Positions 1 through 64,000 of a stretch of DNA of 64,000 nt are shown here, piece after piece (within the stretch, counting starts at the first letter, position 1; every line of letters begins with the position of its first letter). Position numbers and translations under genes: made by a program. The DNA comes from Alistipes sp. ZOR0009 (GTDB lineage: Bacteria > Bacteroidota > Bacteroidia > Bacteroidales > ZOR0009): assembly GCF_000798815.1 (NCBI RefSeq), contig NZ_JTLD01000021.1, forward strand, positions 1 through 64,000, in the 5' to 3' direction. Under the pieces are notes generated by a model. That model was not told the origin of the DNA and did no database searches. It saw nothing but the letters and a program-made list of their open reading frames with translations.

Positions 1-111
1 GCGGACGTTTTTGCAGGGGTGAAAATGCTCCAGCAAACTCTGCGGACGTTTTTGCAGGGGTGAAAATGCTCCAGCAGACTCTGCGGACGCCAATACAGGG
101 GTGTATTTGCG
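1..111. repeat. 41-bp tandem repeat, about 2.6 copies, cut by the window edge
   Basis: Two 41-bp units (1-41 and 42-82) differ at a single base. A third, diverged partial unit begins at 83 and keeps the opening GCGGACG and a later CAGGGGTG. Each unit is a 21-base half starting GCGGACGTTTTTGCAGGGGT plus a 20-base half AAAATGCTCCAGCAAACTCT. The array is cut by the left edge, so its true copy number is unknown. No open frame runs through it in a convincing way and no function can be read from it. Confidence 0.85.
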
Positions 112-594
112 ACAAAAAAAAGGTAAACTTATAAGTGCATAAGCAACTATAGTAATCCAGCAGCGTTGAAGGAACTGAAGGGCTGTATTGGCGGCTTTGC
201 CTTTACCTTGTAGCAGATGCTCCCTAAATTTATTTGCTACAACCTTTGGCCGTAAGTTTATAGGCTATAAACCTTATACTTAAGTTTGGCGAAAGTACAA
301 TGCCCTATGGCAATCGTATATTTTGATGAAAAAGTTAAATAAGACTGTAAATAAGTATTAAATTCGCCACTGAAATGCTTGCAGGCGTAGCCTGTAAACA
401 TATACCCATAACCATTATATAACGTAACCTCAAGTGTAAGCTATAAAATCATCGAACAGTACTTTACCTTATGGTAAATTTTATGAGTCTAGTGACCTTT
501 TAGCAAAAGTTTTGGGATTAGTATATAAGGGCGATTTATTAGATATACGCGAGTTAATTGCAAAAAAAAAATATAAACCAGTAATACGGCAGGA
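112..594. other. Non-coding gap left of the first gene
   Basis: This AT-rich stretch holds no recognised RNA or promoter. From about 440 a frame different from the downstream gene stays open to about 670 without a normal start codon. It could be the tail of a decayed gene or chance. A run of ten A residues lies near 552-561. The function of the stretch is unknown. Confidence 0.5.
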
Positions 595-1809
595 ATGTTT
601 ATACAATTTTTACATGGAGGTGACGAGCATAAACCAGAAACTCAAGATTATATTAGTTGGAATTATCTTGAGCATAAACGTAAATTTATAAAAATTCAAG
701 GCGAATATATTTCTAACTATTACAATCAACCAGAAAAGAAAGTTGCTGAATTAAATTTATGGTGTGAATGGGAACCTCAATCAGTAGTTATTAAAGAGTT
801 TGAATGTAGTCAATCAAAATTATTTCCTAAATATTTGTTTAATCCATATTTTGATTTGTCTGCAAGTTTAACTAAGCATATTGACTATTCTTTTTCAGAA
901 AAGGTAATAAAAAAGCTTATTTCACTGGGAATCCCAGATTCAATTATCAACAATATGAGAAATATTGTTAAGGATGGGGAATTTTATGATTCTGAAAAAC
1001 AAACTCCTAAAAGACTATCTCTTAAAAAATTTGAATATGCTTTTAAAAATATAACAAATGTATCGAATGTTTTTAGCAAATATAAAGAGCAAATATTGAA
1101 TGCATCAAAAAATTACTACAATAGACAAAATACAGATCCATTTATATTTGGAGAAAATTTTAATTATTTTGTTTGTAGACAAAATTCGAAAAAAAGTTTT
1201 ACAAAATTGACTGAACTTAAAGCTGGTGATGTAATTTTATTTGGATCGAACAAGAATAAATGTGATTTTATTCTTGATACAGTTTTTGTCGTTTCGGATA
1301 AACCTCCAATTATTTATTGTCCAACAAATTTTGAGCATACAGTAAAAAAAGAGATTTCTGATGAATATTATAACATTTCTTTTGTTTCAGCATTTTCAAA
1401 ATTTTTGAATATTCAACGAATAAGTCAACCTAACAAAGGTTTTAAATTATATTTTGGTGCAACTTATGATAATCCAATAAATGGTATGTTTTCTTTTACA
1501 CCTGTAATGTTACATGAAAAAAATAGCAAACGAGGGTTTAAGCGACCAAAAATCAAAATAGAAGATCATATCAAAGATAGGTTAAATACTAATTTTTTTG
1601 CAACTGCTTTAAATGATAGTGAAAAAACTAAAAAACTATGGGAGGAAACTGTAAAGCAAGTATTGACAGACGGTCAAAAATTACTGTTGGGAACTAAATT
1701 TGCAATGCCAATAAATAAAACTAAACCTGATTATCAAATTCCCGATAATGTTGTTGTTAGTGGGAATAGCTGTATTCCCGAATTAGATGAAATTGATGAT
1801 GATAATTAA
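595..1809 (+). CDS. Uncharacterised 404-aa protein
   Basis: I do not recognise this protein as a named family. It has no signal peptide or membrane segment and looks cytoplasmic. The N-terminus opens with FIQFLHGGDEH. A central region (about residues 180-240) has the pattern NTDPFIFGENF, then GDVILFGS and FILDTVFVV, which looks like a small beta-rich binding domain. Residues about 78-175 are Lys/Asn-rich and helical and may be an insertion. The tail is acidic. The start at 595 is chosen because an in-frame stop lies just upstream. Base composition is much more AT-rich than the genes from 2578 on, which suggests recent acquisition. The next gene follows 67 bases downstream on the same strand. 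Confidence 0.6.
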   Translation: MFIQFLHGGDEHKPETQDYISWNYLEHKRKFIKIQGEYISNYYNQPEKKVAELNLWCEWEPQSVVIKEFECSQSKLFPKYLFNPYFDLSASLTKHIDYSFSEKVIKKLISLGIPDSIINNMRNIVKDGEFYDSEKQTPKRLSLKKFEYAFKNITNVSNVFSKYKEQILNASKNYYNRQNTDPFIFGENFNYFVCRQNSKKSFTKLTELKAGDVILFGSNKNKCDFILDTVFVVSDKPPIIYCPTNFEHTVKKEISDEYYNISFVSAFSKFLNIQRISQPNKGFKLYFGATYDNPINGMFSFTPVMLHEKNSKRGFKRPKIKIEDHIKDRLNTNFFATALNDSEKTKKLWEETVKQVLTDGQKLLLGTKFAMPINKTKPDYQIPDNVVVSGNSCIPELDEIDDDN

Positions 1810-1876
1810 TGCAATTCTAAGTTTGAATCTATAATCATTTTTATATATACTAAACGTTGGGTATAATAGAACTAAA

Positions 1877-2254
1877 ATGAATCACCAAGAACAATTTTAT
1901 AAAATGACTAAAGGAGATGTAATAAAAGGGGAAAAAACAGATCATCCAATTGTCTTTATTAAAAATGATGTAGATGATCAATTTATTGGGTGTATGATAA
2001 CTCACTCTAGTAGTGATTTGTATCCGAATAATATAGGACTCAAGTCAGCACATTTTTTTGAAAAAGACGATGAGGGAAATGATTGGAAGATAAAATATGA
2101 TAACTCATATTTTGTAGAACTATATCTTATTAAGAGAAATGATTGGGGGCCATATAAAATAAAAGGGCGATTAACACAAGATGGAGTTGAATTTGTTGAA
2201 AAATATTTGAAAGGTAAAACCCCAATTTGGTGGAATGAATATAATAAAAAGTAA
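1877..2254 (+). CDS. Uncharacterised 125-aa protein, possibly MazF/PemK-like fold
   Basis: This is a small soluble protein with no signal peptide. The opening KGDVIKGEKTDHPIVFI and the later short strands recall the SH3-like barrel of MazF/PemK proteins, but I see no decisive catalytic motif and no partner antitoxin gene. The C-terminal half contains a pattern WGPYKIKGRLTQDGVEFVEKY. It follows the 404-aa gene on the same strand and shares its AT-rich composition, so the two may be transcribed together. The fold suggestion is an inference from the look of the N-terminus only. Confidence 0.55.
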   Translation: MNHQEQFYKMTKGDVIKGEKTDHPIVFIKNDVDDQFIGCMITHSSSDLYPNNIGLKSAHFFEKDDEGNDWKIKYDNSYFVELYLIKRNDWGPYKIKGRLTQDGVEFVEKYLKGKTPIWWNEYNKK

Positions 2255-2502
2255 AAGTCTTTTGCACAATCGAGTAGGTAGCCCACACTATCCGAAGTTT
2301 AGATTAAAAGCACTAAGCACGAAGGAGTTTGTATTCCGTCGAATATAATTAGCAGCTTTTGACTACCGTAAAACGTAAAAAAAAGAGAACTGTATAAAAG
2401 AGTTATGGTATTTGCAGATAAAAATAAGTTGTGGTTATCGAAAGGCCACAATATCTTCTATCAAACCAAAAAAACTATTATACCTCCTTATATACAAAAC
2501 CA
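2255..2502. other. Non-coding gap, nothing identified
   Basis: This gap lies between two convergent genes. A short inverted repeat (TTGTGG paired with CCACAA, about 2434-2452) is present without a T-run. No tRNA, promoter or credible small gene is visible before the terminator at 2503. Confidence 0.5.
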
Positions 2503-2528
2503 AAAGTGCCTCCAATCGGAGGCACTTT
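2503..2528 (-). terminator. Terminator of the PAP2 gene at 2578
   Basis: An 11-bp perfect stem (AAAGTGCCTCC paired with GGAGGCACTTT) encloses the loop AATC. Read leftwards it is followed by a T-rich stretch. It lies 50 bases past the stop of the minus-strand gene and may also stop transcripts from the plus-strand pair. Confidence 0.8.
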
Positions 2529-2577
2529 GCGTATTATACACCTATGTAGGTTAATGTTTTTGGTGTTTGGGGGCTGG

Positions 2578-3621
2578 CTATAGCGATAGGTGGAGCGCTA
2601 GCCCGACGTTGTTTCTATCTATAAGGGTGGGGCCAAAGGTTAGCTTTCCCTTATTGCTCTCCTTACCCATTTTTCGGATAAACGAAATGGTTTTTCCTCG
2701 CGATGTCACTATTTTTCCGTAGGTGTAGCCAATGGCAAGGGCCAACGGGTAGTCGCTAAGCCAATGCACGCCGTTGTTCATCATCGACAGGCCAATAAGT
2801 CCGATAACGGAGTAGCCAACGGGGCGTATCCACCTTATTTCGGGATAGTTTTCGGCGTATATGGTAACGGAGGCCATGGCGGTGGCCAAATGGCCCGATG
2901 GGAAGGCGTCGTGGTTGGGCACATCCGATTGGTAGTGCGAGGTGCTGGGGAAAAGGTGCCAATCGCCCGTTCCGCTTTCGGTTTTAAAGGGGCTTTGGCG
3001 TCCCGTAATACGTTTAATAAGCTGTACGGTTACTCCCATGGCAATATAGCCTTCGGCAATTTGCGATGCGGTAAGTATGGCCCTACTATCCTTGCAAATT
3101 AGCCCTTTGGTCAGCACGCCAGCTGTAAAGGCGATGGTTGGCCATCCCTCTCCTATATAGTAAAGGGTAGAGTTTAGGTTTTGCGGAAGGTCCATCATGT
3201 TAACCCTAGTACCGCCAACATTAAACTTAATGGCGTTGGCAAACTTACGCTCGTTGCTAACTCCGGCCCATCGGCTAAACTGCTGCACGGCGTCCATTGC
3301 CTGCCTGTCGAAGGTCATAAGGATGGCGGTGGTGGCAGCCAGCGCGCCCACGGTAATTAGCCCCTTCTTCTGTACGGTGCGTCGTCCAAATTCGCACCAA
3401 TCCTTAGGGATGTTGGTAATAAAGTGATATCCTTTTGGCGATTCGTAGGTGATTTGGGTAGAGTCGTTAACTTGGATGGTTGTTGTAGGTCGCGATTTCT
3501 TTGCGAGGGTGCTGTCGTTGGCGCTAACGGTGCGGGCAGATACTGCCGTGCTGTCCTGCGCCGATGCCATCCCTACGTGGATAAAAAGGAGAATGAGTGG
3601 CGTTAAAAGTAGCTTGTTCAT
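2578..3621 (-). CDS. PAP2-superfamily membrane protein with altered phosphatase motifs
   Basis: This is a 347-aa envelope protein with an N-terminal signal peptide ending near residue 21 (ASAQ) and at least three hydrophobic segments (about 88-104, 160-175, 266-281). It has the PAP2 layout of type 2 phosphatidic acid phosphatases. Motif 2 is intact (PSGH, residues 241-244), as are the His and Asp of motif 3 (H286, D290). In motif 1, KX6RP reads K203-RITGRQ-S210-P, and in motif 3 the Arg of SRX5HX3D is M280. Two arginines that bind phosphate in this family are therefore missing. It may act on an unusual substrate or have lost activity. A second PAP2 gene lies immediately upstream on the same strand. 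Confidence 0.85.
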   Translation of the reverse strand: MNKLLLTPLILLFIHVGMASAQDSTAVSARTVSANDSTLAKKSRPTTTIQVNDSTQITYESPKGYHFITNIPKDWCEFGRRTVQKKGLITVGALAATTAILMTFDRQAMDAVQQFSRWAGVSNERKFANAIKFNVGGTRVNMMDLPQNLNSTLYYIGEGWPTIAFTAGVLTKGLICKDSRAILTASQIAEGYIAMGVTVQLIKRITGRQSPFKTESGTGDWHLFPSTSHYQSDVPNHDAFPSGHLATAMASVTIYAENYPEIRWIRPVGYSVIGLIGLSMMNNGVHWLSDYPLALAIGYTYGKIVTSRGKTISFIRKMGKESNKGKLTFGPTLIDRNNVGLALHLSL

Positions 3622-3728
3622 GGTACTATACGTAAACGGGTATTTTGTTTTGTTTCTGTTGCTGCTTGCCCTTCTGCCTTCGGCGATGGGCGTTTTGGGG
3701 TATCAAACCCGCTGCGTTGGCTTCGGTA

Positions 3729-5186
3729 TTAGTCGAAGTAGGCGTTAATGCCAATCCCCAGCACGAGATTTTGCGTGGCATCGCGGGTATCCCTAAAGGA
3801 GGAGTAGGTGGGAACTCCTGCATCAATGTTTTCTATTTCGGCGTAGCGGGGGCGAGCAAGGCTCATGGAGTAGTCGGCAAAAAGGCGAAGCCCCATGTTG
3901 CGCGATAGCATTGTTACCGTGGCAATGCCCGTTTCGAAGCCCCAGTGCCTGTCAATCTTCGATCGGTAGCCAACAATCTTCTCTGGATTGGCGGTACCGG
4001 GTACCTTCTTTTTTACAAATAGTATTTCGGATGCCGATGATGATGCGTAGCCACCAAGCAGCTTGGTGTTTAGGTAAAATCGGCGCGAGATGGGGTACGA
4101 AAAGTAGGGTCCCACAAAGATATGCGTTACCGACATGCTGCCCGGCTGCACGTAGTCTACCTGCGACTTGAAGTTGGGGTGGGCATCCAAGAAGGAGGAC
4201 TCGTTAAGCTCCAGTGTACTGGTATTAATGGATATCTTACCGCCAAAGCCTAGGTGGGGCGTTACGAAGTAGGCTCCTTCGGTACCCACATAGAATCCCA
4301 AATTTAGCTCTATGTTGGTGTCATCCTCCAGCTCTATTACGTTATTTAAAACGGAGTATCCCGAGCTGATATTCCAGAAGGTAGGCTTAAAATCGGTGGG
4401 TGGCAGGTCTTGACAAATGGCGCGCGAGGATAATCCCTTATTTCCGTAGATAAGATCGCCGAAGTAGTATCCTAGGTTAGATGATAGGATGCCAATACCA
4501 GCGCCGGCGGCCACATCCGAAAGCCAGTGCTTGTTGTTCATAACCCGCCCCATGGCAATGGAGGTAGCTGTAGCGTATCCAAAGATGCTGTAAAGCGGGC
4601 TTCGGGTTACCCCATACTCCTTATGGAGCCAAGTTGCCAGGGTGAAGGCCATTGCGGTGTGTCCCGAAGGAAAGGAGTTGTTGGCAGAGTGATCGGGGCG
4701 CCACTTATGGATGGTTCCCTTTAGGGTATTAACCGTTGCCCCCATAATGGCTGCCGAAAAGCCCGTTGATACGGCTAGTCGGCCCCACGAGCTACGTCCA
4801 TCTACCCCAAACGCTTTTAGCGCGTAGGTAAGTAACCCCGGAGCGTACTGCATGTAGTCGTCGTAGCGGTAGCTGAATTGGGGAATATTGTAGTTGCGGG
4901 CTGCCCTAACGTAGTCGTCGCTTTTGCACGAGAGTGCTGCAAACGTAAAGATACCAGCAGGAATGTAGGTTAGCTGAAATGCTTTGCTGGTTGTAATTCG
5001 TTGAAACTGATTTTCCAGAGGCTCTTTAGCGAAGGCATCGGGAAAGGAGGGATATCTTATCGCGGTGCGCGTTGTGTCGTAAGCTGCGCGGTGGTACAGG
5101 CTGGCATATTGGGCCGTCAAATTTGTTGGAAATAGCAAAAGGGGAGTAAATAGTGCGTTTAGCAATAGTAATCTTATAGCTTTCAT
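3729..5186 (-). CDS. PAP2 phosphatase fused to an outer-membrane beta-barrel
   Basis: This 485-aa protein starts at the ATG at 5186. A longer frame from 5264 would put 26 polar residues before the signal peptide MKAIRLLLLNALFTPLLLF. The PAP2 domain spans about residues 70-240 with complete motifs: K156-X6-R163-P, PSGH at 173-176, and R214, H220, D224. Residues about 260-485 are rich in alternating hydrophobic and aromatic strands and look like a small outer-membrane barrel. It probably removes phosphate from a lipid or isoprenoid phosphate in the envelope. It lies 107 bases upstream of the motif-altered PAP2 gene, so the pair may be one transcript. Confidence 0.85.
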   Translation of the reverse strand: MKAIRLLLLNALFTPLLLFPTNLTAQYASLYHRAAYDTTRTAIRYPSFPDAFAKEPLENQFQRITTSKAFQLTYIPAGIFTFAALSCKSDDYVRAARNYNIPQFSYRYDDYMQYAPGLLTYALKAFGVDGRSSWGRLAVSTGFSAAIMGATVNTLKGTIHKWRPDHSANNSFPSGHTAMAFTLATWLHKEYGVTRSPLYSIFGYATATSIAMGRVMNNKHWLSDVAAGAGIGILSSNLGYYFGDLIYGNKGLSSRAICQDLPPTDFKPTFWNISSGYSVLNNVIELEDDTNIELNLGFYVGTEGAYFVTPHLGFGGKISINTSTLELNESSFLDAHPNFKSQVDYVQPGSMSVTHIFVGPYFSYPISRRFYLNTKLLGGYASSSASEILFVKKKVPGTANPEKIVGYRSKIDRHWGFETGIATVTMLSRNMGLRLFADYSMSLARPRYAEIENIDAGVPTYSSFRDTRDATQNLVLGIGINAYFD

Positions 5187-5639
5187 TTGTGGTGATTTTG
5201 TACGTGGTATGTGCTCCTTATTTCCTCTAGGTTCTACACCTTTCTGCCAAAAAGTGAATGGCAAAAGTAGAATTCATTTTGGCAGATGGATAAACCCTAA
5301 TGTTAATTTATAGAGATATTTTTTGTAGAATGTACTGGTAAAATAGCTTAAAAAGCGTTTCTAGTGTGAATAACATGCCCAATTGCAGGGGGGCGTAAGG
5401 TTGGGCTGGATAAAAAATAAACGCTTTCCGCTATTTATTGTAGGGTAGCATCTCATCGTGTTGGTAATAATTATATATTTGAGGCTCATCCGAAGCAAAA
5501 TGATTCTATTCAATCGTTTTATTCTTCTTTACAACACCTCCTACAAGGGGCTATTCGAATGCTTGATGTGCTAGCGTTCGCCCTTTCTGCATGATCATTT
5601 TTCCTTGGAATATTTTTCTAACCATATAACCTATTTCTT
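5187..5639. other. Divergent intergenic region between PAP2 and pepP
   Basis: This 453-base gap separates divergent genes. It holds a good minus-strand -7 box at 5262-5269 for the PAP2 gene and a plus-strand TATATTTG at 5474-5481 that could serve pepP, although no -33 element sits at the right distance for the latter. Nothing else is recognised. Confidence 0.45.
5262..5269 (-). promoter_or_regulatory. Candidate -7 promoter box for the PAP2-barrel gene
   Basis: On the minus strand the sequence is TACTTTTG, a full match to the Bacteroidota -7 consensus TAnnTTTG, about 75 bases before the chosen start at 5186. No clear TTG lies 19-21 bases upstream, so only half the promoter is supported. Confidence 0.45.
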
Positions 5640-7019
5640 ATGTTTTCAGCAAAAACGTATATCGAACGCCGTAGGCGTCTGCAAGCCGATGTTGCATCTG
5701 GTATTCTCCTATTCTTGGGCAACGACGATTGCGGCATGAACTATGCCGATAACACCTACCATTTTAGGCAGGATTCCACTTTCCTATACTTCTTTGGCTC
5801 CGACTATGCGGGGCTTTCGGCCATTATCGATATCGATAACGATCGGGAAATCATCTTTGGTGACGAGCTAACCATCGACCATATTGTTTGGATGGGCACG
5901 CAGCCCACCATCCGCGAGAAGAGCTTACAGGTTGGCGTTAATCTAACCATGCCGCTCTCTTCGCTCAAAACCTACATCGACGAGGCTATCAGAAAAGGAC
6001 GTAAGGTGCATTTCCTTCCTCCATATCGACCCGAGCATCAGGTTAAGCTGTTCGAACTAACAGGGGTTAACCCTGCCGAACAGGCATCGTTGGCGTCGTT
6101 GGATTTTATTAAGGCGGTGGTAAACCAACGTAACTATAAATCGGACGAGGAGATTGTACAGATAGAGGATGCGGTGAACATATCTGCCGAGATGCACCTG
6201 CATGCCATGCAAATGGCCCGTCCGGGGATGAAGGAAGCAGATATTGCTGCAGCTGTTACCAGCATTGCGCTTGCTAGGGAGGGGAACTTATCGTTTCCGG
6301 TTATTGCCACCATCAACGGACAAACGCTGCATAACCACTACCACGGAAATACTCTGAAGGATGGCGATATGCTGCTGCTCGATGCTGGTGCCGAGAATAG
6401 GATGCACTATGCTGGCGACCTATCGTCTACCATTCCGGTATCGAAATGCTTTAGCGATAGGCAACGAAGCATTTACCAGATAGCGCTTAATGCCCACCAA
6501 AGTGCAGTGGCCGCCCTTAGGCCCGGTGTTGCCTTTAGGGATATCCATCTGCTGGCCGTAAAAGCTATTGTTGATGGCATGAAGGAGCTTGGCCTTATGA
6601 AGGGCGACGCTACCGAAGCGGTAAATGCGGGTGCGCACGCGCTATTCTTCCAGTGTGGCTTGGGGCATATGATGGGGCTAGATGTGCACGACATGGAAAA
6701 CCTGGGAGAGGTTTGGGTTGGCTACAACGGAGAGCCAAAGAGCACCCAGTTTGGGTTAAAGTCGTTGCGCCTTGCCCGTAAGCTCGAGCCAGGATTTGTG
6801 CTTACCATCGAGCCAGGTGTTTACTTTATTCCAGAGCTTATTGATATGTGGAAGGCAGAAAAACGCTTCGAGCAGTTTATTAACTACAGCGAGGTGGAGA
6901 AGTATCGCGACTTTGGAGGGCTACGCAACGAGGAGGATTTCCTTATTACCGCCGATGGTGCCCGCCGCCTAGGTAAGCATGTACCCATTACCATGGAGGA
7001 TGTTGAAGCGATGCGCTAG
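5640..7019 (+). CDS. pepP: Xaa-Pro aminopeptidase (M24B)
   Basis: This 459-aa cytoplasmic protease removes N-terminal residues preceding proline. Residues 1-150 form the aminopeptidase P N-terminal domain (FRQDSTFLYFFG). The pita-bread catalytic domain follows, with metal ligands D248, D260, H343 (QCGLGHMMGLDVHD), E391 (TIEPGVYF) and a Glu near 432 in RNEEDF. Length and ligand spacing are normal for the family. It is followed 67 bases later by a C69 dipeptidase on the same strand, so the two may act in sequence on imported or turned-over peptides. Confidence 0.95.
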   Translation: MFSAKTYIERRRRLQADVASGILLFLGNDDCGMNYADNTYHFRQDSTFLYFFGSDYAGLSAIIDIDNDREIIFGDELTIDHIVWMGTQPTIREKSLQVGVNLTMPLSSLKTYIDEAIRKGRKVHFLPPYRPEHQVKLFELTGVNPAEQASLASLDFIKAVVNQRNYKSDEEIVQIEDAVNISAEMHLHAMQMARPGMKEADIAAAVTSIALAREGNLSFPVIATINGQTLHNHYHGNTLKDGDMLLLDAGAENRMHYAGDLSSTIPVSKCFSDRQRSIYQIALNAHQSAVAALRPGVAFRDIHLLAVKAIVDGMKELGLMKGDATEAVNAGAHALFFQCGLGHMMGLDVHDMENLGEVWVGYNGEPKSTQFGLKSLRLARKLEPGFVLTIEPGVYFIPELIDMWKAEKRFEQFINYSEVEKYRDFGGLRNEEDFLITADGARRLGKHVPITMEDVEAMR

Positions 7020-7086
7020 CATTTAGCGGTTACACCATCATTTACGTTAGGAGTGGAATTTTCGATACTACATTAATACGAATAGT

Positions 7087-8724
7087 ATGAATAAGATAGT
7101 TAAGTTGGCTGTGTTGCTTATCCCTGCGCTGCTTTGGCAGAGTAACCTGTTGGGATGTACCGTTATTGTTGCGGGGAAAAAGGCAACGGTAGATGGTAGC
7201 GTACTGAATTCGCATACCGACTGTGGCGCCGATTGCCGTATTCGGGTTGTTCCGGGTAAAAAATATCCGAAGGGAGTGCTTGCACCCGTGTATTACGGTA
7301 TCCAGCGTGTAGATCTTCCTTTTGGAAACGATGGCGAGGTATTGGGGTATATTCCTCAGGTGGAGCAAACCTACTCCTACTTTCGCTCTGCCTACTCGCA
7401 CATGAATCAGCACCAGCTTTGCATTGGCGAAAGCACCTTAAGCCAAAGGGACGAGCTGCAGGTGGCCAAAGGCGAGGGAAAGCAGATAATGACGGTGGAG
7501 CAGGCGATGATTTTTGCGCTGGAAAGGTGTAAGAAGGCCGAAGATGCGCTTGCCCTTATTACTTCGTTGATGGAGAAGTATGGGTTTCTTCCATCGTGCG
7601 GACCCGAAAGCGAATGCCTAACCATTGCCGATCCCGACAAGGTTTGGATTCTGGAGCTCTTTAGCGTAGGCAAAGGATGGACGCCCGAAAGCGGAAAGCC
7701 CGGGGTGATATGGGCTGCCCAGCGTTTAGCCGACGAAGATGTTGCCATAATTCCCAACTGGAGCATCATAAAGGAGATTGATCTATCGCAGCCAGATAGG
7801 TTTAAGGCCTCGTCGAACTACATGAGCGAGGCGATTGAGCGTGGTTGGTACTCTCCTAAAAGCGGAAAACCCTTCATTTGGCAAAAGGCGTATGCCCCCA
7901 TCGCCAGAGAGTGGGCAACCAACCGATTTTGGCTTTTTGCGAACACCTTTAAGCCCAGCGAAGCTAAAATCCCAAGCCGAAAAACTACCGATGCATACGG
8001 TATGCTCGATCAGTACCCCCAGTTTGTCGAAGATCTAGACCTGTATCCAACATCCTTTACGCCAGATAAGAAGGTTACCGTAAGGGATATTATGGATTTT
8101 CAGCGCTCTACCTTTACTGGAACCATCTACGATAAGGAAAACGATCCGTCGTGGTACTATATGGGCAAGGATGGTAATGCGGTGAAAAGCAAGCTGGCAA
8201 CTCCATTCCCCACAAGGGAAATGCAGCGACTTTTTAAGACAACTCGCCGCCGTGCAGTTGCTCGTCCCGATGGCGAATATGGCATGGTTGCCCAGCTAAG
8301 AGGATGGCTGCCCAACGAGGTAGGTGGTGTATACTGGGTTTTCCAAGATAATGCCTACACGTCTCCCTATCTTCCAATATTTGCAGGGGTAACGGCTGTT
8401 CCGGCTAGCTATGCAACCTATAATCCCAATAAGGTGGAGGATAACTCTGCACGTTGGGCCATAGATATGGTAGATAACCTGCTATACCTAAACTGGCAGG
8501 ATGGGAAGCAGGATTTGGCGGCTGCGCGCAGGCCTATGGAGGATCGTTTCTTTGAGAGAAACGCTCAGGTGGAGAAGGAGTATGTGGACTTGAAGGCGAA
8601 AAATCCTAAAAAAGCGCAGGAGCTGCTAAATGCTCATTGCGCCGAGTGTGCCTCGCAGATTATGGATACCTACAAGGAGTTACGCAATACGCTTTTGGTA
8701 AAGTACTCGAATAATAAGAGGTAG
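7087..8724 (+). CDS. C69-family dipeptidase
   Basis: This 545-aa exported dipeptidase belongs to the PepD/C69 N-terminal nucleophile family. A signal peptide of about 23 residues precedes C24 in GCTVIVAGKKAT, followed by DGSVLNSHTD. The Cys right after the leader and the downstream DGS are the family's catalytic signature, so C24 is the probable nucleophile after cleavage. The leader also looks like a lipobox (LLGC), but the C69 context explains the Cys better. Lengths near 540 are normal in Bacteroidota. It probably cleaves dipeptides in the periplasm, complementing the proline peptidase upstream. Confidence 0.9.
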   Translation: MNKIVKLAVLLIPALLWQSNLLGCTVIVAGKKATVDGSVLNSHTDCGADCRIRVVPGKKYPKGVLAPVYYGIQRVDLPFGNDGEVLGYIPQVEQTYSYFRSAYSHMNQHQLCIGESTLSQRDELQVAKGEGKQIMTVEQAMIFALERCKKAEDALALITSLMEKYGFLPSCGPESECLTIADPDKVWILELFSVGKGWTPESGKPGVIWAAQRLADEDVAIIPNWSIIKEIDLSQPDRFKASSNYMSEAIERGWYSPKSGKPFIWQKAYAPIAREWATNRFWLFANTFKPSEAKIPSRKTTDAYGMLDQYPQFVEDLDLYPTSFTPDKKVTVRDIMDFQRSTFTGTIYDKENDPSWYYMGKDGNAVKSKLATPFPTREMQRLFKTTRRRAVARPDGEYGMVAQLRGWLPNEVGGVYWVFQDNAYTSPYLPIFAGVTAVPASYATYNPNKVEDNSARWAIDMVDNLLYLNWQDGKQDLAAARRPMEDRFFERNAQVEKEYVDLKAKNPKKAQELLNAHCAECASQIMDTYKELRNTLLVKYSNNKR

Positions 8725-8810
8725 TGCGCCGATTATTTTGTGGACTATTGTGTGAATTTATTAGCAATTTTGTAACTTCATCTCCATATTATAAACCAAA
8801 CTTGACGAAT

Positions 8811-9386
8811 ATGAACAGCATTAAAGGAACAAGAACAGAGCAAAACCTTCTTAAAGCATTTGCCGGAGAATCTCAGGCTAGCCGTCGTTACAAAATGTTT
8901 GCAAAGAAGGCGCAGGAGGAAGGGTACGAGCAGATTGCCGCCATTTTTAATGAAACAGCATTGAATGAGGACGAGCATGCGCGTATTTACTTCAGCTTCC
9001 TAGAGGGTGGAATGGTAGAAATTACGGCTTCTTACCCAGCTGGTGTTGTTGGTACTACTGCCGAAAATTTGGCAGCTGCTGCAGGTGGCGAAGAGGAGGA
9101 GTGGAGCGTTCTTTATCCTGAGTTTGCCCGTATTGCAGAAGAGGAGGGTTTCAAGAAGATTGCTACTCACTTTAAGCTTATTGCTGCGGTGGAAGAGACA
9201 CACATGAAGCGCTATCGTAAGCTTCAGCAGGAGGTAGAGGAAGGAAAGGTTTTTGAGAGAGAAGAGGATATTGATTGGGTTTGCCGCGAGTGTGGGTATC
9301 ACCACAAAGGGAAGAAGGCTCCTAAGAACTGTCCAAACTGCCAAAAGTCTCAAGCTTACTTCGAAGAGTATAACGATAACTACTAG
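8811..9386 (+). CDS. rbr: Rubrerythrin
   Basis: This 191-aa protein reduces hydrogen peroxide in anaerobes using a di-iron centre and a rubredoxin-like iron site. The ferritin-like domain shows E20 (AGESQAS), E53xxH56 (EDEH) and E128xxH131 (EETH). The C-terminal rubredoxin domain has C158xxC161 and C174xxC177. The start at 8811 (MNSIKGTRTEQNL) is chosen over an upstream ATG at 8724 because it begins exactly where family members begin, and the upstream 29 residues are atypical. It suggests an anaerobic or micro-aerobic lifestyle. A strong terminator follows at once, and a -7-like CAATTTTG (8765-8772) lies upstream. Confidence 0.96.
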   Translation: MNSIKGTRTEQNLLKAFAGESQASRRYKMFAKKAQEEGYEQIAAIFNETALNEDEHARIYFSFLEGGMVEITASYPAGVVGTTAENLAAAAGGEEEEWSVLYPEFARIAEEEGFKKIATHFKLIAAVEETHMKRYRKLQQEVEEGKVFEREEDIDWVCRECGYHHKGKKAPKNCPNCQKSQAYFEEYNDNY

Positions 9387-9402
9387 CAGATATAAAAAAA
9401 CG

Positions 9403-9429
9403 AAAAGGCTGAGTATTCTCAGCCTTTTT
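9403..9429 (+). terminator. Terminator after rubrerythrin
   Basis: An 11-bp perfect stem AAAAGGCTGAG / CTCAGCCTTTT closes on the loop TATT and ends in TTTTT. It sits 17 bases after the rubrerythrin stop and just before the next plus-strand gene, which must therefore have its own promoter or rely on read-through. Confidence 0.9.
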
Positions 9430-9446
9430 GCTTACAACCTAATTGT

Positions 9447-10445
9447 ATGAGCGTAAATAGACACGTTGGAATTGATCTGCTGAGAATTATTGCTGCACTT
9501 GGGGTGGTGTTTGTGCATGTTTCATCGCCATTTGTAATTAAAAACATGAAGCAGGTTAACGACCTGTTTTGGGCTGGTAATCTTTTCGACTCGATAGGTC
9601 GGCTCAGCGTGCCAATATTTGTGGTTATAAGCGGCTACTTCATCTTAAAACCTATTGATGATCTGCGTGGGTTTTACAGCAAGCGCTTTACCCGCATTCT
9701 TTACCCATTTTTTGTGTGGTCGGTAATCTACCTTCTTTGGGCTTGGTTGTTCGACGGAACTCGTACCTCTAAAATATGTGAAGGCATTTTGTGGGGGAAA
9801 CCATACTTTCATCTTTGGTTCTTGGGGATGCTCATGGGGCTTTACGCCGTGGCTCCGCTAATTGCCGACTTGCGTAGGCGTATCAGCTCGCGCAGCTTTT
9901 TGATGGTTGGCCTCGGTGCTCTCCTATTTGGAATGGCCATCGAATCGTGGAATGGCTATGCCGGAGCACGAACATGGGTAGGCACATGGTGGTTGTCGTA
10001 CGTTGGTTACTTTATGGTTGGCGCCTCTCTTCCCGATTTGCGCGCGTTGGGCAATCGCCGCTTTGCGTTATTATGTACCGTAGCGGTTTCTGTGCTCTCC
10101 ATTTTTATTTTAACGGGATGGCTCTTTGCGCAAAAGGAGTACTGCTGGTATTTCTACAGCTACTTGGGTCTTCCGGTTATCGTTGGATCAGTATCTTCGG
10201 TTTTGCTATTCGTAAACCTTGAAATTCGAGGCTATGCTTTTATCTCAACCGTGTCGGAGCTATCGTTTGGGATATACCTATTTCATATGATCCCCCTAAA
10301 CGTTATAAAGAAGTACTGGAATGGAATGCTGGTGGAGAATCCTTACTGGAATATCCTGCTGGTTTCGTTGGTGGTGTTTACCATTTCAGCAATTGCCATG
10401 TGGGGCGTTTCTAGGGTTAAACCAGTTGCCCGGCTGGTAATGTAG
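9447..10445 (+). CDS. Acyltransferase 3 family membrane protein
   Basis: This 332-aa inner-membrane protein has about ten hydrophobic segments and the acyltransferase-3 opening GIDLLRIIAALGVVFVHVSSPF. The His in VFVHVS corresponds to the catalytic His in the first segment of this family, and a following block SVPIFVVISGYF is also typical. Members such as WecH and O-acetylases transfer acetyl or other acyl groups to sugars, lipids or peptides on the outer side of the membrane. The substrate cannot be told from the sequence. The gene stands alone between two strong terminators. Confidence 0.88.
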   Translation: MSVNRHVGIDLLRIIAALGVVFVHVSSPFVIKNMKQVNDLFWAGNLFDSIGRLSVPIFVVISGYFILKPIDDLRGFYSKRFTRILYPFFVWSVIYLLWAWLFDGTRTSKICEGILWGKPYFHLWFLGMLMGLYAVAPLIADLRRRISSRSFLMVGLGALLFGMAIESWNGYAGARTWVGTWWLSYVGYFMVGASLPDLRALGNRRFALLCTVAVSVLSIFILTGWLFAQKEYCWYFYSYLGLPVIVGSVSSVLLFVNLEIRGYAFISTVSELSFGIYLFHMIPLNVIKKYWNGMLVENPYWNILLVSLVVFTISAIAMWGVSRVKPVARLVM

Positions 10446-10467
10446 TGGTGTGGACAGGTAGTATCAC

Positions 10468-10509
10468 AAGCAAAGGCGGCAGAATGAAACCATTCTGCCG
10501 CCTTTGCTT
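10468..10509. terminator. Bidirectional terminator
   Basis: A perfect 19-bp stem (from AAGCAAAGGCGGCAGAATG) closes on the loop AAAC between convergent genes ending at 10445 and 10511. A T-run follows on the plus side. It should stop transcription from both sides. Confidence 0.9.
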
Positions 10510-10510
10510 T

Positions 10511-10756
10511 TTATGCCGAGGGTTTTTCGCCAAACTCGATGGTCAGGTTGTAAATCGCAGCGTGCGAATCGTCAATAACTGCCTCGTTTTGTGCCATCAT
10601 TGCTTTGATGGTTGAGCCAATTTGTGACTGAATCTCATCAATTGCCTCCTCCTCGCTTTCTGCTTCGACAAAACAATTGGGAATTGATGGTGCCGATGCG
10701 ATGTATTCATTCTCCGATATCTTCTTAACTAGAATTTTAAATGTTAAGTCTTTCAT
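10511..10756 (-). CDS. HicB-like small protein without a HicA partner
   Basis: This 81-aa protein resembles the HicB antitoxin N-terminal domain: a ferredoxin-like beta strand KILVKKISENEYIASAPSIPNCFVEAESEEEAIDEI, matching the usual pattern of a strand, a glycine- or proline-rich turn and an AESxEEAxxxI helix. There is no C-terminal DNA-binding domain and no hicA toxin gene beside it. It starts 11 bases after the truA stop and is likely co-transcribed with it. It may be a solitary HicB-fold protein with a housekeeping or regulatory job rather than an active toxin-antitoxin module. Confidence 0.8.
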   Translation of the reverse strand: MKDLTFKILVKKISENEYIASAPSIPNCFVEAESEEEAIDEIQSQIGSTIKAMMAQNEAVIDDSHAAIYNLTIEFGEKPSA

Positions 10757-10767
10757 GGCAAAATATT

Positions 10768-11547
10768 TTATTTGATGTAAAGTAGCGACACTGGTCGGTA
10801 GTCAATTTCCTCGTTGTTATAGTAAACGTGTTCGAGGTATAGTCCAGACGGTGGCGCCGTGTACTTTGCGGGTTCGTTAGAGTAGCTATCGAAAAAGGAT
10901 TGTAGCTTCCGCTCCGTAATATTTCCTCGTCCAACTTCGATAAGTACTCCTACCATTCTACGCACCATTTTCCAAAGGAAGTGGGAGCCTACAACGTGAA
11001 TAACAATAGAATCGCCCTCCTTGTAGACGTTTACGCTCTTAACCTCCACCTTGGTTGAGGTTGTCTCTGAATCTTTGTCTCCAAACGAACGAAAATCTTT
11101 CAAACCAACCATTTGCTGGGCTGCATGGTGCATATCTTCCATGTTCAGATAGTCTTTCACCCAGTAGGCGTATTTTTTTCCAAACGCCGTTTTGCGTTTC
11201 GCAATGTGGTATACGTAGCTACGTGCGGTGGCATCGTAGCGCGCATGGAACTTGGCGTCTACCTCCTCTACATCTATAATGGCAATGGATGCAGGTAGGT
11301 TATCGTTGAGCTTAAATCGGATTTGCATGGGTGAGAGCTTGGTGTTCACATCTAAATGTGCTACCTGCCCTAGTGCATGTACTCCTGCATCTGTGCGGCC
11401 AGAGCCGTACAGCTCAAATTTATCTGTTTGAAAAGCTTCGCGGCAGGCATCCATTATCTTACCTTGGATAGATGAATGTCCTTTTAGGAGTTGCCAGCCG
11501 TGATATGCCGAACCGTCGTATTCTAGTGTTAGCTTAAAGCGCGCCAT
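10768..11547 (-). CDS. truA: tRNA pseudouridine(38-40) synthase
   Basis: This 259-aa enzyme isomerises uridines 38-40 in the anticodon arm of tRNAs. The catalytic Asp is D53 in the conserved GSGRTDAGVHA. Other TruA blocks are visible: the N-terminal LEYDGSAYHGWQ and the C-terminal FLWKMVRRMVGVLIEVGRG. Length is typical. It is the first gene of a two-gene minus-strand unit with the HicB-like gene, with a good promoter box upstream at 11564-11571. Confidence 0.96.
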   Translation of the reverse strand: MARFKLTLEYDGSAYHGWQLLKGHSSIQGKIMDACREAFQTDKFELYGSGRTDAGVHALGQVAHLDVNTKLSPMQIRFKLNDNLPASIAIIDVEEVDAKFHARYDATARSYVYHIAKRKTAFGKKYAYWVKDYLNMEDMHHAAQQMVGLKDFRSFGDKDSETTSTKVEVKSVNVYKEGDSIVIHVVGSHFLWKMVRRMVGVLIEVGRGNITERKLQSFFDSYSNEPAKYTAPPSGLYLEHVYYNNEEIDYRPVSLLYIK

Positions 11548-11563
11548 TATTAAAAATTTGGAT

Positions 11564-11571
11564 CAAAGGTA
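11564..11571 (-). promoter_or_regulatory. Promoter -7 box for truA
   Basis: The minus strand reads TACCTTTG, a perfect -7 box, 17 bases before the truA ATG. Nineteen bases further upstream the minus strand has TTTCG, one base off the -33 TTTG element. The short leader is typical of the phylum. Confidence 0.55.
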
Positions 11572-11658
11572 GGGAGAATGAATTGATTTGCGAAAGGTTA
11601 TTTGCGGATAGGCTTCTCTAGGCCTCGAATGGCGTTGCAAGCTGCCCGTTGAATGGAA

Positions 11659-11690
11659 AAGGCTTGAACCTAACTATAGATTCAAGCCTT
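11659..11690 (-). terminator. Terminator of the membrane-protein gene at 11739
   Basis: A 10-bp stem AAGGCTTGAA / TTCAAGCCTT with a 12-base loop lies 48 bases past the stop at 11739. Read leftwards it ends in TTTT. Confidence 0.7.
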
Positions 11691-11738
11691 CCTTATTTTT
11701 ATTCGGTAGCAGAATGTTGCCTTAAAGTTGGCAATCGG

Positions 11739-12785
11739 CTATTTAGTTGACGAAGGCTTTTTGCCTGCGCTTCTGATGTTAACGAACTTGTTTAGTATGT
11801 CGAACCAGAATGGGGCGCCAAGTGTAATGGCGGCGGCAGTAAACATCCAGCCAATAAACGACTTTACAATTAGGCTGAGAATGAAAAGAATTTTTCCTTT
11901 CACATCCTTTTCATGCTTTAACCCTTCGGTAATGGTGGGCTGAGTCCATCCCATTGGTATGCCAACTGTTGTCATGCTGCGGTATAGCGAATCACCCTGC
12001 TGCTGTGCTGCGATTGACATGTTTATGGTTTCTTGTACGGATGCTGCAGCATGAGCACTGCTGGTGTCGAGCTTACTTTTTATGGAATCGAGCTTCACTA
12101 CGGTTTGCTTGTATAGCGTACTGTCTTTAGCCACCTTCGCTGCCGTGGTTGCAAGCAATTCTGCCTGTTGTGGGTTATCTTTTAGGTACTTTGTAATGGC
12201 AATGGTGTCTGCATTAATTCCGACGGTTAGCGCTATTGCTGCTATAATGGTAATAATTCGCGTTTTCTTTCGGTATGTTCCCGTTAGCCTATCCATTGCA
12301 TCTTCATACCAATGCTCAATTCTCGTTTTTAGCAGGTCTATGTTTTTTTGTACATCCTGGCATTCGTCTATGGCCTGTAGCATGTAGCGTCTTAGGTCGG
12401 CGGGGATGATGGTCTCTTCGGAGAGAATGGCCTCGCGCAGCCTCTCGCAGTTGAAGGTTAGTCCTGCGTCGGATTTTTGCTGGCTCTTTACGTAATTCTG
12501 GTAGATGATGTCGAAAAGAGCAGCGGAAAAGACGTTAGCAGGAATGAAGCTGGCAATTCGTCCCTTCATGGTAAGGCCGTCTACAAGTCCATGGTTAATT
12601 ATTTGGTCGCCAAGCGTACCTCCCTGGGCGGTGTTAAACGAATCTTTTATCCACTTATTAAGGCTTGCCGCTCTTAAGTTCTTCGCTTGCGCTACTATCT
12701 CCACTATGGACGTGCAAATCACGCTTAGGATAAAGTAGATGAAGGCTAGTCCAATTACAAGATCGAGTATCCCAAAGTTTGTCAT
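11739..12785 (-). CDS. Uncharacterised membrane protein, 348 aa
   Basis: I recognise the general type but not a function. One membrane segment lies at the N-terminus (about 8-30), one at about 178-196, and two near the C-terminus (about 297-335), the last leading into the pattern GAPFWFDILNKFVNIRSAGKKP. Similar endings occur in unnamed membrane proteins of many phyla. The central region between membrane segments is helical and rich in Ala, Gln and Ser. It is a single-gene unit with its own terminator, divergent from the sigma-factor gene at 13063. No catalytic motif is visible. Confidence 0.75.
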   Translation of the reverse strand: MTNFGILDLVIGLAFIYFILSVICTSIVEIVAQAKNLRAASLNKWIKDSFNTAQGGTLGDQIINHGLVDGLTMKGRIASFIPANVFSAALFDIIYQNYVKSQQKSDAGLTFNCERLREAILSEETIIPADLRRYMLQAIDECQDVQKNIDLLKTRIEHWYEDAMDRLTGTYRKKTRIITIIAAIALTVGINADTIAITKYLKDNPQQAELLATTAAKVAKDSTLYKQTVVKLDSIKSKLDTSSAHAAASVQETINMSIAAQQQGDSLYRSMTTVGIPMGWTQPTITEGLKHEKDVKGKILFILSLIVKSFIGWMFTAAAITLGAPFWFDILNKFVNIRSAGKKPSSTK

Positions 12786-13062
12786 GAGTTAAGTTTTTGA
12801 AGAGGTTGTTTTGTTGCTATATTGTGAGTCATGAGAAATTTGTTTAATCAATTTGTTGAGGTGTTACTGGTCGGCTTATCAGAGGTTTATAATATTTTGG
12901 TGTTTTTTCAAATTGTTATATTGTTGCAATTTATGAAAATAATAATTAAATCGAAAGCAATTATAATCGGGGGATTATTAAAAGGTTTATTCTATCTCAC
13001 AGCATCTTAGCCACAAGACTGAATCCTGAATAGTTTGAATGATCTTGTAGAAATAAGCAAAA

Positions 13063-13629
13063 ATGAGTGTGATTCACGAAGAAAAACTTCTTATTGAAAA
13101 TGTGAGAAGGGGTGATAAGCATTCGTATGAGGTTCTTTTTCATAAGTACTTCAGCGAATTGTCTCTCCTTTCTTATCGAATTGTGCGCAATAAGGTTGTT
13201 GCAGAGGAGATTGTGCAAGATTTTTTTGTGAAATGTTGGATTAAACGGGAGGATCTTTGGATATCGACCAGCTTCAAGGCATATTCGTACCGTTCTGTAT
13301 ATAATTTGTCGCTTAATTTTATCCGAGACAATAAGAAATTCACCTCATTAGAGAATGTTGGTGCTGCTTTTGTTGATGAAAGTGAAATGGGTGATGACTA
13401 TTCATCAGATAACACCCGGTTACAAGCAGCAATCGAATCCCTGCCACCCCAATGTCGTCGAATTTTTACGCTTATTTGTGTTGAGGGATTGTCTTACGCC
13501 GAGGTAGCGGAGGAGCTGGGGCTCTCTGTTAATACAATAAAGGTGCAAATGAGTAAAGCTTACCGGTTGCTAAGGGAAAGCCTCTCGGTACATTCTATTA
13601 TTTACTTGGCTATAGCTTTTATGGTATAG
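13063..13629 (+). CDS. ECF sigma factor, FecI-like
   Basis: This 188-aa sigma-70-family factor has region 2 at about residues 14-80 (YEVLFHKYFSELSLLSYRIV, then AEEIVQDFFVKCWIKR) and region 4 at about 118-172 (LPPQCRRIFTLICVEGLSYA with the helix-turn-helix LSVNTIKVQMSKAYRLLRE). It fits the Bacteroidota FecI-like group, in which the sigma factor is held inactive by a FecR partner until an outer-membrane SusC-type transporter signals substrate. The FecR, SusC and SusD genes follow directly, so it most likely drives this import locus. Confidence 0.93.
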   Translation: MSVIHEEKLLIENVRRGDKHSYEVLFHKYFSELSLLSYRIVRNKVVAEEIVQDFFVKCWIKREDLWISTSFKAYSYRSVYNLSLNFIRDNKKFTSLENVGAAFVDESEMGDDYSSDNTRLQAAIESLPPQCRRIFTLICVEGLSYAEVAEELGLSVNTIKVQMSKAYRLLRESLSVHSIIYLAIAFMV

Positions 13630-13764
13630 CATCGTTGTGCGATGCTGACGTAAAGCGCTTTTTATTCTGCTTTTTTACCTATCGTTAATATTTTTTCAAA
13701 AAAAATCTATTTGCAGTAATACTTTTTGGGGAAGCGTGTGTCTTTTCGGTAGAAAAAAGGATGC

Positions 13765-14967
13765 ATGGAAAGAATTGATCTCCCCGAAAAGGATTGGAAT
13801 TACATTATTGAACGAATCGATAGTGATGTTTCTGCCGATGATTTAACGTTTCAGGCTTGGTTGTCGGAAGTGGAGGTTCGACGGGTATTGTATGACGAGC
13901 TTTTGCTTATTCGCAGGAGCTCCTCCTTCTCCTCTTTTTCTGGTGAAAGGTATAAGAAGCGTGCTTGGGCGACTATTCTTGAAAAAATAGAGAGGGAAGA
14001 GCGACAGAAAAAGATGGCGGCTCGTCGTCTTTACATAAAGGTAGCTGCATCTCTTGCACCTTTTCTTTTTTTAAGCTTTGGCTATTGGTTGGGAAATAGG
14101 AATTCCATTCAGGATATTAATCTTAAGGATAACCTGTTTGCGCTATCGAGCAGCATTGAGCCTGGCTCTAAGAAGGCTAGGCTTGTACTTCAGGATGGAA
14201 CGATGCTTGACCTTGGGAAGCATATTGTGCTTAAGGAGTCGGATGGTACCGAGATTACCAATGCCCCCAATAGTATGATTTCGTACATAAACCCAGATGC
14301 GGGGAGAGGGGCAAAAATAAATACGCTAATAGTTCCTAAAGGAGGCGAGTACCGGGTTTTGCTGGCAGATGGTACAAAGGTATGGCTTAACTCTGGGTCA
14401 ATCCTAAGGTATCCAACCTCTTTTAATAAGAAGGAAAGAATGGTACAGCTCGAAGGGGAGGCGTACTTCGAGGTTAAGAAAAATCCGAAGGTTCCTTTTG
14501 CGGTGAAAGTTAGAGGGATGAGTCTCGCCGTTTTTGGTACTTCCTTTAATGTAAACTCCTACGAGCCGGGGAAAGGTATTGGAACGACGTTGGTGGAAGG
14601 GAAGGTTACTATGAGAATTGACAATGGGAAAGAGTACGTGATGAGGCCTCATGAGCATATTACCTACAACTTGGAAACTGATACCTATTCCGTTCTAAAG
14701 AATGTGGATGTTAGCCTTTATACCTCGTGGAAGGATGGTGTTTTCCGGTTTGAAAATCAGAGGCTGGAGGATATAACAAACCGACTTAGCCGCTGGTATT
14801 CATGCGAGGTTGTTTATAACGATAATTCGTTGCGAGATCTGAAATTTACGGGTGTTGCAAAGAAGAATGAACCTATAGATCACTTGCTTAATCTAATATC
14901 ATTACTAAAAGATGTAGACTATGATGTAAAAGACGGAGTTGTTTTTATTAGCAAGCGAAGGAATTAA
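13765..14967 (+). CDS. FecR-family anti-sigma factor
   Basis: This 400-aa inner-membrane protein has a cytoplasmic N-terminal region (1-88) that should bind the sigma factor, one membrane segment at about 90-110, and a periplasmic FecR domain with the typical GGEYRVLLADGTKVWLNSGS, then VQLEGEAYFEVKKNPKVPF and AVFGTSFNVNSY. The C-terminal part (about 315-398, RLEDITNRLSRWYSCEVVY) matches the DUF4974 region common in these proteins. It is 135 bases downstream of the sigma gene. It should release the sigma factor when the SusC N-terminal signalling domain contacts it. Confidence 0.94.
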   Translation: MERIDLPEKDWNYIIERIDSDVSADDLTFQAWLSEVEVRRVLYDELLLIRRSSSFSSFSGERYKKRAWATILEKIEREERQKKMAARRLYIKVAASLAPFLFLSFGYWLGNRNSIQDINLKDNLFALSSSIEPGSKKARLVLQDGTMLDLGKHIVLKESDGTEITNAPNSMISYINPDAGRGAKINTLIVPKGGEYRVLLADGTKVWLNSGSILRYPTSFNKKERMVQLEGEAYFEVKKNPKVPFAVKVRGMSLAVFGTSFNVNSYEPGKGIGTTLVEGKVTMRIDNGKEYVMRPHEHITYNLETDTYSVLKNVDVSLYTSWKDGVFRFENQRLEDITNRLSRWYSCEVVYNDNSLRDLKFTGVAKKNEPIDHLLNLISLLKDVDYDVKDGVVFISKRRN

Positions 14968-15066
14968 AAAAAGGAGAAGTGTTGGCCCACCTCTCCTCTG
15001 AAAATTCAATTCGCAAAAGCTGCTACTGATGGCAGCTAGTTACTTAACCAAATTCATTTCAAATTT

Positions 15067-18000
15067 ATGAAAAAACTATGGCATTTAGGTATTCCAACGA
15101 AATATTTGGAATGCGGAAAGGCTTTTAGAACCCAATGTTTTATTTTTTTGCTTTTCGGGTCGCTACTATGCTTCTCAACCCAAAGCTTTGCTCAGAAAAC
15201 AAGGCTAACAATTAACCTTACAAACGTTTCGCTTGAGCAGGTATTCGATCAAATCAGAAGCCAGTCTCAATTTGACTTCTTTTATAGCAACGATGATCTT
15301 GATGCAAGTCGGAAGGTGTCCGTGAAAGTTAGTAATGGATCGCTCGATGATGTGCTAAAGCAAGCGCTAGGCTCATCGTACACCTATAAAATCGTCGATA
15401 AAAAGATTCTTATCGAAGCGGTTAAAACCAAAAAGGCGGCACCTGCTCGCACCGATCAACCTTCGCGTAAAATAAAAGGAAAAGTAAGTGATGCCACTGG
15501 GGCATCCTTACCGGGGAGTACGGTTCGTGTTGTTGGCCTATCCAAAGGGGTATCTACAAATCCGAATGGGGAGTTTGAGATTGATGTTCCTGGCGGGTAT
15601 AAGCAGCTTGAAATATCATTTATTGGTTTTATGCCCCAAATCGTGGAGTTGGATAAAAGCAGCAATATCGCTGTTACCTTAAAGGAATCGAACCAAAAAA
15701 TTGATGAGGTAATTGTTACGGGATACCAAAAGGTCGACCGCAAGCTCTTTACAGGATCAGCATCACGAGTTAATGCGGATGATGCTAAGATAGAAGGGGT
15801 GTCCGATATCGGTAAAATGCTTGAGGGACGTGCTGCCGGAGTATCCGTACAAAGCGTATCGGGAACCTTTGGTGCAGCGCCTAAGATCCGCGTTCGAGGA
15901 AATGTTTCTATCTACGGAGACTCAAAGCCTTTGTGGGTTGTTGACGGTGTTGTACTTGAAGATGTGGTAAGCGTTTCTCCCGATGAGCTATCGTCTGGAG
16001 ATGCCATTACCCTAATCAGTTCTGCTGTTTCTGGCCTTAACCCCGATGATATTGATAACTTTCAAATCCTTAAGGATGCTTCTGCTACTGCACTTTATGG
16101 GGCTCGCGCTATGAATGGCGTTATTGTGGTTACCACAAAAAAGGGGCATAAGGGAAAGACGTCGGTGAGCTATAACGGAAACTTTACAACCCAGTTTAAG
16201 CCAACTTACGATACCTACAATATCATGAATTCTAAGGATCAGATGTCGGTATATCGCGAGTTGGAAAGGAAAGGCTGGCTTAACCATTCAAACATATCAA
16301 GGAGTAATGATGGTGGTGTTTTTGCCAAAATGTACGATCTGATAAACTTTTATGATCCAGCAACAGGGTTTGGTTTGGAGAATACGCCAGAGGCTCGAGC
16401 TAAGTTTTTGCAGAAATATGAAATGGCAAATACAAATTGGTTCGATCTTCTTTTCAAGAACTCCTTTGTGCAGGAGCATTCAATTAGCATGTCGTCAGGA
16501 ACTGATAAATCGCAGTTTTATGTATCAACCAGTATTTACAACGATAACGGATGGACAATCGCCGATAAGGTAAAGCGCTATACTGGAAATTTTAAGGGGA
16601 CATTTAATCTTACCCCCAAAATAACAGCGAGCCTTTCTACCTCTGGTTCGTACCGCGATCAAAAGGCTCCAGGTACGCTAAAGCGAGTTCAAAACGTTGT
16701 GGAAGGGACTTATGAGCGCGATTTTGATATAAATCCTTACTCATATGCTCTCAACACAAGTAGAACGTTGCGTCCGTACGATGATAATGGGAACCTCGAG
16801 TTTTTTAGAAAAAATCTAGCCCCATTTAACATTCTTCGCGAGCTGGAAAGAAATACGCTGGATATAAAGATGCTTGATTTGAAAATGCAGGCCGATTTAT
16901 CCTATAAGATTACCGACTGGCTTTCTTATGATTTTGTAGGATCTATGAGATGGGTTCAGTCAAGCCGTGAGCATAGCATTAAGGAGGGATCTAACCTTGC
17001 TGAGGCATACCGTTCGGCAGGTAGCGCTGTTACTCGCGATGCCAATCCTCTTTTGTACAGAGATCCAGACTATCCAGAAGCCGAAAAAGTTGTTGTGCTA
17101 CCAACAGGGGGCTTCTATAATAGGGATGAAAACAACTTGACAAACTTCTACATACGTAACGTCTTTAATATTAATAAGACATTTAAAGAGAAGCATGCCA
17201 TGAACATCCTTCTTGGTCAAGAAATCAGGTATGCCGATAGACAAAGCCTTTTCTTTAATGGGTATGGGTATCAGTTTGACAAGGGAGGAGTTCCTTTTGT
17301 TGACTACCGATTTATTAAGAAAATGATTGAAGGTGGTTTTAACTACTACGGAATGGGCTGGGAGTATGATCGATTTACAGCGTTCTTTTCTAATGCAGGC
17401 TACTCTTACAACAATAGGTATACTGTTAATGGAACACTTCGTGTGGATGGTTCAAATCAGCTTGGAAGATCTAGAAGCTCTCGTTGGCTGCCAACTTGGA
17501 ATATAAGCGGGCTATGGAATGTCCATAATGAACAATTTGCTAGCAAGTTTAGCAAGATTTCGAGATTGTCGCTTCGTGCAGGATATTCGATGAATGCCAA
17601 CATGGGGCCAGCTCGTAACTCTACGCTTATTCTCCGAAATGCAACAACCGATCGTCCATATACTAACGAAAAGGAGTCTTCTATCTACATTGATGACTTG
17701 GAGAATAGCGAGCTAACATGGGAAAAGCAGCACGAAATTACAGCTGGTATTGATCTTGGTTTGTTCAACAACCGTCTATCTATTACTGCGGAAACATACC
17801 AACGAAAAGGTTTCGATCTACTTGGATACTTGGATGTGTCGGGGATTGGTGGTAGCAGCTCAAAATTTGCAAACTACGCTAATTCGGTATCTAAAGGCTA
17901 CGACTTCTCCATCAATGGACGAATTTATGAAACAGACGGATTTAGCTGGACATCTAATATTCAGCTGGCTTATAATACAACCAAGATAACCAACTTAAGA

Positions 18001-18723
18001 TCTAAGCCTCGCATATACAGCCTAACCCGTGCTGAAGGCGGTCCGTTGGAAGGATATCCTATAAGGGGACTATTCAGCGTTCGTTTTGATGGTTTAGATA
18101 ACTCGGGGGTTCCTACTTTTATAAACGAGGATGGAGCAAAAGATTACGGAACATACATTCAGAGCGATAAAATTAAGTACTTAAAGTATGAAGGTCCCGT
18201 TGATCCTACTTTTACTGGTGGATTTTCGAACACGGTAAAGTATAAGAGTTGGACGCTAAACCTCTTTATCTCCTACCAATGGGGGAACAAAATCAGGTTA
18301 AACCCTGTGTTTAAGTCGTTCTACTCCGACACCGACGCGCTACCCAAAGAGTTTAAGGATAGATGGGTGTTACCTGGAGACGAGCAGTTAACAAACGTCC
18401 CTGCCATCATGTCTCGGAGGGAGTATTACCGCATTGACGGGACTAACCTTTACCCATATCAAAACTATAACATTAGCGATGCGCGTGTTGCAGACGGTGG
18501 ATTTGTTCGCTTAAAGAATATATCGTTAACTTACGATATCCCACAGTCTTTAATCAAAAAAATTGGATTAAAGAGTTCTACGCTAAAAGTTGCAGCGGTT
18601 AACCCTTGGCTAATTTATGCAGACTCCAAATTGAAGGGGCAAGATCCTGAATTTTTTGGAGCTGGTGGTGTTGCCATGCCTATGCCTAAGCAGCTAACGC
18701 TTACATTAAAACTAGGATTATAA
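15067..18723 (+). CDS. SusC/RagA TonB-dependent transporter with STN signalling domain
   Basis: This 1218-aa outer-membrane transporter has a long leader ending near residue 43 (QSFAQ), an STN (secretin/TonB N-terminal) signalling domain at about 45-120 that would touch FecR, and a carboxypeptidase-regulatory-like beta domain at about 137-210 (IKGKVSDATGASLPGSTVRV). A TonB-box-like DEVIVTGYQ and a plug follow, with the SusC signature LYGARAMNGVIVVTTKKG, then a C-terminal barrel ending in LTLKLGL. It forms the energy-driven import channel capped by the SusD protein encoded 12 bases downstream. The STN domain matches a sigma/anti-sigma controlled locus. The substrate is unknown. Confidence 0.96.
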   Translation: MKKLWHLGIPTKYLECGKAFRTQCFIFLLFGSLLCFSTQSFAQKTRLTINLTNVSLEQVFDQIRSQSQFDFFYSNDDLDASRKVSVKVSNGSLDDVLKQALGSSYTYKIVDKKILIEAVKTKKAAPARTDQPSRKIKGKVSDATGASLPGSTVRVVGLSKGVSTNPNGEFEIDVPGGYKQLEISFIGFMPQIVELDKSSNIAVTLKESNQKIDEVIVTGYQKVDRKLFTGSASRVNADDAKIEGVSDIGKMLEGRAAGVSVQSVSGTFGAAPKIRVRGNVSIYGDSKPLWVVDGVVLEDVVSVSPDELSSGDAITLISSAVSGLNPDDIDNFQILKDASATALYGARAMNGVIVVTTKKGHKGKTSVSYNGNFTTQFKPTYDTYNIMNSKDQMSVYRELERKGWLNHSNISRSNDGGVFAKMYDLINFYDPATGFGLENTPEARAKFLQKYEMANTNWFDLLFKNSFVQEHSISMSSGTDKSQFYVSTSIYNDNGWTIADKVKRYTGNFKGTFNLTPKITASLSTSGSYRDQKAPGTLKRVQNVVEGTYERDFDINPYSYALNTSRTLRPYDDNGNLEFFRKNLAPFNILRELERNTLDIKMLDLKMQADLSYKITDWLSYDFVGSMRWVQSSREHSIKEGSNLAEAYRSAGSAVTRDANPLLYRDPDYPEAEKVVVLPTGGFYNRDENNLTNFYIRNVFNINKTFKEKHAMNILLGQEIRYADRQSLFFNGYGYQFDKGGVPFVDYRFIKKMIEGGFNYYGMGWEYDRFTAFFSNAGYSYNNRYTVNGTLRVDGSNQLGRSRSSRWLPTWNISGLWNVHNEQFASKFSKISRLSLRAGYSMNANMGPARNSTLILRNATTDRPYTNEKESSIYIDDLENSELTWEKQHEITAGIDLGLFNNRLSITAETYQRKGFDLLGYLDVSGIGGSSSKFANYANSVSKGYDFSINGRIYETDGFSWTSNIQLAYNTTKITNLRSKPRIYSLTRAEGGPLEGYPIRGLFSVRFDGLDNSGVPTFINEDGAKDYGTYIQSDKIKYLKYEGPVDPTFTGGFSNTVKYKSWTLNLFISYQWGNKIRLNPVFKSFYSDTDALPKEFKDRWVLPGDEQLTNVPAIMSRREYYRIDGTNLYPYQNYNISDARVADGGFVRLKNISLTYDIPQSLIKKIGLKSSTLKVAAVNPWLIYADSKLKGQDPEFFGAGGVAMPMPKQLTLTLKLGL

Positions 18724-18735
18724 TCAACTCAATAC

Positions 18736-20184
18736 ATGAAAAGATTAACTCTATATATTGCTGTATTCATGGGCATGCTTACAAGTGTAGCCTGCAACGA
18801 ATACCTAGATAAAGTTCCGGATAACAGAACAGAACTCGATAGCAAAGAAAAAATAGCAGAGCTTCTTGTAAACGCCTACCCAAAAGCAAACTACTTCAGC
18901 TTTTGCGAAGCAATGACAGATAACGTTGGAGACAAGGGATCGGGTGTAACTGCAAAACCTCTGAATACAGAGCCTTACTTTTGGAAGGACTTTTCCATTG
19001 ACGGAACAGACACACCTGCTAGCTACTGGGACGACTGCTATAATGCAATTGCACATGCTAATGTTGCTCTCGAAGCGATTGACAAGTTGGGTAATGGAAA
19101 TGAGTATGCTGCACAACGGGGCGAAGCGTTAGTTTGTAGAGCTTACGCTCATTTTATGCTGGTTACTCTTTTTGCCAAAACCTACGATGCCAGTACAGCC
19201 GCATCCGATTTGGGAATTCCATATGTTACGGAGCCAGAGAAGGTGGTTATTAAGAGCTACAAGCGCGAAACTGTTGCAAAGGTATATGAGCTTATAGAAA
19301 AAGATTTGACAGAGGGTATGGCTCTCATCTCGGACGAATTCTATAAAATTCCAAAGTACCATTTTACCAAAGCAGCCGCAGCTGGATTTGCATCTCGTTT
19401 TTACCTCTTCAAAAAGGATTACGAAAAGGTCATAAAGTATGCCGATATGGCTATTGGAGTAAACCTTGCCAGCAAGCTACGCAACTGGAATGTTTACGTA
19501 ACCAAAAGTTACTACGATCTTCTTAAAACCTATACGTTATCTTCCGAGAGCGCTATTCTGTTGCTTCAGGAAACCATAAGTGTATGGGGGAGGGAAGTTC
19601 AGAGGTATCGTTACTCCCTTTCTTCTCAAAAAGTCGATGAGTTTTTTGTTCAAAAGAATGTGACTGGAGTAAAATGGATATACCCTATTTACGGTGACGA
19701 AAAAACTTCAGGGATTCCAAAATTTGAGGAATACTTCAAGAAGTTAAGTGTAGATGCCAATACAGGCTATCCAATGAATATGATTCCGCTACTTACCTGC
19801 GAGGAGGTTCTGTTTAATAAGTTGGAGGCAATGGTGATGTCAGGTCAACCTGCTAGTAATATTCTACCTCTTATTAATACGTTTGTTATTAGTCGTGTAG
19901 CAACCAAAGATGCTGCCGCCGCTAACCTTACGCTTGATAAAATTGCTCAGTTTTATAAAAAGCCAACGGAGAAAGAAAACCTACTTGCCTGCATTCTCAA
20001 CTTAAAGCAGGTTGATTTTATCCACGAAGGTATGCGCTGGTTCGATATTCTTCGCCACAAGATCGAAGTTACCCATAAGGCAGAAAGTGGCGAAGTTGTA
20101 ACGCTAAAGGCCAACGATTTAAGGCGAGCCATTCAAATCCCGCAAAAGGCGATAAACAACGGCATTACTCCAAATCCAAGGTAA
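18736..20184 (+). CDS. SusD/RagB-family surface lipoprotein
   Basis: This 482-aa lipoprotein has its lipobox Cys at C20 (TSVAC). It contains the helical repeat region typical of SusD, with GEALVCRAYAHFMLVTLFAK around residue 135, and the C-terminal signature DFIHEGMRWFDILRHK. SusD proteins bind substrate at the cell surface and close over the SusC channel. The start 12 bases after the SusC stop indicates translational coupling. The binding specificity cannot be inferred. Confidence 0.95.
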   Translation: MKRLTLYIAVFMGMLTSVACNEYLDKVPDNRTELDSKEKIAELLVNAYPKANYFSFCEAMTDNVGDKGSGVTAKPLNTEPYFWKDFSIDGTDTPASYWDDCYNAIAHANVALEAIDKLGNGNEYAAQRGEALVCRAYAHFMLVTLFAKTYDASTAASDLGIPYVTEPEKVVIKSYKRETVAKVYELIEKDLTEGMALISDEFYKIPKYHFTKAAAAGFASRFYLFKKDYEKVIKYADMAIGVNLASKLRNWNVYVTKSYYDLLKTYTLSSESAILLLQETISVWGREVQRYRYSLSSQKVDEFFVQKNVTGVKWIYPIYGDEKTSGIPKFEEYFKKLSVDANTGYPMNMIPLLTCEEVLFNKLEAMVMSGQPASNILPLINTFVISRVATKDAAAANLTLDKIAQFYKKPTEKENLLACILNLKQVDFIHEGMRWFDILRHKIEVTHKAESGEVVTLKANDLRRAIQIPQKAINNGITPNPR

Positions 20185-20197
20185 ATACAAGAACTTT

Positions 20198-21079
20198 ATG
20201 AAAACTTACAGCAAATCAATTATACTAATTCTCTTTGCTATTGCAACCCTTTGTGCCTGCAGTAAGGAGGAAGATTTAGGGAAGTCGAACATTGACGTAG
20301 AAACCCCCAACCGACAAGGAACCGACAAGTGGATTTACGATAACTTTGTAACGCCACTAAACCTTGAAGTAAAGTATCGATGGGACGATAGCGAAGTTGA
20401 GATCGACAAGAAGCTTGTGCCCGCCGAAGAATCTCAGGTTATCCCCTTCTTGGAGGTTGTAAAAAAGGTTTGGATAGAACCTTACACTGATAAGACCGTA
20501 GTTCCAGACGAAACCTTTTTGAAAAGGTTAAGCCCCAAGCAAATTGTCCTTGTAGGTAGCTTGAACTACAATTCAGATGGAACAATAACCCTTGGAACTG
20601 CCGAAGGAGGCCGAAAGATTGTTTTGTATGAAGTTAACGGCTTTAGCAAAACTAATAAGGAGCAGGTGCTACGCATGCTTCATACCATGCAGCACGAGTT
20701 TGGGCACATCCTTCATCAGAATAAGCTTTATCCAGCCGAGTTTAAGAAGATAACTCCTGCCTATACCAAGACCTGGAATAACTATGATTTGGAAACCTGT
20801 AATAAGGAGGGCTTCATAACCCAATATGCCCGTTCGTCTCCCGACGAAGACTTTGTGGAGATGATTGCTGCTATGCTTACCATGAGCAAGACGGAATTCG
20901 ACAATATGGTTAAGGCCATAAAGTGGGCTGATGGTAGAAATAAGATTAGGGAAAAGGAGCAGTTTGTGGTAGCCTACTACCGTGATAAGTATGGCATAGA
21001 CATCTACGCGTTACAGCAGCGAATTGCTGATGCAATGGCTTCGCTCAACGCACCGGTTACTCCTCCTGCTGGGAAGTAA
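20198..21079 (+). CDS. Zinc metallohydrolase lipoprotein of an import locus
   Basis: This 293-aa lipoprotein has its lipobox Cys at C21. It carries the zincin motif H166EFGH170 with a likely third ligand E221 (PDEDFVEMIA). It fits the TIGR04549 type, described as a substrate-import-associated zinc metallohydrolase lipoprotein found beside SusC/SusD pairs. It lies 13 bases after the SusD gene. It probably trims a peptide or protein substrate at the cell surface before uptake. It is the only enzyme-like protein in the locus. Confidence 0.9.
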   Translation: MKTYSKSIILILFAIATLCACSKEEDLGKSNIDVETPNRQGTDKWIYDNFVTPLNLEVKYRWDDSEVEIDKKLVPAEESQVIPFLEVVKKVWIEPYTDKTVVPDETFLKRLSPKQIVLVGSLNYNSDGTITLGTAEGGRKIVLYEVNGFSKTNKEQVLRMLHTMQHEFGHILHQNKLYPAEFKKITPAYTKTWNNYDLETCNKEGFITQYARSSPDEDFVEMIAAMLTMSKTEFDNMVKAIKWADGRNKIREKEQFVVAYYRDKYGIDIYALQQRIADAMASLNAPVTPPAGK

Positions 21080-21118
21080 TCTCAGCTGCACATGTTTTCT
21101 AAAACAAATTAAAACACA

Positions 21119-22435
21119 ATGAACAAGCTATATATCGCGATTGTGGCAATGTCCATTTTACTCTGTGGATGCCAAAAAGAAGACTCGCCGATTTTTAGTA
21201 AAAGCGCCGATGAGCGAATTAATGAAAAGCTCAGTGAATATCAAAAGCTGCTAGTGAGCGCGAAGTATGGATGGAAAACCGCCTACTTTCCCAAAGACCT
21301 AAAAACTGGTGGCTGGTCGTACATCTTTAAGTTTAAGGAAGACGGATCGGTTACCATGATGGGCGATTTCAATAAGACAACTGCAACAACCGAGCAGCCC
21401 TCAAAGTATCGCGTTTGTCAAATCCACAAGCCAAGCTTGATATTTGACACCTACAGCATGCTGCATATTCTGGCAGATCCAGAACAGAGTAATCCTCCTG
21501 GTCCAAGCTTACAGGGTGACTTCGAATTTGAATTCTTAGCCTATAAGAACGATACGCTATCGCTTGTAGGAATACACGATAAGACCATTCTTAAAATGGT
21601 GATGGCTACCGATAAGGATATCTCGCTCGAAAAGAACGTAGCACGTCGTGCGCAGGCAAAGGCTTTTTTCTCCGACCTCCCTACCCGTCCTTATTTTAAG
21701 GGCGTAAGCATAGGCAGTAGTAGCATAGACATCAGCTATGTGGATAAAAGTAAAAAGGTGATTATTCGCTACTCTAAGAACAACACCGTTTACACATTAA
21801 CCAGAGCCGTTGCTTTCAACGAGCAGGGAATGGTGCTCTCTTCTCCTGTAACGCTACCCAACGTATCTAAACCTGTTAGCACCATTGCTTTTTCGGGTGA
21901 TTCGCCTACCGAACTTAGCCTGTTGTGGAATAACGAAGGTACGCCATGTATGGTGCAGCATATGGATTATCCCGTAGTCCCTTATATTAAAGAGCTAAAT
22001 ACCATAACGCAGCTAGAGTACTTCAACATCATGAGGGTGTCGCCATCTTTAAAAGATGCATTAGATCAGGCCGAAACAATTCCTAATTTAAAAGACCTGC
22101 AGCTAATGTTTGATGCTTTTGTAAAGGAAGGGGCGCCTAGAGAAAGCGCTTTGCTTGCTTACTGTCCAGAAGCTACCAAGAAGAATTGGTTTCAGTATAA
22201 CCTACAATGGACTTATGGCGATGATGGCGTATTAAAAGGTAAGTATGTTGGGGCTGTGTCTGGGTTAGAGCACGAAAGCAAGGTTAAGCCTTTAATCAAC
22301 CAGCTTTGTAATGGAGATGGATATACCGTAGCAGATATCAGCATTCAAAGCTTTGATAAAAGCTCGTTGGTAACGGCAACGTTAATATCTCGAGCTAATA
22401 GCCAAGATCGGATTTTTATTTACACGTTTTTATAG
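21119..22435 (+). CDS. DUF4302-like lipoprotein
   Basis: This 438-aa lipoprotein has lipid attachment at C18 (LLCGCQK). The N-terminal third (SADERINEKLSEYQKLLVSA, KYGWKTAYFP, YIFKFKEDGSVTM) matches the look of DUF4302 proteins, which occur in SusC/SusD loci of Bacteroidota. The function of that family is not established. Being lipidated and in this operon, it is probably a surface component of the substrate-capture complex. It starts 39 bases after the metallohydrolase gene. Confidence 0.85.
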   Translation: MNKLYIAIVAMSILLCGCQKEDSPIFSKSADERINEKLSEYQKLLVSAKYGWKTAYFPKDLKTGGWSYIFKFKEDGSVTMMGDFNKTTATTEQPSKYRVCQIHKPSLIFDTYSMLHILADPEQSNPPGPSLQGDFEFEFLAYKNDTLSLVGIHDKTILKMVMATDKDISLEKNVARRAQAKAFFSDLPTRPYFKGVSIGSSSIDISYVDKSKKVIIRYSKNNTVYTLTRAVAFNEQGMVLSSPVTLPNVSKPVSTIAFSGDSPTELSLLWNNEGTPCMVQHMDYPVVPYIKELNTITQLEYFNIMRVSPSLKDALDQAETIPNLKDLQLMFDAFVKEGAPRESALLAYCPEATKKNWFQYNLQWTYGDDGVLKGKYVGAVSGLEHESKVKPLINQLCNGDGYTVADISIQSFDKSSLVTATLISRANSQDRIFIYTFL

Positions 22436-22468
22436 CAAACTCACGTATTAACTACAAACAAATTTATT

Positions 22469-23914
22469 ATGAGAATTAAATTACTACTAATGAGCTTTGC
22501 GCTTTTAATCTTGGCCTCCTGCTCGAAGGACGAGGTGAAAAGTGCTGAAAAGAGCATTCTTGATTTTTCTTTTTCGTTAAACGGAAAAACAATTAAAGGT
22601 GCTATTGATAACGCTAAAATGGCTGTTTCGCTAACCGTGCCTTACGGAACGGACGTTACAGCAATTGCGCCTGCTGTGGTAACATCACCGCTATCTACCG
22701 TGCTTCCTGCAAGTGGTGCTGCGCAAGATTTTACAAAGCCTGTAACCTATACTGTAACGGCCGAGGATGGATCTAAGCAGGCCTACACAGTTACCATTAC
22801 CGTCGATAAAAATACGGAGTGTCTTATTAAGGAGTTTAAGTTTACGCAGTTTTCTCCTAATGTGGTTGCCGTAATCGATCAGAACACCAAAACAATTTCT
22901 GCAAAAGTTCCTTTTGGTACAGATCTTACTGCTCTTACTCCATTTATTCAGATTTCTAGTGATGCTACCATTTCTCCAGAGGCCAACAAGCCAACCAACT
23001 TTACTTCGCCTGTAGAGTACACGGTTACCTCTCAAAATGGAGAAACAAGCAAGTATACCGTTACGGTAGTTACTGACGAAGATCCTTCTGTTCTACGAAT
23101 TATTACACTTAACAAGACATCGTTTATCGTTGGTCTTGGAGATATCGTAATTACTGGTCGTAACCTAAAAAAGGAGGGAACTACTTCGTATGTTCTTTTT
23201 GGTACTACCAAGGTGAAAGGCGTAGTAAACGAAGCGGGTACCGAGATTACAGCAGGAATTCCAACTACGCTAACTCCTGGAAAGGTTATGGTAAAGGTTC
23301 AGGTTGGGATAAACAACAACTCTAACGAAATGGAGGTAACCATCATGGAGAACACTTTCCCCAAGCCTACAATATCTAGCGTTACGCCAAGTGAAGTTGT
23401 GTCTGGAGATATTATCGAGATTACTGGCTCAAACTTTATGAAATCAGGTAATACCGTACGGTTGGCAACATCTGGCTATCCTGCTCTTAACTATGTACTA
23501 ACACCTGTAGAGGAGAGCGAAACACGCTTACGTTTTAGCACAGCAGGTATAAGTAAGCCTGCAAGCTTCGACTTATACGTAAAATCGAACGGAAAGGAAG
23601 AAAAGTATACAGCAAAGGTAAAGCTTACCTTAAAACCTGCTGTAATTGCAAGCGTATCGCCTCTAAAAGTAAAGGCTGGAGAAACGATCACCATCACTGG
23701 CGAAAACTTTAACAAGGAGACGTTGAGCATGGTGCTTATAGATAACGGCGCGCATGCTATTACCTATGTTGATGACAAGCATGTTACCATTAAGGCTAGT
23801 ACCGATTTAAAGCCAGGTAAATATCTTTTAGAGATTAAGATAGGAGCAACAGCACCATCAGGCGGTCCTACCTTCAAGGTTATCTATTCTACCCAGGTAG
23901 AAATAATAGCCTAA
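22469..23914 (+). CDS. Lipoprotein with DUF5018-like repeats and IPT/TIG domains
   Basis: This 481-aa lipoprotein has lipid attachment at C18. Residues about 28-115 and 117-203 form two homologous modules: each has a VPYGTDVTAIAP or VPFGTDLTALTP segment and ends in a strand of the form YTVTAEDGSKQAYTVTITV. This resembles DUF5018. Residues about 205-480 form three immunoglobulin-like IPT/TIG domains, recognisable from ITGRNLKKEG, ITGSNFMKSG and ITGENFNKET. Such stacked domains usually form an extended stalk or a binding face at the cell surface. It is the last gene of the import locus and a terminator follows at 24000. Confidence 0.88.
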   Translation: MRIKLLLMSFALLILASCSKDEVKSAEKSILDFSFSLNGKTIKGAIDNAKMAVSLTVPYGTDVTAIAPAVVTSPLSTVLPASGAAQDFTKPVTYTVTAEDGSKQAYTVTITVDKNTECLIKEFKFTQFSPNVVAVIDQNTKTISAKVPFGTDLTALTPFIQISSDATISPEANKPTNFTSPVEYTVTSQNGETSKYTVTVVTDEDPSVLRIITLNKTSFIVGLGDIVITGRNLKKEGTTSYVLFGTTKVKGVVNEAGTEITAGIPTTLTPGKVMVKVQVGINNNSNEMEVTIMENTFPKPTISSVTPSEVVSGDIIEITGSNFMKSGNTVRLATSGYPALNYVLTPVEESETRLRFSTAGISKPASFDLYVKSNGKEEKYTAKVKLTLKPAVIASVSPLKVKAGETITITGENFNKETLSMVLIDNGAHAITYVDDKHVTIKASTDLKPGKYLLEIKIGATAPSGGPTFKVIYSTQVEIIA

Positions 23915-23999
23915 GGGTATTATTTAACGAGTTCATCCCTGTTTAGCATATTGTTATATCTATAATTAAAAGTCTTCTTAAACATATACCAAAAGAAAC

Positions 24000-24030
24000 G
24001 AGGTTGTCTATTTTTAGGCAACCTCTTTCT
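24000..24030 (+). terminator. Terminator of the import locus
   Basis: A 10-bp stem GAGGTTGTCT / AGGCAACCTC (one G-U pair) closes on ATTTTT and is followed by TTTCTTTATT. It lies about 85 bases after the last lipoprotein gene. Confidence 0.8.
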
Positions 24031-24451
24031 TTATTAGAGCCTGTATCTGAACGAATGCTGCCACCTGCGTTATATCTTATTTGTTGCTTACGGCCTTTGC
24101 TAAGGCCTACAATTAGAGGAATCGTTCTTGTTTTTGAATGTATATATATGATTTTATTTGGATTTTACACATTGAAATGTGGCGTATTTATTTTAGAATT
24201 ATTGTGAATTATCTTTCCTGTTAATAATCAAATCTACATCTAAAATACGGCTGGTTCCGTTCGTTTTAAAGGTCTGATATGGTGCTTTAAATTAACATAT
24301 GTTTAATAAAGCGCCCTTGTTCTGTGGCGATTGACCGTCTGTGGAATTTTTGCCTTGTTTTTTGGGAGTAAATTTGCTAAATATCAGAAAAAGTGAATTG
24401 TATGTATTAGTATATGTTAACATATGTCTTTTTATTGACCTTGAGATGGTT

Positions 24452-24766
24452 CATTCTTTATAGGTTTTGTTCCATTTGATATAAAGGATGAAGCATTCTT
24501 TACAGGTTTTGTTCCATCCTTTATAAAGAATGCTCCATTCTTTACAGGTTTTGTCGCATTTTTTGGATGTTTTACTCTATTTTGCTAATGTGCATACCTG
24601 TTTTTGGGCTATTTTGGAGCATTTGGTATAAGAAATGCTTCATCCTTTACACCGAATGCTCCATCCTAGATCTAGGATGAAGCATCTAGTATATAATTTA
24701 CTTCATAATTTATACGATTTGTAGTATAGTATACATGTTTTTTTACATCTACGTTCTTGTTTCGGG
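24452..24766. repeat. Degenerate 21-bp-period direct-repeat array, about 15 units
   Basis: CAT recurs in exact 21-base register at 24452, 24473, 24494, 24515, 24536, 24557, 24620, 24641, 24662, 24683, 24704 and 24746. The units at 24578, 24599 and 24725 are in register but diverged. Many units continue CATTCTTTACAGGTTTTG or CATCCTTTA and end in GCTC, GAAG or GTTC. Units 1, 3 and 5 are nearly identical, giving a secondary 42-bp period. A 21-base period equals two DNA turns, so the CAT sites all face one side of the helix. There are no constant-length unique spacers, so it is not a CRISPR. Confidence 0.8.
24662..24679. repeat. Perfect 18-bp palindrome inside the array
   Basis: CATCCTAGATCTAGGATG is its own reverse complement. 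It starts exactly at one of the 21-bp register points, so the following unit begins in inverted sense. It could be a dimeric protein-binding site. Confidence 0.75.
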
Positions 24767-25313
24767 CGATGGAGTTACAAACCGTAATAATTAGGGCAAA
24801 CTCTGCAACGTTTTTGGTAAAAAAAAATCAATAAACGGTAAATTTATTTATAATATATGGCGATATTTTGTTTAAATATTTATTTTAAAATAAACTGAAG
24901 TAGGTTTAATTAAATGTTTGCTAATATTTAGTTGAGAATAACGCAGTCTGAAAGGCCCTTTGCCCGTTAAGCGTTGCCTTGCTAAGCTTTCGGAAATGCG
25001 CTTATTGCGGCTGCCGTATAGGATAAGTTTTTAAAACGTAAGCCGATAGCTAGGATTTCTATTTAACAGGTAGAGGAATGTTTGAAGCCGATGTAACGAG
25101 AGGCAAATCTGCCGTTGTAAGGTTGTGGTCGTAGGTTATAAGCTACCTGACGATATGCGCTATTTTAGTGGGTGTTGTGCTGCATTTTATATGTAGTTGC
25201 TTACAGTTGTTTGCACATCGTTCTTAGGTTGTTTTATAGAAGAAGAGCTAATGTTTGGGATTGTTTGGTATATTTATGCTGCTACTCATGTTGTCAAATA
25301 TAACCGAACATTT

Positions 25314-27659
25314 ATGGAAAATGAAAAGGATAGGCTGTCAATTCTGAAGTATCGGCTTGAGATTTTGGAACAGAAGCATGCCGCCTATGGGAAAGAAATT
25401 GCTGAGCTGAGGGAGGCTCTTGGCAGTGCAATGAGGCAGGAGCCTTGCGGCTCTCAGCAGAACGCGCGCGTCTCATCTGTAACAAGGGATACACCTGATT
25501 GCGTAGGCGTGGAGGCGAATGCTGTATCCTATAGGGATTCCTCTACTAAACAACGAGCCACCTCGTCTTTTCCCCGAGTTCGCATAAATATTGAGCGGTT
25601 TATAGGCGAAAATCTCATCAGTAAGTTAGGTATTGCCATTCTAATTATCGGAGTTGCCATTGGGGTAAAATATGCGTTCGATTACCAGCTTATTAGTCCC
25701 GTTGTGCGGGTTGTGCTTGGGTATCTTGTAGGAGTTGCTTTAACGGGGTTGGCTTTCTGGCTAAAAAAGAAGTATGCCGGATTTAGCGCGGTGCTGCATA
25801 GCGGTGCTATGGCCATAATGTACTTTATAACGTTTACCGCCTGTAGCTTTTACGGTATCTTTTCTCAGGAGGTGGCATTCTGCTTAATGGTTTTCTTTAC
25901 GATCTTTACGGTTCTTTCGGCCATTTCATACAACTTGCAGGTGGTTGCTCTTATCGGAATGGTTGGGGCCTATGCCGTTCCGTTTTTATTGAGCGACGGT
26001 TCTGGAAATCCCGCTGTGATGTTTGGCTATATGGCGATCATAAATGCGGGGATTTTATTCCTTGCATTCAAGCGTAGCTGGAGGCTGCTTAACTATGCCT
26101 CTTTTCTGCTAACTTGGATTATTTACGGGCTCTGGTTGGGGTTTGGATACCAGTACGATCGGCATTTTATGCTTGGGTGTACTTTTGCTTCCATCTTCTT
26201 TGTAATATTCTATTTTACGTTTTTGGCCTATCGGTTTATTCAAAATGATAGGTTTGATGTTTGGTCTGTTTCCTTGCTGTTGGCAAACTCCTTCTTGTTT
26301 TATGGGTTTGGATATGCTTTGCTAGATAGTAGCAATAGGGGAGTGCTCTATCTTGGTGCGTTTACGTTGGTTAATGCGGCCATTCACTTTGTGGTGGGTG
26401 CTATTCTTTATTTCCGTAAGCTGGCAGATCGCAGCCTTTTTTACCTTGTGATGGGGTTAGTTTTGGTATTTATCACGATAGCCATTCCTGTGCAGCTTTC
26501 AGGCTCGTGGGTAACGTTGCTGTGGGCTGGCGAGGCTGCTCTTTTATTTTGGATAGGGCGTAAGCTCAAGGTCGGATACTACGAGCTGCTTTCGTATGTG
26601 CTTATGGTCATGTCTTTCCTGAGCCTCATTTTCGATTGGCAGGTTTACTTTTATGAAACAGAAGCAGCGATGGCCACGAAGCGTTTTGTACCGTTATTTA
26701 ATGTGGGATTTTTATCTTCTTCGGTATACGTCGCGCTATTTGGATTTATAGGGTATGTGGCTTTTAAGAATAGAAGTGCGCTGTTGCAGGATAGGTATAG
26801 CCAGCTTGTTAAGCTGATGGGATGGGGGATTGCTGCCATCTTTTTATTAGCTGCTTACTATTCGGTTCGGCTGGAAATTGCGTTGTACTGGCAGCAGGAG
26901 TTTAATGTTCGGATGGCGTATCTGATGAAATTGCCTGTGCATTTGCATGCAACTCAATTTGGAACTGATTGCGTTGATTTTAGGATAGTCTATATCTCTC
27001 TTTATTCGATGCTATTTCTATCTCTCATTTCCATCGCCAATATGCGATGGGCAAAGAACCCTGCTTTTGCAAAGTTAAATTTGGGTGTTAGCCTGGCTGC
27101 ATTACTTATATTCTTGATACATGCCCTTCTCCATATTAGCAATCTTCGCGATTCATATCAGGCACAGCAGGTGGTGTTTGCAGGAAGTGCTCCTTTGATG
27201 AATTTGGGGATTAGGTATGTTGCTTTCCTTTTTGTATTGCTACTCTTAGGTGTTTCCTACTACACTATCCGGAAAGTCCTTATAAAAGAGGAGTTTTATG
27301 GCATATTTACCATTATTGCTCATGTTACCACTTTGTGGATTGGCAGTAGCGAGCTAATTCATTGGTTGTATATTTTAGATTTTAGCAATGAGTATCGATT
27401 TGGATTGAGCATTTTATGGGGATTATACGCATTGCTGCTTATAGTCTTGGGCATTTGGCAAAAACGGAAGTATTTGCGTGTGGCCTCAATGATTTTGCTT
27501 GGCGTTACGTTGGTAAAACTCTTCTTTTACGATCTTCTACTGCTCGACTCTTTGTCTAAAACGCTTGTCTTAATTTGTTTGGGAGTTATATTGCTCGCCG
27601 TATCTTTCCTTTACAACAAATACAAAAACGTAATCTTTGAGGATGATGGGCAGTCGTGA
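25314..27659 (+). CDS. DUF2339-family polytopic membrane protein
   Basis: This protein of about 781 aa begins with a coiled coil (MENEKDRLSILKYRLEILEQKHAAYGKEIAELREALGS is reached from the start at 25314), followed by a linker and then many membrane segments up to the C-terminus, probably more than 20. The block ENLISKLGIAILIIGVAIGVKYAFDYQLISP is the hallmark of DUF2339 proteins, whose role is not established. A start at 25197 is possible but would add 39 hydrophobic residues before the usual coiled coil. It stands alone after the long non-coding stretch. Confidence 0.88.
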   Translation: MENEKDRLSILKYRLEILEQKHAAYGKEIAELREALGSAMRQEPCGSQQNARVSSVTRDTPDCVGVEANAVSYRDSSTKQRATSSFPRVRINIERFIGENLISKLGIAILIIGVAIGVKYAFDYQLISPVVRVVLGYLVGVALTGLAFWLKKKYAGFSAVLHSGAMAIMYFITFTACSFYGIFSQEVAFCLMVFFTIFTVLSAISYNLQVVALIGMVGAYAVPFLLSDGSGNPAVMFGYMAIINAGILFLAFKRSWRLLNYASFLLTWIIYGLWLGFGYQYDRHFMLGCTFASIFFVIFYFTFLAYRFIQNDRFDVWSVSLLLANSFLFYGFGYALLDSSNRGVLYLGAFTLVNAAIHFVVGAILYFRKLADRSLFYLVMGLVLVFITIAIPVQLSGSWVTLLWAGEAALLFWIGRKLKVGYYELLSYVLMVMSFLSLIFDWQVYFYETEAAMATKRFVPLFNVGFLSSSVYVALFGFIGYVAFKNRSALLQDRYSQLVKLMGWGIAAIFLLAAYYSVRLEIALYWQQEFNVRMAYLMKLPVHLHATQFGTDCVDFRIVYISLYSMLFLSLISIANMRWAKNPAFAKLNLGVSLAALLIFLIHALLHISNLRDSYQAQQVVFAGSAPLMNLGIRYVAFLFVLLLLGVSYYTIRKVLIKEEFYGIFTIIAHVTTLWIGSSELIHWLYILDFSNEYRFGLSILWGLYALLLIVLGIWQKRKYLRVASMILLGVTLVKLFFYDLLLLDSLSKTLVLICLGVILLAVSFLYNKYKNVIFEDDGQS

Positions 27660-27693
27660 TTTTTTTAAATGTACAAGACGACTTGAACCATAA

Positions 27694-27728
27694 TAAAAAG
27701 GGAAGCCACAATGGTGACTTCCCCTTTT
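27694..27728. terminator. Bidirectional terminator between DUF2339 gene and punA
   Basis: A hairpin AAAAAGGGAAGCCAC / GTGACTTCCCCTTTT with two mismatches and loop AATG lies between convergent genes and is flanked by A and T runs. Confidence 0.75.
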
Positions 27729-27743
27729 ATATTTGAAGAATGG

Positions 27744-28553
27744 CTAAAGCCTTTCTAACAATTTGGTCATAATTTGGGTCATTTTGGCTTCTGCCTTTTT
27801 TCCAACTTCCTGAACCTCTTCGTGCGAAACCTCTACAATTTTACCTGGTACGCCAAGGTCTGTGATAATCGACATCGCAAATACAGGAATATCCATATGG
27901 CGAGCAACAATAACTTCAGGAACTGTTGACATACCTACTGCATCGCCTCCAATAATGCGGAAGTATTGGTATTCCTTTGGAGTTTCAAAGGTTGGGCCAG
28001 TAGTTCCAACGTAGCATCCTCGGTGTGTCTTAATTTGGAGTTCCTTAGCAACCTCTTCAGCCTTATCCATCAAATCAAAATCGTATGGACGGCTCATATC
28101 TGGGAAGCGAGGTCCTAGCTCATTGATGTTGGCGCCAATAAGCGGGTTGGGAAGCAGGTTGATATGGTCGTTGATAATCATCAAATCCCCAATTTCAAAC
28201 TCTGGGTTCATTCCACCACTCGCATTCGATACAAAAAGCGTTTTTACGCCAATGAATTTCATCACACGAACAGGGAAGGTAACCTGTTGCATATTGTATC
28301 CTTCGTAAAAGTGGAAACGCCCTTTCATGGCTACCACATTTTTGCCTCCAAGTTTTCCAAAGATAAGCTTGCCAGAGTGTCCCTCTACTGTAGATATGGG
28401 GAAATTTGGAATTTCTGTGTACTCGAGCTCTCTTTCTACTTCGATTTTGGTTGCAAGTCCACCAAGACCTGTTCCTAAAATAATGCCAATCTCAGGCTCG
28501 TTCTCAATGCGTTCTTTTATAAAATCCGCGGTTGCCTGTATTTTCTCTAACAT
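27744..28553 (-). CDS. punA: Purine nucleoside phosphorylase
   Basis: This 269-aa enzyme splits purine nucleosides with phosphate to give base and ribose-1-phosphate (salvage). Conserved blocks are ILGTGLGGLA (phosphate site), EGHSGKLIFGKLGG, KGRFHFYEGY and TLFVSNASGGMN, with the base-binding region GCYVGTTGPTFETPKEY and DAVGMSTVPEV. This is the trimeric PNP-I type. The start overlaps the end of lpxK by 50 bases, so the two genes are probably coupled. Confidence 0.95.
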   Translation of the reverse strand: MLEKIQATADFIKERIENEPEIGIILGTGLGGLATKIEVERELEYTEIPNFPISTVEGHSGKLIFGKLGGKNVVAMKGRFHFYEGYNMQQVTFPVRVMKFIGVKTLFVSNASGGMNPEFEIGDLMIINDHINLLPNPLIGANINELGPRFPDMSRPYDFDLMDKAEEVAKELQIKTHRGCYVGTTGPTFETPKEYQYFRIIGGDAVGMSTVPEVIVARHMDIPVFAMSIITDLGVPGKIVEVSHEEVQEVGKKAEAKMTQIMTKLLERL

Positions 28554-29616
28554 ACTTAACTATTTTGTTGAGTAAAACGGTATCGGAATCCTCCGACAAT
28601 TTTGCTTTAATCGGCACAAAATACAAATAATTCTTGACATCTTCAGGCAGATTTAGCGAAGCGAGGCGTTTTGCATCTTTTTCGGTGGTAATAATGTTGG
28701 CTGCTTTGCCCAACTTATTGAAAAGTTCTGCTATTTGGGATATGTCTTTAGTCGTAAAGTTATGGTGGTCGGGGAACGCTAGCGGTGTAACGTTTTTATA
28801 CCGCGACTCAAGATGGGAAATGAAGGGTGTTGGCTCTGCAATTCCGGTTAGTGCAATCGTATTTGGGGTAGCACTAAAAGTTTGAGCATCTTTAAACAGT
28901 GGTGTTGGCTTGTCGTATTCTGTTGAGGAGAATAGCAGCGTTTGATAGGGGTATAGGTTTAACTTTTTTGAAAGTAACCTTCTGTCTAGTGGTTTCATGC
29001 AGGAAGGGCACTTGGTGACGATTATTACGTTGGCCCTTTTTATCTGGCTGCTGGTGTCTCTTAGGTTTCCTATTGGGAGCATGGAGTCTTCCCATATTGG
29101 GCGATTGTAATCTATCAGCAATATGTTGAAGCCAGCAGTAACCTTACGGTGCTGAAAGGCGTCGTCTAGCAGTATGATTTCTGTGTCAGGATGTGTAAAG
29201 GTAAGCTGATCTATTCCATCTTTTCTATTCGCATTTACAGCGACTTTTATTTGAGGGAATTTGTGCTTTATCTGTAAAGGTTCATCGCCTGCTTCTGCAG
29301 AGGTGTCGTCTACGGTAACCTCTTTGTATCCTTTGCTGCTACGTTTATAGCCTCTCGAAAGAACTGCAAGACGATACTTGTCTGCCAGTAGGCCAATTAG
29401 AAGTTCTATATGTGGTGTTTTACCTGTACCACCAACGGTGAGGTTTCCGACACAGATTGTGGGTGTTTTGGGGTGATAGGTGCTGAATATTCCTGTATCG
29501 TATAAAGCATTTCTTAGGGCGACTACTAAATAGTAGATACCAGCTACTGGGCTAAGTAATATTTTCCCAAATCCTTTATTCCTTTCCACGGTTCGGTTTT
29601 TTTCGAAAGTAGGCAA
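28504..29616 (-). CDS. lpxK: Tetraacyldisaccharide 4'-kinase
   Basis: This 370-aa inner-membrane-associated kinase adds the 4'-phosphate to the lipid A disaccharide precursor. An N-terminal hydrophobic segment (about 18-36) is followed by the P-loop VGNLTVGGTGKTP (about 56-68), and SRGYKR and DDAFQHR are further LpxK blocks. Length is normal. It overlaps punA by 50 bases at its 3' end. Its presence indicates a normal Gram-negative lipid A pathway. Confidence 0.94.
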   Translation of the reverse strand: MPTFEKNRTVERNKGFGKILLSPVAGIYYLVVALRNALYDTGIFSTYHPKTPTICVGNLTVGGTGKTPHIELLIGLLADKYRLAVLSRGYKRSSKGYKEVTVDDTSAEAGDEPLQIKHKFPQIKVAVNANRKDGIDQLTFTHPDTEIILLDDAFQHRKVTAGFNILLIDYNRPIWEDSMLPIGNLRDTSSQIKRANVIIVTKCPSCMKPLDRRLLSKKLNLYPYQTLLFSSTEYDKPTPLFKDAQTFSATPNTIALTGIAEPTPFISHLESRYKNVTPLAFPDHHNFTTKDISQIAELFNKLGKAANIITTEKDAKRLASLNLPEDVKNYLYFVPIKAKLSEDSDTVLLNKIVKYVRENTGNRGFYKRTH

Positions 29617-29663
29617 TTTAACTTAAAAAAGTTACTTTTTTTTGGACCATTCCTAGGAAAGAA

Positions 29664-29698
29664 AAAAGTTCCCTCCCTTTTTGAGGGAAGGAACTTTT
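29664..29698 (-). terminator. Terminator of sppA
   Basis: A long hairpin (AAAGTTCC...GGAACTTT with an inner TCCCT/AGGGA stem) lies 70 bases past the sppA stop. Read leftwards it ends in TTTTTT. Confidence 0.8.
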
Positions 29699-29767
29699 AT
29701 AATCAGATGTTTGTGACTTTCTATGTTTGGTTTTTCAGGTTGGTTAAAAAAAGCAATTTCTTGGAAG

Positions 29768-31534
29768 TTATCGTATCTCTAACCAAAATGGGAGGCGTGC
29801 CTGTACGCCTTGGTTTTTGATGAAGCTGCGAATTTCGTTGTAACTTTTAATCGATTCTTCAAATTGTCCTCTTGCAAACATGGTGCTGATTGATTCTCCT
29901 GTAAACTCGGCCATAATTTGCGAGAAGGTGCTTTTTTGTTCAGGAAGATCAACTGTTTTGTATTCTTTCAGCTTTGCAAGTTTCGCGGCTTCTGCTATTG
30001 CGTCGGTTAAACCTCCTAGCTTATCTACAAGTTTTAATTTTTGAGCCATTACTCCGCTCCAAACTCGGCCTTGACCAATGCTGTCGATGTAGCTTACAGG
30101 TAAACGGCGGCCGGCAGATACGTGACCTGTAAAGGTTCCGTAGATGCGCTCAATCTCCTTCTGAATGGCCGCAGTTTCGTCGTTGTTAAGCATTCTGAAA
30201 GGTTGTCCCATATCAGCATGGCTATTGGTTTTGGCAACATCAACGGTGATGCCGAGCTTGTCTTTTAATCCTTTTTCTGCATTAAAGAGCACGCCAAATA
30301 CACCAATAGAGCCAGTTAAGGTAGTTGGTTGCGCATATATAACGTTGGCTGGAGCGGTGATGTAGTATCCTCCTGATGCGGCAAGGTCGCCCATTGAAAC
30401 AACTACTGGCTTTGCTTTGCGGGCTAGCTCCATTTCTCTCCAAATTATTTCGGATGCAAGGGCGCTACCTCCAGGAGAGTTGACCCGAAGTACAATCGCC
30501 TTGATGTTTTCATCCTTGCGAGCTTCTCTGATGGTGGCGCTAATCTCTTTTTCCGAAAGATTTTTCGAGTCAGATCCCATTACAACTTCCCCATTTGCGT
30601 AAATTACGGCAATCTTCTCCTTCGAATATTTTTGGTCTTCGGGGATAACTTGGTCGTACTTTGCAAGTGAAATTGCTTCTGGATCTTTATCTTTTTCAAC
30701 CTTTGCAAAAGAAGCTAATTTTGCTATCACCTGATCTTTGTAAAGAAGCTCATCAACTAGTTTTGCGTTAACTGCTGATTTCCCGTCGGGGGCGCTAAGG
30801 TTGTTTGCTATGTTATTTAATTCTTCAGCAGAAACATTACGGCTTTTGCTTATTTCGGCAGTCATTTCGTTCCATATTGAGCCTAGCAACGCGTCCATTT
30901 GCTCGCGATTTGCGGGGCTCATCTTGTCGAGCATAAATGGTTCTACTGCGCTTTTAAACTTGCCGTGGCGAATTATTTGTGCTTGTACGCCCAACTTGTC
31001 TAAGGTTCCCTTGTAGAACATGACTTGGGCTTTTAGGCCAAGTAGCTCTAGGTTGCCTTCGGGGTTCATGTATATTTTGTCGGCAGCGGAGGCTAGGTAG
31101 TAGGCAATTTGCGTATAGGTGTCGCTAAAAGCAACGACAAACTTGCCCGATTTTTTAAAATCGACTATAGCATTGCGAATTTCCTGAACGGTTGCAAATC
31201 CAGGAGCGTTTACCGTCGTTAAATCCATGTATACTCCCGCTATATTTGGGTCGGTCTTCGCCTTTTTGAGGTTGGATACAATTGAGTTTAAACCAAGCGG
31301 CTTATTGCTCTTCATGCTTCCAAAGTCAAAGTTGTCAAAAGGGTTGGTTGGGGTTCTTTCGAAGATTGGTTGGTCTAACTCTATTTTTAGAATGGTTTTT
31401 GGTGCGATCTCAACTTTTTCTTCTGAGCTCGATGCTATTATCCCAATGAGGCTAAAGCCAAGGAGAATTAGGAGAAGAAACGAGATAAGAACTCCCAAAC
31501 AGGAGCCCAAAAAAGCTCTGAAAAATTCTTTCAT
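29768..31534 (-). CDS. sppA: Signal peptide peptidase SppA, 67-kDa type
   Basis: This 588-aa membrane-anchored serine protease digests cleaved signal peptides. One membrane segment (about 10-33) precedes two tandem S49 domains. The catalytic Lys is K194 (GKFKSAVEPF) in the first domain and the catalytic Ser is S387 (MGDLAASGGYY) in the second, matching the Lys/Ser dyad spacing of the long SppA type. The block VNSPGGSALASE is also conserved. It is divergent from folK and ends before a strong terminator. Confidence 0.95.
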   Translation of the reverse strand: MKEFFRAFLGSCLGVLISFLLLILLGFSLIGIIASSSEEKVEIAPKTILKIELDQPIFERTPTNPFDNFDFGSMKSNKPLGLNSIVSNLKKAKTDPNIAGVYMDLTTVNAPGFATVQEIRNAIVDFKKSGKFVVAFSDTYTQIAYYLASAADKIYMNPEGNLELLGLKAQVMFYKGTLDKLGVQAQIIRHGKFKSAVEPFMLDKMSPANREQMDALLGSIWNEMTAEISKSRNVSAEELNNIANNLSAPDGKSAVNAKLVDELLYKDQVIAKLASFAKVEKDKDPEAISLAKYDQVIPEDQKYSKEKIAVIYANGEVVMGSDSKNLSEKEISATIREARKDENIKAIVLRVNSPGGSALASEIIWREMELARKAKPVVVSMGDLAASGGYYITAPANVIYAQPTTLTGSIGVFGVLFNAEKGLKDKLGITVDVAKTNSHADMGQPFRMLNNDETAAIQKEIERIYGTFTGHVSAGRRLPVSYIDSIGQGRVWSGVMAQKLKLVDKLGGLTDAIAEAAKLAKLKEYKTVDLPEQKSTFSQIMAEFTGESISTMFARGQFEESIKSYNEIRSFIKNQGVQARLPFWLEIR

Positions 31535-31643
31535 TGCGCTTATCTTTTTAGTTGTTTAATTTTGACTTCAATTTAGCTAATAAAATTCAGTGCTAAATTA
31601 CTTGGCAGAACTTTTTTTTCAAAATAACGAGAATTATTATTTT

Positions 31644-32138
31644 ATGAAACTATTCCTGCTTATTGGCGGAAATCAAGGAGATAGGTCGTTTTTGCTGCGC
31701 GAGGCTAAACGGTTGATAAATAGTCTTATTGGTGTGGTAGTGTCGGAGTCGAAAGTTTATGAAACAGCGCCATGGGGTTTTGATGCAGAACAAGGTTTTC
31801 TGAATCAAGCATTAGGTGTCGAGTCCAAGTTGGATCTGAAGACAGCAATCTTAGCATGCCATGAGGTGGAAAATATGCTAGGAAGGATTCGGAATGCCGA
31901 GCATCAGTATGCGTCTCGTACGATGGATGTCGACATTATTTTTGCTGATGATCTAATAGTTGACGAGCCTGATTTGATTGTGCCTCATCCTAGAATGCAG
32001 GATCGAAGATTTGTACTGATTCCCTTGAATGACATAGCCTCGGAGTATGTTCATCCATGCCTTAAAAAAACGGTGCAAGAGCTGCTTTTTGAATGTTCCG
32101 ATACTGGCGATGTTCAGGTTTATTCAGACGAAAAGTGA
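31644..32138 (+). CDS. folK: 2-amino-4-hydroxy-6-hydroxymethyldihydropteridine pyrophosphokinase
   Basis: This 164-aa enzyme transfers pyrophosphate from ATP to the pterin in folate synthesis. FolK signatures are [10 protein letters not shown] at the N-terminus, ETAPWGF, and [12 protein letters not shown] with [14 protein letters not shown]. The start at 31644 ([14 protein letters not shown]) is preferred to 31590, which would add 18 residues before the family's beta strand. It is transcribed alone between sppA and upp. Confidence 0.95.
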
Positions 32139-32164
32139 AATAGCCAGCGAAAGTGCTGGCTATT
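32139..32164. terminator. Bidirectional hairpin between folK and upp
   Basis: A 10-bp perfect stem AATAGCCAGC / GCTGGCTATT closes on GAAAGT, directly after the folK stop and four bases past the upp stop. The T-run is weak. Confidence 0.65.
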
Positions 32165-32167
32165 ATG

Positions 32168-32821
32168 CTATTTTAGTTTCTTCCCATAGGCAAGATCACC
32201 TGCGTCGCCTAACCCTGGAGATATGTACTTCTTAGGAGTTAGCACAGGGTCAATTGCTCCTGACCAGAAGGTTACATTTTCAAAATTTGTATTGGCAACC
32301 GTGTAGTCAATACCTTCCTGGCTTGCAATTACCGATACGATGTGAACATGTGATGGCGTTCCTCGTTCTAGCAAAGCCTTAATTGCAAGAACCATTGATG
32401 CTCCAGTGGCAAGCATTGGATCTACCAATATTAAATCCTTGTTGTCAATTACAGGGCAGGAGAGGTTGTCGAATTGGATGCGGAAGGAGCCGTCTTCGTT
32501 GTATGCGCGGGATGCAGAAATGAATGCGCTGTCAGCTTTGTCGAAAAAATTTAAAAGTCCTTGATGGAGAGGAAGACCAGCTCTGAGTATAGAAGCGATA
32601 ACAGGAGGGGAAGAAGGAACGGTTACTTGGGCAACGCCGAGAGGCGTTTGAACTTCAGTTTCTATTGATGGCATTGTTTTGCTGATCTCGTAAGCAAATA
32701 TTTCGCCAATCCGTTCTAAGTTTCTTCTAAATCTAAGGCTGTCGTTTTGGATGTTGACATCCCTTAACTCTGCTATAAACTGGTTTAGTAGAGAACTCTG
32801 CTCTGCTAGGTTGATGACCAT
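32168..32821 (-). CDS. upp: Uracil phosphoribosyltransferase
   Basis: This 217-aa enzyme makes UMP from uracil and PRPP. The PRPP-binding motif is DLILVDPMLATGAS, preceded by SILRAGLPLHQGLL. The C-terminal SPGLGDAGDLAYG is the uracil-binding end of the family. A -7 promoter box lies just upstream at 32848-32855. Confidence 0.95.
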   Translation of the reverse strand: MVINLAEQSSLLNQFIAELRDVNIQNDSLRFRRNLERIGEIFAYEISKTMPSIETEVQTPLGVAQVTVPSSPPVIASILRAGLPLHQGLLNFFDKADSAFISASRAYNEDGSFRIQFDNLSCPVIDNKDLILVDPMLATGASMVLAIKALLERGTPSHVHIVSVIASQEGIDYTVANTNFENVTFWSGAIDPVLTPKKYISPGLGDAGDLAYGKKLK

Positions 32822-32847
32822 ACTATGTATTGTTGTAAAAAATCTGT

Positions 32848-32855
32848 CAAAGGTA
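32848..32855 (-). promoter_or_regulatory. Promoter -7 box for upp
   Basis: The minus strand reads TACCTTTG, a perfect -7 box 27 bases before the upp start. The nearest TTG upstream is 25 bases away, longer than the usual 19. Confidence 0.5.
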
Positions 32856-32921
32856 TTAATTTATTTGTTAAGTCGTTTCGCAAGTTATGGCAGATTAAGA
32901 AGGATGCATCTATTAAAAAGG

Positions 32922-33626
32922 TTAAAGAAGGCCCTCGTCTGTAAAACTGAAGCATTCTCCTTCCGTAATAATGATATGATCAAGCAGGTGAATGTCAAAG
33001 ATGGCAGCAGCGTCCTTTATTTTGCGGGTGATGTTCTTGTCTGCATCAGAGGGGAGTTTGTTGCCCGAAGGGTGGTTGTGAACGGCGATAATGCCGCTCG
33101 CTAGCGAGTCTAACGCATATTTCATAATTATTCGAATGTCCGTAATGGTTCCGCTTACGCCTCCTTGCGAAATTTTATGCTTCTCGATGATTTTGTTCGA
33201 TCGGTTTAGAAGGAGTATCCAGAATTCTTCATTGGGGATGTCTGCGAGTCGCGGCTGGAAGAGGTCGACAACGTCCGAACTTGACGAGATTTGCTTTCTG
33301 TTGACTGGCTCTGCTACGGCTCTACGTCTTCCCAACTCAAGCGCAGAAGCAATCGTTATGGCTCGGGCTTGGCCGATTCCTTTTACTTTGCATAAATCTT
33401 TTATTGATTGGCGTCCGAGCTCAGATAGGCTGTTGTTGCAGGAGTGTAGTATCCGTTTGGCCACTTCGACGGCAGATTCATTTTTGGTTCCCGATCCGAT
33501 TAGTATGGCTAGTATTTCTGCATCTCCAAGGGCTCCGATTCCTTTGGTTAGCATTTTTTCTCGTGGTCTATCCTCTACCGACCACTCTTTTATGCTAAGC
33601 TTTTTTGAGAGATAGTTGTCCGGCAT
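32922..33626 (-). CDS. radC: RadC-family JAMM protein
   Basis: This 234-aa protein has an N-terminal helix-hairpin-helix region (about 40-95, KDLCKVKGIGQARA) and a C-terminal JAMM/MPN+ metal site VHNHPSGNKLPSDAD. Despite the name, a role in DNA repair is not established. Family members may act on DNA or be nucleases. Length and motif are standard. It lies between upp and rpsT on the same strand, with about 100-base gaps. Confidence 0.93.
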   Translation of the reverse strand: MPDNYLSKKLSIKEWSVEDRPREKMLTKGIGALGDAEILAILIGSGTKNESAVEVAKRILHSCNNSLSELGRQSIKDLCKVKGIGQARAITIASALELGRRRAVAEPVNRKQISSSSDVVDLFQPRLADIPNEEFWILLLNRSNKIIEKHKISQGGVSGTITDIRIIMKYALDSLASGIIAVHNHPSGNKLPSDADKNITRKIKDAAAIFDIHLLDHIIITEGECFSFTDEGLL

Positions 33627-33693
33627 TTGCTAGTTGTTGGTTAGGTAAATATAGCAAAAGACAGACAATGTGCGGTTGTTCAAAACAAATTAG

Positions 33694-33718
33694 GCCGTAC
33701 TTTTTGAGTACGACCTGT
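33694..33718 (-). terminator. Terminator of rpsT
   Basis: A 10-bp stem AGGCCGTACT / AGTACGACCT (one G-U pair in the minus-strand RNA) encloses TTTTG, 22 bases past the rpsT stop. Read leftwards it leads into a T-rich stretch. Confidence 0.75.
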
Positions 33719-33739
33719 AAAAAATATCTTAAGTTAAGA

Positions 33740-33994
33740 TTATGCTAACTTATTAACGTGAAGTTGAATGCTGCTCTTAAGGTTGGCAGCCTTATTCTTG
33801 TGAATCACGTTGATTTTAGCGAGCTTATCAAGCATTGCACTTACCTTTGGAAGTAGAGCAACTGCTGCTTCTTTGTCGGTTGTGTTTCTTAGTGCCTTTA
33901 GGGCATTACGAGTCGTCTTAGCATAGTATCTGTTGTGCAATCTTCTTGCAATGCTTTGACGGTTTCTTTTTTCTGCTGATTTATGATTTGCCAT
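33740..33994 (-). CDS. rpsT: 30S ribosomal protein S20
   Basis: This 84-aa, strongly basic helical protein binds the 5' domain of 16S rRNA. The opening [14 protein letters not shown] and the closing [21 protein letters not shown] fit S20. It lies 28 bases downstream of tRNA-Glu on the same strand, so the tRNA and S20 probably share the promoter at 34131-34160. Confidence 0.96.
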
Positions 33995-34022
33995 TGTACA
34001 AAACTTGCTATTTAACGTTTAG

Positions 34023-34094
34023 TAGTCCATAGGGGAATCGAACCCCTGTTACAAGAATGAAAATCTTGCGTCCTAACCCCTAGACGAATGGACC
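34023..34094 (-). tRNA. tRNA-Glu (anticodon TTC)
   Basis: The minus strand folds into a 72-nt cloverleaf: acceptor GGTCCAT / ATGGACT (closing G-U pair), D arm GTCT...GGAC, anticodon stem CAAGA / TCTTG with loop TTTTCAT (anticodon TTC), and T arm AGGGG-TTCGATT-CCCCT. No CCA is encoded. The discriminator is A. Confidence 0.95.
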
Positions 34095-34130
34095 TTTATT
34101 TGTGCAATTCTTATGTTGACATTGCGGGTG

Positions 34131-34160
34131 CAAAGGTAAGCCAAAATTTTATATCTGCAA
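34131..34160 (-). promoter_or_regulatory. Promoter for tRNA-Glu and rpsT
   Basis: The minus strand reads TTG, a 19-base spacer, then TACCTTTG. This is a full match to the Bacteroidota housekeeping promoter. The -7 box ends 36 bases before the tRNA. Confidence 0.75.
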
Positions 34161-34176
34161 GCGTTATTCGAAAAAA

Positions 34177-34656
34177 TTAGAACGTATATCGAGCAAATAT
34201 TCCTAGGTGCACGTTTAACTTAGTTTCGTCTGCAAGGTTGATGCAAGGTCCTAGCTCTGCACCTATGTTGAGAGGTATTTCTGGGAATTTATATTCAACG
34301 CCACCTACTCCGTTGACCCCCAGTGCAATGTTGTTGTCGTGGTTGGAGTCGTTCCATAATGAGTTGTGTCCGCTGATGAAGATGAGGTGTCCTCCTCCTC
34401 CTACAAACCAATTTAAATGAGGAACTTCTTTTATGGGGAAAAAATATTGGTAAGAACCCGTAAAACCTAAGGTGTTATTGCCAAAGGTAAACCCTGCTTC
34501 AATGGCGTTTTCCCTGCTAACAAAAAGCTTATAGGTGATTCCGCTATATGTTCCAAATTTGATACCAATAGCATTCCCATATTCTTGAGCCTTTGCGCTG
34601 CCGCCAGTGGAGCATACTCCTAAAAATATGGCTACTGCAATAAAAAAATGTCTCAT
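34177..34656 (-). CDS. Small outer-membrane beta-barrel protein
   Basis: This 159-aa protein has a signal peptide of about 23 residues (ending AKAQ) and then alternating strands of the 8-stranded barrel type, ending in the classic ARYTF with C-terminal Phe. It has no catalytic motif. It starts two bases after the Mpl-type ligase gene, so it is translated from the same transcript. A link to the cell envelope is likely, but the role is unknown. Confidence 0.8.
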   Translation of the reverse strand: MRHFFIAVAIFLGVCSTGGSAKAQEYGNAIGIKFGTYSGITYKLFVSRENAIEAGFTFGNNTLGFTGSYQYFFPIKEVPHLNWFVGGGGHLIFISGHNSLWNDSNHDNNIALGVNGVGGVEYKFPEIPLNIGAELGPCINLADETKLNVHLGIFARYTF

Positions 34657-34658
34657 TT

Positions 34659-36026
34659 TTATTTGATGTTTTGTTCTACGAGTTCTTGTGCAAAAGATTT
34701 TAAATCTACACCAGAGAAGTTTCCTGATGTCATAATTAGCAGGTTGCTGTTGGTGTACTGTATTTTTTTTAGTTCAGAGATGAGCTGCTCGCTGCTGGTG
34801 AAAACTTCCACATTTCCTCCGAAGGCTGCTTTTACCTCCTCTTTGTTGATTTCAGGAAGCCGTTTGTGCTTAATTGTTTCAGGGTTGAAGTAGACATACG
34901 CAACATCAGACTTGCTCATCGTTCCTCGATATTCTGATAGAAAATCCTTATTAAGGCTGCTGAATGTGTGTAGTTCCATGCAGGCTATTAACTTCCTATT
35001 GGGGAATTGTTCTTTTACAGCTTGGGTTGTTGCCTTAAGTTTTGACGGAGAGTGGGCAAAGTCTAGATATATGTTGGTGTCTGACTTTGAAGCAAGTAGC
35101 TGTAGGCGTTTAGCTGCGCCAGCGAAGGTTGCTATTGCCTCATAGAAGAGGTCGCTACTTATGCCTATGGCGGTGCAAATGGCCTTTGCTCCTGCGATGT
35201 TTTGAAGGTTGTGCTCTCCAAAAATTTTGAGAGGAACATCTGCACTTTCTGTTGTTAGAATGCAAACTCCATTTACAACCTTGTATGGATGCGTGTTGTA
35301 TGCCTGCTTGCTAATTGAGGTCTTTGTTTCGTTTGCAATTTTTGAGAGGTGCTCGTCTTGAGCGAAGTATATGAACGTTCCGTTCTCTTCAACTAAATCG
35401 GCAAAGATTTTGAACTGTTCAACGTAAATGTCAAATGTTGGAAATACGTTGATGTGGTCCCACGCAATTCCGGTGACAAGCGCAATGTTGGGGTTGTAAA
35501 GATGAAACTTAGGTCGTAAGTCTATTGGAGAGGTGAGGTATTCGTCTCCCTCAAATACGGCATATTTTGCATCGTCAGAGAGGCTGACCATTGTCTCAAA
35601 TCCATCCAATTGAGCGCCTACCATGTAGTCGAATTTGATATTAGCGTGTTTTAAAACGTGCATAACCATTGCCGTTGTGCTCGTTTTGCCATGACTCCCA
35701 CCTATAACAATACGACATTTGTTTTTAGTTTGCTCGTAAAGGTATTCAGGATACGAGTATATCTTGAGCCCAAGCTCTTTTGCTCTAATTAATTCTGGGT
35801 TATCTTCTCGGGCATGCATTCCAAGGATAACCGCATCTAAATTTTGGGTGATTTTTTCAGGATTCCATCCCATTTCGGAGGGGAGTAGCCCTTTTTTGTC
35901 CAAGCGTGTGCGAGAGGGTTCAAAAATTTCATCGTCCGATCCTGTTACTTGATATCCTTTTTGATGTAGCGTAAGTGCTAAGTTATGCATTGCGCTGCCT
36001 CCAATTGCTATAAAGTGAACTCTCAT
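34659..36026 (-). CDS. mpl: Mpl-type Mur ligase (murein tripeptide recycling)
   Basis: This 455-aa enzyme belongs to the Mur ligase superfamily. The start at 36026 (MRVHFIAIGGSAMHN) fits the family's first strand, whereas a start at 36113 would add 29 unrelated residues. The N-terminal nucleotide fold, the ATP P-loop IVIGGSHGKTSTTAM and a central block EGDEYLTSPIDLRPKF are of the Mpl type, which joins recycled L-Ala-D-Glu-DAP tripeptide to UDP-MurNAc. MurC is the nearest alternative, but the GSAMHNLA opening and overall pattern favour Mpl. The downstream barrel gene is coupled. Confidence 0.85.
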   Translation of the reverse strand: MRVHFIAIGGSAMHNLALTLHQKGYQVTGSDDEIFEPSRTRLDKKGLLPSEMGWNPEKITQNLDAVILGMHAREDNPELIRAKELGLKIYSYPEYLYEQTKNKCRIVIGGSHGKTSTTAMVMHVLKHANIKFDYMVGAQLDGFETMVSLSDDAKYAVFEGDEYLTSPIDLRPKFHLYNPNIALVTGIAWDHINVFPTFDIYVEQFKIFADLVEENGTFIYFAQDEHLSKIANETKTSISKQAYNTHPYKVVNGVCILTTESADVPLKIFGEHNLQNIAGAKAICTAIGISSDLFYEAIATFAGAAKRLQLLASKSDTNIYLDFAHSPSKLKATTQAVKEQFPNRKLIACMELHTFSSLNKDFLSEYRGTMSKSDVAYVYFNPETIKHKRLPEINKEEVKAAFGGNVEVFTSSEQLISELKKIQYTNSNLLIMTSGNFSGVDLKSFAQELVEQNIK

Positions 36027-36071
36027 AGTTACAATGGCTTCTTGGTTGGTAATGTGTGTTTTTCTAGAAAA

Positions 36072-36079
36072 CAAAGATA
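36072..36079 (-). promoter_or_regulatory. Candidate -7 box for the mpl operon
   Basis: The minus strand reads TATCTTTG, a perfect -7 box 46 bases before the chosen mpl start, supporting that start over the one at 36113, which lies upstream of the box. No -33 TTG is at the right distance. Confidence 0.5.
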
Positions 36080-36119
36080 GGAGAATGTGGTGACGATGCG
36101 ATGAGATAGGCAACTTTTA

Positions 36120-36149
36120 TTGTGCTGGCTCGTTTATATGCTAACTTTG
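36120..36149 (+). promoter_or_regulatory. Promoter for the MBL-fold gene
   Basis: TTG at 36120-36122, a 19-base spacer and TAACTTTG at 36142-36149 match the phylum's promoter fully. The -7 box ends 10 bases before the ATG at 36160, so the transcript would be nearly leaderless. Confidence 0.7.
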
Positions 36150-36159
36150 AATCTTAAAA

Positions 36160-37014
36160 ATGAACGTAATGAAACTGTCGTCAGTTAATATAACCAATTT
36201 TAAAATTGATGGAGGAGCAATGTTTGGTGTTGTGCCAAAGGTGCTTTGGCAGCGAACTTATCCTGCAGATGAAAGTAACCTTTGCTCTTGGGCCTTGCGG
36301 AGCTTGGTTGTTGAAGATGGAGATCGTGTTGTCCTCGTTGACAATGGATTTGGGGATAAGCAGGATGCCAAATTTTTAAGCCATTTTTATTTGTTTGGAG
36401 GAGATGGTCTTTTGGATGGCTTGGCAAAGCACGGCTATGCCCCCGAGGATATAACTGATATTGTCATTACCCACATGCATTACGATCATTGTGGTGGAGG
36501 ACTTAAGTTTAATGCAGAAACAGGGGGCATAGAAGCCGTTTTTCCTAATGCAACGATTCATATCTCACGCTCGCATTGGAACTGGGCTGTAAATCCCAAT
36601 GCACGGGAGGCCGACTCATTTTTGCCCGAAAATATACTCCCTATGTTGGAGTTAGGTTTAGTGAATTTTATTGAAGAAGGTGGAATGTTAACGTCTAATG
36701 TCGAGCTTCGAATCTTTGATGGGCACACACGAGGTCAGATAATCCCAATAATTCATCATCCAAAGGGAAAACTTGTGTTTGTTGCTGACTTATTTCCTTC
36801 AACAGCGCATATTCCTTTGCCATACATAATGAGCTATGACGTAGAACCAATGGTAACATTAAAGGAAAAGGAGGTTTTTTTAACTGAGTCGACAAATTTG
36901 GGGTACACCTTTTTCTTTCAGCACGATTTTTATACAGAGTGCTGCACTCTCAAGCATACACCGAAAGGAGTTAGGGCTGATCGCCTATTTGCGTTGTCCG
37001 AATTTTTAAAATAA
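36160..37014 (+). CDS. Metallo-beta-lactamase-fold hydrolase
   Basis: This 284-aa cytoplasmic protein has the metal motif H105MHYDH110 and later ligand regions FDGHTRGQ and FVADLFPS, the layout of MBL-fold hydrolases with two metal ions. The substrate is unknown. Relatives include lactonases, and glyoxalase-like or phosphodiesterase-like enzymes. A start at 36169 is equally possible, given the very close promoter. It is divergent from mpl and convergent with the methyltransferase gene. Confidence 0.9.
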   Translation: MNVMKLSSVNITNFKIDGGAMFGVVPKVLWQRTYPADESNLCSWALRSLVVEDGDRVVLVDNGFGDKQDAKFLSHFYLFGGDGLLDGLAKHGYAPEDITDIVITHMHYDHCGGGLKFNAETGGIEAVFPNATIHISRSHWNWAVNPNAREADSFLPENILPMLELGLVNFIEEGGMLTSNVELRIFDGHTRGQIIPIIHHPKGKLVFVADLFPSTAHIPLPYIMSYDVEPMVTLKEKEVFLTESTNLGYTFFFQHDFYTECCTLKHTPKGVRADRLFALSEFLK

Positions 37015-37040
37015 AAGGGTGCTTTTAGGCACCCTTTTTT
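37013..37040. terminator. Bidirectional terminator
   Basis: A 10-bp stem AAAAGGGTGC / GCACCCTTTT with loop TTTTAG overlaps the MBL gene stop and runs into TT on the plus side. The convergent methyltransferase gene ends at 37039, so it serves both. Confidence 0.85.
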
Positions 37041-37767
37041 ATTTGGCTACAAATATAAACGAGTAACTGTCGGAGAGTAGAGTATCGCCGTTGAATGCTC
37101 CATACAGGTCTACATCATAAAAACCTGCATTTTCTAAGAAAAATAGCGCTTCTTCAGGAAGCAATGGGTATAGCGTCTCCCTATTCTCAAGTATTTTTCC
37201 AGAACTTTTGATGTAAGTTCTAGTTTTAAAGTATAAAGGTTCTCCTGGTCCTGTAAACTGGTAGCTTCTTTCGAAGCTAATAAACTCATTGTCTATAGTT
37301 GGTAGGCCCGTAACCATCTTGTCAAAGATGCGACGGTAGTTGATGATCTGTCCTATGAACTTTCCATCAGGCTTAAGAAGCGACCTTACCGACGAGAATA
37401 GATTCTCGATTGCTTCTGGGCTTCCTAAGTGAACGATTGAGTTGCCAAAGGAGTAGATAGAGTCGAAGCTGCCTGCTTTGAAGCTGCGTTGAATCTTATT
37501 CATGTCCTCGACTAAAAAGGTGGTTTTCCCGTTCCCTTTTCCTTTTTGGTGAGCAATTTCGATCATTTTTTCATCAATGTCGATACCTACAGTGTTGAAC
37601 CCTTCTTCAGCAAGTGCAACGGCAAGGCTTCCCGTACCACAGCCTAAGTCTAGTAAAACGGGATTCTCTTCTGGTGACAGTCTGCTGGTAATAAATTCAA
37701 TTTGCAGCGGATTTAATGGGAATATGTAGTCGTAATAATCCGCAATGCTTGCATAGGAGTCACTCAT
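37039..37767 (-). CDS. Class I SAM-dependent methyltransferase
   Basis: This 242-aa methyltransferase has the SAM-binding motif I VLLDLGCGTGSLA (about 37-49), an acidic motif II (VGIDIDEKMI) and motif IV-like FDSIYSFGNSI. The C-terminal half is strand-rich. The substrate is not evident. It is a single gene on the minus strand with no partner in the same orientation nearby. Confidence 0.88.
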   Translation of the reverse strand: MSDSYASIADYYDYIFPLNPLQIEFITSRLSPEENPVLLDLGCGTGSLAVALAEEGFNTVGIDIDEKMIEIAHQKGKGNGKTTFLVEDMNKIQRSFKAGSFDSIYSFGNSIVHLGSPEAIENLFSSVRSLLKPDGKFIGQIINYRRIFDKMVTGLPTIDNEFISFERSYQFTGPGEPLYFKTRTYIKSSGKILENRETLYPLLPEEALFFLENAGFYDVDLYGAFNGDTLLSDSYSFIFVAK

Positions 37768-38035
37768 AGTTTTAAGTTTAAAATTTTGGTCATTGGTAGC
37801 AGTAATTAACCATCAACAAGTTAGCGTAAAACTTAAAAAATCGCAAATAAACTGGCAGATTTTTTTAATATGCTATCTCTCAAACCTATACGATTTAAAT
37901 AATTGAACGGATTAACCTCCACATTCAAAAAATCACACAAAATTATCTTTTAAATGCATATAAAAAAGGTAAGCGTTGTGCTCGAAGGATAAAATGCTTT
38001 AATCGAAAGTGTTAAATCTGGTGTTTTTATGAAAA
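37768..38035. other. Non-coding gap
   Basis: This AT-rich gap of about 270 bases lies before the pgi terminator. I see no gene, RNA or full promoter in it. Confidence 0.5.
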
Positions 38036-38061
38036 AACGAGAAGTTTTTACGCTTCTCGTT
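38036..38061 (-). terminator. Terminator of pgi
   Basis: A 9-bp stem AACGAGAAG / CTTCTCGTT closes on an 8-base loop, 10 bases past the pgi stop. Read leftwards it ends in TTTTTT. Confidence 0.85.
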
Positions 38062-38070
38062 AAATTATTT

Positions 38071-39411
38071 TTAAAGTCTTGCTCTTAACTTTTTGCCTTC
38101 TTCTTCAAATCCGGGCTTATCGAGGAGGGCAAACATGTTGGCTTTGTAGGCCTCTACGCCTGGCTGATCGAATGGGTTAACATTTAAGATTTGACCGCTG
38201 ATGCCACAGGCCTTCTCGAAGAAGTAGATGAGACCTCCGAGCGTTAGCTCGTTTAATCTTTCAATATCCAATCGAATGGCAGGTACTCCTCCATCTTGGT
38301 GAGCAATAATGGTTCCTAGCTCTGCCATCTTGTTGACATAGTCTATGTTCTTATTGGCAAGGAAGTTTAACTTGTCTAGGTTGTCCTTATCTTCGGGAAC
38401 CAGTAGAGTTCTGTTTACACTTTCAACCGCAAGGAAGGTTTCAAAAAGGATGCGTTCTCCTTCTTGGATGTATTGTCCCATAGAGTGCAGGTCGGTAGAA
38501 AAATCGGCTGCAGCAGGAAGTAGCCCTTTGTTTTCCTTCCCTTCGCTTTCGCCGTACAGCTGCTTCCACCACTCCCCAAAGTAGTGAAGTTTTGGGTTGA
38601 AGTTCACCAGCATTTCAACTTTCTTGCCTTTGTTGTAAAGAGCATTTCTTGCGGCGGCATACTGCTCAGCCGGATTTTGATCAAATGAAACCTCCGGTTT
38701 ACACTGCTCGGCCATGGCCTTTGCTCCTTCTACCAGCTGGGCGATGTCAAAGCCCGCAATCGCAATAGGAAGTAGTCCAACTGGTGTGAGAACGGAAAAA
38801 CGTCCTCCAACGTTGTCTGGAATTACGAATGTTTTGTAGCCCTCTGCATTTGCGAGCTGACGAAGCGCTCCTTTTGATTCATCGGTAATTGCGACGATCC
38901 TGCGCTTTGCCTCGTCTTTACCGTATTTCTCTTCTATGTGATTTTTGATAAGACGGAAGGCGATAGCAGGTTCTGTTGTTGTTCCCGATTTAGAGATGAC
39001 AACGCAAGCTGCTGATTTTGTTTTTATGTAGTCAAGCAGCTCGGCATGGTAGTCTTCTCCAATGTTCTGACCTGCAAAAATTACATGGGGGTGCTTACCT
39101 TGGATGTAAGGCGCAAAGCTGTTGGACAACGCTTCTATTACGGATTTAGCACCAAGGTATGAGCCTCCAATTCCTATTACCACAACAACATCAACGTTGG
39201 AGGAAATCGAAGATGCCGTACTTTTGATGTCTGCAATTTGTTCGCTGGTGATTTCGTAGGGAAGAGTTACCCATCCCAAAAAATCACTTCCTTTACTGGT
39301 GCCATCGTGCAATTGTTTGTTGCTCTGCTTTGCAAGTTGGCTCAATCCTTCAACCTCTTGAGCCGTAGCGAAAGGCGCCACTTTGCTTAGGTTTACCTTG
39401 ACTTTTACCAT
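38071..39411 (-). CDS. pgi: Glucose-6-phosphate isomerase
   Basis: This 446-aa enzyme interconverts glucose-6-phosphate and fructose-6-phosphate. Key blocks are [16 protein letters not shown] and [12 protein letters not shown] (sugar-phosphate site), [11 protein letters not shown], and [32 protein letters not shown] near the C-terminus. This is the compact form typical of Firmicutes and Bacteroidota. It is last in the run lipoprotein-gpsA-pgi. Confidence 0.96.
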
Positions 39412-39455
39412 TTTAAATCATTTTTTGTTTAAAAGTACCACTTAAACTTTGTATT

Positions 39456-40475
39456 CTAACGTAGCTTTTCTATGAGCTGCTTCATTGCATATTTGGGGTT
39501 GATGTTGAGGTATAGGATGTTGTACACTGTTTCTGCAATTGGCATCTCCACTTTGTATTTTTTGTTGATGGAGTTTATGCAGTTTGATGCGTAAAATCCT
39601 TCTGCAACCATGTTCATTTCTGCCATTGTTGCTTTAACCGTATAGCCTTTGCCAATCATACTTCCGAAGGTTCTGTTTCGGCTGAAGCTTGAGTAGCACG
39701 TTACAAGAAGATCACCTAAGTAGGCTGATGAGTCTACATTCCGCTTGCAGGGATAGGTAGAGTCGAGGAAGCGTTTCATTTCGCATTGTGCGTTTGATAC
39801 AAGTACGGCCTGAAAGTTGTCTCCGTAGCCTAATCCGTGGCAAATGCCAGATGCTATCGCATAGATATTCTTTAAAACGGCAGCGTATTCAACACCATAA
39901 ATGTCGGTAGTTGTAGTTGTTTTAATGAAATGGCATTCAAACTTTTCGGCAAGAAGCTGCGCGTTGTGCTTGCTTTTGCAGGCTAAAGTAAGGTATGATA
40001 GCCTCTCCAAAGCAACTTCTTCGGCATGGCAAGGGCCTGTGACAACTCCTATATTATCGAATGGAATTTCATATTTCTGGTTAAAAAATTCGGCAATGGT
40101 TAGAAAGTCATTTGGAATAATCCCTTTTACAGCAGAGATGATAAACTTCTCTTTTATAGAAACCGAGATGTTGTTTAGGCTGTCAACTAAGAATGCTGAA
40201 GGGATTGCCACAATAAGTACGTCTGCCTCTTCAATGACTTTGTTGATGTCGTTGGAGAGCCTTATTTTATCTGTGTTTATTTCGGCTGAGCTAATGTACT
40301 TAGGATTATGCCCATATTGAAGTATGTGGCTGATCGTATCTTCATTTCTAACAAACCAACCCAGCGAATCGAGGTTGTAGGTCAGTATTTTTACAATTGC
40401 CGTAGCCCAACTTCCGCTGCCAAGAACGGCAATTCGAGAGTTTGGGTTTAAGGATATGTTGCTTTTACGTTGCAT
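39456..40475 (-). CDS. gpsA: Glycerol-3-phosphate dehydrogenase [NAD(P)+]
   Basis: This 339-aa enzyme makes glycerol-3-phosphate for phospholipid synthesis. The N-terminal Rossmann fold has IAVLGSGSWATAI, followed by VTGPCHAEEV and the catalytic-Lys region EYAAVLKNIYAIASG, then GYGDN and YLGDLLVTCYSSFSRNR. Length is normal. It sits 44 bases upstream of pgi and 12 bases after the small lipoprotein gene on the same strand. Confidence 0.95.
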   Translation of the reverse strand: MQRKSNISLNPNSRIAVLGSGSWATAIVKILTYNLDSLGWFVRNEDTISHILQYGHNPKYISSAEINTDKIRLSNDINKVIEEADVLIVAIPSAFLVDSLNNISVSIKEKFIISAVKGIIPNDFLTIAEFFNQKYEIPFDNIGVVTGPCHAEEVALERLSYLTLACKSKHNAQLLAEKFECHFIKTTTTTDIYGVEYAAVLKNIYAIASGICHGLGYGDNFQAVLVSNAQCEMKRFLDSTYPCKRNVDSSAYLGDLLVTCYSSFSRNRTFGSMIGKGYTVKATMAEMNMVAEGFYASNCINSINKKYKVEMPIAETVYNILYLNINPKYAMKQLIEKLR

Positions 40476-40487
40476 GCTAGGTAGTTG

Positions 40488-40676
40488 TTAGTTATGCTTG
40501 CGGGGATGTCCAAAACGGGATACGTTGTATTTGGGGCAATCGCAAGGCTTTGTATTCCTTTTATATGACGAATTTGGGGCTGTTCTTGATGTTGTGCAAG
40601 ACGATGTTACAACTCCTCCTAAAATAATTAGAGGGAAGAAAAGTGTGAGTAAGTGTTGTTTTTTTAATCTTGCCAT
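40488..40676 (-). CDS. Small lipoprotein, 62 aa
   Basis: This short protein has a hydrophobic leader and a lipobox Cys at about C27 (VTSSC). A basic, polar tail with a CDCPKY pattern follows. It is probably exported and lipid-anchored, and the function is unknown. The small size is offset by the clear leader and by its snug position between the lysS terminator and gpsA, with 12 bases to gpsA, which makes a real gene likely. Confidence 0.7.
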   Translation of the reverse strand: MARLKKQHLLTLFFPLIILGGVVTSSCTTSRTAPNSSYKRNTKPCDCPKYNVSRFGHPRKHN

Positions 40677-40771
40677 GGCTAACTTTTTGGAATGTAAAGT
40701 TACGACAAAAGAAGTAAAAGTGTAAGAGCTTTCCTGCTTAAGTACCCATTCAGACTTCCCGAGGTATGCTT

Positions 40772-40811
40772 AAAAAAGAGAAAGGCACTAAAAAGTGCCT
40801 TTCTCTTTTTT
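40772..40811 (-). terminator. Terminator of lysS
   Basis: A perfect 18-bp stem AAAAAAGAGAAAGGCACT paired with its complement closes on AAAA, 10 bases past the lysS stop. It separates lysS from the lipoprotein-gpsA-pgi unit. Confidence 0.9.
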
Positions 40812-40821
40812 ATATCTTGGG

Positions 40822-42546
40822 TTAGGCGCCAATCCATCCTTTTACATCGTCGGCAGAAGGATTCGAAAGCCCTAACTTGTGCTTTTTGTTCATTCCGCAA
40901 AGATCGTTGAAAAGTTTTCCTGGGTTTGCCTTTTTTAGTGATTCGATGGTGGTGTAGCCCATTTTTTGGATTACAGGGATCCATTCAGCAGGAATTCCAA
41001 TTGAAAGATAGGCTTCCGTGTCATCCTTTGCGACCTTTTTTTCGGGGCGCATTTGTGGGAAAAACAGGACATCCTGAATCGAAGGTTGGTTGGTCATAAG
41101 CATGGTAAGTCGGTCGATCCCAATTCCCATACCAGAACAGGTTGGCATTCCATACTCTAGCGCTCTTACGAAATCCATGTCGATGAACATCGCTTCATCG
41201 TCTCCTTTTTCAGAAAGCTTCATTTGCTCCTGAAAGCGCTCTAGTTGGTCTATTGGATCATTTAACTCCGAATAGGCGTTGCAAAGCTCTTTCCCATTAA
41301 CCATAAGTTCGAAGCGCTCTGTTAGAGCTGGGTTGCTGCGGTGACGCTTGCAAAGTGGCGACATTTCGGTTGGGTAATCCATCACGAATGTAGGTTGGAT
41401 GAAGTTGCCTTCGCATTTTTCTCCAAATATTTCGTCGATAAGCTTTGCCTTACCCATGGTTTCGTCTGCTTCAACTCCAATTTCTTTGCAAACTTTTCTG
41501 ATTTCCTCTTCGTTCATGGTGGAAACATCAACGCCAGCATACTCCTTAATCGCATCCAGAATGGTGATGCGGCGGAATGGTGCTTTAAAGTCAATCGTCT
41601 TATCACCCACCTGTACTTGTGTTGTGCCATGTAGCGCAAGAGCTACTTTTTCAATCATTTGCTCGGTGAATTCCATCATCCAGAAGTAGTCTTTGTAGGC
41701 TACATAAATTTCCATTACGGTAAATTCTGGATTATGAGTTCTGTCCATTCCTTCATTGCGGAAGTCTTTGGCAAACTCGTATACCCCTTCAAAACCTCCA
41801 ACAATCAACCTTTTTAGGTAGAGTTCGTTGGCAATGCGAAGGTATAACGGCATATCTAGCGCGTTGTGGTGCGTGATAAATGGCCTTGCTGATGCTCCTC
41901 CAGGAATTGGTTGAAGGATAGGTGTTTCTACTTCGAGGTATCCTTTTGCATTAAAGTATTCGCGCATCGTACTGATAATCTTTGCACGTTGCACGAAAAC
42001 GTCTCGAACTTGCGGGTTGACGATAAGATCGACATAGCGCATGCGGTAGCGTTGCTCCGGATCGCTAAAGGCGTCAAAAACTTGGCCTTCCTTTTCTTTT
42101 ACAATGGGAAGTGGTCGGAGTGATTTCGATAGAAGTTTTAGTTCTTTAGCGTGAATGGAAAGTTCTCCTGTCTTTGTTACAAAGACAAAGCCTTTAATGC
42201 CAACAATATCCCCAATGTCGAGCAGCTTTTTGAAAAAGGTGTTGTACAGGGTTGGATCTCCTTCAGGACAAATGTCGTCACGACGAACGTAGACCTGTAT
42301 TTTTCCTTTGTGATCTTGAAGTTCGAAGAAGGAAGCGCTGCCCATTATGCGGCGGGTCATCATTCTTCCTGCAATACTTACTTCCTGAAAGTTCCCTTTT
42401 GCTTCATCAAAAAGGTCTTTGATCTCTTCAGTGTTGGTATTTATTTCAAACTTTTCGGCTGGATATGGGTTGATGCCCAACGCTCTTAGCTCTTCCAGCG
42501 AGTTGCGGCGTATAATTTCCTGTTCGCTTAAGTCTAAATTGATCAT
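40822..42546 (-). CDS. lysS: Lysyl-tRNA synthetase, class II
   Basis: This 574-aa enzyme charges tRNA-Lys. An OB-fold anticodon-binding domain occupies about residues 55-150, followed by the class II catalytic core with [35 protein letters not shown] (motif 2) and [14 protein letters not shown] (motif 3). About 70 extra residues at the C-terminus ([20 protein letters not shown]) form a helical extension seen in Bacteroidota enzymes. A -7 box lies upstream at 42575-42582. Confidence 0.96.
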
Positions 42547-42574
42547 CTCCGGATTGACAATTTTGTTTAATTCG

Positions 42575-42582
42575 CAAATATA
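42575..42582 (-). promoter_or_regulatory. Promoter -7 box for lysS
   Basis: The minus strand reads TATATTTG, a perfect -7 box 29 bases before the lysS ATG. A TTTC, not TTTG, is found at the -33 distance. Confidence 0.5.
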
Positions 42583-42710
42583 GTAATTATTAGATTTTAT
42601 GTGCTGTTGAAACTTTCATGGCTTAATTTCTAGGAGGAAACGTGAACTACTTTAGCTTTTGTTGTCCAAACTTTTTATCATGCATGATGTTTGGCTCAAA
42701 AAATAGAGGG

Positions 42711-43598
42711 ATGGAGAAGAAGTTTGCTTCGAAAATAAGTAAGCCAGATTGGCTAAAGGTGAAATTCACGCAAGGCGAACGGTATGCAAAAACAGCTGCG
42801 ATTGTAAAAAGTCATAATCTGCATACAATTTGCGAAAGTGGAAAATGCCCCAATATAGGGGAGTGCTGGGGGAGAGGTACCGCAACGTTTATGATTGGTG
42901 GTGATGTTTGTACCCGCACCTGTGGTTTTTGTGCTACTAAAATTGGGAAAACCCCAGATTTGGATCTGTTTGAACCATTAAAAGTAGCAAAGTCAATCAG
43001 CCTGATGGGGGTTGAGTATTGTGTAATAACTTCAGTGAATCGGGACGATTTGGAGGATGAAGGTGCCGAGCATTGGTTTCGGACGATCGCAAAAGTAAAG
43101 GAGCTAAATCCGAATGTTGGAGTGGAGGTTTTGATTCCTGATTTTCATGCTAAAAAGGAACTAATTCAGCGGGTGTTGGATGCAAAACCTCATGTGGTAT
43201 CTCATAATATGGAAACGGTAAAGCGTTTGACCTCAGAAGTCCGCTCTCACGCTGTTTACGACGTTAGCTTGTCTACGCTTAAGTATGTTGCAGATGCTGG
43301 TTTTGTTTCTAAATCGGCGGTGATGCTTGGTTTGGGCGAAAAGGATGATGAAATTTTTCAGCTGATGGATGACTTGTTGGCAGTCGGTTGTAGAATTCTT
43401 ACAATGGGGCAGTATTTGCAGCCTTCCTTTAAGCATCTAAAGGTGGTTGAATTTGTTTCTCCCGAAAAGTTTGATTTGTTCAAACAAGTTGCATTGCAAA
43501 AAGGGTTTGATTACGTAGAAAGTGGACCTTTAGTAAGGTCCTCATATTTAGCCGAACGTGCTTTTCATGGAGTTTTCGGGAGTTCGAGCGCAGAGTAA
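42711..43598 (+). CDS. lipA: Lipoyl synthase, first and more diverged copy
   Basis: This 295-aa radical-SAM enzyme would insert two sulfurs into protein-bound octanoyl groups. The auxiliary cluster motif is C41-X4-C46-X5-C52 and the radical-SAM motif is C67-X3-C71-X2-C74. The C-terminal RSSY is present. The start at 42711 is chosen because the preceding 23 residues in frame are cysteine-rich and unlike the family. In the conserved block TSVDRDDLPDGGAEHW this copy has N110 for Asp, E115 for Pro and E117 for Gly, whereas the second copy at 46291 is canonical. It stands alone and ends at a terminator. Confidence 0.93.
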   Translation: MEKKFASKISKPDWLKVKFTQGERYAKTAAIVKSHNLHTICESGKCPNIGECWGRGTATFMIGGDVCTRTCGFCATKIGKTPDLDLFEPLKVAKSISLMGVEYCVITSVNRDDLEDEGAEHWFRTIAKVKELNPNVGVEVLIPDFHAKKELIQRVLDAKPHVVSHNMETVKRLTSEVRSHAVYDVSLSTLKYVADAGFVSKSAVMLGLGEKDDEIFQLMDDLLAVGCRILTMGQYLQPSFKHLKVVEFVSPEKFDLFKQVALQKGFDYVESGPLVRSSYLAERAFHGVFGSSSAE

Positions 43599-43602
43599 AA
43601 AG

Positions 43603-43630
43603 AAAGAGCAACCTCACGGTGGCTCTTTTT
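43603..43630 (+). terminator. Terminator of the first lipA
   Basis: The stem AAAGAGCAACC / GGTGGCTCTTT (one mismatch) closes on TCAC and is followed by TTT, directly after the gene. Confidence 0.8.
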
Positions 43631-43786
43631 TACTTTAATTGGCTGTTGGAATTAGCTATAACAGCGGGATTGCTGCTACGCTATCTGTCATTCATCTTAC
43701 TTGTTATGATGAATATTGAGGGAATTATCGTTTGTCAATATTACGAAAAAGGTATTTATCGTAGTTCGGAAAAATCAACAATAAAA

Positions 43787-43870
43787 TTATCTGGTCAAGA
43801 TTTGGCGATAACTGGTCGTTTTAGCACGATAACTGGTCGTTTTTTCCTGTTTTCTGGTTTTTATAAATTC
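43787..43870. repeat. Four 21-bp direct repeats beside the LytTR gene
   Basis: Four consecutive 21-base units start at 43787, 43808, 43829 and 43850. The first three share a core of the form TATCTGGTC / TAACTGGTCG, and units 2 and 3 match over 15 bases. The fourth keeps only CTGGT and reaches into the end of the response-regulator gene. LytTR-type regulators commonly bind direct repeats about 21 bases apart, so this may be an operator, but the position downstream of the regulator is odd. Confidence 0.7.
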
Positions 43871-44619
43871 GATATTCTTGCTAAAAATTCAGTCTTGCGC
43901 CTGCGAGATATTTCTATTTTACTCCCATTCGTCATAATTGCATAGCTTGCGCTTCCTCCGCTTATGTAAGATTTTGCATGTGTGAGATTGATAAGTGATG
44001 ATGGACTTACCCTCATGAAGTTAAATTCTGAGAGCATTTCTTCAAAATCTTTCATTGTTTTGGAGCTATGCTGTTGTTGGCCGTCGATTAAATGAACCGT
44101 TGTGTAAAATTCATGATACTCGCAGTGTATTATTTCTCGGACTTCAACGAATGATGTTGTTTTAGCCCCAATTATGGCAATCTTTTTAAGATCGTTTTTA
44201 AGATTTTTTAGATTGTCCAAAAGGTTCTTAATCTCTGGAAGGCTGTTGAGGTTGTCGTTTTCTTTTTTTCGTACTATTTTTTTTATAGCTTCCTCCAGTT
44301 CAATAGGATTAACAGGCTTTAGCAGGTAATCTATGGCATTGAACTTGATAGCTCTAAGGGCGTAACTTTCGTGTGCTGTAATGAAAATAACGTTGAAATT
44401 GTGGTTTTGAACATTGGCAAGAAAGTCAAAGCCGGTTCCATTTGGAACTTCAATGTCTAAAAAAACAACTTCAGGATGGTACAAGTCCATGCATCTTAAC
44501 GCATCTGTAATATTTGTGCATTTAGCGACGATGTTGATTAACCCGTTGAATTTTTTTTCTAAAATCAAAGAGATCGTGTCAATGCTGTCTATTTCGTCAT
44601 CAAGAATTAGTGCATCCAT
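43861..44619 (-). CDS. LytTR-family response regulator
   Basis: This 252-aa regulator has an N-terminal receiver domain with acidic residues DDE at 7-9, phospho-acceptor D55 (VVFLDIEVPN) and K101 (LLKPVNP). The C-terminal LytTR DNA-binding domain (about 150-252) includes FVEVREIIHCEYHEFYTTVH and INLTHAKSYI. The start at 44619 (MDALILDDE) lies five bases after the kinase stop. A start at 44637 would overlap the kinase gene by 14 bases. It is the output half of the two-component system with the kinase just upstream. Confidence 0.93.
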   Translation of the reverse strand: MDALILDDEIDSIDTISLILEKKFNGLINIVAKCTNITDALRCMDLYHPEVVFLDIEVPNGTGFDFLANVQNHNFNVIFITAHESYALRAIKFNAIDYLLKPVNPIELEEAIKKIVRKKENDNLNSLPEIKNLLDNLKNLKNDLKKIAIIGAKTTSFVEVREIIHCEYHEFYTTVHLIDGQQQHSSKTMKDFEEMLSEFNFMRVSPSSLINLTHAKSYISGGSASYAIMTNGSKIEISRRRKTEFLARISNL

Positions 44620-44623
44620 AATT

Positions 44624-46132
44624 CTAAAATAAGTCAATTAGTGGTATTGAGTATGAGATTACCGTTCCTCGTTTTTTATCTGTCTGATTCGATACATCTA
44701 CAATTTGGATATCGTGGCAAAAATGTATGTTTTTGGCTTTGTAGGCGAGCATAAACTGCTCAATTGTAATATTTATCCCCGATGATTGGTGGGGATGGCT
44801 TAGCGTTGTTTTGTTTTCTATAGATTGATTTATTCCAATTCCGTTATCTTCGACGTATACATTCAGAAATTTTTTATTCCTAGAATATCTAATGGCTATA
44901 TTTCCTTTGATGTCGTTAGGCAGAGGGGCTATTCCATGCCATATCGCATTCTCAATAAATGGCTGAATAAGCATCGGGGTAATCTTTATTTCGTCTGGTT
45001 TTAAATTTGGACTTGTTTCTATGGTATACTCAAAGCCATTTTTGAGGCGTTGTTTCTCTAAATTCAGGTATATTTTTAAAATCTCAATTTCTTTTGATAG
45101 TAGTATTTCATCTTGTCGTAGGCATTCTAGCGTTTTTCGCATAAGTGTCGAAAAATTGGATAGGTATATAGAGGCTTGTTCGGGATTGTTAGCCCAGATG
45201 AACTTTTGTATAGAATTTAGGGAATTGTATATAAAATGAGGGTTGAGTTGGGATCTTCTTAGTCGTAGCTCTATTTCTGTTGAATTTTGAATTGCTTTCG
45301 ATGTTATTTTTTTAGAAAGAAAAAAAATGGCGACTATAATGGAGGTTGAGCATAGGATTACAACAACTAGTATTGGTTGGTCGTCAGATTTGGTCGTTTC
45401 TTTTATTTCGCTTTTTGACGACGGGTAGTTAGACGTTTTTTGAAAAAAAGAATTTGGGTTGGACAAGGTTTGATTTGCATTGTTGCTGTATGTCAGAGTT
45501 TTATTTTTTGATGTGTTTTGCGAATAGTTGTCTGTTAATTCTATTGTATCGTTCCCGTATTCCTTCTGGGAGTGCGCCAATATTTCGCCTAATCTATTAT
45601 AGCAGATGCTAGTCTCTTTTTTATTGTTTAGTATAATGTTTAATCCTAATGCTTCGTAGTATAGTTTTTTTGCTTCTGTGTATTTTTTGCATTTTAAATA
45701 AGCAAGGGCTAGATTGGTAGTTGCTATGGAGAGTTTGCTGCTGTTGTTAAGATTTTTAGCTCTTTTAATTGCTTGTTTAAACAGAGGGATGGCTAGATAT
45801 GGTTGGTTAATTGAAAGATAGTGGTTGCCTGTTTTGTTGAGAATTTCAAAAGACCGGTATGCCGTGGACCTATTTTGTGCTTGTAGAGGAAGTTTTGCGC
45901 ATACACTATTGCTGTCGAATGGATTGTTGCTTGTTGATTTGGCTGTATTTAGTGCAGAGTGGTTAGCTAGTTTTAGAATATCCGTGTTGGCTAGTTCTTT
46001 TGATCGAATGTTTTTGTACGGATGGGGTCGAGATATTGCAATCAACTGGATTGTACATAATGCTGTAATTAGCAGTGTTTTTTGCCAGAAGTCAACGTTG
46101 GTTCTTACTCGTTTTGTGGTTGTGTCGTCCAT
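44624..46132 (-). CDS. LytS/YehU-type sensor histidine kinase with TPR region
   Basis: This 502-aa membrane kinase has an N-terminal hydrophobic segment (about 18-34), an external helical region with TPR-like repeats (about 95-190), a Ser/Asn-rich linker, a second membrane segment (about 253-273) and a cytoplasmic His_kinase domain. The phosphorylated His is H299 in QLNPHFIYNSLNSIQKF, and the ATP-lid region has MLIQPFIENAIWHG and VEDNGIG. The partner response regulator follows with a gap of four bases. The signal is unknown. A -7 box is found at 46154-46161. Confidence 0.9.
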   Translation of the reverse strand: MDDTTTKRVRTNVDFWQKTLLITALCTIQLIAISRPHPYKNIRSKELANTDILKLANHSALNTAKSTSNNPFDSNSVCAKLPLQAQNRSTAYRSFEILNKTGNHYLSINQPYLAIPLFKQAIKRAKNLNNSSKLSIATTNLALAYLKCKKYTEAKKLYYEALGLNIILNNKKETSICYNRLGEILAHSQKEYGNDTIELTDNYSQNTSKNKTLTYSNNANQTLSNPNSFFQKTSNYPSSKSEIKETTKSDDQPILVVVILCSTSIIVAIFFLSKKITSKAIQNSTEIELRLRRSQLNPHFIYNSLNSIQKFIWANNPEQASIYLSNFSTLMRKTLECLRQDEILLSKEIEILKIYLNLEKQRLKNGFEYTIETSPNLKPDEIKITPMLIQPFIENAIWHGIAPLPNDIKGNIAIRYSRNKKFLNVYVEDNGIGINQSIENKTTLSHPHQSSGINITIEQFMLAYKAKNIHFCHDIQIVDVSNQTDKKRGTVISYSIPLIDLF

Positions 46133-46153
46133 CGCGGGCTATTGTTGTTGTTA

Positions 46154-46161
46154 CAAAAGTA
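46154..46161 (-). promoter_or_regulatory. Candidate -7 box for the two-component operon
   Basis: The minus strand reads TACTTTTG, a perfect -7 box 22 bases before the kinase start. No -33 TTG lies at 19-21 bases. Confidence 0.45.
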
Positions 46162-46290
46162 GTTGTATTTTGTTAACGTAAAAGAGTAATTGTTATAATG
46201 AGAGTGGCTCGTATTGCTTTTTTTGTTAGATGGCAACCCCGGGAATCTTCAAAAAATTGCTTACTTTGCTACTTTAAAAAGTTATTAACC

Positions 46291-47172
46291 TTGGAAAACC
46301 ATCATAAAAGATTAAAGAAACCTGAGTGGCTTAAAATAAAACTTACAGAAGGCGAAAATTTCGCAAGTACGAGTCAGACCGTAAGGGCTCACAATCTCCA
46401 CACGATTTGCAGTAGCGGAAGATGTCCGAATATTGGAGAGTGTTGGGGGAAAGGCACCGCTACATTTATGGTGCTTGGTGATATTTGTACCCGTTCTTGT
46501 AAGTTTTGCGCAACCCATTCTGGTCGCCCTCTTCCTGTAGATCAGGAGGAGCCTGCTCGCTTAGCACAATCTGTCCGTTTAATGGGGGTAAAATACTGCG
46601 TTATTACTTCTGTTGATAGAGATGATTTGCCCGATGGAGGTGCAGAACATTGGGCAAAAGTTGTTCGGGCAGTTAAAGATGCTAATCCTGAGACTTCTGT
46701 TGAAGTCCTGATCCCTGATTTTGATGGCCGTAAGGATCTTATCGATATCGTCCTTAATGCTAAGCCTGATATTGTAGGGCATAACCTCGAAACCGTGAAA
46801 CGGTTGACTCCTGAAGTACGCAGCCGTGCTCGTTATGATGTCAGCCTGTCGACGCTTAGATGCATTGCCGATAGCGGAGCTGTCGCAAAGTCGTCGCTTA
46901 TGCTTGGTTTAGGAGAGACCGAGGAAGAGATACTTCAGTCAATGGATGATTTGCTTTCTGTTGGCTGCCGAATTTTAACTTTAGGTCAATACCTTCAGCC
47001 GACCCATAAGCATTTTCTTGTACAGGAGTATATTCATCCAGATAAGTTTGCCCAATATAAGGATATTGCCCTTAAAAAGGGATTTAACTACGTAGAAAGC
47101 GGTCCTCTTGTGCGTTCGTCTTATATGGCAGAACGGGCATTTCATGGAATTTCTAAACAAGCTAACCCTTAA
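46291..47172 (+). CDS. lipA: Lipoyl synthase, second and canonical copy
   Basis: This radical-SAM lipoyl synthase of about 293 aa starts at a TTG (46291). The frame stays open upstream to an ATG at 46198, but those 31 residues do not look like LipA and no internal ATG precedes the first Cys motif. The auxiliary motif is C40-X4-C45-X5-C51, the radical-SAM motif C66-X3-C70-X2-C73, and the block TSVDRDDLPDGGAEHW and the C-terminal RSSY are canonical. lipB follows after six bases, so this copy is in the classical lipoate-synthesis operon. Confidence 0.93.
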   Translation: MENHHKRLKKPEWLKIKLTEGENFASTSQTVRAHNLHTICSSGRCPNIGECWGKGTATFMVLGDICTRSCKFCATHSGRPLPVDQEEPARLAQSVRLMGVKYCVITSVDRDDLPDGGAEHWAKVVRAVKDANPETSVEVLIPDFDGRKDLIDIVLNAKPDIVGHNLETVKRLTPEVRSRARYDVSLSTLRCIADSGAVAKSSLMLGLGETEEEILQSMDDLLSVGCRILTLGQYLQPTHKHFLVQEYIHPDKFAQYKDIALKKGFNYVESGPLVRSSYMAERAFHGISKQANP

Positions 47173-47178
47173 ATAACG

Positions 47179-47877
47179 ATGAAGAAAGAACTTTCATACA
47201 TTAACTTGGGGTTGATTGACTACAAGGAAGCATGGGATAGGCAGCAAGAACTGTTTGATAGAATCGTTGAGCGAAAATTGAGTGGGGGAAATGCTAGCGA
47301 CACCCTGATTCTTTGTGAGCATCAGCATGTTTATACGTTGGGAAAAAGCGGCCATAGCGCTAACCTTTTGATAACCGATGACTTTTTAAGTAGCATTGGA
47401 GCTTCTTACTATAAAATAGATAGAGGTGGTGATATTACTTATCACGGGCCAGGTCAGATTATTGGCTATCCTATAATTGATTTGGAAAAATTTGGGGTGT
47501 CGTTGAAGGATTACATTCGTTTAGTGGAGGATGTAATTATTCAGACTATCGCTCATTTTGGTCTTGTCGGGGATAGGTTGGAAGGTGCAACTGGTGTTTG
47601 GCTTGATCCTTTAAAGCAGGGGAAAGCGCGAAAAATATGTGCTATTGGGGTTAAAGCAAGTCGCTTTATTACCATGCACGGTTTTGCCCTGAATGTAAAT
47701 ACAAATATGGATTACTTTTCGTACATCAACCCATGCGGATTTATAGATAAAGGAGTAACATCCCTAGAAAAAGAATTGGGGACATCCTTAAACATGGATG
47801 AGGTTCGAAGTGTTATTGTCGAAAAGTTTTTAAAGGTTTTTGATGCAACTTTAAATAAGAACTTGGAGGCAAAGTAG
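47179..47877 (+). CDS. lipB: Octanoyl transferase
   Basis: This 232-aa enzyme moves octanoyl groups from acyl carrier protein to lipoyl domains, giving the substrate for LipA. Conserved blocks are DRGGDITYHGPGQIIGYPI, the catalytic Lys region K152ICAIGVKASR and the catalytic C186 in NPCGF. It is the middle gene of lipA-lipB-recJ, and its stop codon directly abuts the recJ start. Confidence 0.95.
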   Translation: MKKELSYINLGLIDYKEAWDRQQELFDRIVERKLSGGNASDTLILCEHQHVYTLGKSGHSANLLITDDFLSSIGASYYKIDRGGDITYHGPGQIIGYPIIDLEKFGVSLKDYIRLVEDVIIQTIAHFGLVGDRLEGATGVWLDPLKQGKARKICAIGVKASRFITMHGFALNVNTNMDYFSYINPCGFIDKGVTSLEKELGTSLNMDEVRSVIVEKFLKVFDATLNKNLEAK

Positions 47878-49608
47878 ATGGTGAAATCTTGGATAGTAAA
47901 AGAGCAGAGCGACCCTATAAAAGTGGCAGAATTGGCTACATCTTTGGGGATCGATGCTGTTTTAGCCAATCTGCTTGTTCAGCGTGGGGTAACTTCTTAC
48001 GATGAGGCCAAAGCATTCTTTCGACCTTCGTTAGACGATTTGCACGATCCTTTTCTTTTGACGGATATGGACAAAGCCGTTGAAAGGTTGCATCGTGCAA
48101 TGGAAAACAACGAGAAGATTCTAGTTTACGGGGATTATGATGTTGACGGAACTACTGCTGTTGCGTTGATGTATTCTTTTTTGAAACCCCGTTACAATAA
48201 TGTTTCGTACTATATACCAGATCGGTATAGCGAAGGTTATGGGGTTTCTTATAAAAGTGTTGAGTACGCTGCAGAAAATGGCTTTACGCTGTTTATAACT
48301 CTAGACTGTGGAATAAAGGCCGTCGAGAAAGTGGCTCATGCTAAGGAGTTGGGAATCGAATTTATCATCTGTGATCACCATTTTCCTGGTGAGGAAATTC
48401 CCGACGCTGTTGCCGTGCTGGATCCTAAGCGTACGGATTGCCTGTATCCATTTAATGATTTGTCGGGATGTGGGGTAGGTTTTAAACTGCTTCAGGCTTA
48501 TTGTCAGAGGTATGATATTCCATTTTGCGAGTTGGAGCCGCTGTTAGATTTGGTAGCTGTAAGCATCGCTTCAGATATTGTTCCCGTAATTGGAGAAAAT
48601 CGCGTACTTGCATACTTTGGGCTTAAGCGCCTCAACGAAAAGCCGCGTCATGGCTTGAAATCAATCATAAAGATATCTGGATTAGAGCATCACAATATTG
48701 CTATTGATGATATTGTGTTCAAAATAGGGCCGCGTATTAACGCTGCCGGACGAATGGAGTCTGGTAAAACGGCTGTAGACCTGCTTACCGCAACGAATGA
48801 GGAGTTTGCGCGTGAAATGGGCGAGATAATAAATGAATGCAATAACGACCGAAAAAATGTAGATAGAACAATAACGTTGGATGCTTTCAACTTTATTGAA
48901 AGCAACCCTGAATTTGCAAAAAAGAAAAGTACCGTTCTTTTTAATCCAACTTGGCATAAAGGGGTTGTTGGAATTGTAGCATCTCGCTTGATTGAAACCT
49001 ACTATCGACCAACCGTGGTTTTAACACTGTCGAGCAACGGATTCGCCACAGGTTCAGCGCGTAGTGTTCCTGGTTTTGATCTTTATCAAGCAGTTGAAAC
49101 CTGCTCTGATTTGCTGGAGAACTTTGGAGGGCATATGTATGCGGCCGGTCTGACTTTGAAGGTCGAAAATGTGGAAAAATTTGCTGAGCGTTTTGAAGAG
49201 GTTGTTAGCGCTTGTATTCAACCAGAAATGCTTATCCCTCAAATTGAGATTGATGCTAAACTTGACTTGGAGGCTATAACTCCAAAGTTTTATAGAATTC
49301 TTCGCCAGTTTCAGCCATTTGGCCCTGGAAACATGTCTCCTGTTTTTCTTACCGAAGAGGTGTACGATAATGGTGATGGGAGGAAAGTTGGTGCTGGTGC
49401 GGAACATTTGAAGTTAGATTTGATTCAAGAGAATAATCCATATAAGCCGATTGGTGCAATAGGTTTCGGATTGTCAGATCATTACGACAACATAAAAAAG
49501 GGATCAGCATGCAAGGTTTGCTATGCTATTGTAGAAAATCATTTTAGAGGAGTATCCTCTTTACAACTTCGGATCAAAGATATTAAGTTGCAAGACGAAC
49601 CACTCTAG
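47878..49608 (+). CDS. recJ: Single-stranded-DNA exonuclease RecJ
   Basis: This 576-aa DHH-family nuclease degrades single-stranded DNA 5' to 3' in recombination and mismatch repair. Motifs are VYGDYDVDGTTAVAL (motif I), TLDCGI (motif II) and ICDHHFPG (motif III, DHH). The DHHA1 block is NPTWHKGVVGIVASRLIE with FGGHMYAAGL. The C-terminal OB-like region (about 455-570) is present. The start follows the lipB stop without a gap, so translation is probably coupled. Confidence 0.95.
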   Translation: MVKSWIVKEQSDPIKVAELATSLGIDAVLANLLVQRGVTSYDEAKAFFRPSLDDLHDPFLLTDMDKAVERLHRAMENNEKILVYGDYDVDGTTAVALMYSFLKPRYNNVSYYIPDRYSEGYGVSYKSVEYAAENGFTLFITLDCGIKAVEKVAHAKELGIEFIICDHHFPGEEIPDAVAVLDPKRTDCLYPFNDLSGCGVGFKLLQAYCQRYDIPFCELEPLLDLVAVSIASDIVPVIGENRVLAYFGLKRLNEKPRHGLKSIIKISGLEHHNIAIDDIVFKIGPRINAAGRMESGKTAVDLLTATNEEFAREMGEIINECNNDRKNVDRTITLDAFNFIESNPEFAKKKSTVLFNPTWHKGVVGIVASRLIETYYRPTVVLTLSSNGFATGSARSVPGFDLYQAVETCSDLLENFGGHMYAAGLTLKVENVEKFAERFEEVVSACIQPEMLIPQIEIDAKLDLEAITPKFYRILRQFQPFGPGNMSPVFLTEEVYDNGDGRKVGAGAEHLKLDLIQENNPYKPIGAIGFGLSDHYDNIKKGSACKVCYAIVENHFRGVSSLQLRIKDIKLQDEPL

Positions 49609-49626
49609 ATTAAAAATCTAGGGTGG
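49600..49626. terminator. Hairpin spanning the convergent ends of recJ and the HHH barrel gene
   Basis: An 11-bp stem CCACTCTAGAT / ATCTAGGGTGG (one G-U pair) with loop TAAAA contains both stop codons. The two genes are one base apart. There is no clear T-run, so termination strength is uncertain. Confidence 0.6.
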
Positions 49627-51598
49627 CCTGTAGCTTTATTTCTGTTTTCTTGCTACCTTCAATCATATCGGTTCCTTCTCCTATGCTGCTTATTGGCAGA
49701 GCGTAGAATGTTTGAGATATTTTAGCCCAAAAATTCAAGCGTTTTCTTGTTTTTATCTTGAGCATGAGATAAGCTCGATTTCCTTTGTTGTTAAAGGATG
49801 CAGATGCATACATTCCAGGGAGATCATTTTCGTAGTTATACTGAGCCACGTCCCAGCTGTCCGCTTTAAAGGTGGTGAATCTAGCGTATACTTGTAGCCG
49901 CGTTGAGGGAAAGGAATGCTGGATGTCGGTGTACAAGAGATAGCCCCATTGCGAACTGTGAGATTCTGGGGTGTATTTGCTAACTGATGAGCCGATGGTG
50001 ATTTCAGTGTTTTTTGAAGGTATAAACTTTAAGTATAAATCACCCTTGTTGGTCTGAATTGTTTCTGTTTGGGAAAAGGTTGGTGGATTTTGTTTTTTAT
50101 CCTGTTCTATTGTTTTATACCTATAGCGTAGTCGTCCTTCTATCTGTTTGGATAGGAATCCTTTGATGGCAATTCCAACTTCTGAACCATTTGAAGATTT
50201 GCTAACTCGATATTTGGGGTAAGGAAATTTAAACATATCGGCATATGCCGTGATAGCGTAGTTGAATTTGGGAATGATTTTTAGCCCGATGTAAAAGCCT
50301 TCTTCGTTGGTTGCGTTTGAATTTTCGCCAAAGGCATTGTTCCCAGATATTTTATATTGTCGAGAGTAGTTTCTGTAGGATGCTGATATGGTCGCTTTTG
50401 ATGATATTTTAGAGGCCGTGCTTATGAGCGATGCCAGATTAAGGTTGTTGTCACTAGCAAATTCTCCAAATAGAGAATATTTTTTCCATTGCTTGTAGAA
50501 GTCGAGGCTAAATGCTTGTTCTAAATCTTGGACTCCTTTTTTGTTCATCTTTTTTGAAACGAAGTTTAAGGCGATGCTATTTTGCTTGTTTGAGTAGCTT
50601 ATCTTGCCCGCAAGCAGCTGTTGGTTTACTGTTGCACGGCTATTGATTTCATTTTGGGTTCGATGCAATCCTGTTGTATAGGTTGTGAATTTAGAAGAAT
50701 CGCTTGTAGATATTCGGCCGTCAAGCCATCTGTTTGAGGCGGCAAGTGTGATTGTAAAGGGCTTCATGTCTACCTCTGTTGCGATTCCTCGATAAAAAGA
50801 TGTTTCATCAAATGATTTGTAAGCCGTAATACTACTTCTTTTTCGTATTGTGGAAGGGTCTCCACTTTTATTCATAGAGAATCCAGCCCAAGCAACAAGA
50901 CCCTGTCCTAAATTTATTCGGTAGTCTCCAATTATAATTTTAGCCACGTGCTTAATGGGCGAAATTGCCGTAATACTAGTTGAGAAATTGTCAAAATAAA
51001 GTTGCTTGAGAGGGGCTTTTTCTCCAGCATCTTTTTCAGAGTGGATGTTGATAAAAATATTTGTACCCATTGTGAGATTGTAGGCCGCAGCATAGTGGAG
51101 GCGATTTCCTAAAAATTGATTATCAGTGGTGTCTTTGTATCCTTTTGCTTTTTGGAAAGTATAGGTGGATCTTCCCATGGCAGATTGCCTTGTCGGGATC
51201 AGATTTTTTAGCGTTAGGTACGTTTTTTCGGACGAAGTGGTGGTAACGAACGGAGAAATGATGCTAACGAGTTCTAAATCAAACCCAGGGACAAAATGGA
51301 GCTCGGTTGTTGACTTGAATTCTCCAAATTCTTTGATGTAATCTTTGATGCTTTGGATCAAAAAATCAGATAGTAGAGGGATTTTATCTAGTTTTGAATG
51401 GATGCTGTCATTTATGCAAATTGGATTTTTTAGGAGATCTTCGAATATTGACGAAAGTTCTTCAACATCCACTTTATCTTCGCTGATACTTGCGGTGTAC
51501 TCAACTGCCCTTTTTACAGGGTCTCCTATGTCTGTTTGGGCGTAAGATAGTAGGGTGGCATAGGTTAGCGTTATGGTTATAATGTAGCATCGGAGCAT
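49610..51598 (-). CDS. Helix-hairpin-helix outer-membrane barrel protein
   Basis: This 662-aa protein starts at 51598 (MLRCYIITITLTYATLLSYAQ), a clear signal peptide. A start at 51655 would bury that leader behind 19 polar residues. Residues about 45-125 contain helix-hairpin-helix repeats of the ComEA kind (LSDFLIQSIKDYIKEFGEFK, then ELHFVPGFDLELVSIISPF). The rest, about 130-662, is strand-rich and barrel-like. Such combined proteins are common in Bacteroidota, with unknown function. It starts one base after the PorQ-like gene, so both come from one transcript. Confidence 0.85.
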   Translation of the reverse strand: MLRCYIITITLTYATLLSYAQTDIGDPVKRAVEYTASISEDKVDVEELSSIFEDLLKNPICINDSIHSKLDKIPLLSDFLIQSIKDYIKEFGEFKSTTELHFVPGFDLELVSIISPFVTTTSSEKTYLTLKNLIPTRQSAMGRSTYTFQKAKGYKDTTDNQFLGNRLHYAAAYNLTMGTNIFINIHSEKDAGEKAPLKQLYFDNFSTSITAISPIKHVAKIIIGDYRINLGQGLVAWAGFSMNKSGDPSTIRKRSSITAYKSFDETSFYRGIATEVDMKPFTITLAASNRWLDGRISTSDSSKFTTYTTGLHRTQNEINSRATVNQQLLAGKISYSNKQNSIALNFVSKKMNKKGVQDLEQAFSLDFYKQWKKYSLFGEFASDNNLNLASLISTASKISSKATISASYRNYSRQYKISGNNAFGENSNATNEEGFYIGLKIIPKFNYAITAYADMFKFPYPKYRVSKSSNGSEVGIAIKGFLSKQIEGRLRYRYKTIEQDKKQNPPTFSQTETIQTNKGDLYLKFIPSKNTEITIGSSVSKYTPESHSSQWGYLLYTDIQHSFPSTRLQVYARFTTFKADSWDVAQYNYENDLPGMYASASFNNKGNRAYLMLKIKTRKRLNFWAKISQTFYALPISSIGEGTDMIEGSKKTEIKLQATLDF

Positions 51599-51599
51599 G

Positions 51600-52463
51600 C
51601 TATGTGTTTTTGTTGTTGAAGAGAATTGTGACAGAAACTTGGGGCGAATATCCAAGGATATTATGCTTGGTTACGGCAAAATCAAATGTTAAAAAGTTGG
51701 TTGAATATCCAACTCCAATGCTAAGGATGTTCGGGGATGATCTAAACCCAGATCGGGCGTGTAGTCTTTTTAAAATATCCCATTCTATACCGGTGTGAAT
51801 GGACGCTTTTTTATTAGTTTGATTTTCTATATCTGAGAAAATGGATATTCCCCAAGGTGACATGTAGGATATCCCTATTGCTAATGAAGCGGGGAGAGGT
51901 TCTTTAACTTCATTCCCAATAGACTCGTTTGTTGGATTTACAATGTGTATGCCAACCAGTAGTTCCTTGCTGATTTGTGCGTTTATCCCAACTTCGCCTG
52001 TAAAAGCCGCTACCGAACCGTAATTTTCGGTAACCTGAATATAGTGGTAGCAAAGTTTCCCTCCAAATGAAACTCCTTTCCAAATTTTCTTTCCGAAAGC
52101 AAGGGATGCAACCCCTTGGTTGTAGGAGGTGATTCCAAATCGGGAAATATACAATCCTACATTAAGGAACTTAGAGGCGTAGGTTCCTCCAATGGTAGTT
52201 TGATTGAGCTCTTTTATTAAGTAGGAATTTTCATAAAAGATTCCGGCTTGAAAGGTGGCATTTGAAAAAGTGAGGTTGGCTGGATTGTTCAGTGATGACC
52301 AAAAATCTGTAAGAGCAACATAGCTGCTTCCAAGGGCATTAGATCGGCTTCCTTTGGGAGTTATTTCTTCTACTTGTTGAGCTAAGGAACGGCTGGGAAA
52401 AAGAAAAAGAATGGATATCGAAAAAATACAGTAGATTCTCGATATGCCATTCTTTCGGTTCAT
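51600..52463 (-). CDS. PorV/PorQ-like outer-membrane barrel protein
   Basis: This 287-aa protein has a signal peptide (ending about residue 28, LAQQ) and then the motif GSRSNALGSSYVALTDFWSSLNNPANLTF, which matches the opening of PorV/PorQ-type FadL-like barrels used with type IX secretion. The remainder is a 12-14-strand-like barrel with repeated GVG and FGG turns. It sits between purE (six-base gap) and the helix-hairpin-helix barrel gene (one-base gap). A link to secretion is plausible but not shown by the sequence. Confidence 0.75.
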   Translation of the reverse strand: MNRKNGISRIYCIFSISILFLFPSRSLAQQVEEITPKGSRSNALGSSYVALTDFWSSLNNPANLTFSNATFQAGIFYENSYLIKELNQTTIGGTYASKFLNVGLYISRFGITSYNQGVASLAFGKKIWKGVSFGGKLCYHYIQVTENYGSVAAFTGEVGINAQISKELLVGIHIVNPTNESIGNEVKEPLPASLAIGISYMSPWGISIFSDIENQTNKKASIHTGIEWDILKRLHARSGFRSSPNILSIGVGYSTNFLTFDFAVTKHNILGYSPQVSVTILFNNKNT

Positions 52464-52469
52464 TTATGT

Positions 52470-52982
52470 TTAATTTGTCTTGTATTCGTATTTGATTTCG
52501 GCAAGCTCTTTATTTGCTGCACTGATTTTTTTTGCTAAATCGGCTTTGAAAGCCTTAATTTTTTCAAAAATATCAGGCTCTCCAGTGCCAATGATCTGAG
52601 TTGCCAGAATAGCCGCATTTTTTGCTCCATCTAAAGCTACGGTTGCAACAGGAATTCCTGCAGGCATTTGTAGTATTGAAAGTATAGAGTCCCAGCCATC
52701 TATGGAGTTTGATGAGTTGACTGGCACGCCAATTACTGGTAGTGGAGTAAGTGCTGCAACAACTCCAGGGAGGTGGGCAGCACCGCCTGCTCCAGCAATA
52801 ATCACCTTAACACCGCGAGTGTGCGCATTCTTTGCAAAATCAAGCACCATTTCGGGTACGCGATGGGCTGATAAGGCGTTGATTTCAAAAGGAATGTGCA
52901 TTTCGTTTAAGAACTTTGCAGCGTCTTCCATTATTTTCATGTCGGAAGTGCTACCCATGATAATGCTAACTTTTGGTTGCAT
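52470..52982 (-). CDS. purE: N5-carboxyaminoimidazole ribonucleotide mutase
   Basis: This 170-aa enzyme of purine synthesis moves the carboxyl group to make CAIR. The signature is VSIIMGSTSDMKIMEDA, followed by SAHRVPE and IAGAGGAAHLPGVVAALTPLPVIGVPV. The start at 52982 (MQPKVSIIMGSTSD) fits the family, while 53018 adds 12 residues. It heads a minus-strand run with two outer-membrane genes and is divergent from hpt. Confidence 0.95.
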   Translation of the reverse strand: MQPKVSIIMGSTSDMKIMEDAAKFLNEMHIPFEINALSAHRVPEMVLDFAKNAHTRGVKVIIAGAGGAAHLPGVVAALTPLPVIGVPVNSSNSIDGWDSILSILQMPAGIPVATVALDGAKNAAILATQIIGTGEPDIFEKIKAFKADLAKKISAANKELAEIKYEYKTN

Positions 52983-53061
52983 AAAGCGAACTTGAGGGAT
53001 TAAATTAAAATTGAACAAATATTCTTACCTTCGCAAGATACTTAAAATTTCAACTCCAACT

Positions 53062-53604
53062 ATGGAACGTATTAAACTTCATGACAAGGTTTTCGAAGTT
53101 TCTATTCCTTCAGAAAAAATACAAGAGGCTGTAAGAAAGGTTGCCGAGCAGATTAGTCGTGATTACAATGGGGACGATTGTCCTGTTTTCTTGAGCGTGC
53201 TGAATGGTTCATTTATGTTTACCGCCGACCTGCTAAAGAATATAGAGTTCAACAGCGAGATATCTTTCACTAAGCTTTCATCATACGAAGGAACCTCAAC
53301 AACGGGCAAGGTGCACGAGTTGATCGGTATCACCAAGAGTTTAAAAGATAGGATTGTTATTGTAGTCGAGGATATTATTGATACAGGTACCACGCTTGAA
53401 AAGTTGGTGGAAATTATAGGCGCACAGCAGCCTCGTGAAGTCAAAATAGCAACGTTCCTATTTAAGCCTGAGGCTTATAAGAAGGATGTCAAAATTGACT
53501 ACATAGGAATGGAAATTCCCAATGACTTTATTGTAGGTTACGGCTTGGATTATCAAGAACTTGGTCGTAATTACAAGGACATTTACACGCTAGTATCAGA
53601 ATAA
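53062..53604 (+). CDS. hpt: Hypoxanthine phosphoribosyltransferase
   Basis: This 180-aa salvage enzyme makes IMP (or GMP) from base and PRPP. The PRPP motif is VIVVEDIIDTGTTLEKL, and VFLSVLNGSFMFTADLL and FIVGYGLDY are the other family blocks. The start at 53062 (MERIKLHDKVFEVSI) is preferred to 53011. A one-mismatch -7 box, TACCTTCG, lies at 53026-53033. adk follows after 29 bases on the same strand, so purine genes cluster here with purE. Confidence 0.95.
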   Translation: MERIKLHDKVFEVSIPSEKIQEAVRKVAEQISRDYNGDDCPVFLSVLNGSFMFTADLLKNIEFNSEISFTKLSSYEGTSTTGKVHELIGITKSLKDRIVIVVEDIIDTGTTLEKLVEIIGAQQPREVKIATFLFKPEAYKKDVKIDYIGMEIPNDFIVGYGLDYQELGRNYKDIYTLVSE

Positions 53605-53633
53605 CTTTAAAATAGTTTCGGCTTCTAATTATC

Positions 53634-54212
53634 ATGTTAAATATTGTACTCTTTGGAGCTCCTGGTGCAGGCAAAGGCACGCAGGCCGAGTTGCTCATGA
53701 AGGAATATGGACTTTTGCATCTTTCAACAGGAGAAATGCTTCGCGAAGAGATTGCCAAAGGAACAGCTGCGGGGCAGAAAGCAAAGGCTATAGAGCAGGG
53801 GAATTTTGCACCAGATGAGGTTGTTATTGAGTTGGTAACTAGTAAGATTTTAGAAAATAGAGATTCTAAAGGTTTTGTTTTTGACGGTTTTCCACGTACG
53901 ACCTCTCAGGCTGGAATCCTAGATTCCATTTTAGAATCGGTAGATTCTAATGTAACCATGATGATTTCGTTGGAGGTCGATCAGAAGGTGCTTGCAGAGC
54001 GACTTTTGAAACGTGGAGAGGAAGAAAATCGATTGGATGATAGGAATATCAGCATAATTGAGAAACGGATTGGAATTTATCACGAGCGAACAGAGGTTGT
54101 GATGGATTACTACAAGCAGGCCGGAAAGTTTTATCCGGTCTCCGGAGAGGGGACATTAGATGAGATCCTCAATCGGATTAAGGAACAAGTAATTGTGGCT
54201 ACTCAGAAGTAG
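53634..54212 (+). CDS. adk: Adenylate kinase
   Basis: This 192-aa enzyme balances ATP, ADP and AMP. The P-loop is GAPGAGKGT (residues 8-16), followed by HLSTGEMLR (AMP site) and FVFDGFPRT. The lid is short and lacks the four-Cys zinc site, so this is the short type. It follows hpt and precedes obgE, an order often seen in Bacteroidota. Confidence 0.96.
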   Translation: MLNIVLFGAPGAGKGTQAELLMKEYGLLHLSTGEMLREEIAKGTAAGQKAKAIEQGNFAPDEVVIELVTSKILENRDSKGFVFDGFPRTTSQAGILDSILESVDSNVTMMISLEVDQKVLAERLLKRGEEENRLDDRNISIIEKRIGIYHERTEVVMDYYKQAGKFYPVSGEGTLDEILNRIKEQVIVATQK

Positions 54213-54248
54213 CTTAACGGAACCTAAGTACCAGAGCTGTAATTTTTG

Positions 54249-54256
54249 TACCTTTG
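54249..54256 (+). promoter_or_regulatory. Promoter -7 box for obgE
   Basis: TACCTTTG is a perfect -7 box, 26 bases before the obgE ATG. No TTG is at the -33 distance. Confidence 0.5.
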
Positions 54257-54282
54257 CTGCTTAGGTTTGTAATATCAGCATC

Positions 54283-55272
54283 ATGCAATCTAACTTTGTA
54301 GATTACGTTAAGGTCTTTTTACGCTCGGGCAATGGAGGTGCAGGTTCGTCTCACTTTCGTCGAGAGAAGTTTGTGGAGTTCGGTGGTCCCGATGGCGGTG
54401 ATGGAGGCAAAGGAGCCAGCATCATCCTGCGTGGTAGTACCCAGCACTGGACGCTTATCCACTTAAAATATCGTAAGCATATTCATGCCGACAATGGAGA
54501 TTGTGGCCATGGGCAGCGACGTTCTGGAAAATCCGGTGAGGATATTATTCTTGACGTTCCGCTGGGAACCGTAGCAAAAGATGCTGAAACGGGCGAGATC
54601 CTGATGGAAATAACCGAGGCGGGAGAAGAAAAGGTTATTGCACCTGGTGGGATTGGCGGTTTAGGTAACTGGAACTTTAAAACGGCTACCAATCAGGCTC
54701 CGAGATATGCTCAGCCAGGAATGCCTGGAATCGAAGGATGGTTTATTCTTGAACTGAAAATTCTTGCAGATGTGGGGCTTGTTGGTTTTCCCAATGCCGG
54801 TAAGTCAACGCTACTTTCGTCGATATCTGCGGCTCGACCTAAAATTGCTGATTACGCTTTTACTACCCTAGAGCCAAGTGTTGGTATTGTGGAGTATCGT
54901 GATGATCGCTCTTTTGTAATGGCGGACATTCCGGGTATCATAGAAGGTGCTCATGAAGGACGCGGTTTGGGTCTTCGCTTTTTGCGGCATATTGAACGTA
55001 ACTCAATGCTACTTTTCTTGGTTCCTGCTGATAGCAAGGATATTCGTCAAGAGTATGATATACTCGTGAATGAGCTTAAAATGTATAATCCAGAGCTGCT
55101 CGACAAGAAGCGCATATTGGCTATTTCTAAGTCGGATATGCTTGATGAGGAGCTGATGAGTGAAATGGAGCAAGATTTGCCGAATATCCCTCATATATTC
55201 ATAAGTTCTGTGGTTGGATATCATATGATGGAACTTAAAGATATGATTTGGAATGAACTAAATACAGATTAG
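54283..55272 (+). CDS. obgE: GTPase ObgE/CgtA
   Basis: This 329-aa GTPase is involved in ribosome assembly and growth control. The N-terminal Obg domain (1-158) is glycine-rich ([29 protein letters not shown]). The G domain has G1 [10 protein letters not shown]2 [11 protein letters not shown]3 DIPGI and G4 SKSD. The C-terminal extension seen in some homologues is absent. The PAP2 gene starts three bases after the stop. Confidence 0.96.
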
Positions 55273-55275
55273 AAA

Positions 55276-55857
55276 ATGGAATGGCTGCTTGGAATTGATA
55301 CGAAGATACTTTATTTTATAAATGGACTTAATACTCCTTTTCTGGATGAGGTTATGTGGATAATATCAAAGCCGATGCTATCCATTCCTATCTACTTGTT
55401 TTTTATTTACCTGTTTTATACGCTCGATGGGAAGAACTTCTGGAAACCTCTTTTAGCCGTTGTTTTGGTGGTTACTTTGGCTGATAGAATATCGGTAGAG
55501 TGCTTTAAAGATGTTGTTTGCCGGCTGCGTCCGAGCCATACAGAAGGTATTTTAGAAAATCTGCACTTCTACGTTAAATCCAACGGGCAGGCGTATCAGG
55601 GAGGACTTTACGGTTTTGTATCGTCTCATGCTGCCAATACCTTTGGAGTTGCCGTATTTATGATGCTGTATGCAAAGCGAAAGTACGTTACTGCAATCGC
55701 ACTTGTTTGGGCTTCTGTAGTCTCTTTGAGTCGTGTGTATCTTGGGGTTCATTTTCCAACTGATATTTTGGCCGGTGGAGCGTTGGGTGCTCTACTTGGT
55801 TGGTTCGTTTTTTGGGGCTATAAAAAGCTGTCTAAGAAATATGGCTGGGTGAACTAA
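55276..55857 (+). CDS. PAP2-family membrane phosphatase
   Basis: This 193-aa inner-membrane protein has five or six membrane segments. PAP2 motifs are K78-X6-R85-P, SSH at 116-118 (in place of PSGH, with the active His kept) and S152-R153-X5-H159-X3-D163. This pattern fits phosphatases of undecaprenyl diphosphate or lipid A of Bacteroidota. All catalytic residues are present, unlike the protein at 2578. It is directly coupled to obgE. Confidence 0.9.
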   Translation: MEWLLGIDTKILYFINGLNTPFLDEVMWIISKPMLSIPIYLFFIYLFYTLDGKNFWKPLLAVVLVVTLADRISVECFKDVVCRLRPSHTEGILENLHFYVKSNGQAYQGGLYGFVSSHAANTFGVAVFMMLYAKRKYVTAIALVWASVVSLSRVYLGVHFPTDILAGGALGALLGWFVFWGYKKLSKKYGWVN

Positions 55858-55871
55858 GCCCAGCCTTTTTT
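55843..55871 (+). terminator. Terminator after the PAP2 gene
   Basis: A 7-bp stem GGCTGGG / CCCAGCC with a 9-base loop overlaps the stop codon and is followed by TTTTTT. Confidence 0.8.
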
Positions 55872-55893
55872 GTTTGATGCTAAAATTGTAGTT

Positions 55894-56850
55894 ATGATAT
55901 GTATCAACTTAGCATCAACTAACCCATATTTTAATCTGGCTGCCGAGGAATATCTGCTAAAAAACTATACAGATGATGTGTTGATGATCTGGCAGAGCGT
56001 TCCTTCCGTTATTGTAGGGAAGCATCAGAATATGATGGCCGAAATAAACTATCCCTACATTCTTAAGAATGGTATTCCTGTAATTCGACGCCTTTCTGGT
56101 GGAGGTACCGTATTTCACGACCTCGGTAATGTAAACTTTACGTATATAGCTAATGGCAAAGAGGGGCATATTGTCGATTTTAAGCGCTTCACTCAGCCAA
56201 TCGTCGACTTTTTAAATTCGTATAAGGTACCTGCCGTTTTATCGGGGCGTAACGATATTTTGGTCGATGGGCTTAAATTTTCGGGGAATGCTGAGCACGT
56301 TTATAAGCAGCGGGTTCTACATCACGGAACAATTCTTTTTTCGTCGAACCTCGAAATGTTAAAGCAGGGTATAACTCGTGTTGGAGGTGTATATTCTGAT
56401 AGCTCTGTAAAAAGTTTTAGAAGTAAGGTGGCAAACCTTGCTCCTTATTTTCGACCTCAGATAGATGTAGATACTTTCCGATCGTTGCTTTTCTCGTACC
56501 TAAAGGAAAGGCATTTTAGCGATAGCCACTTTTTTAGTGATGTAGAGATGGTGCAAATTCAGAGGCTGGCGGATGAAAAGTATAGTACATGGGAGTGGAA
56601 TTTTGGCTATTCACCCGACTATTCATTCAATTCTGGAGATGGTTCTTTGATGAAAATCCATTTTTTTGTAAAAAAAGGGCGCATCGACGATATTAAAATC
56701 AGCAGTTCTGATGCTAATTTTTCGGATGTAATAATAGAGAGCTTGCGCGGCCTACCTCACGATGATTTCAAATCAATATCCCAAATTCTTGTTTCAAATT
56801 GTAATGATGGCTTGAAAGAATCCGATATAATAGCAGATTGGATTTACTAG
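55894..56850 (+). CDS. lplA: Lipoate-protein ligase
   Basis: This 318-aa enzyme activates free lipoate with ATP and attaches it to lipoyl domains. The signature is RRLSGGGTVFHDLGNVNFTY, and the active-site Lys region is GRNDILVDGLKFSGNA, followed by HHGTILF. A C-terminal accessory domain (about 240-318) is present. The start at 55894 (MICINLASTNPYFNLAAEE) is chosen over 55870 because it fits the family and lies beyond the terminator. With lipA and lipB in this window the cell can both make and scavenge lipoate. Confidence 0.92.
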   Translation: MICINLASTNPYFNLAAEEYLLKNYTDDVLMIWQSVPSVIVGKHQNMMAEINYPYILKNGIPVIRRLSGGGTVFHDLGNVNFTYIANGKEGHIVDFKRFTQPIVDFLNSYKVPAVLSGRNDILVDGLKFSGNAEHVYKQRVLHHGTILFSSNLEMLKQGITRVGGVYSDSSVKSFRSKVANLAPYFRPQIDVDTFRSLLFSYLKERHFSDSHFFSDVEMVQIQRLADEKYSTWEWNFGYSPDYSFNSGDGSLMKIHFFVKKGRIDDIKISSSDANFSDVIIESLRGLPHDDFKSISQILVSNCNDGLKESDIIADWIY

Positions 56851-57152
56851 TTTGACTTTTTTGTTAAGTGAAAGTTTGCTGCTTGTGATGTTAAATCACT
56901 TATATTTAACGTAATTCTGAAGTGATGTTAGAATAATATTTTATATTTTGTTAATCGAATTTATCTATTAGTTAGTAGTACATATGATCCAAGCCATGCA
57001 TTCCCTATGGCTTGCCTACAGTGCACCATTGATATTGAACACTACACTTAGCAGCTCCCGACAAAAGCTGTTAGCATGATGGAATAAAGCCTCAACGTTG
57101 TCTACAAGAGGAAAATATATATACCAGATGTAGAATTAAAAATTGTGGTAGT
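56851..57152. promoter_or_regulatory. Intergenic leader of the glycogen cluster with inverted repeats
   Basis: This 302-base gap contains TAAGTGA...TCACTTA, AAGCCAT...ATGGCTT and AGCAGCT...AGCTGTT inverted repeats within about 200 bases. There is no open frame. No recognised riboswitch consensus or full promoter is visible. A structured leader controlling the glycogen genes is possible, but this is inferred only from the repeats. Confidence 0.35.
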
Positions 57153-58430
57153 ATGAAGGTGTTAATGTTCGGGTGGGAATTTCCTCCACATATCACAGGA
57201 GGACTAGGTACTGCCTGTTATGGAATGACTAGGAGCCTTTCACGTAAGAACGTGGAGACAATTTTTGTAGTTCCTAAGGTTTATGGTGACGAGGATAAAG
57301 ACGCTGCACGTATTATAGGTGCCGATGGTTATCAAATTAGCGAGCAGATTTTGGATAAAGAATTCCGGGAAAAGGTTTTAAAAATTAGTATTGATTCCAA
57401 TCTTATTCCTTACGTATATCCAGATGGACCTGTTTTTACAGAACAGCAAGATTTGGAAGTAAAGCTCAATGCTATTCGGGATCAAGCCTCCTCTTTCCAC
57501 TTTTCGGGGACTTATGGTGCTAACTTATATGAGGAGGTGAATCGTTTTGCTTTTATTGCAGGGATCATTGGTGCTGAATATAAATTTGATGTTATCCATG
57601 CTCACGATTGGTTAACATTTCAGGCAGGTGTTGCTGCCAAGCACATATCCGGAAAACCGCTCATAGTGCATGTTCATGCAACAGAATTCGATCGTTCGGG
57701 AGAGAATGTAAACAAGCATGTTTTTTCGATTGAAAAGTTGGGTATGACAGAAGCCGACATGGTGGTTTGTGTCAGTAACCTCACCCGTAATATTGTAATT
57801 AGCCGTTACGGTATTAATCCCAAAAAAGTAAAGGTGGTGCATAATGGTGTCGATTTTAAGCCGAGTAAGCTCTCCATGGTCGAAAAGCAAAAAACGGTAC
57901 CAGAAAAGGTCGTAACCTTTATGGGGCGGATAACCTACCAAAAAGGGCCTGACTATTTTGTGGAAGCGGCCTATAAAATTCTAGAGAGAACTTCTAATGT
58001 TCGGTTTGTTATGGCAGGCGATGGCGATATGCTTAAGCATTGCATTATGCGTGTTGGTAAGCTGCGCATGGGCGATAAGTTTCACTTTACTGGTTTTTTA
58101 AAAGGATCAGATGTTGAGCGAATGTTGGCTAATACAGACGTATTTGTAATGCCATCGGTTTCGGAACCTTTTGGTATTGCACCCCTCGAAGCAATGCGAT
58201 CAAAAGTTCCTGTTATAATTTCCAAACAATCTGGGGTTTCAGAGGTTTTAGATTATGCATTAAAGGTTGATTTCTGGGATGTCGATGCTTTGGCTGATGC
58301 AATTTATGGATTGGTAACCTATCCTGCTCTATCACAACTTCTGAAGCAAGAAGGCTACCTTGAAGCTTCAGATTTGAAGTGGGATAAGGTTGCAGACAAC
58401 TTAATTCGTTGCTACAAAGCTTTAGTATAA
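57153..58430 (+). CDS. Glycosyltransferase, GT4-like with glycogen-synthase-type N-terminus
   Basis: This 425-aa glycosyltransferase of the GT-B fold starts MLMFGWEFPPHITGGLGTACYGM-like, with the GG loop of ADP/UDP-glucose-using enzymes. The C-terminal half carries FMGRITYQKGPDYFVEA, VMAGDGD and the donor-site block MPSVSEPFGIAPLEAMRSKVPVI (E in SEPFGI). It is the first gene of the glycogen cluster, 28 bases before the GH57 gene. It probably adds glucose to an alpha-glucan or primes it. Confidence 0.88.
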   Translation: MKVLMFGWEFPPHITGGLGTACYGMTRSLSRKNVETIFVVPKVYGDEDKDAARIIGADGYQISEQILDKEFREKVLKISIDSNLIPYVYPDGPVFTEQQDLEVKLNAIRDQASSFHFSGTYGANLYEEVNRFAFIAGIIGAEYKFDVIHAHDWLTFQAGVAAKHISGKPLIVHVHATEFDRSGENVNKHVFSIEKLGMTEADMVVCVSNLTRNIVISRYGINPKKVKVVHNGVDFKPSKLSMVEKQKTVPEKVVTFMGRITYQKGPDYFVEAAYKILERTSNVRFVMAGDGDMLKHCIMRVGKLRMGDKFHFTGFLKGSDVERMLANTDVFVMPSVSEPFGIAPLEAMRSKVPVIISKQSGVSEVLDYALKVDFWDVDALADAIYGLVTYPALSQLLKQEGYLEASDLKWDKVADNLIRCYKALV

Positions 58431-58458
58431 CATTCTTCCATTTTTTTAATCACTGATA

Positions 58459-59739
58459 ATGAAAAATATTTGCTTTTACTTTCAGGTTCATCAGCCTTTT
58501 CGGTTAAAACGGTATAGGTTTTTTGATATTGGTAAGGATGTCAGCTACTTTGACGACTCTGCAAACAGGAGTATAATGAACAAGGTTGCAGAGAAATGCT
58601 ATTTGCCAATGAATTTGCTGCTGCTTAAGCTAATCAAAAAGCATAAGGGTGAATTTAAGGTTGCATTTTCTATTTCTGGAACTGCTATCGAGCAGATGGA
58701 ATTGTATGCACCAAAAGTTTTGGATTCGTTTAAAGAGCTTGCTAAAACTGGATGCGTTGAGTTTTTGGCTGAGACATACTACCACTCCTTATCTTCTATA
58801 TCGGATACTGAAGTTTTCGAAGATCAGGTTCTTAAGCATAAGCAAAAAGTTGAGTTCCTGTTTGGGCAAGTGCCAACGGTATTTCGCAATACGGAGCTCA
58901 TTTACTCCGACTTAATTGGTGCAAGGGTTGGCAAAATGGGCTTTAAGGGGATGCTGGCCGAAGGGGTAGATGGCATCTTAGGAAAAAGAAGCCCCAACGT
59001 ACTTTATGTAAATCCCTTTATGCCTTCACTGAAGCTGCTGCTCCGGAACTATCGCTTAAGCGATGACATCGCCTTCCGCTTTTCGAATCAAGGATGGGCT
59101 GAGTGGCCTTTAACTGTAGAGAAATATTTGAAATGGTTGAAGGAGACGGCTATAACCGACCAGGTTGTTAACATCTTTATGGATTACGAAACGTTTGGAG
59201 AACATCAGTGGGCGTCAACCGGCATTTTTAATTTTATGGAGATGTTGCCCGCCGCAATACTTAAATCTAAGGAATTCAATTTTGCTACTCCATCCGAAAT
59301 CGTAGAATCTCTCACACCTGTCGATGCCATTAGTGTTCAAACCAATGTTTCGTGGGCTGATGTAGAGCGAGACCTTTCTGCGTGGCTAGGAAATGGGATG
59401 CAGGATAATGCTTTTGAAAAGATATTTTCATTGTCGGCAGCCGTTGATAAGCTTGCTGACGATAGCTTAAAGAGCATTTGGGGAAAGTTGCAGACCAGCG
59501 ATCATTTTTACTACATGTGCATTAAGTGGTTGGCCGATGGTGATGTGCATAAGTATTTCAACCACTACAGTTCTCCTTATGAGGCGTTTATTACCTATAT
59601 GAATGTGGTAAGTGATTTTGAGATGCATGTAAATAGGGGTTTAGAATTACAGAATAAGGTGCAGGTTAGCCTGCAAAAAGATATGGTTGAGGAGAAGAGT
59701 TCTGCTCAGCCTACCGATCCAATGTGTTACTTAGGTTAA
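58459..59739 (+). CDS. GH57 alpha-amylase family protein
   Basis: This 426-aa protein has a GH57 (beta/alpha)7 barrel. Motif 1 is YFQVHQPF (H11), the predicted nucleophile is E146 (FRNTELIYS) and the predicted acid is D242 (FMDYETFGEHQW). The family includes alpha-amylases and 4-alpha-glucanotransferases acting on alpha-glucans. It has no signal peptide, so it acts in the cytoplasm on glycogen. It is 12 bases upstream of the synthase-phosphorylase fusion gene. Confidence 0.9.
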   Translation: MKNICFYFQVHQPFRLKRYRFFDIGKDVSYFDDSANRSIMNKVAEKCYLPMNLLLLKLIKKHKGEFKVAFSISGTAIEQMELYAPKVLDSFKELAKTGCVEFLAETYYHSLSSISDTEVFEDQVLKHKQKVEFLFGQVPTVFRNTELIYSDLIGARVGKMGFKGMLAEGVDGILGKRSPNVLYVNPFMPSLKLLLRNYRLSDDIAFRFSNQGWAEWPLTVEKYLKWLKETAITDQVVNIFMDYETFGEHQWASTGIFNFMEMLPAAILKSKEFNFATPSEIVESLTPVDAISVQTNVSWADVERDLSAWLGNGMQDNAFEKIFSLSAAVDKLADDSLKSIWGKLQTSDHFYYMCIKWLADGDVHKYFNHYSSPYEAFITYMNVVSDFEMHVNRGLELQNKVQVSLQKDMVEEKSSAQPTDPMCYLG

Positions 59740-59751
59740 AATGTTTACGAT

Positions 59752-62700
59752 ATGAGCATAGCTAACGACATCGTGCCTTCCTACCTTTTTGAGGTTGGTT
59801 GGGAGGTTTGCAACAAAATTGGGGGGATTCATACTGTAATAGCAACAAAAGCTCTCCAGATTTCGGAAGTATTACCAGGTCGGCATATCTGCATAGGGCC
59901 TGATGTTTATAAAGATACAACAGACAATCCCGAGTTCTTAGAAGATAAGGAGCTTTTTAGAGGATGGCGAGAGCGACTTTTTCATGAGGGGTTGCGAATC
60001 CGTGTCGGTAGGTGGAATATTCCTGGGTATCCAATAGTCTTTTTGGTGGATACATCATCTTACATATCTAAAAAGGATGAGCTGCTAAAGTGGTACTGGG
60101 AACAGTTTAACCTAGACTCATTGACTGGGCAGTGGGACTATATCGAGCCAGTTCTTTTTGGATTTTCGGCAGGACGTGTGATCGAAAGCTTCTATCACTA
60201 TACCCTTACAGGCGATAACAAGGTGGTTGCTCACTTTCATGAGTGGATGACAGGAACTGGGCTGCTTTACTTAAAGGCTCAAATGCCTTTGATATCTACA
60301 ATCTTTACAACTCACGCAACTGTGCTGGGGCGTTGTTTGGCTGGTGCTAGCATGCCTCTCTATGAAAGTATGCTCAGTGTTAATCCGGATCTTGCTGCTC
60401 GCGATCATAACGTTCAGGCAAAGCATTCTCTTGAAAAAACAGCGGCAAATGAGGCAGATGTTTTTACTACTGTAAGCAGCATCACGGCAAAGGAGTGTTC
60501 CCACTTTTTGAATAAAACGGTGGATTTAATTACCCCAAATGGGTTTGATTCTTCCATTGTACCAGGGGTGAACGATCTTAAGCTGAAAAGAATTGAGGCT
60601 CGAATTGCGATGTTAGAAGTCGCAGAGGCTCTGCTTGCTCGTCCAGTTGCTCAGGATTGCATTATATTGGGAACTTCTGGTCGATACGAGTTTAAAAATA
60701 AGGGATTAGATGTTTTTATCGATTCGCTAGGATTGCTAAATAAGGACGAGGAGCTAAAGAAGGAGGTGCTTGCGTTCTTTTTTGTTCCCGCAAATCAGCA
60801 TGGCCCCAGAAAAGATTTGGTAAAAAACTTACACGATAAGAATATTGCCGATGCCGTCACTTTACAGGATCCTTTTTTAACCCATTACTTGGTCGAGCCG
60901 AGCATCGATCCTGTTCTGAATAAAATTAGGCAGGCTGGATTGGGGAATGGAGAGTCGGATAAGGTGAAGGTGTTCTTTGTTCCCAGCTACTTAAACGGGA
61001 ATGACGGTATCTTTAATAAAAAGTATTACGAGCTACTGGTTGGTCTTGATGCAAGTGTTTTCGCCTCCTACTATGAGCCTTGGGGGTATACACCTCAGGA
61101 AAGTTTGGCTTTCCATGTGCCTACATTTACCACCTCGCTAGCCGGGTTTGGTAATTGGATGGAGGTTCATGGCTATACAAACAAGGGGTTAGAGGTTATT
61201 CCTCGTACCGATAGCAACTACCCAGATGTTGTAGAGAACATTAAAAAGACCATTCTCAACTTTACAACGGTAGAGGTTAAACAGTTTGAGAAGCTGAGAG
61301 TGGAGGCCGGAACCCTAGCTGCTCAGACGCAATGGCGATCGTTTGTGAAGTACTATCAAAAGGCCTACTCACAAGCAATCAATAAGTCTTTTGGTAGAAC
61401 TAATAGGCAAGTAGGTATGGATAAGAGCGACTTGATTTCGTTTATAGATAAAGCTCAAGAATTGAGCAAGCCTCGTTGGTCGAAAGTATTTGTTCAGAAG
61501 AATGTGCCTGAGCGGCTCAAGCCTCTTGAGGAGATTTCGAGAAACTACTGGTGGTCTTGGTCGTATGCTGCTCAAGATTTATACAAGGAGATTGATCCTG
61601 ATCTTTGGGAAAGCTGCGGAAAGAATCCTGTTGACTTCTTGAACCAGCTAAGCTTCTTGAAGTACAGGGCGCTTGAAACCGATAGTGACTTTCTCTCTCG
61701 CCTGAACTCTGTTTACTCCGATTTTAAGTCGTATATCGAAAAGAAAGAAAAGAATGGCTACAAGGTTGCCTACTTTAGCATGGAGTATGGTATCGATCGT
61801 TCCTTAAAAATCTATTCGGGTGGATTGGGCGTGCTTGCTGGCGACTATTTGAAGGAAGCTAGCGATCAGAATGCTGGAATAGTTGCCGTAGGTTTGCTCT
61901 ATCGGTATGGCTATTTTGCTCAGCAGCTATCCTCTACGGGTCAGCAAATATCGCTTCATGATGCCCAGGACTTTTCCAAGTTGGCCATTACTCAGGTAAA
62001 AGATTGCGATGGCTCTCCGTTAACTATATCGCTACCACTTCCTGGACGACGGCTATTTGCTCGGGTATGGCGGGCTGACGTTGGCCGTACAGAACTTTAT
62101 TTGTTGGATTCGGACTATGAGGCAAACCTTCCTGAAGATAGAACGATAACCCATCAGCTTTATGGTGGAGATTGGGAGAATAGGCTAAAGCAGGAGGTTT
62201 TACTGGGCATTGGAGGTATTCGTGCTTTAAAGAGAATGGGCATAAATCCGAATATTTACCATTGCAACGAAGGGCATGCGGCATTTATTGGTTTGGAGCG
62301 TATGGTAAACTACATCGAAGATGAGAAGCTATCCTACGCCGAGGCTATAGAGGTTGTTCGTTCCTCTTCCATATTTACTACGCATACTCCTGTTCCTGCA
62401 GGGCACGATGCTTTCCCTGAAGAGATGTTACGTCCTTACTTAAGCTACCTTCCTGCTCGGTTGAAAATTTCGTGGGAGCAGCTCCTTCGTTTGGGTGATT
62501 TGAAGGCTAGCAATCCGGCTGAAAAGTTTTCGATGAGCATGCTTGCCGCCAACCTCTCTCAGGAGATTAACGGCGTTAGTATGCTGCATGGAGAGGTTAG
62601 CCGAGATATCTTTAAGAAGCTGTATAACGGCTATATGCCATCTGAACTGCATATTGGTTATGTAACAAATGGAGTGCACTATCCAACTTGGGCATCTAAG

Positions 62701-64000
62701 GAAATTGTACAGCTTATCGAGAATGATGATGTTCCTAATGCGGCAGAAGCCATCGGAACTCCCGCATGGAAGGAGCGAATTGATAGCATAGACGATAGGC
62801 AGCTCTGGGAGACAAAGCACAAGCTCCGATCAAAGCTGATAGAGGTGGTTCGGCGTAGGCTCCTAGATCCAACGTATGCTAAGTACGACGATCCAAAGCA
62901 GGCCATGAGGGTAGAAGAGGGGCTTCGCGATGATATTCTTATAATTGGTTTTGCGCGTCGCTTTGCAACCTATAAGCGAGCTAGCCTTCTTTTTAGGGAT
63001 ATGGAACGCCTAAAGGCTATTGTTAGTAGTACAGACAGGCCTATTCTATTCCTATTTGCGGGTAAGGCACATCCAAACGATAAGCCAGGACAGGACTTGA
63101 TAAAGTATATCGTGGAGATGTCTAAGCGGGAAGAGTTTGAAGGCAAGGTGATCTTCCTTCAAAATTACGATATGGAGTTGGCACGTAGCATGGTTCAGGG
63201 GGTTGACATTTGGCTTAACAACCCAATGCGCCCTATGGAGGCTTCGGGAACCAGCGGGCAAAAGGCAGTTATGAACGGAACGTTACATTTTAGCGTTCTA
63301 GATGGCTGGTGGGTCGAGGGTTACCAGCAAAATGCCGGATGGGCCTTGCCTCAGGAGCAGCTTTACGAAAATCAGGAGTATCAAGACCAGTTTGATGCCG
63401 AGACAATTTACTCGATTATTGAGGATGATGTTCTTCCATCTTTTTACGAAAAGGGAAAAGATGGCGTGCCACATATCTGGATTGAGTACATCAAAAACTC
63501 GTTGAAGTATGTTGCACCGCAGTTTACCACTAAGCGAATGCTGCACGACTATCAGAAGAAGTACTACAAGGTTCTGATTGGTAGAAATAAGGATATTGGT
63601 GAGAACAGCTACGATATGGCTCGCGAATATGCCGATTGGAAACGAAAGGTGCTGAGAAATTGGTCGAGCATAGGTTTGCTTTCCTTGAGCCAATTCCAGG
63701 CAGACAATGATGAGATCATTTTAGGAAAGAAGTATAGCTCCTACGTGAAGCTCGATTTAAAGGAGCTCTCAACCGAAGATGTTGGTGTGGAGCTGGTGGT
63801 TGCTAAGATGCTCGAAGGGGATGCTGCTGAGATTCTCGTCAAAAAGGAGTACGACTTGGTGGAGACCGAAGGGCCGATTGCCACCTACAAGGTTGATTTG
63901 ATCCCGATTACCCCAGGTATTTATGAGGTAGGCGTAAGGGTGTTTGCAAAATGTAAGTACATGCCGCATAGGCAAGATTTTTGCCTAGTTCGGTGGTTGT
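59752..64000 (+). CDS. Glycogen synthase (GT3)-alpha-glucan phosphorylase fusion, 3' end at window edge
   Basis: A frame from 59752 stays open to the edge, 1416 codons. Residues 1 to about 540 resemble the GT3 (fungal/animal-type) glycogen synthase (EVGWEVCNKIGGIHTV, HFHEWMTGTGLLYLK, YYEPWGYTPQESLAF). A short linker and a DUF3417-like region (about 575-655, ISRNYWWSWSYAAQDLY) lead into a GT35 alpha-glucan phosphorylase (AYFSMEYGID, NEGHAAF, FTTHTPVPAGHD, PLP Lys K1171 in EASGTSGQKAVMNG). The last full codon is Leu and the final base is T, so the stop codon probably straddles the edge. One protein would then combine chain building and breakdown. It follows the GH57 gene by 12 bases. Confidence 0.92.
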   Translation, partial: MSIANDIVPSYLFEVGWEVCNKIGGIHTVIATKALQISEVLPGRHICIGPDVYKDTTDNPEFLEDKELFRGWRERLFHEGLRIRVGRWNIPGYPIVFLVDTSSYISKKDELLKWYWEQFNLDSLTGQWDYIEPVLFGFSAGRVIESFYHYTLTGDNKVVAHFHEWMTGTGLLYLKAQMPLISTIFTTHATVLGRCLAGASMPLYESMLSVNPDLAARDHNVQAKHSLEKTAANEADVFTTVSSITAKECSHFLNKTVDLITPNGFDSSIVPGVNDLKLKRIEARIAMLEVAEALLARPVAQDCIILGTSGRYEFKNKGLDVFIDSLGLLNKDEELKKEVLAFFFVPANQHGPRKDLVKNLHDKNIADAVTLQDPFLTHYLVEPSIDPVLNKIRQAGLGNGESDKVKVFFVPSYLNGNDGIFNKKYYELLVGLDASVFASYYEPWGYTPQESLAFHVPTFTTSLAGFGNWMEVHGYTNKGLEVIPRTDSNYPDVVENIKKTILNFTTVEVKQFEKLRVEAGTLAAQTQWRSFVKYYQKAYSQAINKSFGRTNRQVGMDKSDLISFIDKAQELSKPRWSKVFVQKNVPERLKPLEEISRNYWWSWSYAAQDLYKEIDPDLWESCGKNPVDFLNQLSFLKYRALETDSDFLSRLNSVYSDFKSYIEKKEKNGYKVAYFSMEYGIDRSLKIYSGGLGVLAGDYLKEASDQNAGIVAVGLLYRYGYFAQQLSSTGQQISLHDAQDFSKLAITQVKDCDGSPLTISLPLPGRRLFARVWRADVGRTELYLLDSDYEANLPEDRTITHQLYGGDWENRLKQEVLLGIGGIRALKRMGINPNIYHCNEGHAAFIGLERMVNYIEDEKLSYAEAIEVVRSSSIFTTHTPVPAGHDAFPEEMLRPYLSYLPARLKISWEQLLRLGDLKASNPAEKFSMSMLAANLSQEINGVSMLHGEVSRDIFKKLYNGYMPSELHIGYVTNGVHYPTWASKEIVQLIENDDVPNAAEAIGTPAWKERIDSIDDRQLWETKHKLRSKLIEVVRRRLLDPTYAKYDDPKQAMRVEEGLRDDILIIGFARRFATYKRASLLFRDMERLKAIVSSTDRPILFLFAGKAHPNDKPGQDLIKYIVEMSKREEFEGKVIFLQNYDMELARSMVQGVDIWLNNPMRPMEASGTSGQKAVMNGTLHFSVLDGWWVEGYQQNAGWALPQEQLYENQEYQDQFDAETIYSIIEDDVLPSFYEKGKDGVPHIWIEYIKNSLKYVAPQFTTKRMLHDYQKKYYKVLIGRNKDIGENSYDMAREYADWKRKVLRNWSSIGLLSLSQFQADNDEIILGKKYSSYVKLDLKELSTEDVGVELVVAKMLEGDAAEILVKKEYDLVETEGPIATYKVDLIPITPGIYEVGVRVFAKCKYMPHRQDFCLVRWL

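Follow-up and report, generated by a model that had tools for sequence, protein, structure and literature searches.

Type III toxin-antitoxin systems of the ToxIN type contain repeats of roughly 34-44 nt. The array that concerns us here lies at 24452-24766 of the window, a stretch of 64,000 nucleotides from Alistipes sp. ZOR0009 (contig NZ_JTLD01000021.1), and belongs to a class whose members, like the tandem repeats of those systems, often precede a gene for a small protein. It departs from them in repeat length (21 bp, with a 42-bp superperiod), in the fold of the linked protein (a helical domain plus an Fn3 domain, matching no toxin or defence model) and in having many arrays that lack a gene. 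Plasmid parC/ParR loci, the 20-bp repeats of the pSK41 type and the 22-bp iterons of the R6K type are recognised by sequence and adjoin a motor or replication initiator. Their repeats, like ours, are spaced about two helical turns apart beside a small gene, but they hold one conserved binding word per unit, whereas here a CAT framework is confined to one subfamily and the words vary across most loci. Furthermore, no Rep initiator or segregation motor adjoins the window array, whose neighbours are SusCD-type genes and a DUF2339 gene, and tblastn with a single member of the linked family found no match in plasmid and phage collections. CRISPR arrays have unique spacers between their repeats, in contrast to the window array, whose units are contiguous, head-to-tail, at 21 bp.

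Small dispersed repeats are reportedly defined by shared sequence, whereas the present arrays are defined by their period and their words are unrelated. An extract of PMC2884548 attributes such dispersed repeats to Elhai et al. and gives 30-37 bp as the length of REP/BIME units in E. coli; these units resemble ours in being intergenic, palindromic and clustered, but have a conserved sequence and a greater length. The nearest likeness is to minisatellites and VNTRs, whose units are arranged head to tail between genes and are gained and lost: the window array shares the tandem layout, and a member of its class beside clpB shares the change in copy number. VNTR loci of Flavobacterium psychrophilum are mostly intergenic, with units of 4-9 bp, in passages of PMC4501049; in our case, by comparison, a step of about 21 bp recurs at unrelated sequences and is enriched upstream of one protein family. 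The window array has the approximately 21-bp period and the non-coding, intergenic position of the arrays that accompany this family, but no family gene lies within 1.5 kb of it. The original prediction knew of no named element of this form, and full-text searching of the open literature likewise yielded none.

The 21-bp array of the window

A 21-bp array over 24452-24766, claimed at the outset from the letters of the sequence, is real by three measures. The trinucleotide CAT occupies an exact 21-base register at 12 of the 15 unit starts counted from 24452, against a maximum of 5 when these 315 bases were given 2000 first-order shuffles and scanned in all 21 phases. Autocorrelation at lag 21, the check that had been proposed, gives an identity of 0.473; 2000 dinucleotide shuffles average 0.298 (sd 0.024), and not one attains the observed value. 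TRF detects the array independently. The five strongest lags between 1 and 109 are 42, 63, 21, 84 and 105, and the array carries a 42-bp superperiod.

The proposed extent of about 15 units held in part: the DNA is periodic at 24452-24560 and approximately 24620-24724, whereas 24561-24620 and 24700-24766, taken alone, are aperiodic. A left block of six units with a strong 42-bp superperiod (24452-24577) shows identities of 0.82 at lag 42 and 0.53 at lag 21 over 24452-24560; the latter is reached by none of 2000 shuffles, and TRF scores the block at 143 with a period of 42. There follow two unit lengths (24578-24619) in which the repeat is unrecognisable, CAT being missing from both unit starts, and the register is retained; the lag-21 identity of 0.36 over 24561-24620 is reached by 748 of 2000 shuffles. 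The right block (24620-24724) comprises five units, among them the palindromic unit CATCCTAGATCTAGGATG, and contains the inverted repeats I1, I3, I10 and I13; the lag-21 identity over 24620-24766 is 0.48, again reached by 0 of 2000 shuffles. The remaining tail (24725-24766) holds one in-register CAT and is aperiodic alone by the lag-21 test, the value for 24700-24766 being reached by 303 of 2000 shuffles. Many units, that palindromic one included, are quasi-palindromes, and many read CAT-12-WTG plus three nucleotides, so that the same words are present in both orientations.

No ORF of at least 60 aa lies within 24452-24766, and the flanking genes are those originally named: an import-type locus on the left, with genes for SusC (with STN domain), a SusD-like protein, Peptidase_Mx1, DUF4302 and DUF5018/TIG proteins, and a DUF2339 gene on the right. 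The STN domain is compatible with the sigma regulation originally suggested for the import locus. Synteny with two congeners starts only at about 27745, at a purine-nucleoside-phosphorylase-like gene; the DUF2339 gene was not found in either, and the locus has no counterpart there.

A second array in the window, at 1-103, has a period of 41 by TRF (97% matches) and a lag-41 identity of 0.90. Since 41 is 2 x 20.5, this array may belong to the same class as that at 24452-24766. It is truncated by the contig start, the window opening at base 1 of the contig, and may itself have broken the assembly there.

A fixed period with free words

DNA searching of the window's own genome and 59 others revealed one clear relative of the window array, in the congener G002 (E 2.9e-14), together with weak relatives in G001 and elsewhere in its own genome. 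At other sites, both congeners have arrays that keep this register and use related words. The pattern WTG-3-CAT at 21 bp occurs 38, 24 and 26 times in the three congeners versus 5, 2 and 7 times for the reversed control, and the matches mark 14 array loci, including that of the window, each with its own words (the array at L204, under the lag-21 cut, is counted among the 14). Nine of these loci encode homologous proteins of 207-209 aa, the gene lying 100-500 bp downstream of the array. The window array has no such partner: profile searching of all six frames of the window gave zero matches to the family and no gene remnant, making this array an orphan of the class. Each of the four other gene-less arrays has its closest match in a gene-linked array from its own genome, and the flanks of the two are not shared; the window array, by comparison, finds its best array matches in other genomes. 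Because this word-sharing set was picked by means of the CAT/TG pattern of the window array, its internal resemblance is partly due to selection.

Arrays grow or shrink in place. Beside clpB, G001 carries about 19 units and G002 a single 21-bp unit (19/21 identical) at the matching place, with none in G000; the ClpB proteins of G001 and G002 are 96% identical. At this orthologous site, copies have been gained or lost. Another G001 array, adjacent to ruvB, is missing from both congeners.

Across the wider order, 24 arrays were found in 800 kb of five family-bearing Bacteroidales genomes and none in 400 kb of five genomes without a family match (G017, G453, G061, G023 and G005). Of the 24, G001 accounts for 13 in 400 kb, which are of the 21/42/63 type and lie beside ruvB, clpB and other genes, and G004, G459, G710 and G610 for 1, 1, 7 and 2 in 100 kb each. 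Single-copy genomes outside the order yielded 0 arrays in 300 kb (G092 and G185) and 3 in 100 kb (G225); arrays are thus otherwise rare in such genomes, and possession of the gene need not lead to spread across the genome. A sample of 80 named Bacteroidota loci (1.30 Mb) contained one lag-21 array, with identity 0.63; these loci were kept out of the family-negative controls, the family status of their genomes being unchecked. Not one of the 28 sampled arrays examined adjoins a family gene, and those of G001 and G710 often lie beside unrelated genes; the gene therefore leaves most arrays in these two genomes unexplained. A few of the 28 adjoin two other small protein families. One of these is a second multi-copy family (TGHAKN...NF motif) beside 21/42-bp arrays of G001 (L266, 470-1213; L272, 13579-14472). 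The other consists of homologous proteins of 128-133 aa, encoded just downstream of arrays in G459 (L364, 10677-11078) and G710 (L370, 4640-5026); they have no Pfam or NCBIfam assignment, and on visual comparison their ends look similar to the helical domain of the Fn3 proteins.

At most loci, the arrays consist of unrelated words while the period is held at 20-22 bp, and similarity scores between randomly sampled arrays are mostly low. Exceptions are found in the genus's CAT subfamily and in a few pairs, L260/L263 for example. Two paralogous modules of G004 retain 94% identity over 434 bp of leader and 82% over 88 bp of trailer, and match in the array only in patches. The periods found (20, about 20.3-20.5, 21 and about 21.7) are all near two helical turns, so the remark on helical phasing that accompanied the first description of the array stands, and they fit turns of the helix better than codons.

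This bears on the notion that the arrays are coding heptads, 21 bp being seven codons, and represent short repeat proteins or their remains. An open frame does run through many arrays, in some cases continuing into a larger ORF, and a minus-strand frame of several resembles a heptad peptide. However, a stop-free frame occurs in 23 of 53 arrays where permutation of the 21 columns predicts 22.9, 20-bp and 41-bp periods exist, and the best frame of the window array has four stops, which renders a coding origin hardly credible.

Tandem repeats immediately upstream of a small gene, with palindromic units that could fold, invite comparison with a repeat RNA module resembling type III toxin-antitoxin systems, in which the array transcript would restrain the downstream protein. 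We consider this very improbable. Mismatches compatible with wobble pairing show no coding-strand excess (G-U 231, A-C 257), contrary to what strand-specific RNA hairpins would leave; the region 23800-25400 gave eight Rfam matches to E 1, all under the gathering score; no ToxN-type endoribonuclease gene was found in the window and no ToxN-like or defence model matches the family; and dozens of arrays are gene-less. Selected curvature was rejected as well, the mean over 50 arrays being 0.120 versus 0.111 in period-matched permutations (Wilcoxon p 0.80) with a self-compiled wedge table. The window array itself has a high curvature of 0.23 (p 0.02) and is one of four arrays with p below 0.1, about the number expected from 50 tests.

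The helical-Fn3 family and the arrays upstream of it

The linked proteins are about 208 aa in length and, in the predicted structure (pLDDT 86.5), combine an N-terminal helical domain with a C-terminal Fn3 domain. None of the nine discovery proteins reaches a Pfam or NCBIfam model at its cut-off; the distant member L212 passes Pfam fn3, the only Pfam model to do so. The 50 Foldseek matches listed are only Fn3 domains, save for a few multi-domain chains that contain such domains. Modelled alone, the helical domain attains a pLDDT of 93 and matches nothing in the PDB or BFVD at E<=0.001. PHROGs (phage) and PADLOC (defence) profiles gave no match for nine family members. Profile searches located the family in 7 of 60 relatives. 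Within the order it is present in 21 of 393 genomes, frequently with at least seven copies each, scoring being limited to seven candidates per genome, and within the phylum in 12 of 395, some of the latter through matches to the Fn3 part only.

Net charge has a median of +2 for the whole proteins and is 0 for the helical domain, with two members at -8 and -9; given this near-neutral charge, the protein sequences do not indicate direct binding to DNA. The most acidic members (L224 and L233, both of G041) lie beside arrays with a period of 20 bp, not 21 bp.

Two loci of the family have unusual surroundings. At L205 (6001-8999, G002 contig C7), a tyrosine recombinase of the phage-integrase family adjoins a helical-Fn3 gene, and the genes downstream of this pair each end in a 78-bp repeat (7066-7143 and 7920-7997); the region looks like an integron with cassette sites. 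At L256 (G000 contig C71, approximately 1423-1723), a helical-Fn3 gene is reduced to roughly its final 57 codons, which abut another copy of this 78-bp repeat, as though the gene had been interrupted by a cassette.

Genes of this family have an array upstream far more often than control DNA does. In the discovery set, 24 of 29 copies showed one; leaving aside the copies that had come to light through their array, the figure is 15 of 20. A fresh test drew on 58 of 59 family rows from 14 genomes unused before, the omitted row being the second piece of one copy, and scored as an array any identity of at least 0.6 at lag 21 or 42 within 1.5 kb upstream. Four copies with less than 250 nt upstream (L313, L314, L350 and L352) were dropped, two of which show periodic DNA, one of 21 bp and one of 20 bp. 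An upstream array is present in 42 of the 54 copies left versus 14 of 260 control windows (Fisher p 3.5e-29), the controls being consecutive 1.5-kb windows from 20 stretches of the array-rich G001, and 21 is the best lag within 13-31 in 41 copies. The 12 copies lacking an upstream array come mostly from G489 (1/5 positive) and G695 (3/7 positive); three copies of these two genomes (L353, L355 and L334), and likewise L213, have a downstream array instead. Outside the order, all eight full-length copies, from seven genomes, have an upstream array that beats 200 of 200 shuffles, with 21 the best period of 13-31 throughout (jointly with 28 in L240).

A common promoter ahead of the gene was sought in 29 copies, and the best -33/-7-like sites were no better than those of shuffles. 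A comparison of the G001 peptide-deformylase locus for insertion of a module turned up only paralogues of 47-49% identity.

The arrays could be operators, with a sequence-specific protein, perhaps the family protein itself, binding each unit as a dimer and controlling the downstream gene, and with the orphans acting as further or titration sites. In line with this proposal, the dyad symmetry of the units exceeds, at p<=0.02, what period-matched shuffles give for 19 of 26 gene-linked and four of four gene-less arrays, with p 0.03 for the window array; so, too, is the affinity of the four gene-less arrays, differently flanked, to gene-linked arrays of their own genomes. Against it stand the randomly sampled arrays, only 7 of 19 of which reach p<=0.02 for symmetry, the lack of common words at most loci, the choice of the word-sharing set by a pattern derived from the window array, whose own best matches lie in other genomes, and the near-neutral proteins. 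That most arrays of some genomes lie away from the gene further limits any simple operator story, and we judge it unlikely. The original prediction had offered two alternatives, an array for a repeated DNA-binding protein or a decayed minisatellite. The first, in its simple form, is made less likely by words that differ at a fixed period and by a linked family that is close to neutral, while the second is supported by the contrast at clpB of about 19 units with one.

What could set a step of two helical turns

Collectively, we regard the window array as a partly decayed orphan, a gene-less member of a class that occurs across the phylum and is linked to a protein family. As to what maintains the class, we favour, with somewhat less than even confidence, an intergenic two-turn class whose step is that of a nucleoprotein assembly. 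New arrays would form as a local seed is duplicated again and again, and the duplication step would be set by the geometry of the DNA instead of its sequence. Most simply, a protein or complex that touches the DNA every two helical turns might make, tolerate or use this step; the linked family could encode or recruit it, or it could be a host factor on which the family depends. An array in front of an Fn3-type gene would then probably serve as an upstream control or loading region, and the window copy would be an orphaned, partly decayed array of a subfamily found in all three congeners.

A more specific proposal, to which we give slightly less credence, is that of a phylum-wide, two-part module, in which the helical-Fn3 family is accompanied by an array whose period of two helical turns is inherited and whose sequence is free, the cell making or maintaining arrays by means of a geometric ruler and without recognising a word. 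In some genomes, arrays would have spread from such modules to dozens of intergenic sites, and that of the window would be a spread or left-behind copy.

With near-neutral proteins, no promoter signal and gene-less arrays, plain slippage stays the main rival. It would make the arrays ordinary, functionless minisatellites that slippage creates and erases, with the 21-bp bias stemming from host replication and the link to the gene from hitch-hiking on long, loosely constrained intergenic DNA. The quick gain and loss at clpB and ruvB would follow naturally from this account, as would the unrelated words, the lack of a coding, strand-biased hairpin or selected-curvature signal, and a window array without a gene partner. 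It is harder to reconcile with the eight of eight array-bearing copies outside the order, two of whose seven genomes have none in the 300 kb sampled, or with the excess upstream of the family (42/54) over control windows (14/260), and other periods are not likewise raised. On balance, we hold slippage alone to be doubtful.

No mechanism known to us builds or keeps tandem repeats according to the length of their step and regardless of their sequence. If the link between the arrays and the helical-Fn3 family is causal, as the reading of a nucleoprotein step would have it, these genomes contain tandem repeats that are built or kept in just this way. A family to which neither Pfam nor NCBIfam assigns a function would gain a testable role, and the link would also account for one cause of broken assemblies and rapidly changing intergenic DNA in these genomes. 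If, instead, the arrays reflect a mere minisatellite habit, they would offer a clean natural system for learning why slippage prefers exactly two helical turns.
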